Assembly (NCBI GenBank): GCA_010015805.1 | Contig: ML978126.1 | Span: forward strand, 1,674,001 to 1,738,000 | DNA: 64,000 nt | Direction of reading: 5' to 3' | From: Rhizodiscina lignyota | Taxonomy: Eukaryota > Ascomycota > Dothideomycetes > Aulographales > Rhizodiscinaceae | Shown: positions 1 to 64,000 of the stretch, in pieces | Layout: every line of letters begins with the position of its first letter | How positions within the stretch are numbered: position 1 is the first letter of the stretch | The notes under the pieces: generated by a model | Databases searched by the model: none | The model's input: the letters and a program-made list of their open reading frames with translations, nothing else | What the model was told of the DNA's origin: nothing | Translations under genes and position numbers: made by a program

Positions 1-1
1 C

Positions 2-682
2 AACTTCTGCCCAAGCAAGGAACGGCTCCCCTTATGCTCCGAGTCGCTGTTTCTTCCCTGCTTTACGGTGACCCAACTCATCCGCAACTACCAACTTAAG
101 AATCCTGTCTTGAAGAAATACTGCAGGCGCGCCTTCGGAGAGCATGTCGTCGAAGTCGTGGACAACCTCAGGCCCTGGGAGCCGGAACAAGTTGACTTGA
201 GGGACGGCGACAACTCATTTGGCAATCACGACCCTCTGGCCCACTTTCGCAGTTTGATTCCAAAGCTCCATAACGGTCGAAAGCTGAAGCGGCAGCTGGA
301 ACTATGGATGGGTTGTTTGGACTGGGACACGGTCATGGACTACTTCTGCATGAAGAAGGCGATGCCATGGGCCTATGGCAAGCCGAAGTATGATGTCTTT
401 GTCGCACGGGAGAGTATCGAAGAGGGCATCAACAACGCTCGACGCGCCTACCTGCCAGTGGGTAAACTTCTGGATCCAGTCTTCCTACACGGCATCTTGT
501 GGGAATCTGTGTGCGAGCAAATCCTTGTCTTCGACTTCGATACAAACGACGGGTTGGTTCATTGCGATTGGATGGACTCGACAGTTGACACGCCAGAGAA
601 GTACATGTTGCGATATGTTCTATGGATATGGGCAACTTGTCCGATTGATGAGGAGGGAGTTATCTCTTGGACTGTGTCGTAG
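2..682 (+). CDS. Unknown protein, 3' part only (5' end outside window)
   Basis: The reading frame is open from the window edge to the TAG at 680-682, giving about 227 residues. The first usable codon inside the window is a GTG at 68, and the open frame continues upstream of it, so the true start lies before base 1. No domain is recognised. The sequence is rich in Trp, Asp and charged residues (for example MGCLDWDTVMDYF and GILWESVCEQILVFDFD) and has the look of the unannotated F-box-like or DUF proteins common in Dothideomycetes, but that is an impression, not a match. No signal peptide or membrane segment is visible in this part. It is followed by about 2.5 kb of degraded sequence. Confidence 0.55.
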   Translation, partial: NFCPSKERLPLCSESLFLPCFTVTQLIRNYQLKNPVLKKYCRRAFGEHVVEVVDNLRPWEPEQVDLRDGDNSFGNHDPLAHFRSLIPKLHNGRKLKRQLELWMGCLDWDTVMDYFCMKKAMPWAYGKPKYDVFVARESIEEGINNARRAYLPVGKLLDPVFLHGILWESVCEQILVFDFDTNDGLVHCDWMDSTVDTPEKYMLRYVLWIWATCPIDEEGVISWTVS

Positions 683-3177
683 TCGTGACGAGCATCTGGG
701 GAGACAACTGGACTGAAAACACTTTGACGTAGGGGCAAAACTCTCTTCGAGTCTGGATTCACAGGACAAAGCTTTGGTACATGCATGGGAAGGAATTTCT
801 TTTGAGGTTGCGTATCGTCAACTCGGCATGAAATTGTACTGGAGACAGTTACTCAGGGCTATGCTCTCTTGTCTCCACCGTCATGGGAGTGGAATTAAAG
901 CAACAATTTCTCTTTGTAATTAGATGTTTCCTCGACAATGCGATTTTTTACCCGCAGTGTTTTGCTTCGGACATGATAAGTAGCAAGGTTTAGCTTGACA
1001 ATGCTATGTCTTCCTTCCCATTTCTTTGTCCGGGTTTCACTATTGCCTATACTCGCTAACTTATTGAATACTTCTCCAACCAAGATATTAACCATAGCCT
1101 TCACTCTGTCCACATCCAACGGCATACCAGCTCCCTTGTTAGTACAGCCCCATCTCGTCCAATAAGCCCGATCCTTCGGCACGTTTTTTCGACCCACAAG
1201 ATCGATTCCCTCCTCCAATCAGATAGCATCATCAGCATACCAGATACAAATCCTTAGATAGTCACTGATTGGCTCGGTTGGGGAGAGTGGACTCCGGACA
1301 TGCTGTTTCTTCCCCGAAGTCTTGTCGACTCTGAGCAGGAACGGGATGAGCGCGCTCGGCAAGCTCGTTTCCGCAGGGAAGGTCTTGCTTATTGGTACGG
1401 ACAGACGGATGAACGACTCTGCACGCTTCGCGCTGGTTCAACTAGAACTGGCATTCTAAATGTACGTAGGGTGTACCACCAAACGCTCGCAGGCTTCCAA
1501 GCGGAAAACCGACAACTCCCTGAATAAAATCACGATGCACCTTAGTAAGATTTGTGATCTTATAACGCATGGTTGCGTCTATGGAGGAGACTGAGACGAT
1601 ATTGATAAACTGCTTAGCCTGTTCATAGTTGAAGGGCAAGGCTGCGCAAAGCATTTGGTAACCAAGGCCGCCCGCTGACTTTGGATCCTGAAGAGGCCAT
1701 CTACATGTCAAGTTACATGTACCACTTCGAGAGACCCAAATGCTTACAGTTGAGCTAATCTAGTACTTAACTGATGCCACTAAGGCCTGGAGTGAATACT
1801 AGCACATATTCCGGATCGACCACATTGCTATAGTGAATGCGCCAGCTCCTCCTCCACACTGAAACGATGGAACATGTGGAGACCGAAACCCAAAGCCCTA
1901 TCTCCAACTCGAAGTGACTGGTACAATACCCATAGAGGATCCCTCCGTACGCCATATACATGGGTTTGGGCCTACTCTGGTAGTACCAGACCCTAATCTA
2001 GACGCAGCGTCTCCCAATGACAGGTATGCCATAGTCCACAAGCAGCAGAACGCAGCTTAGCACCTAGTTATCCTGGACAAGGCCAACTTCATAAGCACGG
2101 TTATACACTCGAAACAGAGAAGGTAGTCGCTAGGTCAAGTACTGACGATTCATCGTCTAGCTAGAGCTTAGATGGGTAGCCGGAGGCTTATCGAGATAAG
2201 GTTGAACGGATCGGCTTCTGTGCTACAGTTCAGCTAGTAGAGCCTGTTAGCTTAGAACTTGATGAAGATTGCCTCTACCCAATAAAAGGACAGTTCGTCC
2301 AGGCAGCCCTTGACCACTGGGGATGCTTCCTTCCGCCACGCATAAGGGTATTCAAGCCAAGATACTTTCAAGACTACGAATGGTCGGCAGAGGGCTGTGA
2401 AGCTGGGCTAGATATAATTTCAGTTCAAGTAATCGTGGTTGATCTCGAGCACTGCTCTAATTCGATGCTCAACATGGGAGGCCAAACTCAACCCCCTGAC
2501 AATAGGTAGGAGAAAGTTTTTTGGCAGGTATGTGAGGCAATTTTCCATAGATTTGCTTGAGGGCCAAGTGGTCCGTACCGGTACCCCTCAGGCGGATGAG
2601 GACGATGCTTCTAGCAAGCGACGATGAGGATGACAATAACTCTGGTGAGGTTATAGAGGACGCTTGAGGTTGAAGGGCTCTCCCTTAGTGGACATTCATG
2701 AGAGTTACGAGCCGTAGATTAGAATTGAATAACATGATTTTCGAGTCTCTCTGCCATTCTCGCCTTATCATGACACTCTGTATTTGAAGTAGTGGACAAA
2801 TATAGCCTGGTTCAAACCCTATTGGAAAGACAAGCAAGCCGCCACCGCATCTGAATACACTTCCTCAGGCTTCTAGAGTATAGTTCCAGATCAATACAAT
2901 ACGGCTGTGCTGCTCTGTAAACGTTCTACTATTGGAGGAACAATGCTTTGTGGGGAAAGACAAGGTCATTGTGCGTAGTGCAACTACTTTGACCTGACTA
3001 AGTGCTTTCAGAAACACCCGGTTTCCCCATATCCAACTACCCAGCAGTCAAACTTCTCCCACCAACTCAACGGTAGACCACTCTCTGTAAGTGCAACGTT
3101 CCTCGCAGGTCATGCTATTTCTTCAGTTGAGCTTGTACGCACTCACCTCGATTCCGAGTTTATAGACAAACCTCATA
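683..3177. other. Gene-poor stretch with degraded sequence
   Basis: No gene can be supported. Short frames exist on both strands (minus 895-1218 and 1442-1711 are the longest) but none has a recognisable domain, a convincing start or splice structure. From about 1700 to 2750 every frame is interrupted by frequent TAG/TAA triplets, including many CTAG contexts, which suggests an old, mutated repeat that I cannot classify. Confidence 0.4.
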
Positions 3178-4634
3178 ATGCCTGGATCTTCACCCTCGGA
3201 GTTCGAGCATTCTGAACCCGAAGACCCTTCGAATCCTATGACAATGAGGCTCCCAGTCAGCCTCGACGATTCGGAGCACTGGGAGAATGTACGTGTCGTG
3301 CACGAGCGACACCGACAACAACTCATTTCGGAATGGCGAGACGCACAGCGCCATCAACGCGATGAGCGCCACAGATTGGCCGAGTGCGCTCGTCCCAGGG
3401 TAGAGCAGCAGCTTTCCCGAGAACTGGATGAGCTACAGGCCGCAATCGAGCGCATCATCGACGGGATGAGGGAGCGGCTTGGAAAGATTTGGGAGCTGAT
3501 CATGGAGGGCCCCGTCAGCACAATGACTTCGCAGAGTCAAGACTCGACTTGGTCAATTCTTGATCAGCTGCTGGACGTTTACATGAAGGCTCCCAATATG
3601 ATCATAAGCTGGCTTCAGGATGCATTCGTATCAGTTGACGAGGCTGACCCGTCCGCAGATTTTGCGCCATTGTTCAACGAAATCGAAAACCTCACAATGG
3701 ATCTGCTGAACGACAGGAAGGATGCTTTGGAACTGTACCGAAAATACTGTTCTAAGTTTATTCGTGGCCCTGAGGTTGAGGTTCCTCCACTACCAAACCT
3801 TCCTCATCCGGACGACCTGGGTGACGAAACGATGATTCGTTAAACCCTCACATTAATCCGCTCCCTGTCCCGTGGGATTATGAAATGCTCCGCTTAGATC
3901 CTCCTCTTCAACGCAACATTCTGGGCCGCTTCACAGAGCAAACGTTCATCCCAGACCCACAGCTCCATACTGCCGACCCAGCTGTCGACCGCCACGCAAA
4001 AGAGCGAGAGAGGCGCAAGCCTATTAACGATAAGATATTGCGTATGCAGGAGGCATATTCAGGAGTAGTATTAGACTATCACCTTAACGTAGTCGAGGAA
4101 GAAGAGGTAGGAGAGCCGGGACAGAAGTTGTGGTTTTATCGCACGGATGAGCTTCCAGATGAGCTTCAGGAAGAGCTTCGAAACAAAATCGAATGGAACT
4201 TCCACTGGGCTGAGATTACATGGGACGGGGAGAAGTTCTCAGCTGTTACGGGTTGCCACCACCCTTTCAAGGAGAACTTCATGGAGAAAGCGCTGGATCA
4301 TCTCGGCCGTTTCCTCCCTCTCCGTGTCCACATATTCGATCCGCACTACCTCTTCCGACATGTCGAGTTCACAGAGGAGGAATTAGAGAGCGGAGCTGAT
4401 CGACAAAGCATACGGGCAGCCATCGCGGATCTAGAGGACTACACCAATTCTGTCACTGATGATACAGCAAAAGAATTCATTCGCCTAGAGGATGATAACA
4501 AAGGTTTTGGGCTTCCCCAATATGCCACAAAGGATCGAGATCGCATGATTCGATGGTTTGCCTGCGGGGATTATTCTTTATTCCTGCGTCCAGACTCTTT
4601 TACGGCAGATAGATACCCCAGAGATGATATCTGA
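3178..4634 (+). CDS. Unknown two-exon protein with coiled-coil N-terminal half
   Basis: Exons 3178-3820 and 3898-4634 give 459 residues. The two halves lie in different frames. A canonical GTGACG...CTTAG intron of 77 bp joins them in phase (gg split codon, reading ...HPDDL-DPPLQRN...), which is better than assuming a frameshift. The N-terminal half (about residues 35-110) is strongly charged and helical (HERHRQQLISEWRDAQRHQ), probably a coiled coil. The C-terminal half has a compact acidic/aromatic region (FHWAEITWDGEKFSAVTGC; FDPHYLFRHVEF) that resembles a folded domain but no family I know. There is no signal peptide or membrane span. The start is the ATG before PGSSPSEFEH. Function unknown. 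Confidence 0.7.
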
Positions 4635-6412
4635 AGGTTTTAGCTATCAGGAGGTTTCGGGAGTTTCGGCGGTTGCTGGTTGTCTTGTCTCATTCTAAGC
4701 TGCGAATTTTTCCTAGGTCTCATAGTCTAGCTTGAATAGGACATGGATAATTCTTCTTTATTCTCTATGCTGCTCTCTTGTTTGTTATGTGCAGTCTACT
4801 ACAATTTTAAAAGAAGTATTAGACGTATCTTAGATTTAACACTGCACTGAATCATGTTCATATTGTGATGAGAGGAATATATGGTTTCGATACTCATCCA
4901 TAGCCTCTTCCAGTTCAGCAGTCACCTACTTAAAATCGCAACATTATTTGCCAATAGCACTGCAAACGACGTCAAACCAATCTAGATTCCATGAGAGCGC
5001 GCAGGAGTGCGAAATTGTTGCCCAGTATTTGCACCCTACGGCCATATGCCTCTATTGGCGTTCAACATCTCGGGCTCCACCATGATAGCTGCCCGCCATC
5101 TTTCCTCCTTTATTGCAAATGTATTTCGAATTTGGCGGCAAGATACTGTATAGGGATCTGTATGATTTCCCTGGATACATTCGGCGAGGCTAAGGAAAGG
5201 TCGCGATTCGTCGTGGTGGAAGGTAAGAAAGAAGATTTATGATATTTTCGATCTTCTTCTTGGAATCGAGTTTCTTCGCAGCATCTGCAGCGCCAGTTAA
5301 ATGTCCTTAGATACATGTCAGGCTACAGGATTAATTAGCTTCAGGCTCTATTATACAAATCAGGATGGATAATGGGCTGCCATGGCAGCTGGTAGGTAAT
5401 GGTATTGATGGGGCGTCGGTCGATTGCCTGCTTGACTAGAAAGGCCTTCAGGTACAGAATAATTGCGGCAGGAAGTGCCAGAATGTTTGTTTTCGACCTG
5501 CAAAGTGGATGCCAGTGTTCCATCATTGATGCGAATCGCCAAAATGTCCAGTTGTGAAGTCTCTCCCAGAGCGTTGTCTACGCAGAATGTTCGACCAGCA
5601 GAGTTTAGATACGTCTGTTTGCCTCAACACAATACGTTGACACTGTCTTCGAGATATTTATGCCTGTTCTCACACTTCTTGTCCTTTTCATTTTCCGTCG
5701 CAGCATTCTGGTAAAGACAAGATGTCTACCATCCCGAATTCCCAGCTACTCTATCGATCACCAAATCCCCCGAGTTTCTAGGCTCGCTCATTATGCCGGC
5801 TGGTCAGACTATCTTATGAGATCCCTGGTTGGCTGCGACCGTAATCTACACCACTCTCCTCACCATGACGCTAGTGTGCATCAACAAAGAAACACACAAG
5901 TAGACGATCCTCGCTCTCTATACTGCGCATACTCCACACCTCTATGCGATGGGTACTACCCTCCAACCTGCTCCTGCCAACTCTATGCAATTGCTTCGCA
6001 CCGCTTCTCGGATACTTATGTTTTTCTGAGGCGCTCAATAGTGGAATATTCTTCCGTGGAAACACTCTCACCTATAGGCACTTCTATTTTCATTCATGAG
6101 TTACGTAGGGATGTAACGTGAGCAACTAGTCAGTAGCTTGAGCCACGGCCGAGGTAGATAAGTCTATTTCAGTACTAAGACTTGATTGCTGCGAAGTCGT
6201 AATTGTGAGGAGCTAGAAACGCTCCCTTAAATCTGGCCCCGGTTCCTTTTCCATCCCCCATACATTTGCAGATCTATCCCGCTATGGGTTGCCTTCGCCG
6301 GCCGTGACCTGTGCCCATCATCAGAGTTAGCCAGTTCGGACAACCTCAACAGTTTGCCTCTTGGAAGGCAATTCTTGGGTCTTCTCACCTTGTCCTGTGT
6401 ATAGAAGGACTC
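4635..6412. other. Intergenic stretch, no supportable gene
   Basis: Frames of 60-153 codons occur (for example plus 5660-6121 and 4991-5242) but their translations are Ser/Arg/Leu rich without domains, repeats or secretion features, and no splice sites connect them. The right end contains the 3' flank of the repeat-peptide gene at 6413-6604. Confidence 0.4.
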
Positions 6413-6604
6413 CTATCTCGCAGTGATTGGCCCCACCTTTGGGCTCCTCGCAGTGATTGGCCCTACCTTTGGGCTCCTCGCAGTGATTGGCCCCACCTTT
6501 GGGCTCCTCTTCCCGATATTCGCCGCATCCACTGGGCCAAGTTGGCAGTAGCCAACGGCCGCAAAAGCGGAAATGATGAACGCGAAAAGAACTGACGTCT
6601 TCAT
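6413..6604 (-). CDS. Secreted repeat-peptide precursor (RiPP/KEP-like)
   Basis: This 63-residue protein starts at ATG 6604. Residues 1-20 (MKTSVLFAFIISAFAAVGYC) are a clear signal peptide. A short pro-region with a single Kex2-type KR at 32-33 follows, then three identical copies of SPKVGPITAR, the last ending exactly at the stop codon. An in-frame ATG lies upstream (6691), but only the 6604 start puts the signal peptide at the N-terminus. In fungi, signal peptide plus Kex2 site plus repeats is the plan of dikaritin precursors (ustiloxin, phomopsin, victorin types) and of other Kex2-processed repeat proteins. Three UstYa-family genes follow within 4 kb, which fits a modified ribosomal peptide. 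Two things are odd: only the first repeat is preceded by a dibasic site (the others follow AR), and the repeat has no aromatic residue. An unmodified secreted peptide or pheromone-like factor remains possible. Confidence 0.75.
   Translation of the reverse strand: MKTSVLFAFIISAFAAVGYCQLGPVDAANIGKRSPKVGPITARSPKVGPITARSPKVGPITAR
6421..6510. repeat. 30-bp tandem repeat, 3 copies, coding
   Basis: Three adjacent 30-bp units (6421-6450, 6451-6480, 6481-6510) are nearly identical; I see one substitution in unit 2 and a changed last base in unit 3. They encode the three SPKVGPITAR copies on the minus strand. The near-identity at DNA level points to recent duplication or ongoing homogenisation. Confidence 0.95.
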
Positions 6605-6714
6605 CTTGAGGACGTGGATGGGGACTGGAATCGAATGTTGGGTTATGATTTGAGGAATGGCTGAAAATGCTTCGACAGGCCTGGAAGACAAAGTTCAAAG
6701 GGTTCAAGCCCTGA

Positions 6715-6723
6715 CTATTTATC
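6715..6723 (-). promoter_or_regulatory. TATA-like box of the repeat-peptide gene
   Basis: On the minus strand this reads GATAAATAG, about 110 bp upstream of the precursor ATG at 6604, a plausible core-promoter position. Confidence 0.35.
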
Positions 6724-6963
6724 GTGAAAGACCCGGGTCAGCTTACTTCTGGCTACGCAAGGTTTGAGCACTGTGTGCAGACGGTTGAATGTTGCAAGAT
6801 CACATCAGAAAACGTCCGTAACACTTGTAGGGAAGCGATCATCGCAGGATGAATCTCTACTCTGCTTTAGGAAGACAAGGGACATGCTTATTTATAGGTA
6901 ATTTTCAAGGATCTATCTACATTTGCGCAGTGACGGCGTAACGTCTGCAGGATTCCGAGATTC

Positions 6964-7044
6964 ATCAGCGCTACGGTAGAAGTAGTAGGATTTTCCTACG
7001 CCCTTTCAAACCACTGCTGGCCCATGTAGAGATATCAGCGCTAC
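6964..7044. promoter_or_regulatory. Repeated and palindromic motifs in the divergent promoter
   Basis: The 610-bp gap between the precursor (leftward) and the first UstYa gene (rightward) contains ATCAGCGCTAC twice (6964-6974 and 7034-7044) and a perfect inverted repeat GTAGGA-N3-TCCTAC at 6985-6999. Such paired sites are typical of binding sites for dimeric fungal regulators. A shared control region for both genes is an inference. Confidence 0.4.
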
Positions 7045-7214
7045 AGAGAACATCGTGCGAGGCTACGGGAAGGAAGGCGGCAGATGCTCAAGCGAGCCAT
7101 AATTATTCGGATTGCCGATAGCTGCTACCTCTCAAGCCATTTCACCAACTCGCCTCGACATACGATTAGGCTTTCTCTCGAAATACTTACGAAGTAGTTT
7201 ATTCAACGTTATCA

Positions 7215-7967
7215 ATGGAGTACGTAACAAGCTTTCAACAAAGTTATGGCACTGAACTTTCTAGAAAAATTGAGCTCCCAACACGATCATCTCTCGAGTC
7301 GGGTCTGGACAATGGGGAAGATGAGACGGAGGCATTCATTGCACATCAACCCATCCGTGACGGCCGGAAAACCAAAATCCGCCATGTAATTGTCGTGGCA
7401 TGCCTATGTCTTGGGTTCGTGGTGGCTGGTATCCTTACTCTCTTGAAATTCCATCGTGCACCAGACGTGGACGATTCTGGAGCGGAGTGGATCGAATGTG
7501 GATCGACTCCTCAGGAAGCGAAAGCAAACAACTGCCACTTTGACCCCATGATGAGGGCATGGATCCCACACACATGTTTCTTTGAGGAACCACTCTCGGA
7601 ATACGACCCTTACCACGATCGGCCGTGGTATATGGACCAGAATGGAACGCAACGCGCAGACATCCCGACCATTCGCGAAATCATCCGCGGCGGCGTGCCC
7701 GAGACCGTGTATGCGCGCGACTACCACACCGACCACTGCCTGTACACATGGAGGAAGATGTCGATCGCGATCTCAAAGAAGAAGCCGTACGTCGACAGCC
7801 GCTCTTTCAGCGCGTGGCATTCGCGACATTGCGCGGATCAGATCTCCAACACGCTCCGCGACGTTTGGAACAATCCTGAAGTCGACCAGCTGCCTTTGAG
7901 GATGTCGGCGTCGACGCTTGATTACTTCTCGTGCATTCGTTTGCCGTGGCCTGAGGCAGAGGCATGA
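7215..7967 (+). CDS. UstYa-family (DUF3328) protein, both HxxHC motifs
   Basis: This single-exon gene encodes 250 residues. One membrane span lies at about 55-78 (VIVVACLCLGFVVAGILTLL), with a short cytosolic N-terminus and a lumenal C-terminal domain. The two hallmark motifs of the UstYa/DUF3328 family are present: HTDHC (171-175) and HSRHC (202-206). Characterised members (UstYa/UstYb, cyclochlorotine and victorin enzymes) are metal-dependent oxidases, hydroxylases or halogenases acting on peptides in the secretory pathway; these motifs are thought to bind the metal. The lumenal domain has Cys pairs (ECGSTPQEAKANNC, HTC). The start ATG at 7215 is the first in frame. The gene is divergent from the repeat-peptide gene 610 bp away, so its substrate may be that precursor. 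Which reaction it performs cannot be read from sequence. Confidence 0.85.
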   Translation: MEYVTSFQQSYGTELSRKIELPTRSSLESGLDNGEDETEAFIAHQPIRDGRKTKIRHVIVVACLCLGFVVAGILTLLKFHRAPDVDDSGAEWIECGSTPQEAKANNCHFDPMMRAWIPHTCFFEEPLSEYDPYHDRPWYMDQNGTQRADIPTIREIIRGGVPETVYARDYHTDHCLYTWRKMSIAISKKKPYVDSRSFSAWHSRHCADQISNTLRDVWNNPEVDQLPLRMSASTLDYFSCIRLPWPEAEA

Positions 7968-8191
7968 CGGGATCTCACTATGTTTGCTTCCACTGCGGGT
8001 AGCTAGAAGGAAATCAGCAAGGGCAACTCGAATGTTTCAGCAATGCTCGTTTGGCTTCAGCGAGGGAGCACAAGCAGCTCCGTGGCTGCAAATCTAGGCG
8101 TTATGCCATTTGAATAGATTAAGTCTCGCCGTCATTGTATTGTTCTGATGGAAAAATAACTCTTCCATTTACTACCAATCAGTACAACCTG

Positions 8192-8914
8192 CTAGCCATG
8201 CAATCGGACCGTTGACTGTGTGGCCTTCGATGGCAACGTGATGACTGTTATGCAATGACGCACATGCCCCTCGCCATCAAAGACGGGATCGTAAAACTTT
8301 CCCCGCGCCTTCAGACGGTGCTCTTTGCGCCAGTTGAAGAGGCAATGCACCACATGCCACTCGCGGCTCATGAAGAAACCCCGCTCTGGGTCGTCGCCGT
8401 AGAGCGAGACTTGGTGCACCGAGAGCGGCTCTGTGAAGTTCCTGTCCGCAAAGTACTGCCACGTCCCGTCTGCGCCGTCTCCAGCGTTGTGAAACTCCTC
8501 GGTAAGTTCGTCGTCACGACAACGTTGAGGATACCAGGCGGTCGACAGCTCGTCATACTTGCAGCCACGACTGGACGCCTCGGCAACCGAGTCGCCGCAG
8601 TCGCATGGCGGCGTGGCGTACTTGATGTGGTAGTTACTGTCCCAGGTCGCGGCAAATTGTGTCTTTCCCACGCTTGTCCATCCGCGGATTCGAGAGATTA
8701 TACTGTAGGAGCCCCACAAGGTGAGAAGAATGAAGAAAACATCGATTAGAATCCAGCTTGATCCAGCGTTCAGGTGTCGCGGTATACTCGTTCGCAAGGT
8801 CGGGATGTAGCAAAGGCGCCTCCGCGAGTCTTTGCCGCTCTTCCACTCTTCAACAACTTCGTATTCAGGTCGTTCGGTAGCTTCGAAGCTACTTGCAAGG
8901 TCAATACCGGCCAT
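8192..8914 (-). CDS. UstYa-family (DUF3328) protein, both HxxHC motifs
   Basis: I choose the ATG at 8914 (MAGIDLASSF, 240 residues); the frame stays open upstream to 9013, but that extension adds only unlikely residues. There is one membrane span at about 53-75 (WILIDVFFILLTLWG). The lumenal domain carries PCDCGDSVAEA, then HVVHC (187-191) within SREWHVVHCLFNWRKEHR, then FYDPVFD and HVRHC (217-221). This is the full UstYa signature, closer to UstYb-type members in spacing than the gene at 7215. It is convergent with that gene (225 bp between stops) and divergent from the UstYa-like gene at 9679. Likely a peptide-modifying oxidase anchored in the ER/Golgi membrane; the exact reaction is unknown. 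Confidence 0.82.
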   Translation of the reverse strand: MAGIDLASSFEATERPEYEVVEEWKSGKDSRRRLCYIPTLRTSIPRHLNAGSSWILIDVFFILLTLWGSYSIISRIRGWTSVGKTQFAATWDSNYHIKYATPPCDCGDSVAEASSRGCKYDELSTAWYPQRCRDDELTEEFHNAGDGADGTWQYFADRNFTEPLSVHQVSLYGDDPERGFFMSREWHVVHCLFNWRKEHRLKARGKFYDPVFDGEGHVRHCITVITLPSKATQSTVRLHG

Positions 8915-9678
8915 GAATAACGCGAATTCTGATGAAAGCTGCAACGCACCTATGTATCTCTGATCCCATCTCTTGGTGCAGTCGACATACATTGTACCAA
9001 TGTTCCACAGCAAGCATTCCTTGAACGACGATATTCGCGCAGATCTCCGTGCGACAGGTCTTGCCGGAATGAGTTATTCTCGTAAATATTCCGTTATCGA
9101 TGCTTATATGCACGAGTGCTGATTAATTATCTCGTCAGGGCCTGGCAATAGCATTAGCACCCGCCAGTTTGACCGCCTGGGCAGCCGATCATCTTATTTC
9201 GATGACATCTTGCTGTTTCACATGCAGCAACAGGCAAAGTCTGTACCATACTGCCGATCAATCTATCATAGAGCCCGATGACATGATCAGATCAGCACTG
9301 TCTGTTTCGGAGTAAGTGCTTATCATTGAAACAGCCCCAACATGACAGGAGAGTTGCATGAGCGGAGAGCTGGCACAGAAGAAGAAGAAAAGGGAACAAT
9401 GTAGTTTGGCTGGATTGAAGGATCAGTTAGAGAGGTTTTGTGCGTTGGGGAAGATAAAGATGATATCTTTCTAATTTAGTTGTATGCTCAATGGGATGAG
9501 GTGATTTGATCGCCTACATTGAGCCCCATTTAAGAGTTTGATAAAGCAAAGAGTACAAATAAAATGCTTACAAATAGTTATAACGGTTGCTCGAAGCACG
9601 TTCAATGCCCAGAACGTATCGTTGTTCGTCGCATTCTCATGCGGGGCGCACAATCGTCCTCCTCTTCTAGCAATCAAG
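8915..9678. other. Divergent promoter region between two UstYa-family genes
   Basis: About 760 bp separate the starts of the leftward and rightward UstYa-family genes. I see A/G-rich tracts (for example 9375-9400) but no gene and no clear palindrome. Confidence 0.4.
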
Positions 9679-10448
9679 ATGGCTGAAGAATCGAGCATAG
9701 TACATTCGTACTCCGAGTATGTAAGCTCCCTTGTTCAGTCGGGCACCGATAGAAGTTGACGATTCTCAGAGTCGCTATTGAGGCAATCGAGTCGCAGCTG
9801 CTGCCGCCTCATGGGGAAATTGGCAGTGCATCGCGAGATGAGGGCGACAATGCGAGATACAAATTCAAATGGAGCGCGCCAACGCACAAGGCACCCTCTT
9901 GCTGGATTCTGTTTGATGTGATGGTAATTCTCCTCGTAGCCTGCGGCATGTGGGATGTCTCGTCTCGAGCATTCGCTTTCCTGGCTGAAGAGAAGTTAAC
10001 CTACGCCGTCTCGTACAATGGAGCCTTCGAAGCGAAATATGAAAAGCAGCAACCATGCTACTGTGGAGCGACCAGTGCAGAGGCTATGAAGAATGGCTGT
10101 GAATTTGATGAGCTTTCTTTCAGTTGGCTGCCAGCTCTTTGTCGCGACGAGGAGCTGACCGCCGAATTCGCTCGGGTCGGGGAAGGCGGACAATGGCAGT
10201 ATTGGGCGGATGTAAATCGTAGCGAACCACTTTCGCTTGATCTCGTCCGACATGACCCTAAAGCTGTTTACATGAGCCCGGAGTGGCATGTCCAACAATG
10301 CTTCTTCCTCTGGCTGAAGGAGCATCGGATGAAGACGAGGGAGGGCAAATTTTACGATCCAGCCTTCGACACTGACGAGTACATCTTGTACTGCATGGAC
10401 TTGATTGGAGATGGAACGAAGGTCCCAATAATAGCCTCAGGAGACTAG
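9679..10448 (+). CDS. UstYa-like protein with degenerate HxxHC motifs
   Basis: The main exon (9770-10448) aligns by eye with the gene at 8192-8914 throughout: CWILFDVMVILLVACG membrane span, PCYCGATSAEAMKNGC, FDELSFSWLPALCRDEEL, QYWADVNRSEPLSL, SPEWHVQQCFFLWLKEHR, GKFYDPAFD. Both HxxHC motifs are altered: HVQQC and YILYC. No in-frame ATG precedes the conserved part of this exon, so a short first exon is needed. The best in-phase choice is 9679-9707 (ATG, MAEESSIVHS) with a GTACTC donor; the better-looking GTAAGC at 9721 does not keep frame. That model gives 235 residues. Loss of the metal-binding motif suggests a non-catalytic partner or altered chemistry; some family members are known to lack a motif. 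The frame is intact, so it is not an obvious pseudogene. Confidence 0.72.
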
Positions 10449-13400
10449 AGTAGTAGTATGGAGTAAGGCTTATGCGAAATCACGGTGGCAGGCTAGCTCC
10501 TTAGCAGACACACCCTTATATTATTATTAAGAAAGCTGTCTATAGAGGAGAACTCACACTACTTGAAGCTGTTTTCTTGTATATACAGAATCATTTGGTG
10601 TTTAAGTTTTAATCTGGATGCCGCTACGCTTATAAATCAAATTGCAGCGCCTGAAGAGGTTATTAATATATGTATTAATGTTATCCTAAGGGATAAGCTC
10701 TTATAAGTCTTATATAGCTTAAAGTTGTTTAATTGCTTATTTCAAGGTTATTCTTTCTCTTATGCTATTATTTTAATATCTAAGGTCGTCGCTAAAATAT
10801 AGTATTATCGAGACCCTGCAGAAGAATACTCTCTCCGGCGATGAATCTTTCTCAGAAGACGAAGATGCAGAGACGACGCCGGAGTCTGGGATTGGATAAC
10901 TAAGACATGATACCGACGGCGCCGAAGACAAGGACAACACAAAGGGAAGAAGCCGTGGCGGCGGGACGCGTACAGCTTAAACAAGGACGGTCGGATTTGG
11001 AGTACCAGCCCCTACAAAAACAGCCAATTATGGGTCAAGTATCAATATAACAGGAGCCTGGGGCTCAGAATGCGCGGAACGAAGCACGAGAACGTCTGCT
11101 CAGCAGCTGATGGAGAATGTGAGAGCTGTCTCTAGGTGGATGAGTTAATGGAGAAACCGTTGAGGAGAATCTTTGGCTCAGTTAGGATCAGAATTAAGCT
11201 ACTTCATGGCTATTCAATTAAGAGATCCTGATCAAATATCGTCCGTCTTTTGTAGAAACTCATCTACAAACTCCAGAACCGCTGAGCTCTCCGCCAAAGC
11301 TGCAGTATGGCATAATCATCGACTCAGCGCTCAATTGGGCTTGATAGCTTGAATAAAGTTTGCTTGGGGCATGCCATTATTTTCACTCAAGTTCAAAGGC
11401 CACCGAATAGTTTCTATGTAAGGATCTGTTTACAAAGCTCCCCCTAAAATAGCTATATAGTCCAGCATCACAACTACCTACAGATATATCAAATCACAGT
11501 TCTGTACATAATTCCGCTATAACAGATGCTTCACAATCAGCATCCTAGGAAACAGCAGAGCATGCTGTCTATCGTGGCTGAATTTCCACCCAACCTGGGG
11601 CTGGCCACTACCACCCTCACTATCTAGATATGACGAAGGTTTTCTCTGGCGTAGAATTTTGGCCATGTCAGCCTAATGACCCTTGTGTTGAACCTCATTT
11701 CCAGAGCGGAGCTTAAAATCTATTCATGCCATGTGCCTAGTTCTGATAAGCCGCTTAATGTTGTTGTTACCCGTGGAGACATACAATGACACCCAGTCGA
11801 GAGCACTTTAGGGGCTAATTTCAAAGTTTGTTGCTCGATGCTTCACCGTCTGCGATACCTGCCACCCCAACACATTCCCAGAGTGTATACACGACAGCAG
11901 CCAGGCCAAACAAGCTGAGGATCGAGAGGGACTGCTTTCCTTTATTGTATAGCTTCTAGAAGGCGTGAGAATACTAGGAAAGTCTCTGGAGCTTCGCCTA
12001 GTCGTGAAGAATCCGAATCCAATTTTTAGAACCCTGTCGGAAAGCCAGAAGACACACGTAGATCTGCCCGTGCACCTGGCTCCCTCCGTGGCCTTGTACG
12101 GTGACAGTGATGCTTTGGCTTTTGCCGCTCATGGTCATAGCTCCATCTACGTGTAGTGGTGTATAAATACCGCTCTCCCTTCCCCAAATCTTCTTTTCTT
12201 TATTAGTTATCCTATGGCATATGATGAGTTAGTTACTACACGCAAGAGAACATGACTGTTTAGGTCATGTTCTCAGTGCTGAAAACCTTTCGAGCAACTC
12301 TGAGCCACCCTCCAGATGAAACTGGCCTTTGGACTTTTTGTTCATCCTTAGTGAGGCAAACCACAACATCAGATTCCTCGCCCAAGTTTTTTTAGTCTTT
12401 AGCGCGTCCTTCCATGTCAGTATGCCAACTTTTCTTATAACAACCTACGCTGCCGCTCGCCAACTACGGCATTTAACAGTCAAAGCAAAGGTACGTTACT
12501 CTTCTCCTCCCTCCCCCTCTTTTCGGTTTTGTTTTGAACCAACCCTCGCGCTCCCACGACGCGTCATCTAGCATTGTTTTCGCAGCAGAGGAAAGCCTTT
12601 GGTCCTCGGTGAGTTCTCCAGCTTGACGTTCTACTAGCGCAAGCTCATGCAATTGCGATTTCATTTTATCCTCAAGCAACTCTATACTAGCGGAAGTTCA
12701 AAAGGTGAGTGAATGCTCCTATGCCCGGCCGCGATAGACAGACTAACTCGAACTTCCTCAAGAGAGCGCTCTTTCTTCTCCTCCTCCCGCATGCCTCCTT
12801 CCCAGTTGCCTCCTTACAAGCTGCCTCCGCGATCAATAAAACATCTTGTCTTATACTCCTGAGTATCTTCATTGTGCTCAGGGCACTTTCACAAAAAGCT
12901 CATCGGGCATGCATGGGATGCCGTCTTCGCCAGGGTGTTCATGTGTCTGTCCGGCTCGCTGGGGGTTCTTTTGACGTGGTTCCTCAATTCAACAGCGAGT
13001 GGCGCAATGCCGTGAGCAAGATCAATCGCTTTGGCGAAAAGTCTACTCTCTATCTTCAATTTTTTTGACCGGCCATTGGAGACTTGATACTAAGGGCAAG
13101 GCCGCAAGTTCTCGTCGATGGTCGGTCGAGAGCTCAAAATGGACCTTACACCCTTTTCTTTGAACATAGAACTCATCTGCAGACATGAGACACTATATTC
13201 CCTGTGATGTTCGTCTGTGTCTCGGGTTTCACTGCCACCCTATTGAATGGTTCTTTGCCTGCCTTCCTTCATCTTCCTTCATACCCCAGCTTCAACGCGC
13301 AATGAAGGACTTGTGGCCCCCTCTCCCATAGAGTTATGCGTATTCGTCAGAATCGATCAGGCTCCTGAGGCTTGCAAAGCAAGTGCCCATTGCGCCGTGA

Positions 13401-14290
13401 GCAAAATCAACGCCTTTAGTGGCGGCAGTTCACTGCGGTCTCCTGTTTCCACCGGATCACTGCTAAAGTGCCAAGTGGCAGGAATTCCCGCCCCGCAAGG
13501 TCAGAGTGAGTGCGTGTCTTCAACTAGCGATAATACAATTGTGTGTCGGAGAGTCGAGAGATTCGAAGGGCATGCGGAGTAGACGGACTGGAGTAGGCGT
13601 TGGAGGGTCCTGTAGATAGCTTCTTTCCATCAGATCAAATTCAGCTCCAATATGAGCACTTCAAAGAGCAACTCATTCTTTTACGAACTCGTGATGTTAC
13701 AGACTCCACAATCATCGTGACAAAGCCTCCGTACTGGCATGCTCCCGCCGTTCACGCTTCGCAAGCAGAAGCAACCGCAATTGTCATCGTGTGAGCCTCT
13801 GCGACAAGCTAAACAATGATCCCAAGTTGGCGGCAGCACAGCTGGGACCAGGAGACAAAGATAGTTGTGCAGTTATTGGCATCATCAGCCCGCCAGAGCA
13901 GCCTACATTCTGTACTCGATTCTTTCTTATGGGGCCAATGTGCTCTCGCACTGTGCTGCATTTGCGAGCAAAGCATCGGAATCGGACAGCATAAGGCCGC
14001 GGGCATCGCCCAATCGAGCACTGCAGCAGGCCTGTTCTGACGGTCGGAGGCCACTAGCGTGTAAAATCACGGCCACCTTTCCACACTACCTTTTCTCCCA
14101 CAACCACCAACCACCCCAAAACAAAATTCTTCAAAGCTTCTGAGCTGTTACGACTCGCGTCTACCAGCTCATCTTTGAAAGAATAACATCAATCTGGCCT
14201 TACAGCCGTCGATTTCCCCCTCCTTTTCTCTTTCAAGATAGACCGACGCGAAAACCAAGAATACCTCAAGCTCCCAAGCTCCAACCAACA
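10449..14290. other. Gene-poor stretch, partly AT-rich
   Basis: No gene can be supported over 3.8 kb. 10510-10800 is strongly AT-rich and TpA-rich, as in RIP-mutated repeats. 10800-11100 shows an acidic frame fragment (SGDESFSEDEDAE) that soon ends. Around 13000-13040 and 13385-13425 two similar segments encode AVSKIN-like peptides, a faint degenerate duplication. Frames at 12329-12571, 12709-13068 and 13247-13582 lack domains, although 12480-12900 is pyrimidine-rich, like an untranslated leader. Confidence 0.4.
10510..10800. repeat. AT-rich, RIP-like degraded tract
   Basis: Composition drops sharply to AT-rich with many TATA/TTAATA words, unlike the flanks. This is typical of repeat-induced point mutation in ascomycete repeats. 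The original element cannot be identified from what remains. Confidence 0.45.
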
Positions 14291-14581
14291 ATGGCAAAGT
14301 TTTGGAACAAGATCAAAAACTTCTTCAAGAAGCTCAGAAAGGGCAAGAAGGCCAGAGACTACATTGACGACGGCTACGAAGCCCACGACAGCTACGAAGC
14401 CCACGACAGCCACGAAACCCATGACAGCACCAGCGATCATGAAGTCGCCGACTCTAATGTGGTTACCACATATCACATCCAAGCGACAGCTCCAGAGGCG
14501 GTCAGCCAAGCCATCCAAACCGAGTTGCGGCGAATGAACTATGAGTATGACCATGTGCTGTACGACTCGAGAACGACCTGA
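14291..14581 (+). CDS. Small unknown protein: basic amphipathic N-terminus and HD-rich repeats
   Basis: This 96-residue protein starts at an ATG in good fungal context (CAACAATGG) after a long pyrimidine-rich leader. Residues 1-23 (MAKFWNKIKNFFKKLRKGKK) are very basic and amphipathic, like a membrane-surface helix or a nuclear/mitochondrial targeting segment; it is not a signal peptide. Residues about 30-47 hold three 6-residue repeats (YEAHDS, YEAHDS, HETHDS). The C-terminal half (TYHIQATAPEAVSQAIQTELRRM) looks helical. No family is recognised and the neighbours give no hint of function. Confidence 0.55.
   Translation: MAKFWNKIKNFFKKLRKGKKARDYIDDGYEAHDSYEAHDSHETHDSTSDHEVADSNVVTTYHIQATAPEAVSQAIQTELRRMNYEYDHVLYDSRTT
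14379..14428 (+). repeat. 18-bp tandem repeat, about 3 copies
   Basis: The unit TACGAAGCCCACGACAGC occurs twice exactly and a third time with four changes. It encodes the YEAHDS repeats of the small protein at 14291-14581. Confidence 0.85.
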
Positions 14582-15818
14582 ACATTCGGCCACGAACATT
14601 TTCGAGTCGAACGAGTGACTCGCTAGTCTCGTGTTCCAGCCGCGGGGAGGTCAACAAAACAACTTTTCAAAAACATGAACACCTCACATCCACCACTAAC
14701 TTCACCAAGAACCTTGCAAAAGTTTTCTTGAATGATATCACTTGTCTTCTCGTTCTCGTTTTCGATGAAAGCCGTCGTCATGGTTCGAAGCTCGTTGTTT
14801 ACATTGCTGCCGTCACGACTTGATTCTTCGATCTTGGATCATAACATCGGCGTGGCGCGTCCATAGAACGTCGACAACAATGCAATCAGATCTTCAGTCC
14901 TCACTGCTTTCAAGTGCAGCAAACAAGCTATTGAGCTCTGATCTTTCTGAAGCCTAGCTGCTGCAAGATCGGAGCGCCATCTTGGTGACACACATCTTCA
15001 CTCGTCTTCCGGCTCTTCATGATTCAGCTCACCCTGCTACGAGTTCAAATAGTACATGATAGGCATCTTGTTGTCTGCTACGACATATATTGGAAGTCGA
15101 CAAACAAAATCAATCATACGAGATGGACTTGATAAGATTGCGACGACTGAAAAGCTGCTCTGGACTAAGAGATGGGTCAACAGTACGAGAGTCATCAACA
15201 GCTTATGGCCAGATACGAGATTGCAACATTAACATCGACGGCTGAATAGAAAGGAAGTCAAAGAAAAGAGAGAAATGCAAGCACAACTCCATCGCTTCGA
15301 CTTCATCAAGTCTATGGCCGTACGAGAGTCGACGGCGACTGGTCGTTTTTGACTACATCCGCCAAAGCGGTTAGCGAATTGATTGCGTGGACGCGGAAGG
15401 TCCATATCCAGGTGCTGGAATGTTAACCGGCTTTCCTTTCGAGCATCTTCAAGATGCACCCTCTCCTGACTTTGGGCCTCATGGCCTGGGGCCATCGGCT
15501 CTGCTCGCGAAGCCCTTGCGCTACCCTACGCTGGTTACCCTCCAGCTCTCCCACCAGGTCCTCTGGGCCAGTTCTTCAACTTCCGAGAGCCACCCAACGC
15601 CGGCGTTCGATGCTACGCGCCAGGAGCTGCCGTGAATCAAGAGGATATGACAAATCAGCTGCACAATCCTTCGGCCACTGAACTCTTCAAGACCTGAACT
15701 CGGTAAGCATCATGTTTTCCTGCCTTGTCGCGAACTCGGCTGATACTATTACTTCTAGTGACTCCTGAGGACGGATGGCTCCTGTTAGCTCGGCAAAGCT
15801 GGCAAGAAGCTCCATCGT
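14582..15818. other. Stretch without a supportable gene
   Basis: A plus-strand frame at 15387-15635 and an overlapping frame (about 15500-15690, with EALALPYAGYPPALPPGP) both look faintly protein-like (Pro/Gly-rich), and a GTAAGC...TCTAG intron-like segment follows at 15706-15760. They may be upstream exons of the gene at 15819, but I could not join them in phase. Confidence 0.35.
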
Positions 15819-16428
15819 ATGACAAATCGGAACACCACCACTGCCGGCGCAGAATATGTCTGGTGGATATATGAGAAGGGTGAATGGCCTGAGCACGGGC
15901 AAGCTGCCATGGAAGCTCCAGCGTACGACAAGTCAGAGGAAGAGTGGCATCGGGAGCACTCTGTCTCAGATGTCCCGGATAACCAGCTCTTTGACCATTT
16001 CCATTACGCCGCCCAGGGACACTCCGCCGGGGTTATTCAAAGCATCGTTCGTCGCGCGGTATGTTGAACTTCCTTTTTCCCAGAGCCTTTGCTTCGATGA
16101 TTACAACATCACACGAGCTCCACTGTAGCGAGCCATTTGGCTTGCCATGATGACGCGGACTCAATTCCGCGAAGAACAGATATCTGACCCTGAAGCACTC
16201 TTCCGACTCCTGCCAAAGCAATTGTATGCATCCGAACGAAGACTGACGTGTCGTGACACAGATATGTCGCCCTCAGAAGCGTCTTAAAGCCGAGGTATCG
16301 TTTGCAGCACGGTACGTTAATTTCCATTTTTATGTCCCCAGCGATTGAATGATGCACAACCCTGAATGCTACAATAAACGCCAGAGTCAACCACAGCACT
16401 AGCTCGAGTTACCCGCAAGCTTGCTTGA
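15819..16428 (+). CDS. Small multi-exon unknown protein
   Basis: Four exons can be joined in phase: 15819-16058, 16129-16223, 16262-16311 and 16385-16428, giving 142 residues from an ATG (MTNRNTTTAGAEYVWWIYE). Donors GTATGT, GTATGC and GTACGT and acceptors TAG/CAG are all regular, and the joined exons read smoothly (IVRRA-RAIWLAMMTRTQF; FRLLPKQL-YVALRSVLK). No domain is recognised. More 5' exons are possible: the sequence just upstream encodes a near copy of EAPAYDKSEE in another frame, suggesting a small internal duplication. I rate the model as plausible but unproven. Confidence 0.42.
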
Positions 16429-19400
16429 TGAGGTTTTGAGGACGGCTATTGCTGGACGAAGAGGACTAAAAATCTGATCATGAACAACTGATTTTCAATC
16501 TTTCCCTCTTCTTTAAACCAAACGAATGTGCTTCCATTCAGTCGCTAATGCTTTGGGTGAACCAGGACTTGTCTCTTGAGCAACGGTCGACGACTTTCGG
16601 ATGCATCTCGTTGTCACGGTACATGCTGCACATTCCCTCTTGCTGACTCGATCCTTGGGTGATGTGCAACCAACTGCACCATCTCCATATAAGCGCCGCA
16701 TTAGTGTGTCGTTTAGCATCAGCAATACTGCCAAGCCGTGCTGGACTTGTATGAACAGGCTCATCCGCGCATTCGTTTCGATCTCTTTCATCGAACTCGT
16801 TGATGCTCATTCGCTAACGGTGGCGTCCGACAGGTCACCCATCTGGATCATCTGGATCATCAGCTGCGAACCCCAAGTACGTTGTGCTTCCTGCTCCTCT
16901 TCCCTCGATCATCAAATGATTACAACCCTATTCCCTATAGGCGGTAGCTGGGTTTGCGACTGGGGCTTTGCTCCAGGCCACGAACAAGCACGCCATGAGG
17001 GACGTAGAACAGATATCTGACCCGCATTTTCATCCAACCCTCATCCACTAAAATTACTTGTCAGGACCAGGTTGTTAACATACTCGTCGAGATCAGGACG
17101 CGTACATTCGTCACAGCACATACGGTGTCAGTCGATGACCAAAAGGTCCGTCGGACAGTCTTTTTGTCTTCGTCTTTCACCTCGCCATGATTATAAACAA
17201 AGTTGTGGAGCATTTCCAGGCAGCATCGGTTTGGTCGGAGTTTTACCCGGGACTCACAATCTCTAAGGTTTAACACAAGCAATCCCATGTTGCCGCAATG
17301 ATAACATGTAGATGGAACATCTGAGCGGAGCTTTCTTTCTCATTTTGTTGGGCCGGAGAACTTGCTCTCGACAGGATGCTGACAATCTGGGGTGGCAGGA
17401 TTCACACATCCGTCGCGGCACTCCCGTCCATGGCGCCGAGGCATGTTGTCCATGCGCCTACGCGCCATCCGGTTGCAGGGTAGTGGGTGCCAAAATGGCA
17501 ACGCGGTTCCTGTACATATCCATGCAGTATTGGTTTCGGAGGTTGCCTGGCGCCTTGGAACCGAAAAGCTATGCCGGATCCATACTGATCGAAGGCAGCC
17601 TTTAACTTGGTCGTACTCTCTCGTATGTCGCCCACACCGCAAGCTCCGAGTATTGTTCGATTGCTGTTGTAGTTTCTTTTTGCCTACTTGCGCCAGTGAC
17701 AAACCCAGACCTCGACATTGATGAGTGCTGCAGCATTCCCTGAAGCCTTTGGTCGGGCTCTCGTGGGACAGTATTCTCTTGCTGGCCAACCAAGCTCATG
17801 AGCAAAGAAGCAGTGTCTACTGAACCGCACATTCCTTCACCTCTTTCAAGACAAAGGATCGGCTAGTATTGGGTCACTAACGTTTGGAGTGTGCAGGATT
17901 CATCCGTCGCAGTGTCCTCGTGGTTGGTCCGAATGGCGACCGATCGCTCTAAGACCATTCGCAACCGAAGCTGATACCATCCATTATATGGGGTTGGTGT
18001 CGCAGCCTCGCAAAGGCTGATAACACGGCGCAGACAAGGCTCGATTATCGACCTGGAAAGAAGCTTCCACAACTGAGCGGCGGAAGCGATCCACTCTTTG
18101 AAAGAATAAGACAGGGAGGAACCCGTCAGCAACCAAGCTTTCTGGATGCGTTTCGAATCGCATTAGCACCACATCATCGGCGGTGCTAATCTGCGCGGTC
18201 GGAGGTTGTCAACGCAGTCGTTCAGCTTCATGCGTCTCTCACAGTGTGCAGGTGAGCTCCCGTTTTCTGACGCTAGTGGAAAGTAATATGATCTCACAAG
18301 TTTGAAGCTTTTCAGGCTCTACTTGTTGGCTTGCGGGTGGTATTGTGGTATACCGGAGTTGAGGGAGATGAGTGGGTACTGGGGAGCTGGTGACCGTGCC
18401 GCATCAGAGGCTCAAGAAACGTCGAGGAAATCATCCGAGGTTGACGAGTTGCGCAATATCATCGTCATTAGTTTCTTCCAGGGTGATCGCAGGGCCTCTA
18501 TCGCGTTGTTGCTACCGCCGCCGCTGGGTGAGGTTTCGCCTTTGAGGTTTCTTTGAGGTGCAACTGCAGCCTTCACGTGACGGTGGCGCGTTGCGCTCGT
18601 TCGAAAAGGGCATGAGCGCCATTGGAGGCATATGTGAAGAAGGCTTGAAGAGAGTCTAATCGGTTCTGAGATGCATTGGCGACGTTGCTGTGATGGACGG
18701 AGGAGGGCGGTTGGCCGAGAAGTTCAAGTTGAGGTCGGACGAAGTTTGAAATGTGGCGCTTCAACACGAAACAATGCTCCTCCGGAGCACCGGCGGCCAA
18801 CTATCAGGCTTAGAAACATCTACAAAATTGTGTGATAGCATTTGAGCACCATACCATTAAATTAAGCACCGTCCGAAGCAAACTACACTTTTGATTGTGG
18901 GACAGAAGTGCATGAGTGAGCTTCCGCGACAAAGCCGCAAAGCACACCGCCAAGCCTGAACATCAACCTTGCTCTATAAATAGAACATGAGCCCAAAGAG
19001 CGGATTCTTTTTGTTAATTTCCTCTGAGCTTGTTCTAGATAGCAAAGGCTCGACATTGCGCATGTCATAAAGCACTTTGACCTCCATGTCGTCGTGGTAG
19101 GCCTTTCAGTTTCGTCTAAATCAACTTTCTCTGTGATTTCACATTGAGCACTTGAACCGGAGCACATATTCCTGCGAAGTAGTAGCACTTTACCACCCAG
19201 ACTTTTAGGTACGTTAATAATATTCAGTATCTCCTTCTGCGCTTCCATTTTCTGTATATAATCTCTTCTCCGCTCACAAGTAATTGAATATCTAAATAAA
19301 TGACATCTATCTGTGCCTCTTTAACCCTAACCCTAACCCTGTCTGGCTGCCGTTGCCAATAGTGATCTGAGGAGACTTGCGTCTTCTTTGCATGTCCAAA

Positions 19401-20195
19401 AATTTTTAGGTTGGAAGACTTAGAACAGAGCTCTACTACCTCTGCATCATCGGGGGTTGCCGACTGGGATGGTGATTCAATTTCTACCTCAGTCTCCACA
19501 TCTACTCTGACAGACCAGCAAACGTAGTGAATAACTTTCTAGAATGATGGTATTAACTATACGTCTTCTAGGATCTTCCAAGCAAGCAAAAGCAACTGTC
19601 GTTCTCAAAGCGTATTGGATTCATGCAGTCAGGCCCCTCAATGGCGGAGCCGTCTCGGCGAGACAGTTATCAATGAGCGCTTGTCCTCTACCGTCCCAGT
19701 CTCTCCTCTCTTGACATCCTTTATCTACATGATGTAACAATCTCACTCTTGAAGCTCAAAGAGTAAGATCGTCCGTGTATAATGTCAAATATCGGCTCTT
19801 CTCTGGAGCCGCCTTGGTCTTTGTTGGCTTCCGCATGGGGTATGAAGCTCGGCTCTCGCATTCGCATTTATTCACGCTCGATCCAAGCCCAATGCCGTTA
19901 TGCCCGCACGGCACGCGCCCCATCCGACCAGCCTTGTGCACGAGTTGTGCATCTTTGCCAGAATTGTGCACCTGCTGCTTTGGAAGACGCTCCCGAGCCC
20001 TGTTTGCAGTCCTTTATATATGGGAAAGTGGTCGCACCGTACGATGCGGCTCGAATTCAAGCATTTTCGCAGGGATCGAGAAACGGCGACACAAGAGAGC
20101 AAGCGGACAAGTGAACGAGCGTCTGACGGGCCCCGAGCTCGCACCGTACCCGCTTGTGCTTGCCCTTGCCCTACTCCACGTGCTCTCGCGACAAA
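16429..20195. other. Gene-poor stretch
   Basis: Many short frames overlap on both strands (16601-17020 plus, 17402-17635 and 17602-17832 minus, 18883-19248 and 19224-19499 minus). Pieces look protein-like (minus strand: GDIRESTTKLKAAFDQYG; plus strand near 16730: AVLDLYEQAHPRIRFDLFH), but none can be extended into a gene with confidence. A telomere-type tract lies at 19322-19340, and the last 200 bp carry the promoter of the transporter gene. Confidence 0.4.
19322..19340. repeat. Interstitial telomere-type repeat (CCCTAA)n
   Basis: The sequence reads TAACCCTAACCCTAACCCT, three units of the TTAGGG complement used at most filamentous ascomycete telomeres. It sits inside a gene-poor region about 0.9 kb upstream of the transporter gene at 20196. 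Confidence 0.85.
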
Positions 20196-22004
20196 ATGTC
20201 TCCGTCCGACGAGGATGCAGGGATCCCCGATGCGTCTTTGCGTGACGACAAGCAACCGACGGAAAATGGCACGGCCGACGAGAAACATCATCCCAAGGAG
20301 CAGGAGGACGAAGAGGAGTCGAGAGACAATGGCGCGCTCGACAAGGACGTTGAGAAGCAGGCCGAGCCTCAGGAGACCGCACTGGATGGAACAAAGTCTC
20401 ACGAGCGCGACGAAAACATCGTAGACTGGGATGGCGACGACGACCCTCACAATCCATACAATTGGAGCAAAGGGAAGAAATGGACGAACGGTGGTTTGCT
20501 CTCTGCAATGACTCTCGTCACGTATGTCGAACATAGCGGTCGAACACAGCGGCAATTGAAGATCATGGTTAAGCTAATCTGCTCTCCAGTCCACTCGCCT
20601 CTTCAATGTTCGCGCCAGGCGTGCCCGATGTCATGAGAGAGTTCCAGTCCACTAGCACCATACTCGCCTCGCTCGTTGTGTCTGTATACATTCTGGGATA
20701 CGCCTTTGGCCCGCTGATCATAGCACCAATGTCTGAACTCTACGGTCGAACAATCGTTTACCATGTCAGTAATGTTCTCTTCGTCGTATTCAGTATTGCA
20801 TGCGCTGTTAGCTCGAATCTGGGAATGCTCATCGGCTTCCGTTTTCTTGCTGGCTCCATGGGCTCAACTCCATTGACAATCGGAGGCGGGACGAATGCCG
20901 ACATGTTTAGGACAGAGGAGAGAGGTGCGGCCATGGCAATCTGGAGCATAGGACCTCTACTTGGACCCGTCATTGGACCTGTGGCTGGCTCGTACCTGAG
21001 CCAGGCTAAAGGCTGGCACTGGGATTTCTGGCTGATCACGATTCTGGTATGTTCTTCCAGATCAAGTTCCATACACTGCAGCTGCTGCATCAGAGATATT
21101 GACACTTTATCTAGGGCGGCACAATCACCATCTTTATGATGATATTCCTCCGCGAGACCTACGCTCCCCGAATCCTCGAACTCAAAGCCCGTCGTCTTCG
21201 TAAAGAAACCGGGAATCCCAACCTCCGCTCGAAACTCGATACTGGTCTCTCCCCACGCGAACTCTTCATCCGCTCCATCGTCCGCCCGACCAAGATGCTG
21301 CTCTTCTCGCCCATTGTATTCCTTCTCAGCTTCTACATGGCGGTTGTGTATGGCTATCTATATCTTCTCTTCACTACAATGACCCTCGTCTTCGAAAATA
21401 CATACCACTTCTCGCAAGGCTCGGTGGGGCTGTCGTATTTAGGGATTGGCGTGGGCATGTTTGGCGGATTGTTCCTGACAGGCGCAACGTCGGACTGGGG
21501 CGTCAAGTATCTGAGCAGGAAGAATGGAGGCGTGACGAAGCCTGAGTTTCGTCTGCCGCCAATGATTCCAGCAGCGCTGTTGATTCCCATTGGACTGTTC
21601 ATATATGGGTGGACTGCGCAGTTTGGGGTTCACTGGATCGTTCCGATCATCGGGACTTCCTTTGTTGGACTGGGTTTGATAACGACTTTTGTAAGACGCG
21701 TCAATCTTCTAAGCCCCTTGGGGAAATTGCTGACAAGCTACATTTGCAGATGCCAATTATGACCTACCTCATCGACGCGTACACGATCTACTCGGCCTCT
21801 TGCATCGCAGCTAATACCGTCCTCCGCTCCCTCCTCGGTGCGCTCCTTCCTCTGGCTGGCCCGTCGATGTACTCAGCACTTGGTTTGGGCTGGGGAAACT
21901 CATTGCTTGGGTTTGTAGCGTTAGCCATGGCGCCTTTGCCAATCATATTCTGGAGATATGGAGAGCGGATACGAACAAGTCGGCGATTTACGGTCAACTT
22001 TTAG
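20196..22004 (+). CDS. MFS transporter, DHA1-type multidrug/metabolite exporter
   Basis: Exons 20196-20521, 20590-21046, 21115-21690 and 21750-22004 join in phase to 537 residues. A long acidic cytosolic N-terminus (about 90 residues, many Glu/Asp/Lys) ends in the typical [14 protein letters not shown]. Twelve membrane spans follow, with family motifs such as [23 protein letters not shown] (motif A region), [19 protein letters not shown] and [19 protein letters not shown] (motif C-like, antiporter signature). This is the DHA1 drug:H+ antiporter type often found in metabolite clusters, where it exports the product. It lies at the left end of the run of tailoring genes reaching to 39 kb. Substrate unknown. 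Confidence 0.9.
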
Positions 22005-24294
22005 ATGACGCGTCGGAGCATTTTGGAGCATAGCGTTGCGTGGTTTGGTTGGCATAGAGCAGGAGCTTTGATACCAATAATTAGCCTTCTTCACTAGCGC
22101 TGAGCCATATGAAGATCATCATTTCTCATCATTCTCTTATGCGAAACTCAAATGATGGAGCATGTACGTCTGTCTATATGAGTAAACTGTGATGCGGACT
22201 TTATATCCTACGTCACTCCATGGAGTACCAAATAGAAACCTGTCTGTGCGTTGAAATCTGAAGAGCCAGTGGGTAACGTTCAAAGAGCTGGTCAGGCTGG
22301 AGTCACAATAGCAATCGCCTGGGTAAACAACCATGGGAAAACCAAATGCCAGCAATAAGCAATGCTGTAGAACTCTAGCTGGATGAGCGTAGCAGATTTT
22401 GGCTTCATGAAATGATCTACGCCTCCTTCCAAATACGTAGCGCCTCAGTGGGTTTGTGTGGTACTGGAAGCTTGAGAAGGCCGTGACGCGATTTCACATA
22501 CACCAAAGCCTCGAAATAATAGCCAGAAGGGATGACGGAGTTGAATTCAAGTATAGAACAGAGTCTCTCTGAAGCTTCATTCTTGCGATAGTAACCGAAC
22601 AATTACTGTTTTCCTCGTTGCTGACACCAACGCCGATCCTCACTACCAGCTTCATAGCTGTGCCCACCGTGTCGCGCTCGCGTTGCACTTCATACGCATA
22701 CTGCGCCGTTGGCTGTTGATAAGCGTGCTCTTCTGAAGGCTTGATCATACATGAAAAGCACTACGAGCTGCTCATGAAGAGTGATGCTATCATAAGTGTG
22801 AACGCCACGGTGAATTCAGCAACAAGCCAACATTTCGATGGAGTACAATCAAGTATACATTCATTATCATTCATCAGTAATACTAAACAACATACAATGA
22901 AGAGCACCAAGCCAATGTCAAGTCCCATCCAAGCAAAGTCCAAAGCCAGATCCCTTCGTCAATCTCCTGCTCAAGGCAGAAGAGTCAATGAAAAGACTGA
23001 GTACAAGCAAAAATTATGCCAGTGAAGCCCCCGAAGGAGATTCATACCAGGCCTACTCCGCGCGGTGCAATGCAGGCAGACCTGGCAGGACAACGGCTTC
23101 ATGATCCCGTTGGCCCCAACAAGGTAAGTATGAGAAGAAAGAAAAGAGGGTTCGAGCCGGAAGAATGGGAAGTATATATACTCCTAGAAGGCTTGGCGTT
23201 GATCGGCTGTTCATCGGCGACAGGGGCGGTTAAGGTTGCGAGTTAGGCACAAAAGTGGAGAACAGGTGCCACCTGGGAGGCTGGCAAAGGCTACTGGAAG
23301 CTTCCGAAGCCCTCGTAGGTTCGTGATTGGTCAAGAATCTGCCTGGCCGCGCCCAATGCGTCACAGCGACACTTTGTAGCCGTGAAGGTAGAGACACAGA
23401 GGTGTAGCAATGGCTCTTAGCACTCCTTGTGGATCGAAGCGATCACGTTGTAGAGAACAAACTGTGGTGCTCTAGAGTCAGAATCTCAGGGGTTCGTGAT
23501 ACATACCAGAGGCTGGTTGGATATGCCTATCGAGGCTAAGTGCTCTTTCCTTAGCCCCATCTCGTCGCATAGCGTGCAGCCTCAAGCTACGGTTAAGTAG
23601 ACGTCCGCGTTAATCACATCTTCTGCAACTAGAAGTAGACGCTTCTGAGTCAATCATTGTTTATATCTTTTACAACCTCACCACTAACTTGATGACACTG
23701 AGAACTAGAGCGTAGCGGAACGAGGTCACGGCCTTAAGAGTGGCCAACATGTCCGCGCCGCAAGCACCCTGGATCTCTATGCCAACTCTGCAAACGGATG
23801 CATTATGCGCCTTGATTGATTTCCATGGCCCATGTTCAATCATTCGAAGTAAGCTTGATCCAACCTCAGCATAGCCTTAGCAAGGCCTCCCGTTGTCTCA
23901 GACTCTCCGAGAAACTAGTTCGCTCAGCTCCCCAAGACGATTACACCAGCCAGAAAGGGAGAAGAGGGATAAGCCCAATGTGAGGGCACAGGTCAGCGCA
24001 AGTTTGATACGATTATCTCTCTGTTTTTTTCGTACGTATGGGGGATGATCTCGCGTAAGCGGAAATGGTCCTTATGAGAAAGCTCCACCAAATATCAAGC
24101 CCTAACCAAATGCCGCTCCATATAGTTTGGTATAGCCAAATTCTTACCAAATACTCCCTTAACAAGTCCGTCTTATACCTATTGTTGATACACTTAAATA
24201 CACACGGGACAAATAATTCCTCTACGATTTCAAATCAGACCTCCAAGGCTCCAAGCGAAAGCAGTGCCGCAGAGTCTTCCCTCACAAACTCACA
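22005..24294. other. Intergenic stretch, no supportable gene
   Basis: About 2.3 kb with only short frames (22494-22748 minus, 22741-23025 plus, 23016-23246 plus). None shows a domain, signal peptide or joinable splice sites. The last 250 bp probably hold the promoter of the MpaB-like gene. Confidence 0.4.
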
Positions 24295-25678
24295 ATGCTC
24301 GATAGAATACTCCCAATACTCTCCACGGACTATTCCTGGACAGCAGCTGCCGTAGCTTTGCTAGTCGGATATGTCACCATTTGCAAAGTCCTCCGCTACC
24401 AACGCGCTCGAAGCAATCCCTACCTTCAACTCTACAAGACGCGAGAGGACTATTCTCGCATGACAGCTCAACATGCGTACGAGATCTTCGGGCTCACCTA
24501 CGCCCTCGAATTTCCATGGCTGTTGGATCTTGCTACCAAGATTTCAACCTACCGCACCATCGCAATGCCCAGTGTCGCGAAGCTTCTCGTATCGACTGGT
24601 CAATTCAATGAGCCAAAGCACGCACCAAAACGATACGCCGATACGGCGCTGCTAATTGGGGAATTCGTGGCACAACCTCCGGGGAGCTCAAGGTCTGTTG
24701 CTGCCTTGGCTCGGACGAATTACTTGCATGAGATATACCAGAAAGCGGGGAAGATTAGCAACAAGGACATGATCTATGTGTTGGGTGCCTTTGTCCTGAT
24801 ACCAATACGGTTCGTCAATCGCTGGGGCTACAGGAAGCTAAGTCCTTTGGAAACTTGCGCTTTGTAAGACATCCACACTGTCGAAAGACATGGAAATCGA
24901 ATATGGACTAACCTTCTATGCATTGTGTAGTGCCACACACTGGAAGCGAATCGGAGATGGAATGCACATAACTTGGGAACCGTTTCCATCCAACGCTTCG
25001 GGCTTCAAGGACGGCTTACAGTGGCTGGAGGAACTCGATGCATGGTGTGCTCAATATGAGTCAGAGAACTGGGTTGCCGATGAGAATTCTTATAAAGTAG
25101 GACAAATGGGCACTACCAAGATGTTCTCGAGGGTACCGCAGAGCTTCAGGCCCATCCTTGATAGAGTCATCAGTGCTCTCATGGATGACTGGCTGCGAAC
25201 AGTGATGATGTGAGTGACAATGCTCTGTTTCGGGCAATTTCCTTCTGGCGTCGCCACGCTGACTTTGTATCACAGGTTCCCTAAACCCTCGCCGATCTAC
25301 GGACTTGCCATATCTTCATTCTTCGCGATTCAAGGCTTCGTCATCAGAAATTTTCTCCCTCCTCGCCCTTTCAGCAGGGCAGTTAAGTCCTCCAGTTTAA
25401 TGTACGATCCAAAGACCGAGCGATATAACTATAAGGGTTACGACATTGAGCCCTGGTATGTCAAACCGACAACGTCCAATCGATACGGACTCGACGCTTG
25501 GTACAATTGGATTCTTGGCAATGAGATTCCTGGGTCGAGCGATAAGTTCGTACCTGGTGGCATTCGAATCGAGGATACAGGACCATATAAATATATTGGC
25601 AAGGGAAAGAAGGAATTTGAACGCGAGAAAGAGCATCTGTTTGCGATGAACCTGGGTGGATGCCCCTTCGGCCATTAA
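24295..25678 (+). CDS. MpaB/Lcp-like membrane-bound oxygenase
   Basis: Exons 24295-24863, 24931-25209 and 25276-25678 join in phase to 416 residues. An N-terminal membrane anchor (about 12-29, WTAAAVALLVGYVTICKVL) is followed by the fold shared by MpaB-type oxygenases and rubber-oxygenase-like DUF2236 proteins: RYADTALLIGEF, LARTNYLHEIYQKAGKISN, the junction-spanning ETCAFATHWKRIGDGMHI and the C-terminal FPKPSPIYG region. In mycophenolic-acid biosynthesis MpaB' cleaves a farnesyl side chain oxidatively at the ER; other fungal homologues are unstudied. It could act on a prenylated or polyene substrate here, but that is an inference. Spliced junctions fall inside conserved text, which supports the model. 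Confidence 0.82.
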
Positions 25679-26156
25679 TAGTCTATCTCAAGAGGTGTTG
25701 AAAGCACCTTTCCATAAGTGCCTGCCAGGCGATGATGGTAGATTTAGATTTAGGTGCCAGCAAGCATCGAATAATCAGAGAGCATCTTTGGCGGCTCACG
25801 CCAAATTTGGACACAGCTGCCAATCGACGCCCTGGTTTTTTTTTTTTTTTTTGATAATCGCATCCAGAACCAAGCAAGTGTACAGCTTTCTGTTACTGTT
25901 TCTGATACCATTTCGATGCATGACAAACAATTATCACATCAATATTGGGAGACGACCGGACCCTGTTCAAGACGATCCGGCAAGATGGATGACTAGCTGA
26001 CAAATGCAGTTTGCTGGGCATCAAAACCATTGTTCTGCACAAGCTGGAGAATAATTGCAAAACACTCTTTGGGCTTGCTTTGATTCGGAAACAGCTTAGC
26101 TGCCATCTTTACCGAGTTGTCAAACATACGTGAAATTGGCGAACGATATATACAGT
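25679..26156. other. Intergenic spacer
   Basis: About 480 bp between the MpaB-like gene and the regulator at 26157. Apart from the poly-T tract I see no gene or distinct motif. Confidence 0.5.
25836..25852. repeat. Poly-T tract (17 T)
   Basis: A run of 17 T lies about 160 bp downstream of the MpaB-like stop codon. It is a simple mononucleotide repeat, possibly length-variable. Confidence 0.95.
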
Positions 26157-27701
26157 ATGACCGGCTCGCAGTGCAAGATCTGCAACAGACATCTCAGACC
26201 CAGTAAATCTCAGTGCATAAAGCACAAGCCGTAAAGCTAATATCCTGACAGGCCAGGATGTAAAAAGACATGAGCGATATTGTAGCAAACGAGGAGAGGT
26301 CGATTCGAGGCGCAGGGCATGTGACGGCTGCATTGGAAGCAAGTCGAGATGCCGGCCAACGGTGTCAGGCTGTACTAGGTGCTTGAAGAGGAATATTTCG
26401 TGTTCATTGTCTAGTATTATACATACACCAACACAAGTCATGCCGATGGACGATGTAGAAACGCCTCTTGAGAGACCGATTCCGCGGACGGCATATGTTG
26501 CTCACGGGGACGATGTCGGGATCACATCCAACGGGACGACAGAAGGACTTTCATTGCAAAACGATGATTTTACATGGGACTGTCTAAATCTCCCGTTGTC
26601 ATTCTCTCCTGTATTTGGGATGGACTTGACTCCAGGCGAGCCGTCACTTGGTATTAGGACGCTCGATACGGACTCTCAACAGCCGACCACAACGCCAACA
26701 CTATTCCAGCCAAAAGGTTTCGCAAATCCAGCATCAAAGTTAAGTGCAGGAATCGCAACAGCGATGCTCCGAGGGTACCCTGAGATGATGCGCTCCTGCG
26801 ATACGGTGCCGCCATTCTTCCATCCCCATTGCTACGAAGTGAATGGGGAGCGGAAGGTGCCTGCGCCGTTGGTGAACATAATGAGCATTGCCCAAATGTT
26901 CCATCGACGTGAGGAGAATAAGGGGTTCATCTGGCAGAACGTTGACAGGGAGAGGAAACGTTTGGTCGGCGAAGTGAGACAGCGCAGCTTAGATTTAGCA
27001 ACCCTGAAGGATCGCTGACATTTAGTGAACATTTAGTGCGATTGGTTGGATGCTGACAGCCTGCTCGCTGCGTTGCAAGCGTTATGCGTCGCGTGCCTTA
27101 TGAGATTCGTCGATGGCGAGACCGAAATCGAAGACTTTGATTTCCAACTCCTCACTTGCGTCAATGTAGTTCTCCGCATCAGCAAACGAAAGGGAACTTG
27201 TAGCTGATTATACATTCCAGAAGATAGCCACGCGCCTTGTTGATGTAACCGGGAACCTCGTAGCCAAGGACGATCTGGAAGGACGGCGGATGACGTGGAA
27301 TGAGTGGATATTTGCGGAGTGTAAGCGGAGGTGTGTTTTGGGTTTCAATTCAAGATTTCTAGCTCATTAACTGCAGGACATTACTTGTGTTCCGAGTATT
27401 GCAAAAGATTGTCCACTTGGACATATTGCTGCCATGTCCAACTCTGCCGGAATATGCAGCGGCGCCGTTACCAGCGAGCAAACAGTTGTGGCGAGCAAGC
27501 ACTGCCGAGGATTGGGAGCGAGCGAGAGATTATGACTCGAGGGACTTGTGGGTTCATGGAATGCTTAAGGACGGGAGTCTTGCGGCGCTGAAGGATGGTG
27601 TTGACTCGACACATCGTAGAATTGTTGATTGGGATCGATGGTATGCGGGGGTTGATGAGCTCGGGGTTCTTGCAGTTCTGTCAGCAAATATACAAGCGTG
27701 A
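26157..27701 (+). CDS. C2H2-like plus Zn2Cys6 transcription factor
   Basis: Exons 26157-26202, 26252-26973, 27037-27165, 27221-27330 and 27377-27701 join in phase to 443 residues. The tiny first exon is needed: it supplies C6-x2-C9 of a zinc finger whose H22 and C26 lie in exon 2 (CKICN...VKRHERYC). A complete Zn2Cys6 cluster follows at C39, C42, C49, C56, C59 and C66 (ACDGCIGSKSRCR...GCTRCLKRNISC). The C-terminal part has the usual features of fungal regulators: LLAALQALCVACLMRFVDG, WNEWIFAECKRRTLLVFRVLQKIVHLD and LPASKQLWRA. Regulators combining a C2H2-type finger with Zn2Cys6 are well known in metabolite clusters. Two of the internal introns (26974-27036 and 27166-27220) rest on phase and homology-like reading only. 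It is convergent with the next regulator. Confidence 0.8.
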
Positions 27702-27820
27702 GGTCCTTTCGTGCGGTTCGGGGAACGTACGGGAAGCAAGATGATAGTAGGCTTTAGGTGCGCTCCAGCGCTCTGCTACTCTGCTTCCCTATTTGCGATA
27801 AAGCATGTATGGCGGCGCTC

Positions 27821-29225
27821 TCATTTAGCAAGGTTCAACTGCTTTAGAGGCCAAAGCAAGGCCGCACTCCAGTCCTTCCCCAGCACTGACTTGACGGATT
27901 TGGCAAGCTGTGTCGTATACTCCCCCAAGAACCAGCGGTCAATGTGGTTCCGTAGCATCGCGCACCAATGCACAAGTACAACCAGTGCTAGTGGATGCTT
28001 GTCCTGGAGAAGAGATAAATATTTATTCGACACACTAAAAGGCCAGCAAATCAAATGCGGCCAAGTCTTGGGACATCCAGCAACCAGTTGATACCAATTC
28101 CGCAGTTTGATGACAGCATCGCGACATACCTCTTTCTGTTCGTCCGTGTCTTCTCCTGCCTGAATGATGATTTCAAGAATATCGAGTGCCTGTCGAACAT
28201 CATCGTCCAGCGGCCTGTATGGAAAGCATACGGGATTGCGACCAGGCAGAATGCCTTTGTAAGTGTGTCGTGCCAGTGCGCCGAATTGACAAACCAGCGT
28301 CCAAGCGCTGCGTAATGCTAAAATAGCGCCTATGCCTTCATCGAGGCAGTCCATTTCTGAGCCGTTTGACTTGCTAGAAGATGTCTTAAATTGGAATATT
28401 GCAACGATGAGGGAGAAAGCGAGCACTGCAACACAGTTCTTGTCGTCTATGGTAGTAATTGATGACCGAAACAAGGTGAGCGCGTTGTCAAACTGCTTCT
28501 GTGCCGCCATACTGTAGCTTTGGTAGCTCGGCTGCTGCAGATGAGCTATGTGTAATGCTGAAATTGATAGCACTCCATGCATGAGGAAGGGATTTTCCTG
28601 TGCATAGCGTGGTATTTCAGTTCTCCATATCCAAGTCGTGGTGCCTATCATAGCAAGCGTCCCTGAAGTATGAGAGGTCCAATGTGCCATCAGTTGTGAA
28701 TTTGACGAGTTGAAGACGGGAGATTGCAGAATAGCATCCGTAAGTGGCAATGTATCGAGAGGTTGAGAAGCATGGTAAGTCCAATGTGTCGTGAACTGGG
28801 TATGTGAGTTGAAGCCAGGTGATTGATCCCCGAGCTGTGGTGTCGCCTCTTTCGAGTCTTCAGTCTGGGATCGCCAGGTTTCTGACCTGAAATCTTTGTT
28901 AATTCTCCAATTCTTTTCGGTATTCAATTGAAACTTACTTGCAGGCCTCACTAGCTTCTGAATGAGGCGTCTCGGCTGCAGCACACGTCGTCAAATGCTG
29001 GTAGTTGCACCAATCGCCTCGCCTCTTGCAATGCCCGCAAATTGGCGCCTGCAAGTCACACTGGCATTAATCACAATATTTTAGCTGATCTAATCTTCAA
29101 AATATTGCGGCTGAATTACGATTTTACAGCCGCAGAATGGACGAGCATACCCTGACGCGCCTCCGTTTGCACATTACACAGCCATTCCGCGTTTTCGTAT
29201 GATATCTTCGCGATCCGTCAGGCAT
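27821..29225 (-). CDS. Zn2Cys6 transcription factor
   Basis: Exons on the minus strand are 29151-29225, 28939-29060 and 27821-28886, giving 420 residues. The zinc cluster is split by the first intron: C16-x2-C19-x6-C26 ...C33-x2-C36-x6-C43 (GCVMCKRRRVR | CDLQAPICGHCKRRGDWC), a perfect Zn2Cys6. The C-terminal domain resembles the Fungal_trans_2 type (FLMHGVLSISALHIAHL; SAWTLVCQFGALARHTYKG; LHLICWPF-like segments), as in sterol-uptake and cluster regulators. It lies tail-to-tail with the regulator at 26157-27701 (about 120 bp apart), so one or both may control the surrounding oxidoreductase genes. Targets cannot be read from sequence. Confidence 0.88.
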
Positions 29226-30765
29226 CCTGTTTGGGGAAGAATGAGTATTCAATTCCTAAACGAAGTTTGGTGAACGAAGACGGTGCATCTTGGGTTTGGT
29301 CAGAATACTTATCCAGCGAGCTACGAGGCCGAATTGAAGGCCAATAGGGCTGTACTAACCCAGTTCAGCACCTGGCCTGGATTGAGTTTAGTGTACGAAG
29401 TGGAACGCGCAGCCACAGCAGGGGATTCTCCGACGACACTGCTGCCAAGTTGCTCAGCCGTCCTTTGGAGAGCCTGATATCGGTTCAACAATGACGCGTC
29501 TTACTCCCTAGACACATCGGCTTTGTCTTCTCTTCGGCATCGTGCACGCTGGTGTCACAACGGTCGAGATTATTGAATTGCCCGTTCAGACCAACCGGAT
29601 CGCCGCCAGCACATCTCCGTCTGTCATCCGGGAGCCGTAGCCCCTAAGCGGAGATGAGAGAGATGATGTCAACAGGAAAGAGTTGCGGAACCTCAGACGA
29701 TTTATTCGTGTCGTTCCCTACGTCGCAGCCGGTACCGGTTACGCGCCAGGTCCCTGCGCCGAAAGGCTACCTCTTCTCTCCAAAGCAGTCAAGTCCATGC
29801 ATCTGATCAGCCTTTGAACGCGAATTCAAATGTGCGGAGAGGGTCGCACATACGTACTATTGAGGCTGAGAACCCCTGATTATTTGCCGTAGAGCCGGAG
29901 CTTTCTGTGACTCTGTGGTCGTGCTAGCTTCATCCTCCAACTTGCTCAACTATCACTCTCCATCGCATAATGATATACACTTCTTCTTTACTCTCACAGA
30001 GACTTTCACTCAGATGATGGTGCTTGTCTATACCTACTGCTCACGTTATTATAGAATCCGCGATTTTCTGAACCCCATGGCACTGCGGTTCCAAGAAGCA
30101 GCTGTCAAAGCGATTGGGCAGCTAAAACTTCGAATGCGAGCAATTACGACGAATGTTCTGAGCAGAAATAAGATTTAGAGTGATGGAAGGAGTACCCAGA
30201 AAGAATTGGCGAAGAAAATGGTGGATCGTAGATGCATCGGCTTGTCGACAGCCCCAGCGAGTAGCTCCTCGGAGATGGAGACTTCCAACGACAATGTCCT
30301 CTCCAGTCCAAGCAATTGCAGTACTCGACCCGTATCGCTTGCGGCGCTCCTATAAATCGTACTCGAACGCCAAATTCTTCGAGTACCATATCATTGCACT
30401 CAGCCAGCGACACGTCACGGAACTCCGTGTCATCTCGGCGCCATTGTCCGGACAAGCTCTTAGCCTCTAACGAGGCAAATGACAAGTATAACGCAATGGC
30501 GAGTCGACAATCGCTCCGAACTGTGAAAAGCAGCCGACAGCAGAGATGTCGAAGAATCCTGCGAGTCTCAACGGAGACAATACCATTATAGCGACAAGAC
30601 ATGCAGAGCCATCGTCAATTTGCTCCGCTTCTCGCAGAGACCTCTGTCACAGCAGTGAGGTATAAATGACTTTTGGCACTCGTTCGACAGCTCCAGCAAC
30701 CCTTCTCGTCACCGCCTTCAAATACCGATACCGGCCAGCCATTTAGCTCATTCCATAACTACATA
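29226..30765. other. Intergenic stretch with promoter at right end
   Basis: 1.5 kb between the regulator and the SDR gene. Overlapping frames on both strands at 30144-30602 and 29915-30178 have no recognisable features. A TATA-like box is listed separately. Confidence 0.4.
30661..30667 (+). promoter_or_regulatory. TATA-like box upstream of SDR gene
   Basis: TATAAAT lies 105 bp before the chosen ATG at 30766. Confidence 0.4.
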
Positions 30766-31718
30766 ATGCGCACGCCTTTCCCTTCACTGACGGAGACATG
30801 GCACTCTTCGTCATATCCAGCTATATCTCCTTCTCGTCCAGAACTCTTTGTCAAGGGGAGAACAGTTCTGGTTACGGGTGGAGGCGTTGGAATCGGCGCG
30901 GGTATCACGCGAGCCTTTGCGGAAGCGGGAGCGGCCTGTGTCGCGCTAATGAGTCGGTCAGAGAAGAATCTGCTTGCGACGAAAGCCAGCATTGAAGATG
31001 CATTCCCCGCGGCCAAAGTACTCACTGTCGTAGCCGACGTGACCGACCGGCAATCAGTCCAGACAGCGTTCGACTACATACTCGACCATATGGGGAAGAT
31101 TGATATCTGCGTCTGCAATGCGGGCGTCTTGGGTACAGCTGGGCCTGCTGCCACGGTCGATCCGGAGACTTGGTTTGAGCCGTATGAGGTCAACGTCAAA
31201 GGCTCGCTTTTAGTAGCGCAAGCCTTCCTCCGTCAAGCAACTAGCGGCTCATTTCTCCTGCACATCGCGAGCGGCATGTCTCATATGCCAGCTGTCGAGA
31301 CACAACTTTCTGCATATGTATCCAGCAAGGCCGCGTCGACCAAGCTATTCGATTACATTGCATTTGAGAATCCAAGCATTCACGTTGTCAATATCCAACC
31401 TGGTATTGTAGCAAGCGAGGGAAATCGTCAGAGTGGTGCGCCTGTTCTGGATGATCGTAAGTTGAAGTTGCTCCATCATTGAAGCATGAACTTGCTGAGA
31501 ATTTGCCGACAGCTGAGTTGCCCGGCCATTTCTGTGTATGGCTTGTGAGTCCAGAGGCGCAGTTTTTGAAAAGTAAGTATGTGTGGGTCAACTGGGATGT
31601 CGACGAACTAAAAGTCAGAAAGAAAGAGATCTTGGAGACTGAGTTGCTTGATATCAAGCTTGATGCGCTGTCTTTCAAGGATTGGAAGCTTGCCAACCTG
31701 TTCGAATTCACCCGCTGA
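30766..31718 (+). CDS. Short-chain dehydrogenase/reductase (classical SDR)
   Basis: Exons 30766-31456 and 31513-31718 (GTAAGT...GACAG) give 298 residues. The frame is open to 30673, but the only codon there is TTG, so the ATG at 30766 (MRTPFPSLTE) is taken. The NAD(P) motif TGGGVGIG starts at about residue 37, CNAGV and the S...YVSSK catalytic motif (Tyr near 184) are present, and the spliced C-terminus reads ELPGHFCVWLVSPEAQFLKSKYVWVNWDVDEL, typical of fungal SDRs of secondary metabolism. It would reduce or oxidise a carbonyl/alcohol with NAD(P)H. It precedes the ABM-fold and PhyH genes. Substrate unknown. Confidence 0.9.
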
Positions 31719-32259
31719 TGACATTGAGGCATTACACGGCACACTAGAAAACAGAGCGTGCATTATTCGCTGTCACTGCGCTTCCATTGTTTCTCTTCAT
31801 TAATGAGACCGATCTCGCTTGCACATTGATATTGCGTCTGCCAAAGCCTTGTGCACCCCAACTTGCCTCGGCCCACGAACCCAAGCACAGTGGCTATGAA
31901 GTTTACTTGCTAGTCTGACGTGTGGCGATTAACTGTGACAGTATCTAATAAAGCTGTTGTGGTGTCTCTGAGCAGCTGCCACGTCGAATCCTTCACCGAT
32001 TTCCGCCTTCCCGAATGATGAATCGGGCCAGCAGGCGCCCTGTTACAGGCTGCATTCAATGCCAACAACCTGACACTTGGCCGGTTGGGTAGTAATGCTA
32101 CGGTCAGGCGCACGCCGGAAGAGCCAGCATGAATGCCGTTGGAAAGTGCCGCCTGCATATATATACTGGCACTTCCGCTGTACTTTGCAATCATTATCAA
32201 AACTTGAACAGCACAGCTGAAATACTCAAAGAACATTATTCTTGACAATTTCTATAAAT
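31719..32259. other. Intergenic promoter region
   Basis: 540 bp with no gene. The minus-strand frame 31910-32248 has no features. The last 100 bp hold the TATA-like box of the next gene. Confidence 0.45.
32158..32166 (+). promoter_or_regulatory. TATA-like box of ABM-fold gene
   Basis: TATATATAC lies about 95 bp upstream of the ATG at 32260. Confidence 0.4.
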
Positions 32260-32726
32260 ATGTCTCAAGAGACATCTACCCTCACGCCCGACTCATATGG
32301 CCAAGTCTACGTGGTCTCATACTTCAAGCCTCTTGCGGGAAAGAAGGATATTGTGAGTAGAGAGAATACCTGTAATAATCCGAGCATTACTAACTTCAGA
32401 GAAGATCATTGCGGGAATGAAGGAGCTTGCGGCGGCGGTTGAGGAGAACGAACCGCGTACGCAAGTGTACGAAGTGTTCTGGGATGAAGAAGAAGGCGTT
32501 GTCGTTGTCATGCCAAAGTACGTTCAGAGGAACTGTCCTGGCTTACAGCGCGAAATGCAACATTTTGATTGACTACTCTTCTAGATATGCGGACGTCGCT
32601 ACGGCAGAGGCGCATAAGAACTCGACACATCTCCAGGAAGCGATGAAGCGGTCTACTGAAGCAGTGGTTCTAGCAGCGCCCCCTCAGACTAAAGTCTTAA
32701 CCAAGCTAGCTAGCTTTGTGCGTTAA
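32260..32726 (+). CDS. ABM-type dimeric alpha-beta-barrel protein
   Basis: Exons 32260-32352, 32402-32517 and 32585-32726 join to 116 residues. The first acceptor is an AG right after CAG (32400-32401); this choice keeps the frame. The protein has the ferredoxin-like pattern of antibiotic-biosynthesis monooxygenases: QVYVVSYFKPLAGKKD, QVYEVFWDEEEGVVVV, MPKYADVATAEAHKNSTHL. Such small dimers act as cofactor-free monooxygenases, cyclases or decarboxylases on aromatic polyketides and quinones, or have no known activity. It is followed tail-to-tail by the PhyH gene. A tailoring role in a cluster is an inference. Confidence 0.78.
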
Positions 32727-32973
32727 GCAGAACGTACAACGTGCGATCGGCGAAAACCCATTCGGCGCTGATGATATGATAGACATTGATGAGACCTGAA
32801 CAACCGGGGAATGATATGAGTGAGGGAGGAATGAAAGATTCTGAGAGACTGAGATGAAGGCTTGAATTCCGGATATCAAACTAATGGCGCACTCTTGAAA
32901 CGTGACAATTGATGTGGCATCGGGGTATCAATGGAAAGTTTCCTGCCCCACTCAATGTTGGCTGATATGCTCG

Positions 32974-33998
32974 TCAAACTGCCAAAGCCGTGACCCGCGG
33001 CGCTTCTAAGGAAGCAGCCTTAAGTCTCTCAAGTTCCTTCTGCTTCATTTCTGCTTGACGGCGGATTCTCTCCGGCACCACGGGGTCTCGTGTTCCAGTA
33101 ATCTTCCAATCTTCCAACTGGTCTTTGCCCAGCATTGCGAGAGTCTTGAGCTCCACAAGGCTGTAGTCTTCTGGGTTTTCGCGGTTGAAGTTGAACGGCT
33201 GTTTCAGAGCGACGGGCGGATTTGTTATGATACGCAGGTTCCGGAGACTGTTTCGTGATGCGGAATGGAGCATGAGTGGGTGCATTAAGATCACATCGCC
33301 AGTTTTGCCGGTCATTTCGTGGAACTCGTGGCACTGGGATACAATCTCGCAGAAGAACCCAAGGCCTTCATGCTTCGGCTTTTCCCCTCGAGGTACCATC
33401 CGCGGATAAACACCTTCTGTGTGCTCATACTACTAATAATTAGTGAATCGTGAAGGCAATGCAAAGGGGGATCACTGACAAGATGCTTTGCAATGACTGG
33501 CATCCCATCAGAGCAAATAACAGTCCCCCCTCCGGAGGGCTCGATGTCCGTGAAGAGCGGGATAACGAGCAGGCCTTGCTCCGGGCTGTCAAGGAAATGC
33601 ATGAAGAAGTCTCCGTCGACATGCCAGCCAGGCAAGCCCCTCGGATCTGGTTCTCTTCCCTCAAATTCCTTCGAGCCCAAGTTTACAATGAGACTGTCCT
33701 GCCACACTCCAGATTCTGGGGCGATCCGGTCTTCCCCACCTAACAGTTCGCACATAGTATCCCAAGCTTTCGGCGCAAAGGTAGCGGTAGACTCGGTGCG
33801 ATGAGAAGGCATGTTGATGCGCTCCTGTGTCCACGTTGACTTGTCGGTTGGTGACATCCCCAGTCTTTTCCACACATTGGAGGTCCATTCTTCTGCCTTC
33901 TCAGGCGAGAAGCAATTTGGTATCCTGAGAAAGCCATGCTTCATGAATGAGTCCACTTGCTCCTCTGTAAGATGTTGAAACTTTCTCTGCGATGTCAT
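32974..33998 (-). CDS. Phytanoyl-CoA dioxygenase (PhyH) family protein
   Basis: Minus-strand exons 33480-33998 and 32974-33429 give 324 residues. I take the ATG at 33998 (MTSQRKFQHLTEEQVDSFM); an ATG 11 codons earlier is possible. The Fe(II)/2-oxoglutarate motif is present: GWHVDGDF (H126, D128) and the distal His in LMHPLMLHSASRN (223 or 228) with Arg 232 in place to bind 2-oxoglutarate. Members hydroxylate, desaturate or epoxidise natural products. The exon join KHL-YEHTEGVYPRM uses a GTCAGT donor and a TAG acceptor. It lies between the ABM-fold gene and the GMC oxidoreductase. Substrate unknown. Confidence 0.85.
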
Positions 33999-34813
33999 GC
34001 TGTTGTATTGTCCAATGCGCCGTAGAAGCAATAGCCAATCGTAATTGTTCCTGAAGTGAAGATATGGATTTCTGTTTTCCTTCTCACAAATTCAGTGAAG
34101 AGCTTCGCTTCGGTTCCTGATATCTACACAAGTATTAGAGTTTGGCCTGTTCCTTTCATGAGGTTCTTATACGTATAGTCACAGGTCAGCGGCAAATCGG
34201 CAACAGGCTAAATTATGCATATGCGCCGACCTTAAACCAGACAACATCCGTTTGTTTTTTGTTTCTCCGATACGGTATATCTTGAATCTGGTACCTTTCT
34301 GCTCTACACATTGATCGTGTCAACTGTCGTAGTGAGAGGAGACTCGATCCAAGTCCATTCCGGCTGGACAGTCCCGTTTACTTGTCTCGTGTGCTCAAAC
34401 TTCTCGCAAGCCTGCTCTCTTTTACCGCTCATAATGAGAGTCAGACAGCCTCAATTCAGTGCTCATCAAGACGAGAAGCGAATTCTGAGATATCGGGGTA
34501 GAAACACCGACATTGTCAGAGGAGGTGGAGTGAGAGATGTGCGGGGAAGCAAATCCTCCGGTTAAATTGGTGCCAAGCTTGGAAGGCTGTCTTTGCATAA
34601 GGACTTCGGGACACAGTTGGCAGCTTATCTAGAGATATGTTGAATACTGTGGGAGTTCTGACAGTAGCAGAAGTTCGTTTATTTGGAGGCAAAAGAGCTC
34701 ATGGCGCCACGCAAGGCATGCAGTATTAGGAAAGGCATTTATCGTTCGCTATGAACGTAAAGTACATTTGAAACAGCTATCTCCTATCACATCCAGTTAA
34801 AATAACACATTGA
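33999..34813. other. Intergenic stretch
   Basis: About 815 bp between the PhyH start and the GMC stop codon. Only the frame 34311-34565 is notable and it has no domain. This should contain the PhyH promoter. Confidence 0.45.
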
Positions 34814-36909
34814 CTACAATTCTTTATCGTGTCTCGCCTTATCCTGATCTCCTTGCAGCTCGAGTAAAATGTCCGCCGAAATCTTCTCTGCCAGCATATA
34901 CACCGTCGACTGTGGATGTCCTGGAGGCAGTATCGGAAAAGTGCTTGCATCAACTATCCGCAAACCTTCCACTCCGAATACTTTTGCTTTTGAATCAACG
35001 ACTGCTGTATCATCATCCGTTTTGCCCATCTTGCATGTCGACGAAGGGTGGAAGAACATGCCACAAGTCTCCTTCATGAGCGATATGATGTCTTCATCCT
35101 TTGTATAACTTGCCCCAGGGAAGTATTCTTTTCCGATTATTACCTCCGGTATCTTTGAGACCATCTCCCTGGCACGCTTGAAGCCGGCAAGCATGGCTTC
35201 GACGTCCATGGGGTGCGTGAGCCAGCCAGGATTGATTAGTGGCTGCTCTGCGGCATCTGCGCTTGCAATGCTAACGTTTCCTCGCGAGAGTGGGGAGACA
35301 AGGAGGAATGCAAGCGTGGCGTAATCGAAACCGTCGACAGGATCGGCGAGATCGGAGTAGCGGCCGAACAGTGCAGCGACGTTGATGAATTCAAAGGCTG
35401 GCCAGTCGGAGGGGAATGAGCGTTCGAAAAATGAGTGCGTGGATGGGGACACGAGTTTGGGATCGAGCTAGCGTTGAGAACATCAGCACACGACAGTGCT
35501 TCGGAACAAGATCTCGAGGCAGTGATGAAAGGAGACAAGAACGGAAAACGAACCTTTTCCCAAGCCCAAGAGCCCCAAGGCGCCGAAAGAGGGCCCGAAG
35601 CGCTCGTCAAGAATGCTTCTCCAGCTGCAGCTCCAGCTGAAGGGTCATTTAGTAGCCTGCTAACCGTTGGAACTTTGACCCTGAGTCCAATGCTGCCCAA
35701 TGGCTGATCCTGCAAGTTCATCCCAACACCCTTTCGGTCTGCGAGCACGGGAATATCGAAGCGTTCTAAAGTTTCTTTTGGACCAATTCCAGAGACCATT
35801 AACATTTGCGGACTCTTGAAGGCTCCTGCTGACAGGATGACTTCTTTGCCAGCACTGATAGTGTACTCCTTTCCTGCGGTATTGACAAGGACTCCAGTTG
35901 CAACCTTCTCGGGAGAGAAGAGGATCTTTTTTGCCATTGTGTGAGTATACACCTTCAAATTCCACTTTTCTTCCATGATCGCCTTCAGGAGGAAGCTCGT
36001 CTGGCTTGAGTCACGGTGCGCATTCTCTGGATTTATGGTGCCTGATATCCATCCAGAGCCCAGAAGGCCACCGCTATTAAAGCCATCCTTTCTTCTTTGA
36101 ATTCCAACTGCATCAAATGCTTTTTGGCCCCAGATGGACCACGGGTCTGCGTAGTTTGGCCAGGATACACGAAGAGGACCCCCGAGGGTATTGTCGAATG
36201 CAGATGGATCGCTTGATACGATTGAAAGTGTTCCATTATCCCGACCGCGCAGGTGGTAGTTGGGCGAGTAGACATGAGTCGACTTCTTGTAGTATGGAAG
36301 GACCGAGTCGAATTCGTAGCTGGGGTCACCGACCATCTCAGCCCACATATGCATGGAGCCCTTTGTTGGACTACAAATATCAGTCTGCCACTGCTGCAGT
36401 TGAAGTGGAACGAGACGGGAATGCCGTTACCGTTGATATACTTGAACGTTGCGCGCCGAGCCTCCTCCCAGGGTCTTGCCTTGTGCGAACCGTAATCGCC
36501 TGTCAAAAAGACCCTGCCACATCAATTAGCAAAGAAGTTTGAAACCCGCTCTCTGAAAACATACAGCCTGTGGTGTCGTCATGAAATCCCAATCGATCAA
36601 AGGTTGAGACACTTCTGGTACTGTCCCAAAGTACTGCCCGCCAGCAAGGCCAGCAATCACGCTCCCATTACCATTGTCTTGCTGGTAAAAGCTACCAGCC
36701 TCAATCACTGCGACGGTGACTGACGGGTCCTCCGCGAGTCGGTATGCGATGGTAAGGCCAGCAGTGCCTCCACCGATAATGACATAGTCGTAGGTTGCCG
36801 GTATAAACGGCGGGCCAAAATTGTTTCCAAGAAGAGGAATGAATGAGACGACAGGAGTCTGAAGCGAGCAAAATCCAAGCAAGCCGCAAAGCAGTCGCTG
36901 AAATGCCAT
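34814..36909 (-). CDS. Secreted GMC oxidoreductase (FAD-dependent)
   Basis: Minus-strand exons 36565-36909, 36431-36513, 35554-36370 and 34814-35467 join to 632 residues. Residues 1-22 look like a signal peptide. The FAD-binding GGGTAG (46-51) lies in YDYVIIGGGTAGLTIAYRL, the second GMC signature is split across exons (AQGKTLGGGSARN, then VYQRPTKGSMHMWAEMVGD), followed by KEVILSAGAFKSPQMLMVSGIGP. Catalytic residues are in CGMFFHPSSTCKMG and PPGHPQSTVYMLAEKIS (His in the second site). The intron at 36371-36430 uses the TAG at 36371-36373, which restores the expected YQRxTKGS text. Family members are glucose, aryl-alcohol or cluster-specific oxidases. As part of the 20-39 kb block it could oxidise an alcohol of a metabolite outside the cell or in vesicles. 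Confidence 0.9.
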
Positions 36910-38213
36910 TATTGAAAATCAAGAAATGAACTTAGCTTAGTATCAAGTTCTCTGTGATGCGCATATCAGAGACTTGAGCTTAAATATATTTCCGTGTCCT
37001 GCTTTGTTTGTTATTTCGACAACTTGAGAAACATCTTTCTCCTTTCCACCTCGGACACTCGGTCGAGTTGTGGAAAGGGACAACGCCAAGCTGCTTAAAG
37101 ATGATACGAATGCGAGGGCAGCGCTGGAAGCCTTGCGGTCTTCCTAATCATCTCTTCCAATTCGCTTTGAGTAAAGGGAGCGACGATTATGTCAGGCCTT
37201 ACTACCATCGCCCAACGGGTGCAGTGTGGCTTGCGAGCTGAGGCTCGCTCAAAGTGTCGAAGCTCGGGACATTCCACATGGCCATGAGGCCGCCGATCAA
37301 CGTACACGCTTGCTGCCCTGACAAACTCGAATACATTGAGGAAAGTACTCGCGAGATATTCAGGCGGGCTTGAGCATCGGGATTCCATTGTGGCTATGGT
37401 ATCGTGGGGCGACGGCTTAGTTCTCGCCAAGATGGCAGAATAAGGACGAAAGACCGGTGTGGTTTAAGGCGGAAATTAGCAGCGATGTCTAAGCAAAGCC
37501 GTGTGCCTCGAGTACCGGAAAGTGGCCATCTTCAGTAGCAAGGGTGAGATTTATCATCTACTGTCACCTACATGTATGGAGGAGGCGAAGGAGATGTGGA
37601 TGAAGAAATACGACGTTCCAGCGGCTGCACTTGCCCTCGGCTCGGCAGATCTTCGGCGCGATATTGCACCCCTTGTCCTTCGGCTAAGGAGGCCTGAGGA
37701 GCCCCTTTCTTGCTGCTACTTTGTCTTGTCTGCACGCATCTCAGGGCGCTTTATGCAACTGAAGAAGGAACAGCGGCGAAATTTGTGCCTCATACAGAAT
37801 GCAGATTTGGAAAGTCGCAGGCGACGAGCTAGCCGTTTATCCACGATGATGATCCTCAGAACAGAACTCGCAGAGCGGACGCGCGAAAATGGACGGATAT
37901 CTCAACCGCACAGCCCATCTGCCTCACAGATCGTTCTTATACCACGCCTCAATTGCCACATACAAGCCGAAGCCGCTCACAAAGCGATTCTGCAATCATT
38001 CTTGCTGTGACGTAGAGAACAGAAAGCTAAGCAATTGATTTGCTGTAGAGCTAGGTTCTCCTCGTTCTCCTGGGACCTCAAAGCTTCAATTTCAGGCGCT
38101 CTCTCTATATTATGCTTAATGAAAGTTTGATAAGCTCAAGCACATTGACGAGTACATTCGCCTCTGTTTGATCAAACCGTACATGCAAAATTGCCAATTC
38201 AGCAAATACAAGG
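36910..38213. other. Stretch without a supportable gene
   Basis: Frames 37008-37241 (plus), 37095-37430 (minus) and 37501-38010 (plus, GTG start, 169 codons) have no domains. The last is rich in Arg/Leu and starts without ATG; I do not call it. The right end should hold the promoter of the SDR at 38214. Confidence 0.4.
36981..36990 (-). promoter_or_regulatory. TATA-like box of GMC gene
   Basis: AATATATTTA on the minus strand lies about 72 bp upstream of the GMC ATG at 36909. Confidence 0.35.
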
Positions 38214-39206
38214 ATGTCGCAGCAATCCCAATCAAACAAGGTCTGGTTTGGTATGAACGTCTCCATTCGTATTGTAGCTTACTGCTAATTCATTCACAGT
38301 GACAGGTTGCTCCTCCGGCCTCGGCAAATCATTCGCATCCCATGTTTACAATGCTGGCCAAACCATAGTAGCAACAGCGCGGAATACAAAATCCCTATCG
38401 TATCTTCCAGATAACGACGAGAGAGTGCTCAAACTGCAGCTCGATGTTACCTCTAAAGACGCTATCTCTCGTTCTATTGCAGCGACAGTCGACCGCTTCG
38501 GCCGCATAGATGTCGTCATCAACAACGCTGGGTATTGTCTGTACGGTGACGCCGAGAGTATTCCAGAGGAGCTTTCAAGCCATGAGATGGACACACTGTT
38601 CTGGGGTCCCGTACAAATAACGCAAGAAGCTGTGCGCATCATGCGAGAAGTCAATCCCCGAGGCGACGGCGGAGTGGTTGTTCAAGTCACTTCGATTGGC
38701 GGATTTTTGGCCGTGCCAGGTGCCGCATTCTATCATGCAGGGTGCGTTATCTGTTTCACAAATACTGTCAGCGAAATACTAACAACAGTTGTAACAGGAA
38801 ACATGCCCTTGAGGGATTCACCAAATCCATGGCAGGGGAACTCAACCCGGAATGGAATATCAGACTCGTTATTCTCTCGCCTGGAGGCGTGAAGACCAAT
38901 TACACTGGAGCAAGTGAGATGGTTGCGCCGCGCAATCCAGCATACTCAGAGAATCCTTCGAATCCATTGGATCAACTACGCAACTTGATCAAGGACCCGC
39001 AACTGATTGCGGGCTGGGCTGCTCCCAACGATTGCGCGAGAGTGGTATTCGATCTCATTAATAACAACGATAGAAAGACCCTGCCGACGAGGCTGACCTT
39101 GGGTGCCGACGGCTTTGCGGCAATTCAGAGCGAGTTGAAGGGATTGGAGAAAGAAGTAGGGCAATGGAGGGAAGTGAGTCTGAAGGTCTCGCCGTTGGCA
39201 CAATAG
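38214..39206 (+). CDS. Short-chain dehydrogenase/reductase (classical SDR)
   Basis: Exons 38214-38250, 38300-38741 and 38798-39206 join in phase to 295 residues. The 37-bp first exon (MSQQSQSNKVWF) is needed to complete the cofactor motif TGCSSGLG (14-21). LDVTSKDA, NNAGYCLYG and the active site YHAGK (Y157, K161, split by the second intron) follow, then SPGGVKTNYTG. This is the 17-beta-HSD-like SDR type frequent in fungi, using NADP(H). It is a second, unrelated SDR in the tailoring block. Substrate unknown. Confidence 0.9.
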
Positions 39207-40130
39207 TTCAAGGTCCTGCTGGCGTGTTCGTTTTTGCCGCATCTTAAGAAGTGGCACAAATATCAGCGACAATCCAGAAACTCAGCGATGAATAAAGAAA
39301 GCCAAGGTTTTATATGCCCCAAGCGAGCGGGATTTCTCAAACGAGCAAAAAAAACATCCGGGATATCAAACGCGCCTTCCGATATTAAGGCTGTTCCTTC
39401 GAATGAATGCCGTAATAGCACCCCGCTCGACAATATGTTAGCGGTGATCCTTGGTCATCGTGGACAAGAACTGTAGTTGCTCTTGCAGCATTCTCGTTGC
39501 TGCGTAGAAACGATTGGTTAGGGTTTGAGCATAGCGCTGTAAATATGGTGACGACAGCATTTTGATAAATGTCACCCATGTATGCAGCCTCGCTCCTCCA
39601 CTCGTCCTTCCCATCGTCTCCCTGAAAGGTGCACAAAGCATCAACCCACAGATACGAGATCTCTAGTTTGCGACAAACGACTATAGCATCTTTGATGAGG
39701 GATGGCGTTTTCTCCCAAGGAATCGAGTTTCTCAGAGTTCTCATTAGCCTTTGTGAGTATTACATCGAAGGAGTCTGCAGCCTCTGTAACGAAGACGTCG
39801 AGGGGCCCGTATCAGTGCACACAATCAGAACCTACTAGGAAATTGAAACCCTTGGGATAGAATTGGTCGTGGTGGAATCTAGCCAGCGGAAGGTGCTGGT
39901 ACACAGCTTGAATTTAAGAAAAAGCCTGATTTTGTATTATAGCCTGCGTTCGTTGCAGTGCATGTAGCGCGCTCCATCCATGAGCATCTTAGAGAAGACG
40001 CCCTTTCAATGCCAGATGCGCTGCCACATCTCATATCGTTACAGCAGAGAGAACTCCAGAAGTGCTCCGAACAAAATGCCATCGTCGGATCCATCGAAAA
40101 AAAGGAAAGTCCATATCTCCCCGTCCTCAA
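39207..40130. other. Intergenic stretch containing the HET relic
   Basis: Apart from the HET-like fragment at 39385-39744 nothing can be supported here. Confidence 0.45.
39385..39744 (-). pseudogene. HET-domain relic
   Basis: The frame encodes the middle of a heterokaryon-incompatibility (HET) domain: SLIKDAIVVCRKLEISYLWVDALC followed by AAYMGDIYQNAVVTIFTALC, the two best conserved blocks. The usual upstream block (YxxLSYCWG) and the long C-terminal part are absent nearby, so this is a truncated remnant of a gene whose family normally has several hundred residues. HET proteins trigger non-self recognition in fungi. It sits between the SDR and the membrane-protein gene. Confidence 0.7.
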
Positions 40131-41289
40131 TCATCGGTCCTCATCCCTCCTGCGACTGCGGCTCTTGCTCTTCCTCGAGAGCTTCTTCTTCAGACTGCTC
40201 CCGTCCTTCGACTTGCGGCCATGCCTGTCACCCTCTGCAGCGATCTCGTCCGCGCCCACTGCCGCTGCAGCAACTGCTGCGCCCCTCTTGCTCCGGCCAC
40301 TGCCTCCGCTGTTTGTGCGGTCGTTCAACCACGGCAGGTTCCTCGTCGCGCCGGCCGTCGCAGGCGGTGGATTCGGGACGTCGAAGTCCTGACTCCTGAC
40401 GCTGCTATATCCATAGCCGTCTGCAACGTTGCTGCCACTGCCATAGCGCTCCATTGCAGCCGCAGAGCCGGCGCCCGGCACCACAGACATGGGTGGGTGA
40501 TTGCGCGAGCCGATGAAGGCGCCGTCGGAGGGAGCGAGGATGCCAGAGGAGAATGGGGAGGGCGAGTTGGCGTTGCGAAGCTGGCCAGTGCCGGAGAAGC
40601 GCTGGTTGTCGCGGCGGTGGCGGTTTCGGCGTTTCAGCCAGAAGCCGAGCGTCATGAAGAAGATGAAGGCGAGGACAACGACGATCAGGAGTACAACCCA
40701 TTTCCAATGCGTGGAGAACCTGCGTGAGAGGAGTGGTTAGAAGGGTTTCAAGGCGTAGATTGAAGGCGAATTGAAGGACATGATTGAAGGGAAAAACTTA
40801 CCAGGGCTTGGGTGCCGGGTTATTCGAGCTTAGCCCAGACTCTGAACCAGAAGTTGCAGCCGACGCAGCACCCGTCGTAGTAGTTACGGCTCCCTGGGTG
40901 CTGGAGCTAGCCGTGGTTGTCTGAGTCTGTCCACCAGCAGGAGTGACGACGACGCCGCCATGACAGAGACTTTCATACCAGGTCTGGATCTGAGACTGGT
41001 CGGAGGCCGAGCACGCTGCGCAGTTCTGAAGTGTTGGAGACGAGTAGAGTGCCACGAGGAACTGAGAGGCGCAAAAGCATGACTGGTATGTGCCTTGATC
41101 GGTCACTGGTGCGGCTGGTGGAACGCAGGCTCCATTCGCTTGCGTGAGAGGTTGGCATTGCGTGTAGCAAGAGGGAAGTTTCGACGAGTCAAGGACTGTC
41201 TGAGCATTGACAATGCCGCCCAGAGTCGTAAGGAAGATGAGAGCGACGGATAGCAGGCCCGAAGGTCGTGAAAAGGTAGCTGATGCCAT
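40131..41289 (-). CDS. Single-pass membrane protein with Cys-rich ectodomain
   Basis: Minus-strand exons 40802-41289 and 40131-40719 (GTAAGT...CGCAG) give 358 residues. A signal peptide (to about residue 29, FLTTLGGIVNA) leads into a Cys-rich domain of about 80 residues with CYTQC, CFC and CAAC pairs, then a Ser/Thr/Ala-rich stalk. The intron lies just before one membrane span (about 168-188, WVVLLIVVVLAFIFFMTLGFWL). The cytosolic tail is basic and ends KKKLSRKSKSRSRRRDEDR. The plan (ectodomain, O-glycosylated stalk, membrane span, basic tail) resembles fungal wall-stress sensors and CFEM-like surface proteins, but the Cys pattern is not a clear CFEM or WSC domain. Role unknown; plasma membrane likely. 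Confidence 0.85.
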
Positions 41290-42716
41290 GTTGTGGCTCT
41301 GCTTGTTTATGGAACTCGTCGGTGCAAAGACGCGCGGAATGTCACACGAGTCGAGATCGATGTGTGTCGAGGACAACAGTAACTTGCTAGTAGTGAGCGA
41401 TTGAAGTTGAGTATCCAAAGAGCAGCCTCTCGCGGTGGATGCCGCTCTGTCGTGTACAATGTCGGTCGTTATGTGTGCGGCGGCCGGGACTCCACGGGCA
41501 CGTCGCCCGCGCTGGCGACTCAAAGTCGACGGAAGTTATGAAGGGTAGCGATTGAAGAGAGAACGAGTGTGTATGCGAACGATAGCATATCGACGAGTCC
41601 GCGGGCGTACTGGTCGGAGGCAGCGGTGGTGAGAGCGGGAGTTGGGCGTTCGAGGAGGTGTTGTTGGCGTCCGGGCTGGGGTGGCTGACAATCTCCACTC
41701 GCGGCCGACGCTCCCTTGCTACGCACCTGCCACCTCCGGCTTAGCGACGCCGCGTTTAACTGGTCTGGGTTTAGGCTCAAGCCGGCGTCAGCCCTTGCGA
41801 AGCTTGTCCGGCGTGGGGAAGCGACGGGCGCAAGGGTCCAGAGACATTTGCAGACATCAGACGGACACAGCCAATACTCTGTACATAGCCGCAGCATCTC
41901 ACCATAGAAGACTCCACTGTGCCACCACCGTTTGTCAAGACTTGTCTCTGTCCGATCTAGGTGGCCTACTCGACAGCTGCCGGCTGACATTGTCGTGGTT
42001 CTCAACTTCAGCATGAGGATCTGACAGTGCTGTGCACCACCACCTCAGTGATTCGTCAAACCATTGAAAGTGCCAGCACAGCTAATTGAGATCGATTGCA
42101 GATGCTCAGTGACTTCTTCTCTCAGCCAATATCGACCAGCTGTCTGTCTCCAATGGCGAGGAAACTGCTCCCATGACCATCTTGCCATAGACGACTCTCC
42201 CACACCTCCGACCTTCGACCTGCTTCCCACCTATCTCAACGAGATTGAAGTTGTAGGATAAGTTGTTGAAGATGATTTGGAGTCAGGTCAGGGTTATGGA
42301 GGCTGGCGTTGGGACGAGAGATGGGAAGGAGCGAGATTGGAAAGGGGAGGAGGAGACTTCCACATCCCAAGCATCGCTGGATGAATGAACCTTGGAAGCC
42401 CCGGGATGAAGAACTGAAGTTGTAAAAAGAGTCGAGAGGAAAATCTACATTAAGGCATATTTTCACTCGGGTGCGCAAGACGTTGCACGGTGGAAATCTC
42501 CATACTTCGATCGTTTCGCCTAGACTCAACGAAAGGAGGCGAGAACGCAGAGCATGAATCGGATTAGGACCCTTGTTTAGGGAGAATAGACATTCCAGGA
42601 TGTTTGTATCCATTACTCGTTCTTCTCGCTTGCCAACTCTGCAATGCAAGTAGCTTCATGACAGCAAAATGCTGTCGCAGTGCCAAGGTGCCAACGCGGC
42701 CACTCGCGCGCAACTA
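41290..42716. other. Intergenic stretch, overlapping frames only
   Basis: Frames on both strands (41520-42014 minus, 41642-42016 plus, 42236-42649 minus) overlap each other and carry no domain or splice evidence. The left end should hold the promoter of the membrane-protein gene. Confidence 0.4.
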
Positions 42717-44118
42717 CTAGTTATCCATCGGGCGCGGCGCTGCTCTACTCTCAAACCATGGCCTGTAGCTGTTCTGCGCCCAGTGCATGAGCAGGTGCAG
42801 CACAGCGACAACCTGATAAGTGCCATGAATCGTATCAGTGGAACCAAAGTCACCGCACTCCCACATCTTGTATGGTTCGTCCGTCTCGGCGCTGTACGTT
42901 GCCACCAACAGGGCCCCTGTCTTGCCATGCACCGCAACTAGCGGTAGTGGAGGGATTTCGATGTCGGCCGAGGAATCCTTCGGTATATGAGCTGCCTCTT
43001 TGACCAGGAGCTTTAGCCGTTCAAATAGCGCTGCCGCCCACACGGCGAGCTGCACTCGATTCATTTCTCCGTCTCCTGCTACGCTCTTTGTATTAATTGA
43101 AATCGCAATTGGGCTATTTTTGGGAGATAGTTTGGTGTGATTGAAACTAGCAGTCGTTTCGTTCGCGAGTGGTTGGATGCACCGGAACGCAACATTAAGG
43201 CCTTCAGACGGAAGTAGGTTGATCGTGTAATCGATCGTGGCATCCTTCTGAATAGACGTCCGGCGAAAAGGAAGCAGGAAAGACGGGAATATGCGATCGC
43301 GCTTTTCTGTCCTGTTGAGATATAAGTAAGAATATGATATGGCATGGGAGATGCGGTTAGTCTACGTACACGTTTGTGTAACGGAGCTCGTCTTTTGAAG
43401 CAACGAAACGCAGTGCCACATTGAGTACCCTGAAATGCACTCTCTCATTCCAACTGATTTCCAGGTCCCCGTCCTCCATGCATTCGAGCGTTTCTTCAAC
43501 AACACTCTGGACTCGCTGTAAATCTGGAGCGTCTCCACGGGAAAGCCTCACGCTTGATGAGTCGAAAGTGCTTTCGCAACCAAGGAGGAGCTCCCCTCGA
43601 CATTCGCCACCGACATCAAGCTTCTCCTGCGAGGTCGTTAGTATCCACAATCTCACCAGCAGCTCTGCGAAGATTAGACTAACCTTCAGACTAGCCTTCA
43701 TGGAGGCCGGGAGGATGCCAATGCCATTCTTCAGCGCGTTGAATTCACTCAGGGTGTCGCGCATGGCGTAAAGCGGGTGCCGTGGATCTTGATCAATTCG
43801 GCTAAGCTCTTGTACAGTTGGAGTCTGGTAGTCGATAGGAGGGTTCATCAGTTGCAGTTCGCACATCTTTGGTAAAGACGAGCGGCTGTTGGTGTAGGAT
43901 GGGACATCGCCGTCAAAAGCAGCACCGTAGGATGGGGCCTTGTCGTCAAAAGCAGCACCGTAGGATGGGGCATTATCGTCAAAAGTAGCACCTACTGATT
44001 GCAGCCACGACGAAACAAACGGAAACCGAGAACTGTGAGGACCTCCTGGAGCAGGAGCGCTTGTAGAGGGCGGCGTTGATGAGGTCATTTGACCGGGCAT
44101 CTGTTCCTCTGGTATCAT
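42717..44118 (-). CDS. Unknown protein with 11-residue repeats
   Basis: Minus-strand exons 43370-44118 and 42717-43311 join (GTACGT...CAACAG, 58 bp) to 447 residues. The junction reads ELRYTNV-TEKRDRIFPSF. The N-terminal 100 residues are Pro/Ser/Gly-rich and hold three copies of an 11-residue repeat (GAAFDDKAPSY type). The rest looks like a folded alpha/beta protein, with SWNERVHFRVLNVALRFV, ATIDYTINLLPSEG and LVAVHGKTGALLVATYSAE. No family is recognised and there is no signal peptide. A diverged partial copy of the segment around residue 110 lies upstream at about 44495-44575. Function unknown. Confidence 0.72.
43894..43992 (-). repeat. 33-bp tandem repeat, 3 copies, coding
   Basis: Units 43894-43926, 43927-43959 and 43960-43992 differ at a few positions and encode the 11-residue repeats of the protein at 42717-44118. 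Confidence 0.92.
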
Positions 44119-44979
44119 ATCAGATCGACCTTTCCACCAAATCAGGCCAAGCTGAAGTGAAATGAGGAATTGGAGTGGCTGGCAAAGAACGTTGTTTTGG
44201 AAGCGAGGCTTGCTTCAGGTGAATGCGACGGTTAGCGCTTGGGTGGTGACTCCTCGCATGTGTTACATAGCTGAGTGGACTCTCTGCCACGTGAAACTCG
44301 AACGCCCGTAGTATCGAATGTGTATAGCATGGGCAAGCGGGAGCTATCCTTTGCAGGCGCCATTAACACCAAGCCGCTCCTGTGCGTCTGTCAGTTCCTG
44401 TCCCTGCACCAGCAGCTCCACGATGCCATACTGACCTTCACCGGATTCTAAAATTATACCAATGTGTTTCAAAAAGTTGGATTTCTCCATGATATCATGC
44501 CTGGCGCAAAGCGGGTGCTATTGATCTTGGTCAATCGGCTGAGCTCTTGTAGCGTTGGAGTCGCGTAGTTATCACATATGGCACAGCTAATCCCAGCTCT
44601 GCTATGATAAGCAAATCCAATCTGAAGGAGATAATGCACATTCACTGCTTTGTTCGTCGTTTTAATTATTAAATTTTCGATTCATCAATTGAGAAATCAT
44701 TGTTTAAATCACAGTAACGTCGTCCATCACTTTGCTTCCACCGCTTTTTTGCCGCTGACCTAAGGAGGCGTGGACTCGAAGCTAACCCCGATAGAGAGCT
44801 GAAAAGTCCTTGCCATATTTAGGATAAGAACATGTCAAGTTAAACCTCTTCAAGTTAGCCCGCAACGACCCGGTGGAAACAAAAGACCTGGTGGACGACG
44901 TCAGAAGACAGACCAATCATGTCTGCTTTTTGTATTAGGTACCTCAATTATATCTTATCTACAGAGTCACCGCTATTAA
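44119..44979. other. Intergenic region with a partial gene duplicate
   Basis: No intact gene. At about 44495-44575 the sequence resembles 43757-43835 (shared words AAAGCGGGTGC, GAGCTCTTGTA-like, GTTGGAGTC), that is, a degraded copy of part of the neighbouring gene. Confidence 0.55.
44495..44575 (-). pseudogene. Degraded partial copy of the 42717-44118 gene
   Basis: About 75 bp match the neighbouring gene around its QTPTVQELSRIDQDPRHPL segment, with scattered differences and one small length change. No open frame extends beyond it. It is most simply a relic of a tandem duplication. Confidence 0.55.
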
Positions 44980-46629
44980 TTACGCCGAAATGGTGCCATC
45001 AAAGTCCTTGCCACCATTCGGGAACTTAATAGTATAATTGCCGAAGCACGAGAATTGATAGTTTGCCAACTTGTCCGCGTCCTTCTGGCTCTCCAAGAAG
45101 TCACTCAGCGTGCACAGTCCATCGCTGCGCTTTCCACACGCTCCGCCGCGAATCGTCGATACGGGCAGGATGCCATTGTTCAGCCTGAAGCGGAGGAACT
45201 TGTGCGGCGCATTTGACGGGTCGTAGCCGTACTGCATCGGGGTGTAGTACGTGCGGTGGTTCGGGAACGGCTTGGGGTTAGCGGACGCGCAGCCGATGAC
45301 CTCGGTGATGAGGCGGCCGCCGAAGGGCGTCATGTTCGAGAGGATGAAGTGCCTGTCTGGGTTTGGCGGGAATTTTGTGAGAGATGGCGCGTCCTTGAAG
45401 TAGTCGAAGGACATGGCCGTCAGCACGGAGACGATGATGTCGTCATGGGTCAGGTCATTGTAGAACTTCTCGCCGAGTGGGAAATCCTTCGCGTTATCGG
45501 TGATGGTGGTGTTGATGCTGCTCTCCGAAACGGTAATCAACTTGTTCGTGAGGCGCGCGATGAGCTCCTGGAGGTAACCGATACCTTGGGAACGACCAGT
45601 TGGGTTGCCATAGCTGTAGTCGTAGTAGTATTCAATGTCAAGGGTGTTTTCGAAGCCTGTCCACTCCTCGACGGTGAAGAAATCGCAGAAATCGGACTGG
45701 CCGATATAGGCAGTTTCATAGGCACAGATACTCTGGAAGGCATACGTGTCGTTCACGGTGAACTTGAATCCAGATGGAGCATACTTCTGCAATCTCTCGG
45801 TTGCGTCCTTGAGATAAATCGCAACATAACCCTCGAGGTCGTCGTCTCCAAGAGCCACAATTGGGTCGGTATTGTCATTCGCGCAGCTGTCATAAGATGC
45901 AAGCGTGTTGTTCTCAGTACCGCCCTCAGGAATGACGACCACATTGAAGCCTGACTCGGCGTCAGAGATCTTCGGGTCTGGAGTGGCCTCGAAACTGGGG
46001 CCAAAGAAGCCAAGAGCCCAGTTGATCTGGCTGTTCCAGATACGAGACTGGGAAGTCGTCCTCAGAACTGGCTTCTTGCGCTTTGTGCCATCAGGGTTGC
46101 TAGCATTGTATGCCAATTGACCAAGAGTGGCATTGTAGAGCGTCCTGCCGTACCTGTTCCAGAAGGCCACACCAGCTTGGAATTCCGTCTGGGCACCGAT
46201 TCCAGTGAGAAGGCTCTCAGACATGATGTACTGGTAGGTATTGAGAAACTCAAGCGGACCAGTGAACTTCTTCGACGGATGTGCCTTGGTGAAGTTCGCC
46301 AACTTGGCAGCGAAATGCTCGTCGTTGCCACCATCGTCAAAAGTAGATGTTGGGAAACGCTGAGCATGGCGTTGAAGCGAGTGAGCTTGCTCGACCTGGC
46401 ATCCGTCTGGAAGACCGACGTCTTTGATGCCGAAGTGGTCTTCCGTGTTGTCATGATACGGAGTTATCTGGCCCCAGTACTGCTGGATCACGCTCAAGTC
46501 AGTGATGATGGCGGAGTGAGAGCCATGTCCGTGTCCATGAGGCTCTGGCTTGTAGCCAGGCCACCATCCCCACTGAGGGCTCGCAGAAGCGACTGAGAAG
46601 AGAGCGAAAGTAGCAATTGAACCCAACAT
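44980..46629 (-). CDS. Secreted histidine acid phosphatase (phytase-like)
   Basis: This single exon encodes 549 residues with a signal peptide (MLGSIATFALFSVASASP) and a His/Gly-rich start of the mature protein. The phosphatase signature near residues 86-92 reads RHAQRFP, a variant of RHGxRxP. The proton-donor HD is in LTHDDIIVSVL (about 393) and the late block in MTPFGGRLITEVIGC. Paired Cys residues match the disulphides of fungal phytase/acid phosphatases, and length is in the family range (450-550). It probably releases phosphate from organic phosphates outside the cell. A Gly-to-Ala change in the signature is unusual but small; activity is likely kept. It is transcribed away from the unknown protein gene at 42717. 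Confidence 0.85.
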   Translation of the reverse strand: MLGSIATFALFSVASASPQWGWWPGYKPEPHGHGHGSHSAIITDLSVIQQYWGQITPYHDNTEDHFGIKDVGLPDGCQVEQAHSLQRHAQRFPTSTFDDGGNDEHFAAKLANFTKAHPSKKFTGPLEFLNTYQYIMSESLLTGIGAQTEFQAGVAFWNRYGRTLYNATLGQLAYNASNPDGTKRKKPVLRTTSQSRIWNSQINWALGFFGPSFEATPDPKISDAESGFNVVVIPEGGTENNTLASYDSCANDNTDPIVALGDDDLEGYVAIYLKDATERLQKYAPSGFKFTVNDTYAFQSICAYETAYIGQSDFCDFFTVEEWTGFENTLDIEYYYDYSYGNPTGRSQGIGYLQELIARLTNKLITVSESSINTTITDNAKDFPLGEKFYNDLTHDDIIVSVLTAMSFDYFKDAPSLTKFPPNPDRHFILSNMTPFGGRLITEVIGCASANPKPFPNHRTYYTPMQYGYDPSNAPHKFLRFRLNNGILPVSTIRGGACGKRSDGLCTLSDFLESQKDADKLANYQFSCFGNYTIKFPNGGKDFDGTISA

Positions 46630-47945
46630 GGTGACGACAGCTAAGAAAGAAGGCGACGCTCAAGAAATTTCTCGCGCGCCGAGGACGAGACATTTTGTAG
46701 GTAGCTGCACCTAGCTCGCACAAGCTTCCATCAAGCTCCATCCTTCACGTCAATCGCATCGAATTACTGCACACGTGTGCAGGAAATGATCGATTGACCT
46801 GCAGTTTCCAGAGCCATGGTAGCCGTGGGCGGGAAATTGGTACTTGGATGCGAAGCTTGGTATGCAGGTCCACGAGAAGCGCGGGTGATGATCATGGAGA
46901 TGGAAGGTCTGGAAGAGAACATTAGAAGGCACGAGTAGGCCCCTCTCAAGATGATTGGCTTGGCTGTCAACTTCTACCCGCAAAAAAGCAAAGTAGCGTC
47001 GCTGACGACGCATGAAGCCGGCGCCGACGGCCAGTTCTTTTGCTGATCGAGTGATGTCACTCCTGATCAAAGATCTGGTGCGACACAGCATGAGGCCGGA
47101 TCAACAACGAGATCATAGCTTCAGTACCGACTGAAGGGACTGTTGCTTCCTAGGAGGCTACTATTGAATGCCACGGAGCGACACAAGAGTTCCGAAGCTT
47201 GGTTCGTTAAGCTTGCCTGAATGGCTGTGGGGGCAAAATTAAGCTCTTCTTCCTGCCGAGACCCGGACCCTGTACCTGTTCACGTACGTATTCAGCTCTA
47301 CTTCCTCACTCAGTTTAGTCGCCCTCGCCTACATTATCAGATTAAAAGAGCTCGGATCATTCGTTCGCAAATTTCTCAAATCTAACAAGCATGGCTGCGA
47401 CTCCTGCAAGGAATGCGCCCGCACAGGCCAGATGAGGTTAAAGCGAACGCGGAACGCGTCGACTCCGGGACATCTCTCTTCTCGTTCATGTTCTTCCCAT
47501 CCGCTTTACCCAGTCATCGTGACGTTGTTTATCAAACATTGTTCATTGTTCTCGACGTTCTGCTGTGCTTCTGACCGACGGAGAGGCCACACATTGCATG
47601 GTGTCTGAACAAAGACCATGGACCTCACCACTTCGCGAGAGCAGGATGGATTTTCGGATGCCGAAACGATACAACCGCTGACGCGTTGAAATCACCGTTG
47701 TACTTTTCAGTATACTCCTAGGAATATCTTGATCCAAAGTTCCTGCACAGAGTTCATGTTTCATCCATCCAGGATGTCACACATGCTTCGAGCGACCATT
47801 GCACGAACGAGGCACGAGCATATGCCTTTACCTTACCTGCCGCGACAACGGGGATGTTTCAAGGTTTGTGCCTTGTGTCTGTAAGGAATACTTTGTGAGG
47901 TCCAAAGATACAAAGAGCAGAGACAGATTCAGGAAATGCGGGCTT
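46630..47945. other. Intergenic stretch
   Basis: 1.3 kb with no supportable gene; the left end is the phosphatase promoter. At about 47387-47450 one plus frame reads HGCDSCKECARTG, faintly like the start of a Zn2Cys6 cluster, but it does not continue. Confidence 0.4.
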
Positions 47946-48902
47946 TCATATTTCTGCTGACATGACTAACTGACCAATATAGTGACACTGATCTTTCAAG
48001 CCAACGACAGCGCAGTCTCCCAAATATGGACTGTATGTGCCCTGTAATTGTCCTCCGATGTGAGCATTTCCAACAACATACCCTAGCACTGATGTTCAGG
48101 CCGGCGCTACGCTGGCCATGACCGCAACGGTCTTCATCATCTCCTGTTGGTGATGTTAGTTTGACCAAACTACGCTTACCATGAGAACTTACTTTCCTTT
48201 TCGAGATTACGAGGCTTCTTCCTGTACGTCAAGAGATGCAGGTTCTCTAATTTTGCCAATGTCCGCTCCTTGAACTTCCGCTCATTTCGGTTCAGCGGGT
48301 CCACGGCACGGGGTTTGAGGCCTTGTTGCGTACGATCCAACTCGGGAGCGACGATTCCAGGGGCCACAAGCCGAGGAGCGACAGGGGCGTACTCAGGAGG
48401 GGCGTCATTGTTGTTCTGCTACTTTGTCAGTGGACCGAACAATGAATCTTTGTTCTGAGAGTCAACGTACCTCTCCTCTGCCTGGAGTAACGCGCGGCAA
48501 ACCGTACATCCCATAAACCTCAGTAAGCGATCTACCGGTCGCCCTTGCCTTGGCGGCGAGGTTGAAACCGTACTTGTAGCTGCACCCAGGATTGGAGCAA
48601 CCGGTGCTGTTGGTGTTGAAGATCTTCTTGCAGCGCTCACAGACATCGATATGTCCGTCGCGATAGCAGCTGAACTTTGATGCCTTCTCGCATTTGTTGC
48701 TACTGCCGTCAGTTTATGTTCTGTTTGTACAGACTATGCCAGCTTACCAGTGATGAGCGAAGTTTCGCAGCTTGTTTTGAAGGTCAGCCTCCTTCAGAGC
48801 TTTCCTTCTCTCTTCGTCATTTAGCTCAGGTTCTTGTTCGCTTGTATTGATTTCCCTGTGCTGGTCAAGGAGCTTCTTCTTTTTACCGCCGGCCCTCGCC
48901 AT
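47946..48902 (-). CDS. Five-exon Cys-rich unknown protein
   Basis: Minus-strand exons 48748-48902, 48471-48699, 48193-48418, 48082-48143 and 47946-48041 join in phase to 255 residues. All donors (GTAAGC, GTACGT, GTAAGT, GTATGT) and acceptors are regular. The start (MARAGGKKKKLLDQHRE) is basic and helical. The middle holds CNKCEKASKFSC, VCERC and CSNPGC, arranged like a small zinc-binding module. A Pro/Ala/Val stretch (PPEYAPVAPRLVAPGIVAPELD) follows, then a basic helix. The last two exons (GTYSPYLGDCAVVGLKDQC) are less certain. The protein may bind nucleic acid or protein through zinc, judging only from Cys pattern and charge. Confidence 0.6.
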
Positions 48903-49674
48903 GATAACGAAGGGCCTTGAAAGTGATCGATCTGGTTGAGAGCTGTATGTCGGGGGCGATGTATGAGAGCTGTATGTGGGAAGTGATACATAAGAGATGT
49001 ATGTCTGAAGAAGCTCCACTGATCCATTAAATACATCGAGAAATGGACACATCGTGTCGTTTCTGGTGAGGCGAAGAAGAAGATTTTGGTGGAATTTCAC
49101 GTCGTGATGATGAAGAGTGAACGCCTCTAACATAGATGGATGCGCAACGTCACATATCACTGGTTAGTCCTACACATGCATCCCATCACAGACGACACAA
49201 CAGAGTTCAGGAGAAATATCACTTTGTTGTGTTAAATCCAGCACTTGGTGGTGAAGAATCAGCACTCCAACGCGGATAGAAACAGCCGGTCAACGTTACG
49301 TATCAGTTCTACACATACATCTCACCACAAACAACACCGTAAAGTGTTGGATTTGAACACTACTATGGGGATATTTCACCAAATCTTCTCTTCTATATCT
49401 TCCTTTCAGCATCTCGGCTTCGACATCCCATCTGCATACCACTGCACAACGTCAAACCCAACGACATACACAGCTCTGTCAAACACCACCGGATCTCGTT
49501 CTGCTACAGTGTGTCTGGATTTCTTCTCACTTCTCACTCCATAAATTCAGAGCGCTCAGACATCGACCTTTGTCAGATCCGTTTGCTCCGGATCACTCTA
49601 CACCAACCATCGACACATCATCAAACCTGTTACATTCCTCTACCCCCATTCTCCATCGACTCAGGTTCGTCGCA
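48903..49674. other. Divergent promoter region with short repeats
   Basis: 770 bp separate the leftward Cys-rich gene from the rightward kinase-like gene. 48938-49012 holds imperfect tandem copies of GAGAGCTGTATGT-type units, and 49146-49200 resembles 49290-49340, a roughly 50-bp imperfect direct repeat. Confidence 0.5.
48938..49012. repeat. Imperfect short tandem repeat upstream of Cys-rich gene
   Basis: GAGAGCTGTATGT occurs twice, then GAGATGTATGT, spaced 25-30 bp apart, in the likely 5' leader or promoter of the gene starting at 48902. Confidence 0.6.
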
Positions 49675-51387
49675 ATGCCACTTCGATTCTTGGAACCGGA
49701 TGGATTCGTGGTGAAGAAGGCTCGCTCCCTGAAGGAACGCTTCCAGGATGCAACGACTTGTCTTCATCGAGACAAAGACGAGCATGGATGTGAAACTAGC
49801 TCTGCAGCTGGCTCTGAAACTGGTTGTGATCCTGGCTGTGGGACTCTCTTGCGCGAAGCACTTCGAAAAGTAGATCGGGGTGCTCGTCGAGCAGTACAAA
49901 AGCTCTACTTGAAGACTTGCGGGAATAAGAAGAAGTACGAGCGCGAGCCAGAGAAAGCCTCGCTCGAACAACTTGCACTTATCCGTTCTGCCTCTTCGAC
50001 TGAAGTCTTCCCTTCGCCGCCATCCTATAAGAGCTACGAGTCCTCAGAAAACGAGGAAGAGCGCATCTGGGGGCCCATCCTTACAATCCCGCAAGAGTCA
50101 TTCCTTGATCTGGCACTGAAACATGGCCCGATTGGCGATTTCGATGAAGATGGGAACTTCAAAGCAGTCACTGCGCAATGGATCAAACAAATGAGCGGCT
50201 CCAACAATCTGGTGACAATCATTGAGTACAGCAATGGTAAGCGAGTTGCCATCAAAGTCCCTGCATGCGGATGGCACAACAAGTGGATGAAGGCCGACCA
50301 AGAAGCAATGCGCATTCAAGTCAATACGATGAAGTATATGAAGGAGAAAGCCGGAGTGCCGATTCCAGACATAATCGCTTGGAACCCTACACTGACTAGC
50401 AAATTCGGCCATCCTTACATTATCATGGAGTGTCTGGAAGGCGAACCCGTGTGCTGGGCATGGTTCGACGATAGCCGTGGCCATATGTCACTGGAAGACA
50501 AGCGACGCAACATCTTAAGGTCCATCTCACAGAACATTAGCAAGCTTCATGCACTGAGCTTCGACAAAATAGGATCACTCTATTTTGACAAGGAGGACGA
50601 GACGCCGACAGTGGGACCTAATATCGACGTGTGGCCGGGCATGGCTGAGCGAAGCGAAAAGTATCTCAATCAAGATTTCGATTGGTTTCTCGAACCACCT
50701 TCCGAATCGTCTCAGACCTTCTTCCGGGAGCAGCTGGAGGGCTGGCACCAAGCTGCCATAGCGGACTGGCCATCTCTTGAGTCCGAAAACCAGATGGCTC
50801 GAATTCACGGAATGTACAAGCTATTCTCTGTCATTCTCGACTACTTCCCCTACTCGAAGCTCACTACTAAGCACGACTCGGGCCCGGAAACCTTTGTTCT
50901 TACACCACCCGACTTTGACTGGCAGAATATTATGGTCGATGATGACGGCAATGTCACGGGCTTTATCGACTGGGACCGCGTCTCTACAATGCCTAGGTAT
51001 TTGGGCTGGGCGGGCGCGCCTCAGTTCCTCATCCGCAACTATTATCATGACTACGAGTGGCCACGACGAGATGGCCTCGCTGCTTTGTCTCCGGCCGAGC
51101 ATACTCACTATCAGAAATTATACACGCGCTACATGGAGGATGCATGCCGCAATTTGGGTGATGATGTCCAGGATTGGAAGTTTACAAGCAAGAGCCATTT
51201 GATCGACAACCTCGCAGAGGCTATCGGCTGCGATGAAATGATGGAGGATACTCTCTGGAAGGTGTTGGACAATATCGCACCGTGGTGCAAGAAGTGGAAG
51301 TTTATTAGGGACATTGGTATGTGCGGCTGGGCCGACGGGCAGGAGGAGTGGTGCCGAGATGGACTCCGCAAGCTGTTGGCTTGTTGA
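49675..51387 (+). CDS. APH-fold phosphotransferase-like protein
   Basis: This is a single exon of 570 residues from the ATG at 49675 (MPLRFLEPDGFVVKKA); the frame is open further upstream but has no ATG there. The first 120 residues are charged and low-complexity. The kinase-like fold follows: the ATP-binding Lys in RVAIKVPACGW (about 190), YIIMECLEGEPV (hinge), the catalytic loop PPDFDWQNIMVDDDG (about 412) and GFIDWDR (about 428, metal-binding Asp). This is the aminoglycoside-phosphotransferase (APH, PF01636) type that is greatly expanded in filamentous fungi, mostly of unknown substrate. The catalytic loop has Pro where the family has His (HxDxxxxN). Antibiotic modification should not be assumed. 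Confidence 0.85.
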   Translation: MPLRFLEPDGFVVKKARSLKERFQDATTCLHRDKDEHGCETSSAAGSETGCDPGCGTLLREALRKVDRGARRAVQKLYLKTCGNKKKYEREPEKASLEQLALIRSASSTEVFPSPPSYKSYESSENEEERIWGPILTIPQESFLDLALKHGPIGDFDEDGNFKAVTAQWIKQMSGSNNLVTIIEYSNGKRVAIKVPACGWHNKWMKADQEAMRIQVNTMKYMKEKAGVPIPDIIAWNPTLTSKFGHPYIIMECLEGEPVCWAWFDDSRGHMSLEDKRRNILRSISQNISKLHALSFDKIGSLYFDKEDETPTVGPNIDVWPGMAERSEKYLNQDFDWFLEPPSESSQTFFREQLEGWHQAAIADWPSLESENQMARIHGMYKLFSVILDYFPYSKLTTKHDSGPETFVLTPPDFDWQNIMVDDDGNVTGFIDWDRVSTMPRYLGWAGAPQFLIRNYYHDYEWPRRDGLAALSPAEHTHYQKLYTRYMEDACRNLGDDVQDWKFTSKSHLIDNLAEAIGCDEMMEDTLWKVLDNIAPWCKKWKFIRDIGMCGWADGQEEWCRDGLRKLLAC

Positions 51388-51672
51388 TCTATCATCCCCT
51401 TGTTGTTTGACTATTACCATTAAGTTTTGCACTTTCACGGCGTCTTATCGCTTTGGCTTTTCATCATTGTTTAAAGGGCGTTTGATTCTTTGTTGCCGGA
51501 GCCGGCATCAACAAACTGATTGGCTTAAGCCTCAGTTCCAATAGGGAGTAGAATACATTGAATTACATTATTCCCCCCAATTACTCCACTTCAATATCGC
51601 AAGACCAGAATTTGAACATGATGCGCTCGCATGCTCTGCCATAATATTAGAAGAATCACAATATGAATAACA

Positions 51673-52251
51673 TTACGCGCCTGTATGCTCGATATCAATC
51701 TCCTTATGTTCGACCTTAGCATCTGGTGTCTTTGGAACAACAATTCTCAAAAGACCATACTGCAGCTTCGCCGTCATTTCATCGCGATCCACCGAGACCG
51801 GGAAGAAGAATGCCCTCATAATGGGACCGACGTGCCTCTCCTTGATCAATTGGTGGACAAGGTGGTGAGGTGGACCATGCTCCTCGGTCTTCTTGGCCTC
51901 AGGAGCAAACAATGAATCGGCATCGCTGGCCCCCTCTGGGATTGCTGGTGGTTCGGCTGTGACTTGCAAGAGGAGAGTGTTTGAGTTGGTCCACTTCAGT
52001 TTGATCGAGTCCTTGTTTTCAAGCCCAGGCAGTTCGATGTCGATGTAGTACTTGTCGATTGTCTCGCGGACATCTGCTCTGGGTGAGGGGAATGAGGACT
52101 CATGCCAGAAGTTGTGAAAGCCTTGTGACATCTTGTGGCGCGCGTTATAGAGCGGCATGTGATGTTCCGGAAATGTCTTGTTCAGAAAGGAGACATTGTA
52201 GAGTTCGGGGAGATAGAGAGGAAAGGCGGAAGAGTAAAGGTATGCTGCCAT
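51673..52251 (-). CDS. Small heat-shock protein (Hsp20/alpha-crystallin)
   Basis: I take the ATG at 52251 (MAAYLYSSAFPLYLPELYN; 192 residues); the frame is open to 52401, so a longer form is possible. The alpha-crystallin domain runs from about residue 55 (ADVRETIDKYYIDIELPGLENKDSIKLKW) to RAFFFPVSVDRDEMTAKLQYGLLRIVVPK, with an inserted acidic loop (DADSLFAPEAKKTEEHG) as in other fungal Hsp20s. It would act as an ATP-independent holdase in the cytosol, usually heat- or stress-induced. It is convergent with the kinase-like gene (285 bp between stops). Confidence 0.88.
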   Translation of the reverse strand: MAAYLYSSAFPLYLPELYNVSFLNKTFPEHHMPLYNARHKMSQGFHNFWHESSFPSPRADVRETIDKYYIDIELPGLENKDSIKLKWTNSNTLLLQVTAEPPAIPEGASDADSLFAPEAKKTEEHGPPHHLVHQLIKERHVGPIMRAFFFPVSVDRDEMTAKLQYGLLRIVVPKTPDAKVEHKEIDIEHTGA

Positions 52252-52478
52252 TTTAATGTATCGGAATTCTTTCTGACGAGAATCACGAGATGGAGTTTTG
52301 ACGATTTTGAATGCGTACGCGTATCTTCTTTGCTGAGGTTGCTCCATGGTTTGAGCAAGAAGACTCACAGGATTTTGTAGCCAATTCCAAGAAATTTCCA
52401 AGAAATTTCCCAGACATTCCCGGCGTTCTGAGGCGGTTCTCTATGTAGTTGGAGATGCTTGGCTCGAATGACCTCCTG

Positions 52479-52796
52479 TCACGCCACACCTACCTGAGAA
52501 GTGGTTGGACGGCTGCGGTGGCGCCACAACGCGATCGGCTTGTCATCAAGGCTCCTGAAAGCACTAGAGTCGTCTCCATACTCATTTATGAAGATGGCGC
52601 ATGAGTCGGCGGCCTCCGTTGTGCGATGGCCTGATGTTCTGACACGAAGAAGCGACGGCATTGGAAGCCGGTCCGGTACCGGGTGACCTCCACCCCTGCA
52701 AGTCGAAATGTGGTGATCAGCGGACTCTGAAGCTGAACAGCTCACCAGATTCTCGTCACCGAAATTCGGTATCCTGTTATCCTCATACGATGGCAT
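52479..52796 (-). CDS. Possible small unknown protein
   Basis: From the ATG at 52796 (MPSYEDNRIPNFGDENL) the frame runs about 105 residues. It lies divergent from the gene at 52942 and could share its promoter, but there is no domain and an intron-like GTGAGC...TGCAG segment (about 52698-52744) makes the reading uncertain. I list it only as a candidate. Confidence 0.25.
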   Translation of the reverse strand: MPSYEDNRIPNFGDENLVSCSASESADHHISTCRGGGHPVPDRLPMPSLLRVRTSGHRTTEAADSCAIFINEYGDDSSAFRSLDDKPIALWRHRSRPTTSQVGVA

Positions 52797-52831
52797 GCTG
52801 CTGCGCCCCTCCTGGCGTGTATCCGCAAAGA

Positions 52832-52843
52832 GTATATATAAAA
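52832..52843 (+). promoter_or_regulatory. TATA box of the duplicated-module gene
   Basis: GTATATATAAAA lies about 100 bp upstream of the ATG at 52942; a strong TATA element suggests inducible expression. Confidence 0.5.
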
Positions 52844-52941
52844 TCCAAGCAGAAGGATGTGGACTCTCCCTGCACACATAACCAACAATCCACAAGTTTC
52901 AATCAACTAAATCAAGACCAAAAACCACCTCACCAATCAAC

Positions 52942-53457
52942 ATGACCGCATACATTGCAAGACTAGAGGAGATCGAGAAGATTCCTCGCAGCAATTCGCC
53001 ATACGACTACCACTCCAAACGCGCGGCGAATCAATTCGGATCCTTCCTGAGGAGAGAGGAGATCGAGATGATTCCTCGAAGCAACTCGCCATACGATTAT
53101 CACTCTAAGCGAGCGCCAAGGGAAGCCTCGAATGTTGCCAAGGTACCGACGATCCAACAAGAAGACTTCTCAGAGGCATGTGGTTCAGAAGCTTGTCCGG
53201 CGAAGAGCGCGAAGGTATGTGGCGACTCAAGAGTCGCGGTGTGACCATCGAGGTTGCTGTGTTACTGACAAGTCATGTAGACGGAGACCCAAGGCCAGAG
53301 CATGAAATGCCCTCAAGATCACAATATGGAATGGCAGAAGCACCAATGGTACTGCAAGCGCTGCCTTCTCGCCGATGAGGCGGCGGGCCTGAACGATCCT
53401 TGGGGCTTCTCCAGCGCCGGCAATTCAAGATCACCGAGTGCAGAGAGACTAGAGTAG
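52942..53457 (+). CDS. Unknown protein with duplicated SPYDYHSKR module
   Basis: Exons 52942-53214 and 53281-53457 (GTATGT...GTAG, 66 bp, phase 0) give 149 residues. The start codon is in good context (AACATGACC). The N-terminal third has two near-identical copies of a module of about 20 residues: EEIE-(K/M)-IP followed by RSNSPYDYHSKRA, about 35 residues apart. The C-terminal exon adds KCPQDHN and WYCKRC, which with CGSEAC may form a small Cys cluster. There is no signal peptide, so the KR pairs are not an obvious Kex2 substrate. No family is known to me. The strong TATA box fits a condition-induced gene. Confidence 0.65.
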
Positions 53458-53854
53458 TAGAGCGGATAAAATGTTGGATATAGATGACTTCATGCTTGAC
53501 GGTTAATGTCGCATCGAATTAATGTACTCCGTAGCATGGAGCGGAACAGGAGCAATGGGACAAGGAAAACTGGGGTTTCACGCTATACCTCCTTCGGCGT
53601 TTTGAGGCTGTGCAGAGGCCACTGCACAGCAGGCTGAAATCTTCCATCAGGCTGGGCCGTGAGGCTCAAAATGTCTCTCAGAGCACAGAATACAGCTTCT
53701 ACTCTCTCATGAAAGCGCCCTCGACTACATTGCCTTTAGCTTTTGTGTTAGCATCAAGTGCCTCTCGCGATGGCTGAGCCCGAATCACCATTCACGACAG
53801 GCACCAACCGATCAATCTCAAGATGAGACGTTTGACACGGCTCCAAAGGACCCG
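53458..53854. other. Intergenic spacer
   Basis: About 400 bp with no gene seen. Confidence 0.5.
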
Positions 53855-54332
53855 TTGGAGCCGATAGAAGAACATACATCGGAGGCAACATCATATGCCA
53901 CCTCTAAGCAGGAGCAAGCGCAGCATATACGAGTTATCGATGCGCTACTACAGCAGTCACATCGTACGACCATCTCTCAAGGCCCTTTCAACCTGAGTGA
54001 CGAAAACTGGGAATCACAACTTCAAGATCTGCGCACAAGGGACATGGAGGCTTTCCCAAAAGTGAATCCATATGGCTTTGAAAGACCACACCGGTCACTT
54101 TACGCAGTCCATATCATTTCTTCCACCTAGTATGAAGTTTAGTACACGAATACACCACCCCAACATCAGTTCTCAAGGTGAAATATGTGTGCATTCACAG
54201 GGGAAACAATGGAGTCCTGCACTAACTCCGTACCATATGGTTGTCGCTATCATCTCATTGCTTTCGGACACCACCGTGGAAGATCCGTTGGTACCTGAGA
54301 TTGCGGCTACGTACGTTCAAGCCCGAGAGTGA
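53855..54332 (+). CDS. Ubiquitin-conjugating (E2/UBC)-like locus, model incomplete
   Basis: The second frame (54072-54332) encodes the C-terminal two thirds of a UBC fold: SISFLPPSMKFSTRIHHPNI (HPN motif kept), GEICVHSQGKQWSPAL with the active-site Cys, then VEDPLVPEIAATYVQ. The first frame (53855-54130; no ATG at its edge, so an upstream start is missing) is helical and may be the N-terminal region. The frames overlap out of phase and I found no intron that joins them with the expected WxxxIxGP block. It may be a diverged E2 gene with an unusual structure or a decayed copy. An active enzyme would transfer ubiquitin through the Cys. Confidence 0.5.
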
Positions 54333-54490
54333 TACAGGTTTTCAAACTCACAACGTTATAAATGCAGGTGGGAAAGAGTTTCATGGTAATAACAGAAAGA
54401 TGCAAGCCGATCTAAATTTATGTACCAGATCTGTATGCCTCTGTGCTTCATGCTGATATGTGTTGGTCCTCATTTATCTTTCCATTTCCT

Positions 54491-55969
54491 CTACAGTTTC
54501 ACAGCCGGCAGTTTCCTGTTCCCAGGATCCTCTACGTCAAAATCGAATCGATCTGGTATTCGCAGACCATCCCTTGCGTAATTATACGTCCGATACCTCG
54601 CTACCGACGTCCCATCGCGCCACAACCACAAGTCACCGGTCGCTTCCTGCCATTTCTCGACTGCCTCCCTCATATCCTCCAAGATGGCCTTGTAGCCAGG
54701 ATCCTGCGCCAGATTCTTGATCTCGGCTGGGTCTTCTTCAAGGTCATACAGCTCCTCCGGAGGCCGACAAATATAATCTTTCAGTGTACGCTGCCCAATC
54801 ATCGCCGGCGAGAATTCTGTGCCGCTGTTGCGCATCCCTTCGAACGACAACGACGCATACAGGTCCATTGCAAAGGGGAAGTCCAACTTCCAACAGACAT
54901 TCCGATGGTACTTGTATCGCGGCGTGCGCATGTAACGAGTCGGCCAATAATTGGTGATCTCATGAAAGGTATGGGAACCATATACACTGCTCCAGTCTGG
55001 TAGCCGGCGCTCGCAGCTCGTAATTGGCAGTATCGATCGACCGCGCCTTGATCCTACGGCCTTCGTAGGCGTGTTCATACTTCCGTGTCCTGCCCAGTCA
55101 AGAAATGTGGGAAGTATGTCGACGTAAGAAATCAGATTCGGATTCACCACGCCGCTTGGTTGGCCGGGTACGCGAAGCAGGAAGGGCAATCGCACTCCGG
55201 CATCGTACAAAGTCGTCTTGGAGTTGACGAATGGGGGACCATTGTCGCTAAGGACAAGAACGAGCGTGTTATCCGCGGCTCCGCATCGTTCCAGCGCTGT
55301 TAACACCATTCCAATACCTTGGTCGAGTCGGTGGATTGATCGATAGTACTCAGCAAGCTCTTGCCGTACCTCTGGAAGGTCATTGAGAAACGGTGGAATC
55401 TCGACATCGTTCGGGTGGTAATAGCGATCCGAGAGCCTCGTATCGTAATTCCCGTCGACATTGCCAAAGCCTCCGCGAGAGCCCAGTAACCGGTGTGGGT
55501 CGACATATCCAATTGTGAGGAAGAATGGTTTGTTTTCAGCTTTGGCATCGTTGAAGAAGCGTTCTGCTCGATCGGCTACATCTGCAACATCTCTAGACTC
55601 GCTCTCCTGCCGCAACTGCCATGGATACAGATAGTCTGGGGAGACATGGACTTTGCCGATGATTCCAGTCTCGTAACCAAGCTTGTTAAACAGCAAAGGA
55701 GCAGTCTCGACATTGTCAAATGTTCTAAATCCATTCTTCTCTGCGACAAGACCATAGCTTCCGTTCTCATGGGTGTGAAGACCTGTGTAAATGACTGTTC
55801 GACTGCCGCTACATGATGCCGTGCTCGTGAATGCCATGTCGAACCGAGTTCCAGATGCTGCGAATCCGTCGATATTGGGAGTTTCTATCTTTTTGCAGCC
55901 ATAACAGCCGATTTGATCTCGACCGAGATCGTCGGCGATCATGAGCAGGATGTTTTTGGGCTGAGCCAT
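54491..55969 (-). CDS. Sulfatase (arylsulfatase/sulfohydrolase type)
   Basis: I take the ATG at 55969 (MAQPKNILLMIADDLGRD); the frame is open to 56101, but the chosen start sits right before the core strand. The product has 492 residues. The metal-binding DD is at about 12-13. The modification signature near residue 52 reads SCSGSRTVIYTG, where the usual consensus is C-x-P-S-R; the Cys to be converted to formylglycine and the Arg are present, the Pro is Gly. GKVHVSPDY, YVDPHRL, LVLVLSDNGPP (metal ligands D and N) and YDLEEDPAEIKNLAQDP (C-terminal domain) follow. There is no signal peptide, so it may be intracellular. It hydrolyses a sulfate ester or N-sulfate; substrate unknown. Confidence 0.9.
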   Translation of the reverse strand: MAQPKNILLMIADDLGRDQIGCYGCKKIETPNIDGFAASGTRFDMAFTSTASCSGSRTVIYTGLHTHENGSYGLVAEKNGFRTFDNVETAPLLFNKLGYETGIIGKVHVSPDYLYPWQLRQESESRDVADVADRAERFFNDAKAENKPFFLTIGYVDPHRLLGSRGGFGNVDGNYDTRLSDRYYHPNDVEIPPFLNDLPEVRQELAEYYRSIHRLDQGIGMVLTALERCGAADNTLVLVLSDNGPPFVNSKTTLYDAGVRLPFLLRVPGQPSGVVNPNLISYVDILPTFLDWAGHGSMNTPTKAVGSRRGRSILPITSCERRLPDWSSVYGSHTFHEITNYWPTRYMRTPRYKYHRNVCWKLDFPFAMDLYASLSFEGMRNSGTEFSPAMIGQRTLKDYICRPPEELYDLEEDPAEIKNLAQDPGYKAILEDMREAVEKWQEATGDLWLWRDGTSVARYRTYNYARDGLRIPDRFDFDVEDPGNRKLPAVKL

Positions 55970-56101
55970 GTTCTGCACGGATTGTTCGCTGAAACTCTCT
56001 ATGGACAATTGAATATTGGAGAAGATGCTATGTCGATTGCATACATCTAAGAAAATCAGATGTTCTCCGTCGAGATTGTCGAAAAATCCTAGACCGTACA
56101 T

Positions 56102-56466
56102 ACAATGGCGTCACCGGACTGTCGGCCGACGAGCCGACAGATATTTGTCCAATCGATTGGCAAGGAACATGAGCTAAAATGATGGGGTTTTCGGCAAATT
56201 ATGGTAAAATGATACATAATGTTCGTATAGAAATTCATTTCGGTATTCCAATTATCGTTCTAAATTGCATTGTTGTCTTGCCACTCAAACTACCTCATCG
56301 TCATTCAATCTGAGCTCTTACTAAGCTATCCTGAGCTAGTGGCTCTGTGCTCCTGAGCTGCCAGTACTTATCAGTCAGAGTATTGAACAACGTTGTCTAG
56401 CAAACTTCAGAAATTAAGGGATGGTCTCTGAGTGAACTCCATGACTGGCTATCTTTCATTCCTGCC
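56102..56466. other. Intergenic spacer
   Basis: 365 bp between the sulfatase 5' side and the stop of the enoyl-reductase-like gene. Nothing beyond a probable promoter. Confidence 0.5.
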
Positions 56467-57716
56467 TTAGGTGGGCCACACTGTCTCTTCAACACGATAA
56501 ACCAGCTTCTCACCACTATACTTACCTTCTCGAAGTATCTGAAGACCTTCAAGCACTCCCTGAAGTCCCCCAGGACCCAGCCTTTGAGGATGTGGCTTCC
56601 ATTTGCGTTCAGCCCAAAGCTTTTCGGCGATTGGAAAGAATCCGACAGCGTACGCCAAGGCGTCCGGCTTCGCCTCGAACTTTGTGCCTTCGAAGATGTA
56701 GTCTTCTCCAGAAATGTCGTAGCCGAGGAAGAATGTCGACTTGACATCTGCCCTGGGACAGTCGGTCTCAAGCAGATTGACATATTGTCCGCCTTGAGCG
56801 CCGAAAGCATCTGCACAGATCGCCGCTGTTTCGGAAGTGTTGACGGTATCGAATACAAGCGACAGACCATCGTTCATCACTTTGCGAATCTGTCTTCCAA
56901 CTTCCGGAATGTGCTGTCAATGTCAGTTCCGCATGTTTACAACCGAAAAAGAAACCAATATAGTCATAGACAAGATCAGCTCCCAGGCTCTTGACGAAAT
57001 CAAAATTCCTCGGAGAACAGGTTGTTATCACTTTCAACCCAGATCTATTGATAGAACAGTAAGAGACCACCACGTAGAGCAGATGCATGCATAGCATAGA
57101 TCTATTGTAGTTACTAACAGTTTGGCCATTTGAATGGCGATCGATCCTGTAGCCGTGCTCCCTCCATAAATGAGGATCGTCTGACCGCCGCTAACAGGCT
57201 GTGACTGGGGGAATGGCAGACCAAGAATCTTGTAGAGACCAAATCCTGCAGACAAGACGCCCACGCCGACCGTGGATGCAGCTTCGAAACTTGTGTGGTC
57301 GGGGATACGCAGCTGGATGTCACCCTTGACAGCGATATATCGGGCAAACGCTCCATTCTCCGGGTTGGCATCGTTCCCTGAGTGAATCTTGTCACTTGAA
57401 GGTATGAATGATATTTGTTGGTATGCCGTAGCACTTGGTATGACATACCTCCGTGGCCATAGCCCGCAATACGATCCCCTTTGTTCCAGTTCTTTTTCAC
57501 CGCTTTCCCAACTTCTTCGACTATCCCCGCGTAGTCACAACCAACGAGTGTACCCGCATCCCCTGGTGCATCGAGGGTCGTCCAGTCGGTTGGATTGAGA
57601 GCAACAGCCACGGTTCTTACAAGGAGGTAATCATCGGAGACTTTGGGAAGAGGTATAGGTTTCAAGACTGCCTGACCCGTAGCCTGCCGGATCAGTCCGA
57701 AATTTTGCGATGCCAT
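56467..57716 (-). CDS. trans-Enoyl-reductase-like MDR protein
   Basis: Minus-strand exons 57449-57716, 57119-57377, about 56986-57044 and about 56467-56920 are recognisable. From the ATG at 57716 (MASQNFGLI; another ATG lies 7 codons upstream) the text reads DDYLLVRTVAVALNPTDW, LVGCDYAGIVEEVGK, then FEAASTVGVGVLSAGFGLYKILGLPF, LIYGGSTATGSIAIQMAKL, VITTCSPRNFDFVKSLGADLVYDY and GLSLVFDTVN. This is the medium-chain dehydrogenase subfamily of stand-alone enoyl reductases (LovC-like) that serve polyketide synthases lacking an ER domain, binding NADPH by the GGSTATG loop. The last junction could not be fixed: the best donor (before GTTTCTTTTTCGG) and CAG acceptor do not keep frame, while a weaker AG does. 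No PKS is nearby, so the partner would be elsewhere; a general quinone-oxidoreductase-like role is possible. Confidence 0.78.
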
Positions 57717-58321
57717 GTTTTGAATAGCGATGGCCAACTGACTTTTAGGCGCTTTCCAACTAAAACTTAATCAACGACAACACTCTGGCGTCTCTTTATA
57801 CGGAGCAGTGACCGTGGAATACTTGCTGGAAGAAATGGAATCACTACCCGTTTAGGAATATGGCATTCCAGGTCTATGCGGCTAGTTAATGATCGGGATG
57901 ATTTCTCCAACTAGATGGAACCTTGGAATGGAACGACTAAAGTGCTTTTGGGATGTTTCATTCCATTCCTACTCACTGATACGGAGCTGAGCATCCCTGC
58001 TTGCCAATGGAAAAACAAGCTTTAAATAGCACTGATGACCCGCGATGTTGCCTATACCTATATGATTTCTGTAAAGTCTTAGTGAAGATGTGCCTATCCA
58101 TCTCCTTGGCTAGAAAGCCGAGTTAAAGGTGAGCATCCTGAGCCGCCCTGAGGTGTGGCAGTAATATGACAGGAGCCGAGGCTGAGTTGAACTAAAATAC
58201 TGCGGCGAGCCGGATGGACATATTCCATTTTCGGTAAGAACCCCCGAAGCTTGCGGAGCAGCACTTTACCGCATTTCTCAGCTTCATAACTTTCATTTTC
58301 ATGCCTAACAGAGACAAATAT
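57717..58321. other. Intergenic promoter region
   Basis: 600 bp upstream of the MDR gene with no gene. A TATA-like box is listed separately. Confidence 0.5.
57794..57800 (-). promoter_or_regulatory. TATA-like box of the MDR gene
   Basis: TATAAAG on the minus strand lies about 80 bp upstream of the ATG at 57716. Confidence 0.4.
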
Positions 58322-60947
58322 TCACATATTGTCAACCTGAGAGGTTGCGCTAGAGTTCCAAGGAAAGTTCTCCTGCAAAATATCCAGATCTAGTGGGGGA
58401 AATTCCCAGATGTCAGATGTGACGTTCCAGTCATATCGAGCATTTGGGTCTGATATATCAATGACAGTAGGAGACACCGTTTCTGTCAATATCTGATGAG
58501 CAGCAGAGGGCGTGGCTTGCACAGTGGGAGAGGAAGTCCATCGCGACTGTTCTGGTGCCTGATTCGTCTCCGGCGCGTGCTTCTGAGGCACTTCTTTGCG
58601 GACCAGGCGGTAGATAGATAGGGGATTCAAGAGTGCATCAGGTGCGCTTGTTGTTGGGCTGCTCGCATTTCTTTGATGAGAATATTAGCGAGAGCTCTGA
58701 CGTAGAAGATTATAGTACTCACTGATTCGAATTCTCAAAGTTTGAATCGGCGCCTTCGGTTGGATCATCCGGGATCGCGGTTGCGTCGAGCCTTACGCCA
58801 GAAAAGCTTTTGGTGACCTTTTCCAGCCACTTCTCGCAATTGAGGCTCTATGTTCCCAAATTAGAAAGTAGACTCGCTATGGAGTTAGAGATCAGTATCG
58901 CTGGAGCTACCATACCAGAGCCAGCGCAAGTGGGAAGAGCGGAGACATTGCGCGCAAGGCCTCGTTGTTGCCTTTTATGTGCTTCACCGTCTCTGCGAGG
59001 ATTCTCTGAGACTCTTGGGAATTCGGGCTGATATATCGCGCGAGATAATACAGCATGACTCTGTTCGCGTTATACGTCAAACTCGGCAATTTCGTATCCG
59101 CAAGTACGTCTGCTCCATGTTGCAGGGCCGTCGAAAGAATCACAGCGATCTGCTGCGCATTATTGAAGCATTCTAATCGAGCGCGTTCTTGATATTCCTT
59201 CTGCTCCAGGGGGAAGTGGAGATGCTCTCGTATATTGAAAAGCTCTGGCAATCCGATTCGATAAAGATCGTAAACAGTCTGATGGTAGATACAGTTCAGG
59301 ACAAGCAATGCTCCAAGCTGGGAGGATTCCCGTCGGATGTAGATGGAGGAGGCGTTCCATTGGAGAGACTCGGGAAGATCGTTTTTCCAACGTCGTAGGT
59401 CGGACTCGATATTCGAGAATTCGGAATCTGGCAGCCACGGAGCTGCAGCTTCATCTAGGTGTTTGAAGTATCTACAGCAGAGTATTAGTACAATCGATGA
59501 AAGAGGCTGAGCTCGTTTACCGTAAGATCCTCTTCCATATCGCAACAAGGCGGATGTAGTGAGCTATTATTCCCAAGCTCTCCGACGAAGCAATCGGCAT
59601 CGAGACCGGAGTTATGAACTCCAAATCTTGGGGCGACTGCAAGTTTTGCGTAATAGTAGGTCTCCCGTGAAGAAAATCTCTGCTATTGCACGGCAATTGA
59701 ATCTTTATATCTGTCTCATTCAGCAGAGTCAATTGCTCCACGCCACTACCATTCCAAGTATCGATATCGTAGCACGCCCACATCAAGCGACGTCTTTCCT
59801 CCCTTTCGACCGCCGATGGCGCACCCCGCGATTCTCCGACGTAAAGTATGTCTGTAGAATACTCGAGGTTTATTTGGAGGGCACTTGCCATTCTGGCAGT
59901 CAGAGCGCTAAGCAGGAAGGCTTGCGCATGGTTACCGGAGCCGATTTCATAATCATGTAAGAGCAAAGTAGCCTAAATTGGTGAGTATGAGCAAGAATCG
60001 CAAGTATTGGAGAGCATTGTATACCATCAGGTTCTCGATGGATATATTGCCATAATCACCGAGGATCATGGATGTCGCTTGTTTGGCCCATTGAGAGCCA
60101 GCAAGCTGTACTTGCTTCAGTGAGAGTTGATACTGATCTTGGCGAGCATGAAGAGCATAAAATCTGTTAACGGTGTCTTCGTCAGCGGTCTTGCGGTCGG
60201 CTGTACGGAGATAGCCTTACTTCACCCCAATCGCGCAGACAATATATAGAAGCGCTAGTTCAGCCTTGCTAGAGAGCTTGTCCTCATCTAACCTTTGCAT
60301 GAAAGACGGTTTGTGAATGAATCCAAAACAGCGGAGCGGATGATGGTGGTTGAAGTACTGTTCCGCAAGGCGCCGACGAAGTGGCACTGATGGGAGCGCA
60401 CGAGAGAAGAGCCAGGAATAGAGACCATCCTCACGTATTCCTAGGTCATTTGATTCGGAATTCTCTGCTTCGGCAGACATGGTCGACTCCTCTCGAGGCT
60501 CATTGTTGCGTCTGGTCGATTGTTCGATTGAGCGGATCCAAGCCGGCGCCGAGTCTGTATCATAAACACAGGCTATTGATCGTGCAGCGCATCTTCGACA
60601 CTTTGGTCTCTCTCCAGAACATTTCAGCTTGGATGATCTACACTGATTGCAGGATCTGTAGGTTCTTGTTCTCTTTTCAACACGGGCAGAGGAACGTCCG
60701 TTAACAAGCGACTCCACTGCCTCTTCGCTCGAGCCAAAACAGTCCAGCTGTAATCTTTCGCATTGCATACACCTCCCAGGCCGTTTGTCGCATTTCACCT
60801 GCTCACCAGATTAGCTGAGAACTTGTAAAGGGCCCGTTGAACAAGACAGCCTACTTTTCGCGCACGACAGGTTCTACATCCTATGCTGGTCAGCACCTTA
60901 GCCAAGAAGAAGGGTGTTCGGCCTTTCCAACCTCTTGCAGAAGCCAT
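58322..60947 (-). CDS. Transcription factor with two Zn2Cys6 clusters
   Basis: Seven minus-strand exons join in phase: 60855-60947, 60221-60798, 60025-60163, 59521-59972, 58916-59471, 58723-58847 and 58322-58670, giving 763 residues. The first zinc cluster is split by intron 1: C24, C27, C34, C41, C44, C51 (GCRTCRARK | VKCDKRPGRCMQCERLQLDC). A second full cluster follows at C81, C84, C91, C98, C101, C108 (SCNQCRSSKLKCSGERPKCRRC). Then comes the Fungal_trans regulatory domain: ALLYIVCAIGVK, ARMASALQINLEYSTD, EERRRLMWACYDID. Tandem zinc clusters are uncommon but known in this family. The gene starts 305 bp from the divergent sugar transporter, which may be its target. Confidence 0.88.
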
Positions 60948-61052
60948 TCACCTTTCCCGGCTCCCACGATGCGATTTCTCGGCTCGTCGCATTCCTGTTA
61001 CGGTCTTGAATGTGGAGAAGGAGATGTTGTAGGATAGCCAGGGTGGAGAATT

Positions 61053-61090
61053 CGGCTTGTCGGCGAACGTCTTCGGGTCGTCGGCCGCGG
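61053..61090. promoter_or_regulatory. CGG-triplet cluster in divergent promoter
   Basis: Four CGG triplets on the plus strand (61053, 61061, 61074, 61082) and a CCGCGG palindrome (61085-61090) crowd the 305-bp gap between the double-zinc-cluster regulator and the transporter. CGG repeats are the classical half-sites of Zn2Cys6 proteins, so autoregulation and co-control of the transporter are plausible. Confidence 0.4.
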
Positions 61091-61252
61091 CCAAACTCTT
61101 CAGCGTTCTCCCTACTCTAACCAGCACCGCATTCTTGTCCGTCTCCCGCATTATTATTAAAGCCTGACCCCATGGGGTTATGCAAGATGGAGCTTATGTG
61201 GGCTTCTCTCTCGAAACTCTACCATACGTCCAGTGCATCGTTGTGGCCCAGT

Positions 61253-63115
61253 ATGGTCAAACACTTTACCAATGTCTATCTCATCGCAGCGTTCGCCACG
61301 ATTGGCGGATTCATTCAAGGCTTTGATATCACGAGCATGTCTGGGATAATCGGAACCAAGCCTGTAAGTGTAGATGATTAAATTCTACGACGGAATGTCT
61401 AACATCTTGTAGTACAGACGCTATTTCAATGACCCCGGCGCTGTCGAACAGGGCGGAATCACTGCCAGCATGGCCGGAGGTTCCTTACTGGGTTCCATCT
61501 TCTCTACATTCCTTAGCGACCGATACGGACGACGAGATACGCTCTTTTCTGCGTGCCTCTTCTGGATAGTTGGCTCGGCGTTGATGTCTGCTTCCCAAGA
61601 TGTGGCTATGCTTATTGTGTCCCGAGTAATCAATGGGATTGCTGTGGGCATGTTGACCAGTCAAGGGCCTACGTATATTGCAGAAATTAGTCCAGTCCAT
61701 ATCCGTGGTCGACTCATCTGCATTCAACAGTGGATGATCACCTGGGGGGTTAGTTATCCGAGACAGTCCGTCTGTACTCATCGCTAATTGTCCCTTAGGA
61801 GTTGATCATGTACTTCATTCAGTATGGCTGCTCCTTTATTCCGACAAATACTGCATTCAGAGCACCATGGGGCATCCAAATGTTTCCTGCCATTATCTTG
61901 CTCTTGGCAGTGCCATTCATGCCTCGGTCACCGCGCTGGCTGGCGTCCAAGGACCGCTGGGAGGAGGCCATCGATGTTCTCGCCAGCTTGCATGCTAAAG
62001 GTGATCGATTGGATCCACTGGTCGTTGCTGAAGTCAATGAAATTCGAGAAAGGATCACGTAAGTGCATCTCCTTTGCCAGCTGAGATTGCTGCTGACCGT
62101 ATTGGTGTACAGCCTCGAGGCGAAATACAGCGCGACAAGTTGGACTGAGCTTTTCAACAGGCGGAATATTGTCAGGACACATTGTGCCATATTCGCACAC
62201 CTGTGGAGCCAGTAAGCTATCGAAAATGGTGTTCAGCCTGTAATGCTAATCAGAATAGATTTTCCGGGGTAAATGCTATGATTTACTACATTGTATACAT
62301 CTTCCAGATGGCCGGCCTTTCGGAGAACTCGTCGCTCACTGCTGCCTCAATTCAATACGCGCTAAACGTCGTGATGACTGTTCCTCCTCTTCTATTTGCA
62401 GATCGTTGGTCGCGCAGGTGGACTATGATGCTTGGCTCGTTAACAATGGCCTTCTGGTTGTTCACGGAAGGTTCTCTCATGGCGGTCTATGGACATCATG
62501 TGCCCCATCTCAATGGCAATAAGACTCTCACGTGGGTGGTCGACAACTCCAAAGCATCCAAAGCCATCATCGCATCGTCATACTTGTTTGTCTGCTGTTA
62601 CGCCATGACGTGGGGAGTAAGTGGTACCACCTTGAGAACGTCACATGTACTAATATTTGCGACTAGCCCATGGGTTGGATATATCCACCGGAAGTCGTTC
62701 CGCTCTACATTCGAAGCAAGGCGGTGTCTCTTGCCACAGCAGTCAACTGGGGTGGCAACTTTGCCCTCACTTTCTTCACACCGCCCGGGTTCAAAAATAT
62801 TCAATGGAAGGTATGTCGGCTTGTCTGGGGTGCAAATATTCGAGTCAACTAACGACTCATCGCGCGTAGGTTTACTTCATTTTCGGTACAATCTGCATGA
62901 CCGCGCTCATCCACGTGTTCTTCCTCTTCCAGGAGACTCGCGGAAGGACCTTGGAGGAGATGGACGAAGTCTTCAACCAGAGCATCTGGGCGTTTAAGGT
63001 CCAGTACGTCAGTAAGCTGGATGAGGATATTGACAAGGCGAAAGTGTTGATCAATGAGGGCAAAGCCGCAACCATCGAGGCTGAGATTGTTGAAGGAGCA
63101 CAGCCCAAGTTGTAA
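61253..63115 (+). CDS. MFS sugar transporter
   Basis: Exons 61253-61363, 61413-61748, 61799-62058, 62113-62211, 62259-62616, 62667-62810 and 62870-63115 join in phase to 517 residues. I take the ATG at 61253 (MVKHFTNVYLIAAFATIGGFIQGFD), which begins right before the first membrane span; an ATG at 61172 would add 27 unlikely residues. Sugar-porter motifs are clear: DRYGRR after span 2, PTYIAEISPVHIRGRLICIQQ, PRSPRWLASKDRWEEA (PESPR-type), SQFSGVNAMIYY (split by an intron, replacing QQxxGxN), PPEVVPLYIRSKAVS and the PETRG-like FQETRGRTLEEMDEVF. It has twelve spans and is probably a plasma-membrane hexose/H+ symporter; the actual sugar cannot be told. It is divergent from the regulator at 58322-60947. 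Confidence 0.9.
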
Positions 63116-64000
63116 TCCAGCGAGAGCCGTATTTGATGTTAAATAATCTTGTGCGAGTACTTGAATGATCAAATACTGTTCGCAAGAGCCTCACAGCCGA
63201 AGCTGCCGTTGAATCTCATATCATATATGCATGTGGGAGTACGAAAAAAGCTCATCATCCAGGATATGATATACGGTACTCCATATGTAAGCGGCAGACC
63301 AGACGTGTCAGGTCGTCGAGTCATCTTTTGGGTTAGTGTCAGCTTTTAATTCGCAAGGTAAGACTAGGCTGCTTCAAATCTGGTGACCTTGAAAAAAATG
63401 GGCGAGGTTCAAAGCATGCAGACTCTAGGCGAGAACCGGTGTGCAGAGGTTGATCGGATGCTGCAACTCGCAAGTTTTGGGTGTGCAAAATGCAGCGTGG
63501 CAATGTGATGTGGGCGATGTGGGTTTCCTTTATTGGCGCCGCCATTTGCGCAGCCAACCGCACGCAAATCAACTGCCTGAGTCAGTTAGCAACTGCCCCC
63601 TTTCGACCCTTGCGTCCGGCCAGAATTAGCTCCACATCGTCATTTCCAGCTGTCGAACTGACAGCACCGCCCATCTCCAGACGCTGCTCTCGCCTCGAAA
63701 TCCAATCAACCATTCTCCCGAAATGAAGAAGCCGCATCTTCTGATCGTCAAGTCACCGGGAGCACTCGCATCGTCGAGGTTCGACCTCGCAGACAATCCC
63801 CGCAAGTCCCAGATTCGCCATGGTTCATCTTCCAAACTTGGCACATGCGCACTGGATCATCAGCCCTCCATTGGTTGTGCGACTCCAGGAGGACTATAAT
63901 CCCGTCATCGTTTGCAATGATCGCTGCTGCATTGGTCCACATTACCTCTGCGGGTGACTGTTGACGGTAAACACTGCAAAAATTAGTGGTGAGCCCGGAA
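63116..64000. other. Window end, no supportable gene
   Basis: Short overlapping frames on both strands (63441-63726 plus, 63626-63844 minus) without domains. A gene running out of the window is possible but not visible. Confidence 0.4.

Follow-up and report, generated by a model that had tools for sequence, protein, structure and literature searches.

In the dikaritin clusters, among them those for ustiloxin, phomopsin and victorin, a precursor with a signal-like N-terminus and a repeated core lies beside proteins carrying HxxHC motifs. In victorin-type cores, tailoring takes place at lysine and leucine. Known dikaritin clusters are described as sometimes missing one or more of the tyrosinase and S41 peptidase genes (PMC12048977). 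A survey of fungal KEX2-processed repeat proteins (KEPs) worked with a rule of at least three repeats of 8 or more residues bounded by KR, KK, RK or RR, and gives tyrosine as present in 65.6% of the repeats of KEPs near DUF3328 genes (PMC7329392). The Kex2 site has been described as highly conserved (KR, RR and, less often, KK), and the signature of Ste13 as including the dipeptide XP (PMC6339444). For the DUF3328 enzyme CctR, two copper ions are reported to be bound by paired HxxHC helices, and those who described it suppose that an accessory protein transfers electrons or delivers Cu(I) (PMC12435403).

The DNA analysed here is a 64-kb window (C6:1674001-1738000) of the 33.4-Mb assembly of Rhizodiscina lignyota. 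The organism is a wood-dwelling fungus of the Dothideomycetes, order Aulographales. A repeat precursor ORF and three related genes, designated U1, U2 and U3, all lie inside 4 kb, as the initial annotation had recognised. They are arranged in two pairs: the precursor and U1 diverge, as do U2 and U3, and U1 and U2 converge; the precursor is 0.6 kb from U1 (intergenic region 6605..7214, 610 bp from coordinates) and 1.6 kb from U2. The two divergent regions shared no words above chance. Like the dikaritin clusters, the locus combines a signal-like N-terminus and a repeated core with neighbouring HxxHC proteins. Unlike them, it has no match in the 64-kb window to PF11807 (UstYa/DUF3328), tyrosinase, S41 peptidase or P450 (91 of 228 P450 candidates scored), in agreement with the earlier observation that the last three are not in view; moreover, KR is missing between its repeats and its core is without tyrosine. 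We read it as a probable small locus for a peptide natural product, with an unusual make-up.

The precursor ORF (6413..6604, minus strand) encodes 63 amino acids followed by a stop and reads MKTSVLFAFIISAFAAVGYCQLGPVDAANIGKR and then three exact copies of SPKVGPITAR, giving a signal-like N-terminus, a leader, KR and the repeats. The signal-peptide-like stretch MKTSVLFAFIISAFAAVGYCQ (6542..6604, minus strand) was called by a crude hydropathy heuristic rather than SignalP, with a guessed cleavage point. KR (6506..6511), immediately ahead of repeat 1, is the sole dibasic Kex2-type site; repeats 1, 2 and 3 occupy 6476..6505, 6446..6475 and 6416..6445 on the same strand, the third being followed at once by TAG. 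TRF reported a DNA array at 6417-6509 with a period of 30, 3.1 copies and 96% matches. The repeats described earlier were recovered, as was a signal-like N-terminus. Within a comparison set of 353 first-ATG ORFs of 40-250 aa from the window, the hydropathy filter was passed by 12 and a three-fold repeat was found in two; the precursor was the only ORF with both. Its product is probably secreted. The repeat units are identical in DNA except for two synonymous third-position differences; because there are just two changes, this silent-only divergence is weak evidence of selection. Conservation of the precursor in relatives, which had been named as a test, was not observed: no homologue was found in a database of 5.8 billion proteins, and no second copy elsewhere in the R. 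lignyota genome. The database result weighs little in either direction, since the search depends on shared words of five residues and short precursors frequently lack annotation.

Repeat 1 alone is preceded by KR, repeats 2 and 3 following AR instead. The KR site named in the initial annotation is present ahead of the first repeat, but the repeats themselves are joined by AR and have no Kex2 separation. The precursor resembles KEPs in its signal-like N-terminus, its KR and its tandem repeats, which are identical and of 10 residues; it differs in having one dibasic site, against the survey's rule of at least three bounded repeats (PMC7329392). Either a single cut therefore frees a 30-residue peptide of three units, or another protease cleaves after AR. 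The residues right after KR are SP, matching the XP signature of Ste13. Tyr, Trp, Phe, His and Cys are all absent from the core, which rules out an aryl ether and leaves aliphatic oxidation as the chemistry available to enzymes of the UstYa kind.

U1 is read as a single ORF (7215..7967, plus strand), with a corresponding database protein, and contains CGSTPQEA and two HxxHC motifs, HTDHC (7725..7739) and HSRHC (7818..7832). The published model (NA57DRAFT_56680, 235 aa) shares the ATG of this ORF, and its differing first residues, MEKIEL, imply that a short intron lies close to the start. U2 (8192..8914, minus strand; ORF and alignment) has 240 aa from the ATG used here and carries CxCG and two motifs, HVVHC (8342..8356) and HVRHC (8252..8266). 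An alternative 266-aa reading of U2 (P0002) starts at an ATG further upstream. U3 (9679-10448, plus strand) has one intron, between exon 1 (9679..9720, placed by eye from the published model NA57DRAFT_56682, P0003) and exon 2 (9798..10448, from alignment and the published model). The HxxHC motifs reported in the initial annotation are thus found twice each, C-terminally, in U1 and U2, but in U3 they are replaced by HVQQC and YILYC; U3 is probably without a complete copper site. U2 and U3 are related at 42-43%, U1 and U2 at 24%. The closest paralogue of U1 in the genome (51% across the domain) lies inside a UstYa cluster, approximately 0.7 kb from a 60-aa signal-like ORF.

An AlphaFold2 model of U2 (mean pLDDT 83.4) predicts one long N-terminal helix (residues 50-81; 8672..8767, minus strand), which we read as a membrane helix from its hydrophobicity, and places the two motifs on separate helices, the first on residues 184-203 and the second on residues 215-226. 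Comparison of the model with solved structures gave no near match. At the level of architecture, the U2 model and CctR, a UstYa/DUF3328 enzyme (PMC12435403), both have one N-terminal helix followed by a C-terminal domain, with two HxxHC motifs on separate helices in the same order.

U1, U2 and U3 had been called UstYa/DUF3328 genes, and as members of that Pfam family they are contradicted: none of the three matched PF11807 at E<=10. The profile identified 76 places in the R. lignyota genome (36 loci at 10-kb spacing), none of them inside the window and the nearest approximately 274 kb off. An hhalign comparison of 19 family sequences with 9 UstYa sequences nevertheless gave a probability of 88.8 and an E of 2.5e-6, with both motifs in register. 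The score of 44.5 compares with a maximum of 19.4 across 150 column shuffles, and fell to noise level when the six motif columns were masked. As far as sequence goes, the link between the family and UstYa is the motif alone: detectable similarity is confined to the motif region and, unlike UstYa, the family has its own CG, A, C, W and C ahead of the HxxHC pair. U1-U3 are probably distant UstYa relatives outside the Pfam family.

These results also make an ordinary dikaritin cluster with DUF3328 enzymes highly improbable. The repeat precursor, the HxxHC pairs of U1 and U2 and the neighbourhood statistics of the family given below would suit such a cluster, and two HXXHC motifs would be enough for some authors (PMC12048977). 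Against it, the gene that defines the class, DUF3328, was not found, PF11807 leaving U1-U3 unmatched; nor were tyrosinase, S41 peptidase or P450 matches in the window, Kex2 sites between the repeats or tyrosine in the core. What stands of the earlier dikaritin-type reading is the signal-like repeat precursor beside UstYa-like proteins; the DUF3328 label, and with it plain dikaritin membership, does not. The repeats have no Kex2 separation, one of the three proteins is without the motif, and the core offers no aromatic side chain for the customary ether cross-link. That reading is right in kind, this probably being a RiPP-type locus, and wrong in label.

A search of the protein database with an alignment of U2 and U3 (1321 candidates, E<=1 kept) returned 33 proteins, two of them U2 and U3 themselves, and none of the 33 has a precomputed Pfam domain. 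Named relatives include proteins from Paraphoma, Penicillium, Claviceps, Purpureocillium, Hypoxylon, Nemania and Tolypocladium. U1 as query found no protein but itself at E<=1 among 162 candidates, and the bacterial/archaeal and viral collections held no relatives of the family. A fungal family without a Pfam domain, labelled 'Phomopsin biosynthesis associated' in InterPro/PANTHER, is possibly the same family; the name is absent from the titles of the database matches. Nine columns are invariant in 19 aligned members: C, G, A, C, W and C, then, in the first HxxHC, H and C and, in the second, C alone; the three remaining histidines of the two motifs are almost invariant. The R. lignyota genome contains at least 12 family genes, found in the same places by three different queries, with three in the window and nine elsewhere across eight loci. 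For a motif tally and a tree, 42 domains were used (U1-U3, 31 database proteins and eight of the nine genes found elsewhere in the genome); C11:155302 was omitted, being split across two frames, of which the second piece has two HxxHC motifs. Both motifs are present in 40 of the 42 domains, the exceptions being U3 and P0030. The tree has many long branches and was used for nearest relatives alone.

The family and UstYa/DUF3328 genes occur in the same gene clusters. At seven of the eight family loci outside the window, a PF11807 place lies within 5 kb, the start-to-start distances being 0.7-4.0 kb; for the remaining locus, C1:1583549, the distance is 437 kb. With approximately 2.3% of the genome within 10 kb of a PF11807 place as the background rate, the binomial P is 2.8e-11, rising to 1.2e-10 when the window is added as a miss. 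Conversely, a family gene is found within 10 kb of 7 of the 36 PF11807 loci. Two family loci have tyrosinase (PF00264) matches nearby (C3:509629-510538 and C11:161667-162317), of 12 genome-wide. That an HxxHC family without a Pfam domain is tied genomically to UstYa genes is the strongest new fact of this analysis.

This association bears on two further readings. It is quite unlikely that the 63-aa ORF yields a linear secreted peptide, pheromone- or effector-like and processed by Kex2 and Ste13, which its neighbours do not modify. The signal-like N-terminus, the repeats and the SP after KR, which has the XP form of Ste13 signatures (PMC6339444), agree with such a peptide, and in the KEP survey a DUF3328 neighbour is absent for 6120 of 7878 fungal KEPs (PMC7329392). 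However, U1 and U2 lie only 0.6 and 1.6 kb away, their family is near UstYa matches at seven of eight other loci, and the same survey gives DUF3328 neighbours as absent from nearly all pheromone precursors (PMC7329392). A role in which the HxxHC family assists UstYa clusters, by delivering copper or as a partner subunit or scaffold, without being catalytic on the peptide and with a different target here, is very unlikely as the explanation of this locus. It would agree with the usual company of UstYa matches at family loci, with the loss of the motif from U3, with the conserved cysteines beyond HxxHC and with the accessory protein supposed by the CctR authors (PMC12435403), but no PF11807 match occurs within approximately 274 kb of the three window genes, and U1-U3 therefore cannot simply assist a local UstYa.

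Other precursors were found near family or UstYa genes. At C2:1462182-1462737, there is a KR-delimited precursor with seven QSPDLGTYVYF units; a family gene is approximately 7 kb and a PF11807 match 1.5 kb away. This is the one KR-repeat precursor at the eight family loci, although these were read more widely than the UstYa loci without a family gene within 10 kb, of which five (L002, L003, L008, L011 and L015) adjoin such precursors; KR-repeat clusters can therefore do without the family. Candidates for precursors with a single core are offered by small signal-like ORFs at C1:3552937, C11:156409 and C5:1341061, although a control gave no firm excess. The portions read of the other four family loci, including C1:1583549, contained no precursor candidate (the DNA read for the eight loci was partial, 97.6 kb altogether). 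Among the 31 database relatives from outside the window there is a single case, P0025 of Purpureocillium lavendulum (299 residues, named calcineurin-like phosphoesterase in the database), that has a signal-like start, two CAIPWTKNYG units each after KR and then a complete family domain. The likeliest reading is that annotation fused two neighbouring genes; less probably, P0025 is a true fusion protein.

With moderate confidence, we favour the view that the window contains a small RiPP locus in which UstYa-like copper oxidases outside Pfam's DUF3328 tailor a non-aromatic core. In its favour are the precursor, unique of its kind among the 353 ORFs; the siting of the family beside UstYa and, twice, tyrosinase matches; the KR-repeat precursors of the C2 cluster and of P0025; the two HxxHC motifs in 40 of 42 family domains and their in-register comparison with UstYa; and the predicted helices of U2. 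Against it, five KR-repeat precursors near UstYa genes do without the family, and the tie to UstYa comes from the motif. The precursor would enter the ER, and the Golgi protease Kex2 would cut once after KR and free the three-repeat segment; the units might then be split by a second protease, or by Kex2 itself acting slowly at AR, with a Ste13-like dipeptidyl peptidase possibly stripping the leading SP. A single helix would anchor each of U1 and U2 and leave the C-terminal domain on the lumenal side, where their paired HxxHC helices, by analogy with CctR, may bind two copper ions. Since the core offers none of the five residues named above, they are proposed to oxidise aliphatic C-H bonds, leaving Lys, Pro, Val, Ile or Thr hydroxylated, desaturated or cross-linked. 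U3, having lost the motif, would more likely be a structural or substrate-binding partner of U2 than a catalyst. Alternatively, the locus could be a relic, now without a product, of what was once a larger UstYa-type cluster whose PF11807 genes, tyrosinase, peptidase and exporter are gone. The motif gone from U3, the window without PF11807, tyrosinase, S41 or P450 matches, the missing KR between units and the want of a precursor homologue in the protein database all point that way. We consider a relic unlikely, as all reading frames are open (that of U3 with one intron), the repeat units diverge at two synonymous sites only, and U1 and U2 retain both HxxHC motifs.

More tentatively, a second, Pfam-less branch of UstYa-like copper oxidases could regularly take part in fungal RiPP clusters and, at sites like this one, supply the sole pathway enzymes, acting on short precursors without KR-bounded repeats or aromatic residues to give aliphatic C-H-oxidised or cross-linked peptides; we regard this as a possibility well short of an expectation. 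If it is true, such peptides would be invisible to mining by the DUF3328 profile and KEP rules. Fungal RiPP mining relies on that profile and on KR-bounded repeats, and this locus fits neither. Motif-based mining has been advised (PMC12871659), and should already catch U1 and U2 and miss U3. The locus makes it testable whether HxxHC-pair proteins outside DUF3328 have the same dicopper site. If the family is catalytic, a family profile would reveal clusters that profile-based mining misses, and its members would be new copper enzymes for the C-H oxidation of peptides without aromatic handles.

KR-repeat precursors were found elsewhere in the R. lignyota genome, which contains 36 loci with matches to PF11807 (UstYa/DUF3328). 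One, with seven QSPDLGTYVYF units (G000:C2:1462182-1462737), lies near six PF11807 matches and one gene of the HxxHC family, the Pfam-less fungal proteins that include U1, U2 and U3, encoded beside the SPKVGPITAR precursor. Five more, at loci L002, L003, L008, L011 and L015, each adjoin PF11807 matches. The region G000:C11:149000-166000, with two PF11807 matches, two HxxHC family genes, tyrosinase matches and a signal-like ORF of 56 amino acids ending in AEPYLICVNCSY, is a candidate single-core dikaritin-like cluster. Another candidate single-core precursor is a signal-like ORF of 60 amino acids (G000:C1:3552937-3553117) that ends in RKVWLCDSTPGFCNAVA; the paralogue most similar to U1 lies ~0.7 kb away from it. 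The best match to U2 in the genome outside the window is ~2.5 kb from a signal-like 50-amino-acid ORF (G000:C5:1341061-1341211) containing GPIAR, whose faint resemblance to the GPITAR of the window may be a chance likeness.

Within the window, an in-frame, DSYEAH-like 18-bp repeat (14367-14428), in a 97-amino-acid ORF without an evident signal peptide, is unrelated to the SPKVGPITAR/U1-U3 finding. An SDR, a GMC oxidoreductase and a second SDR (30670-38889), together with an ORF (33315-34091) with no Pfam match that by eye resembles phytanoyl-CoA dioxygenases, possibly constitute a separate biosynthetic cluster.

P0025 of Purpureocillium lavendulum (299 amino acids) is named a calcineurin-like phosphoesterase in the database, a label suiting neither its precursor-like part, with two CAIPWTKNYG units, nor its HxxHC part. 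The entry seems to combine two proteins in one: a peptide precursor of the KR-repeat type and a member of the HxxHC family.
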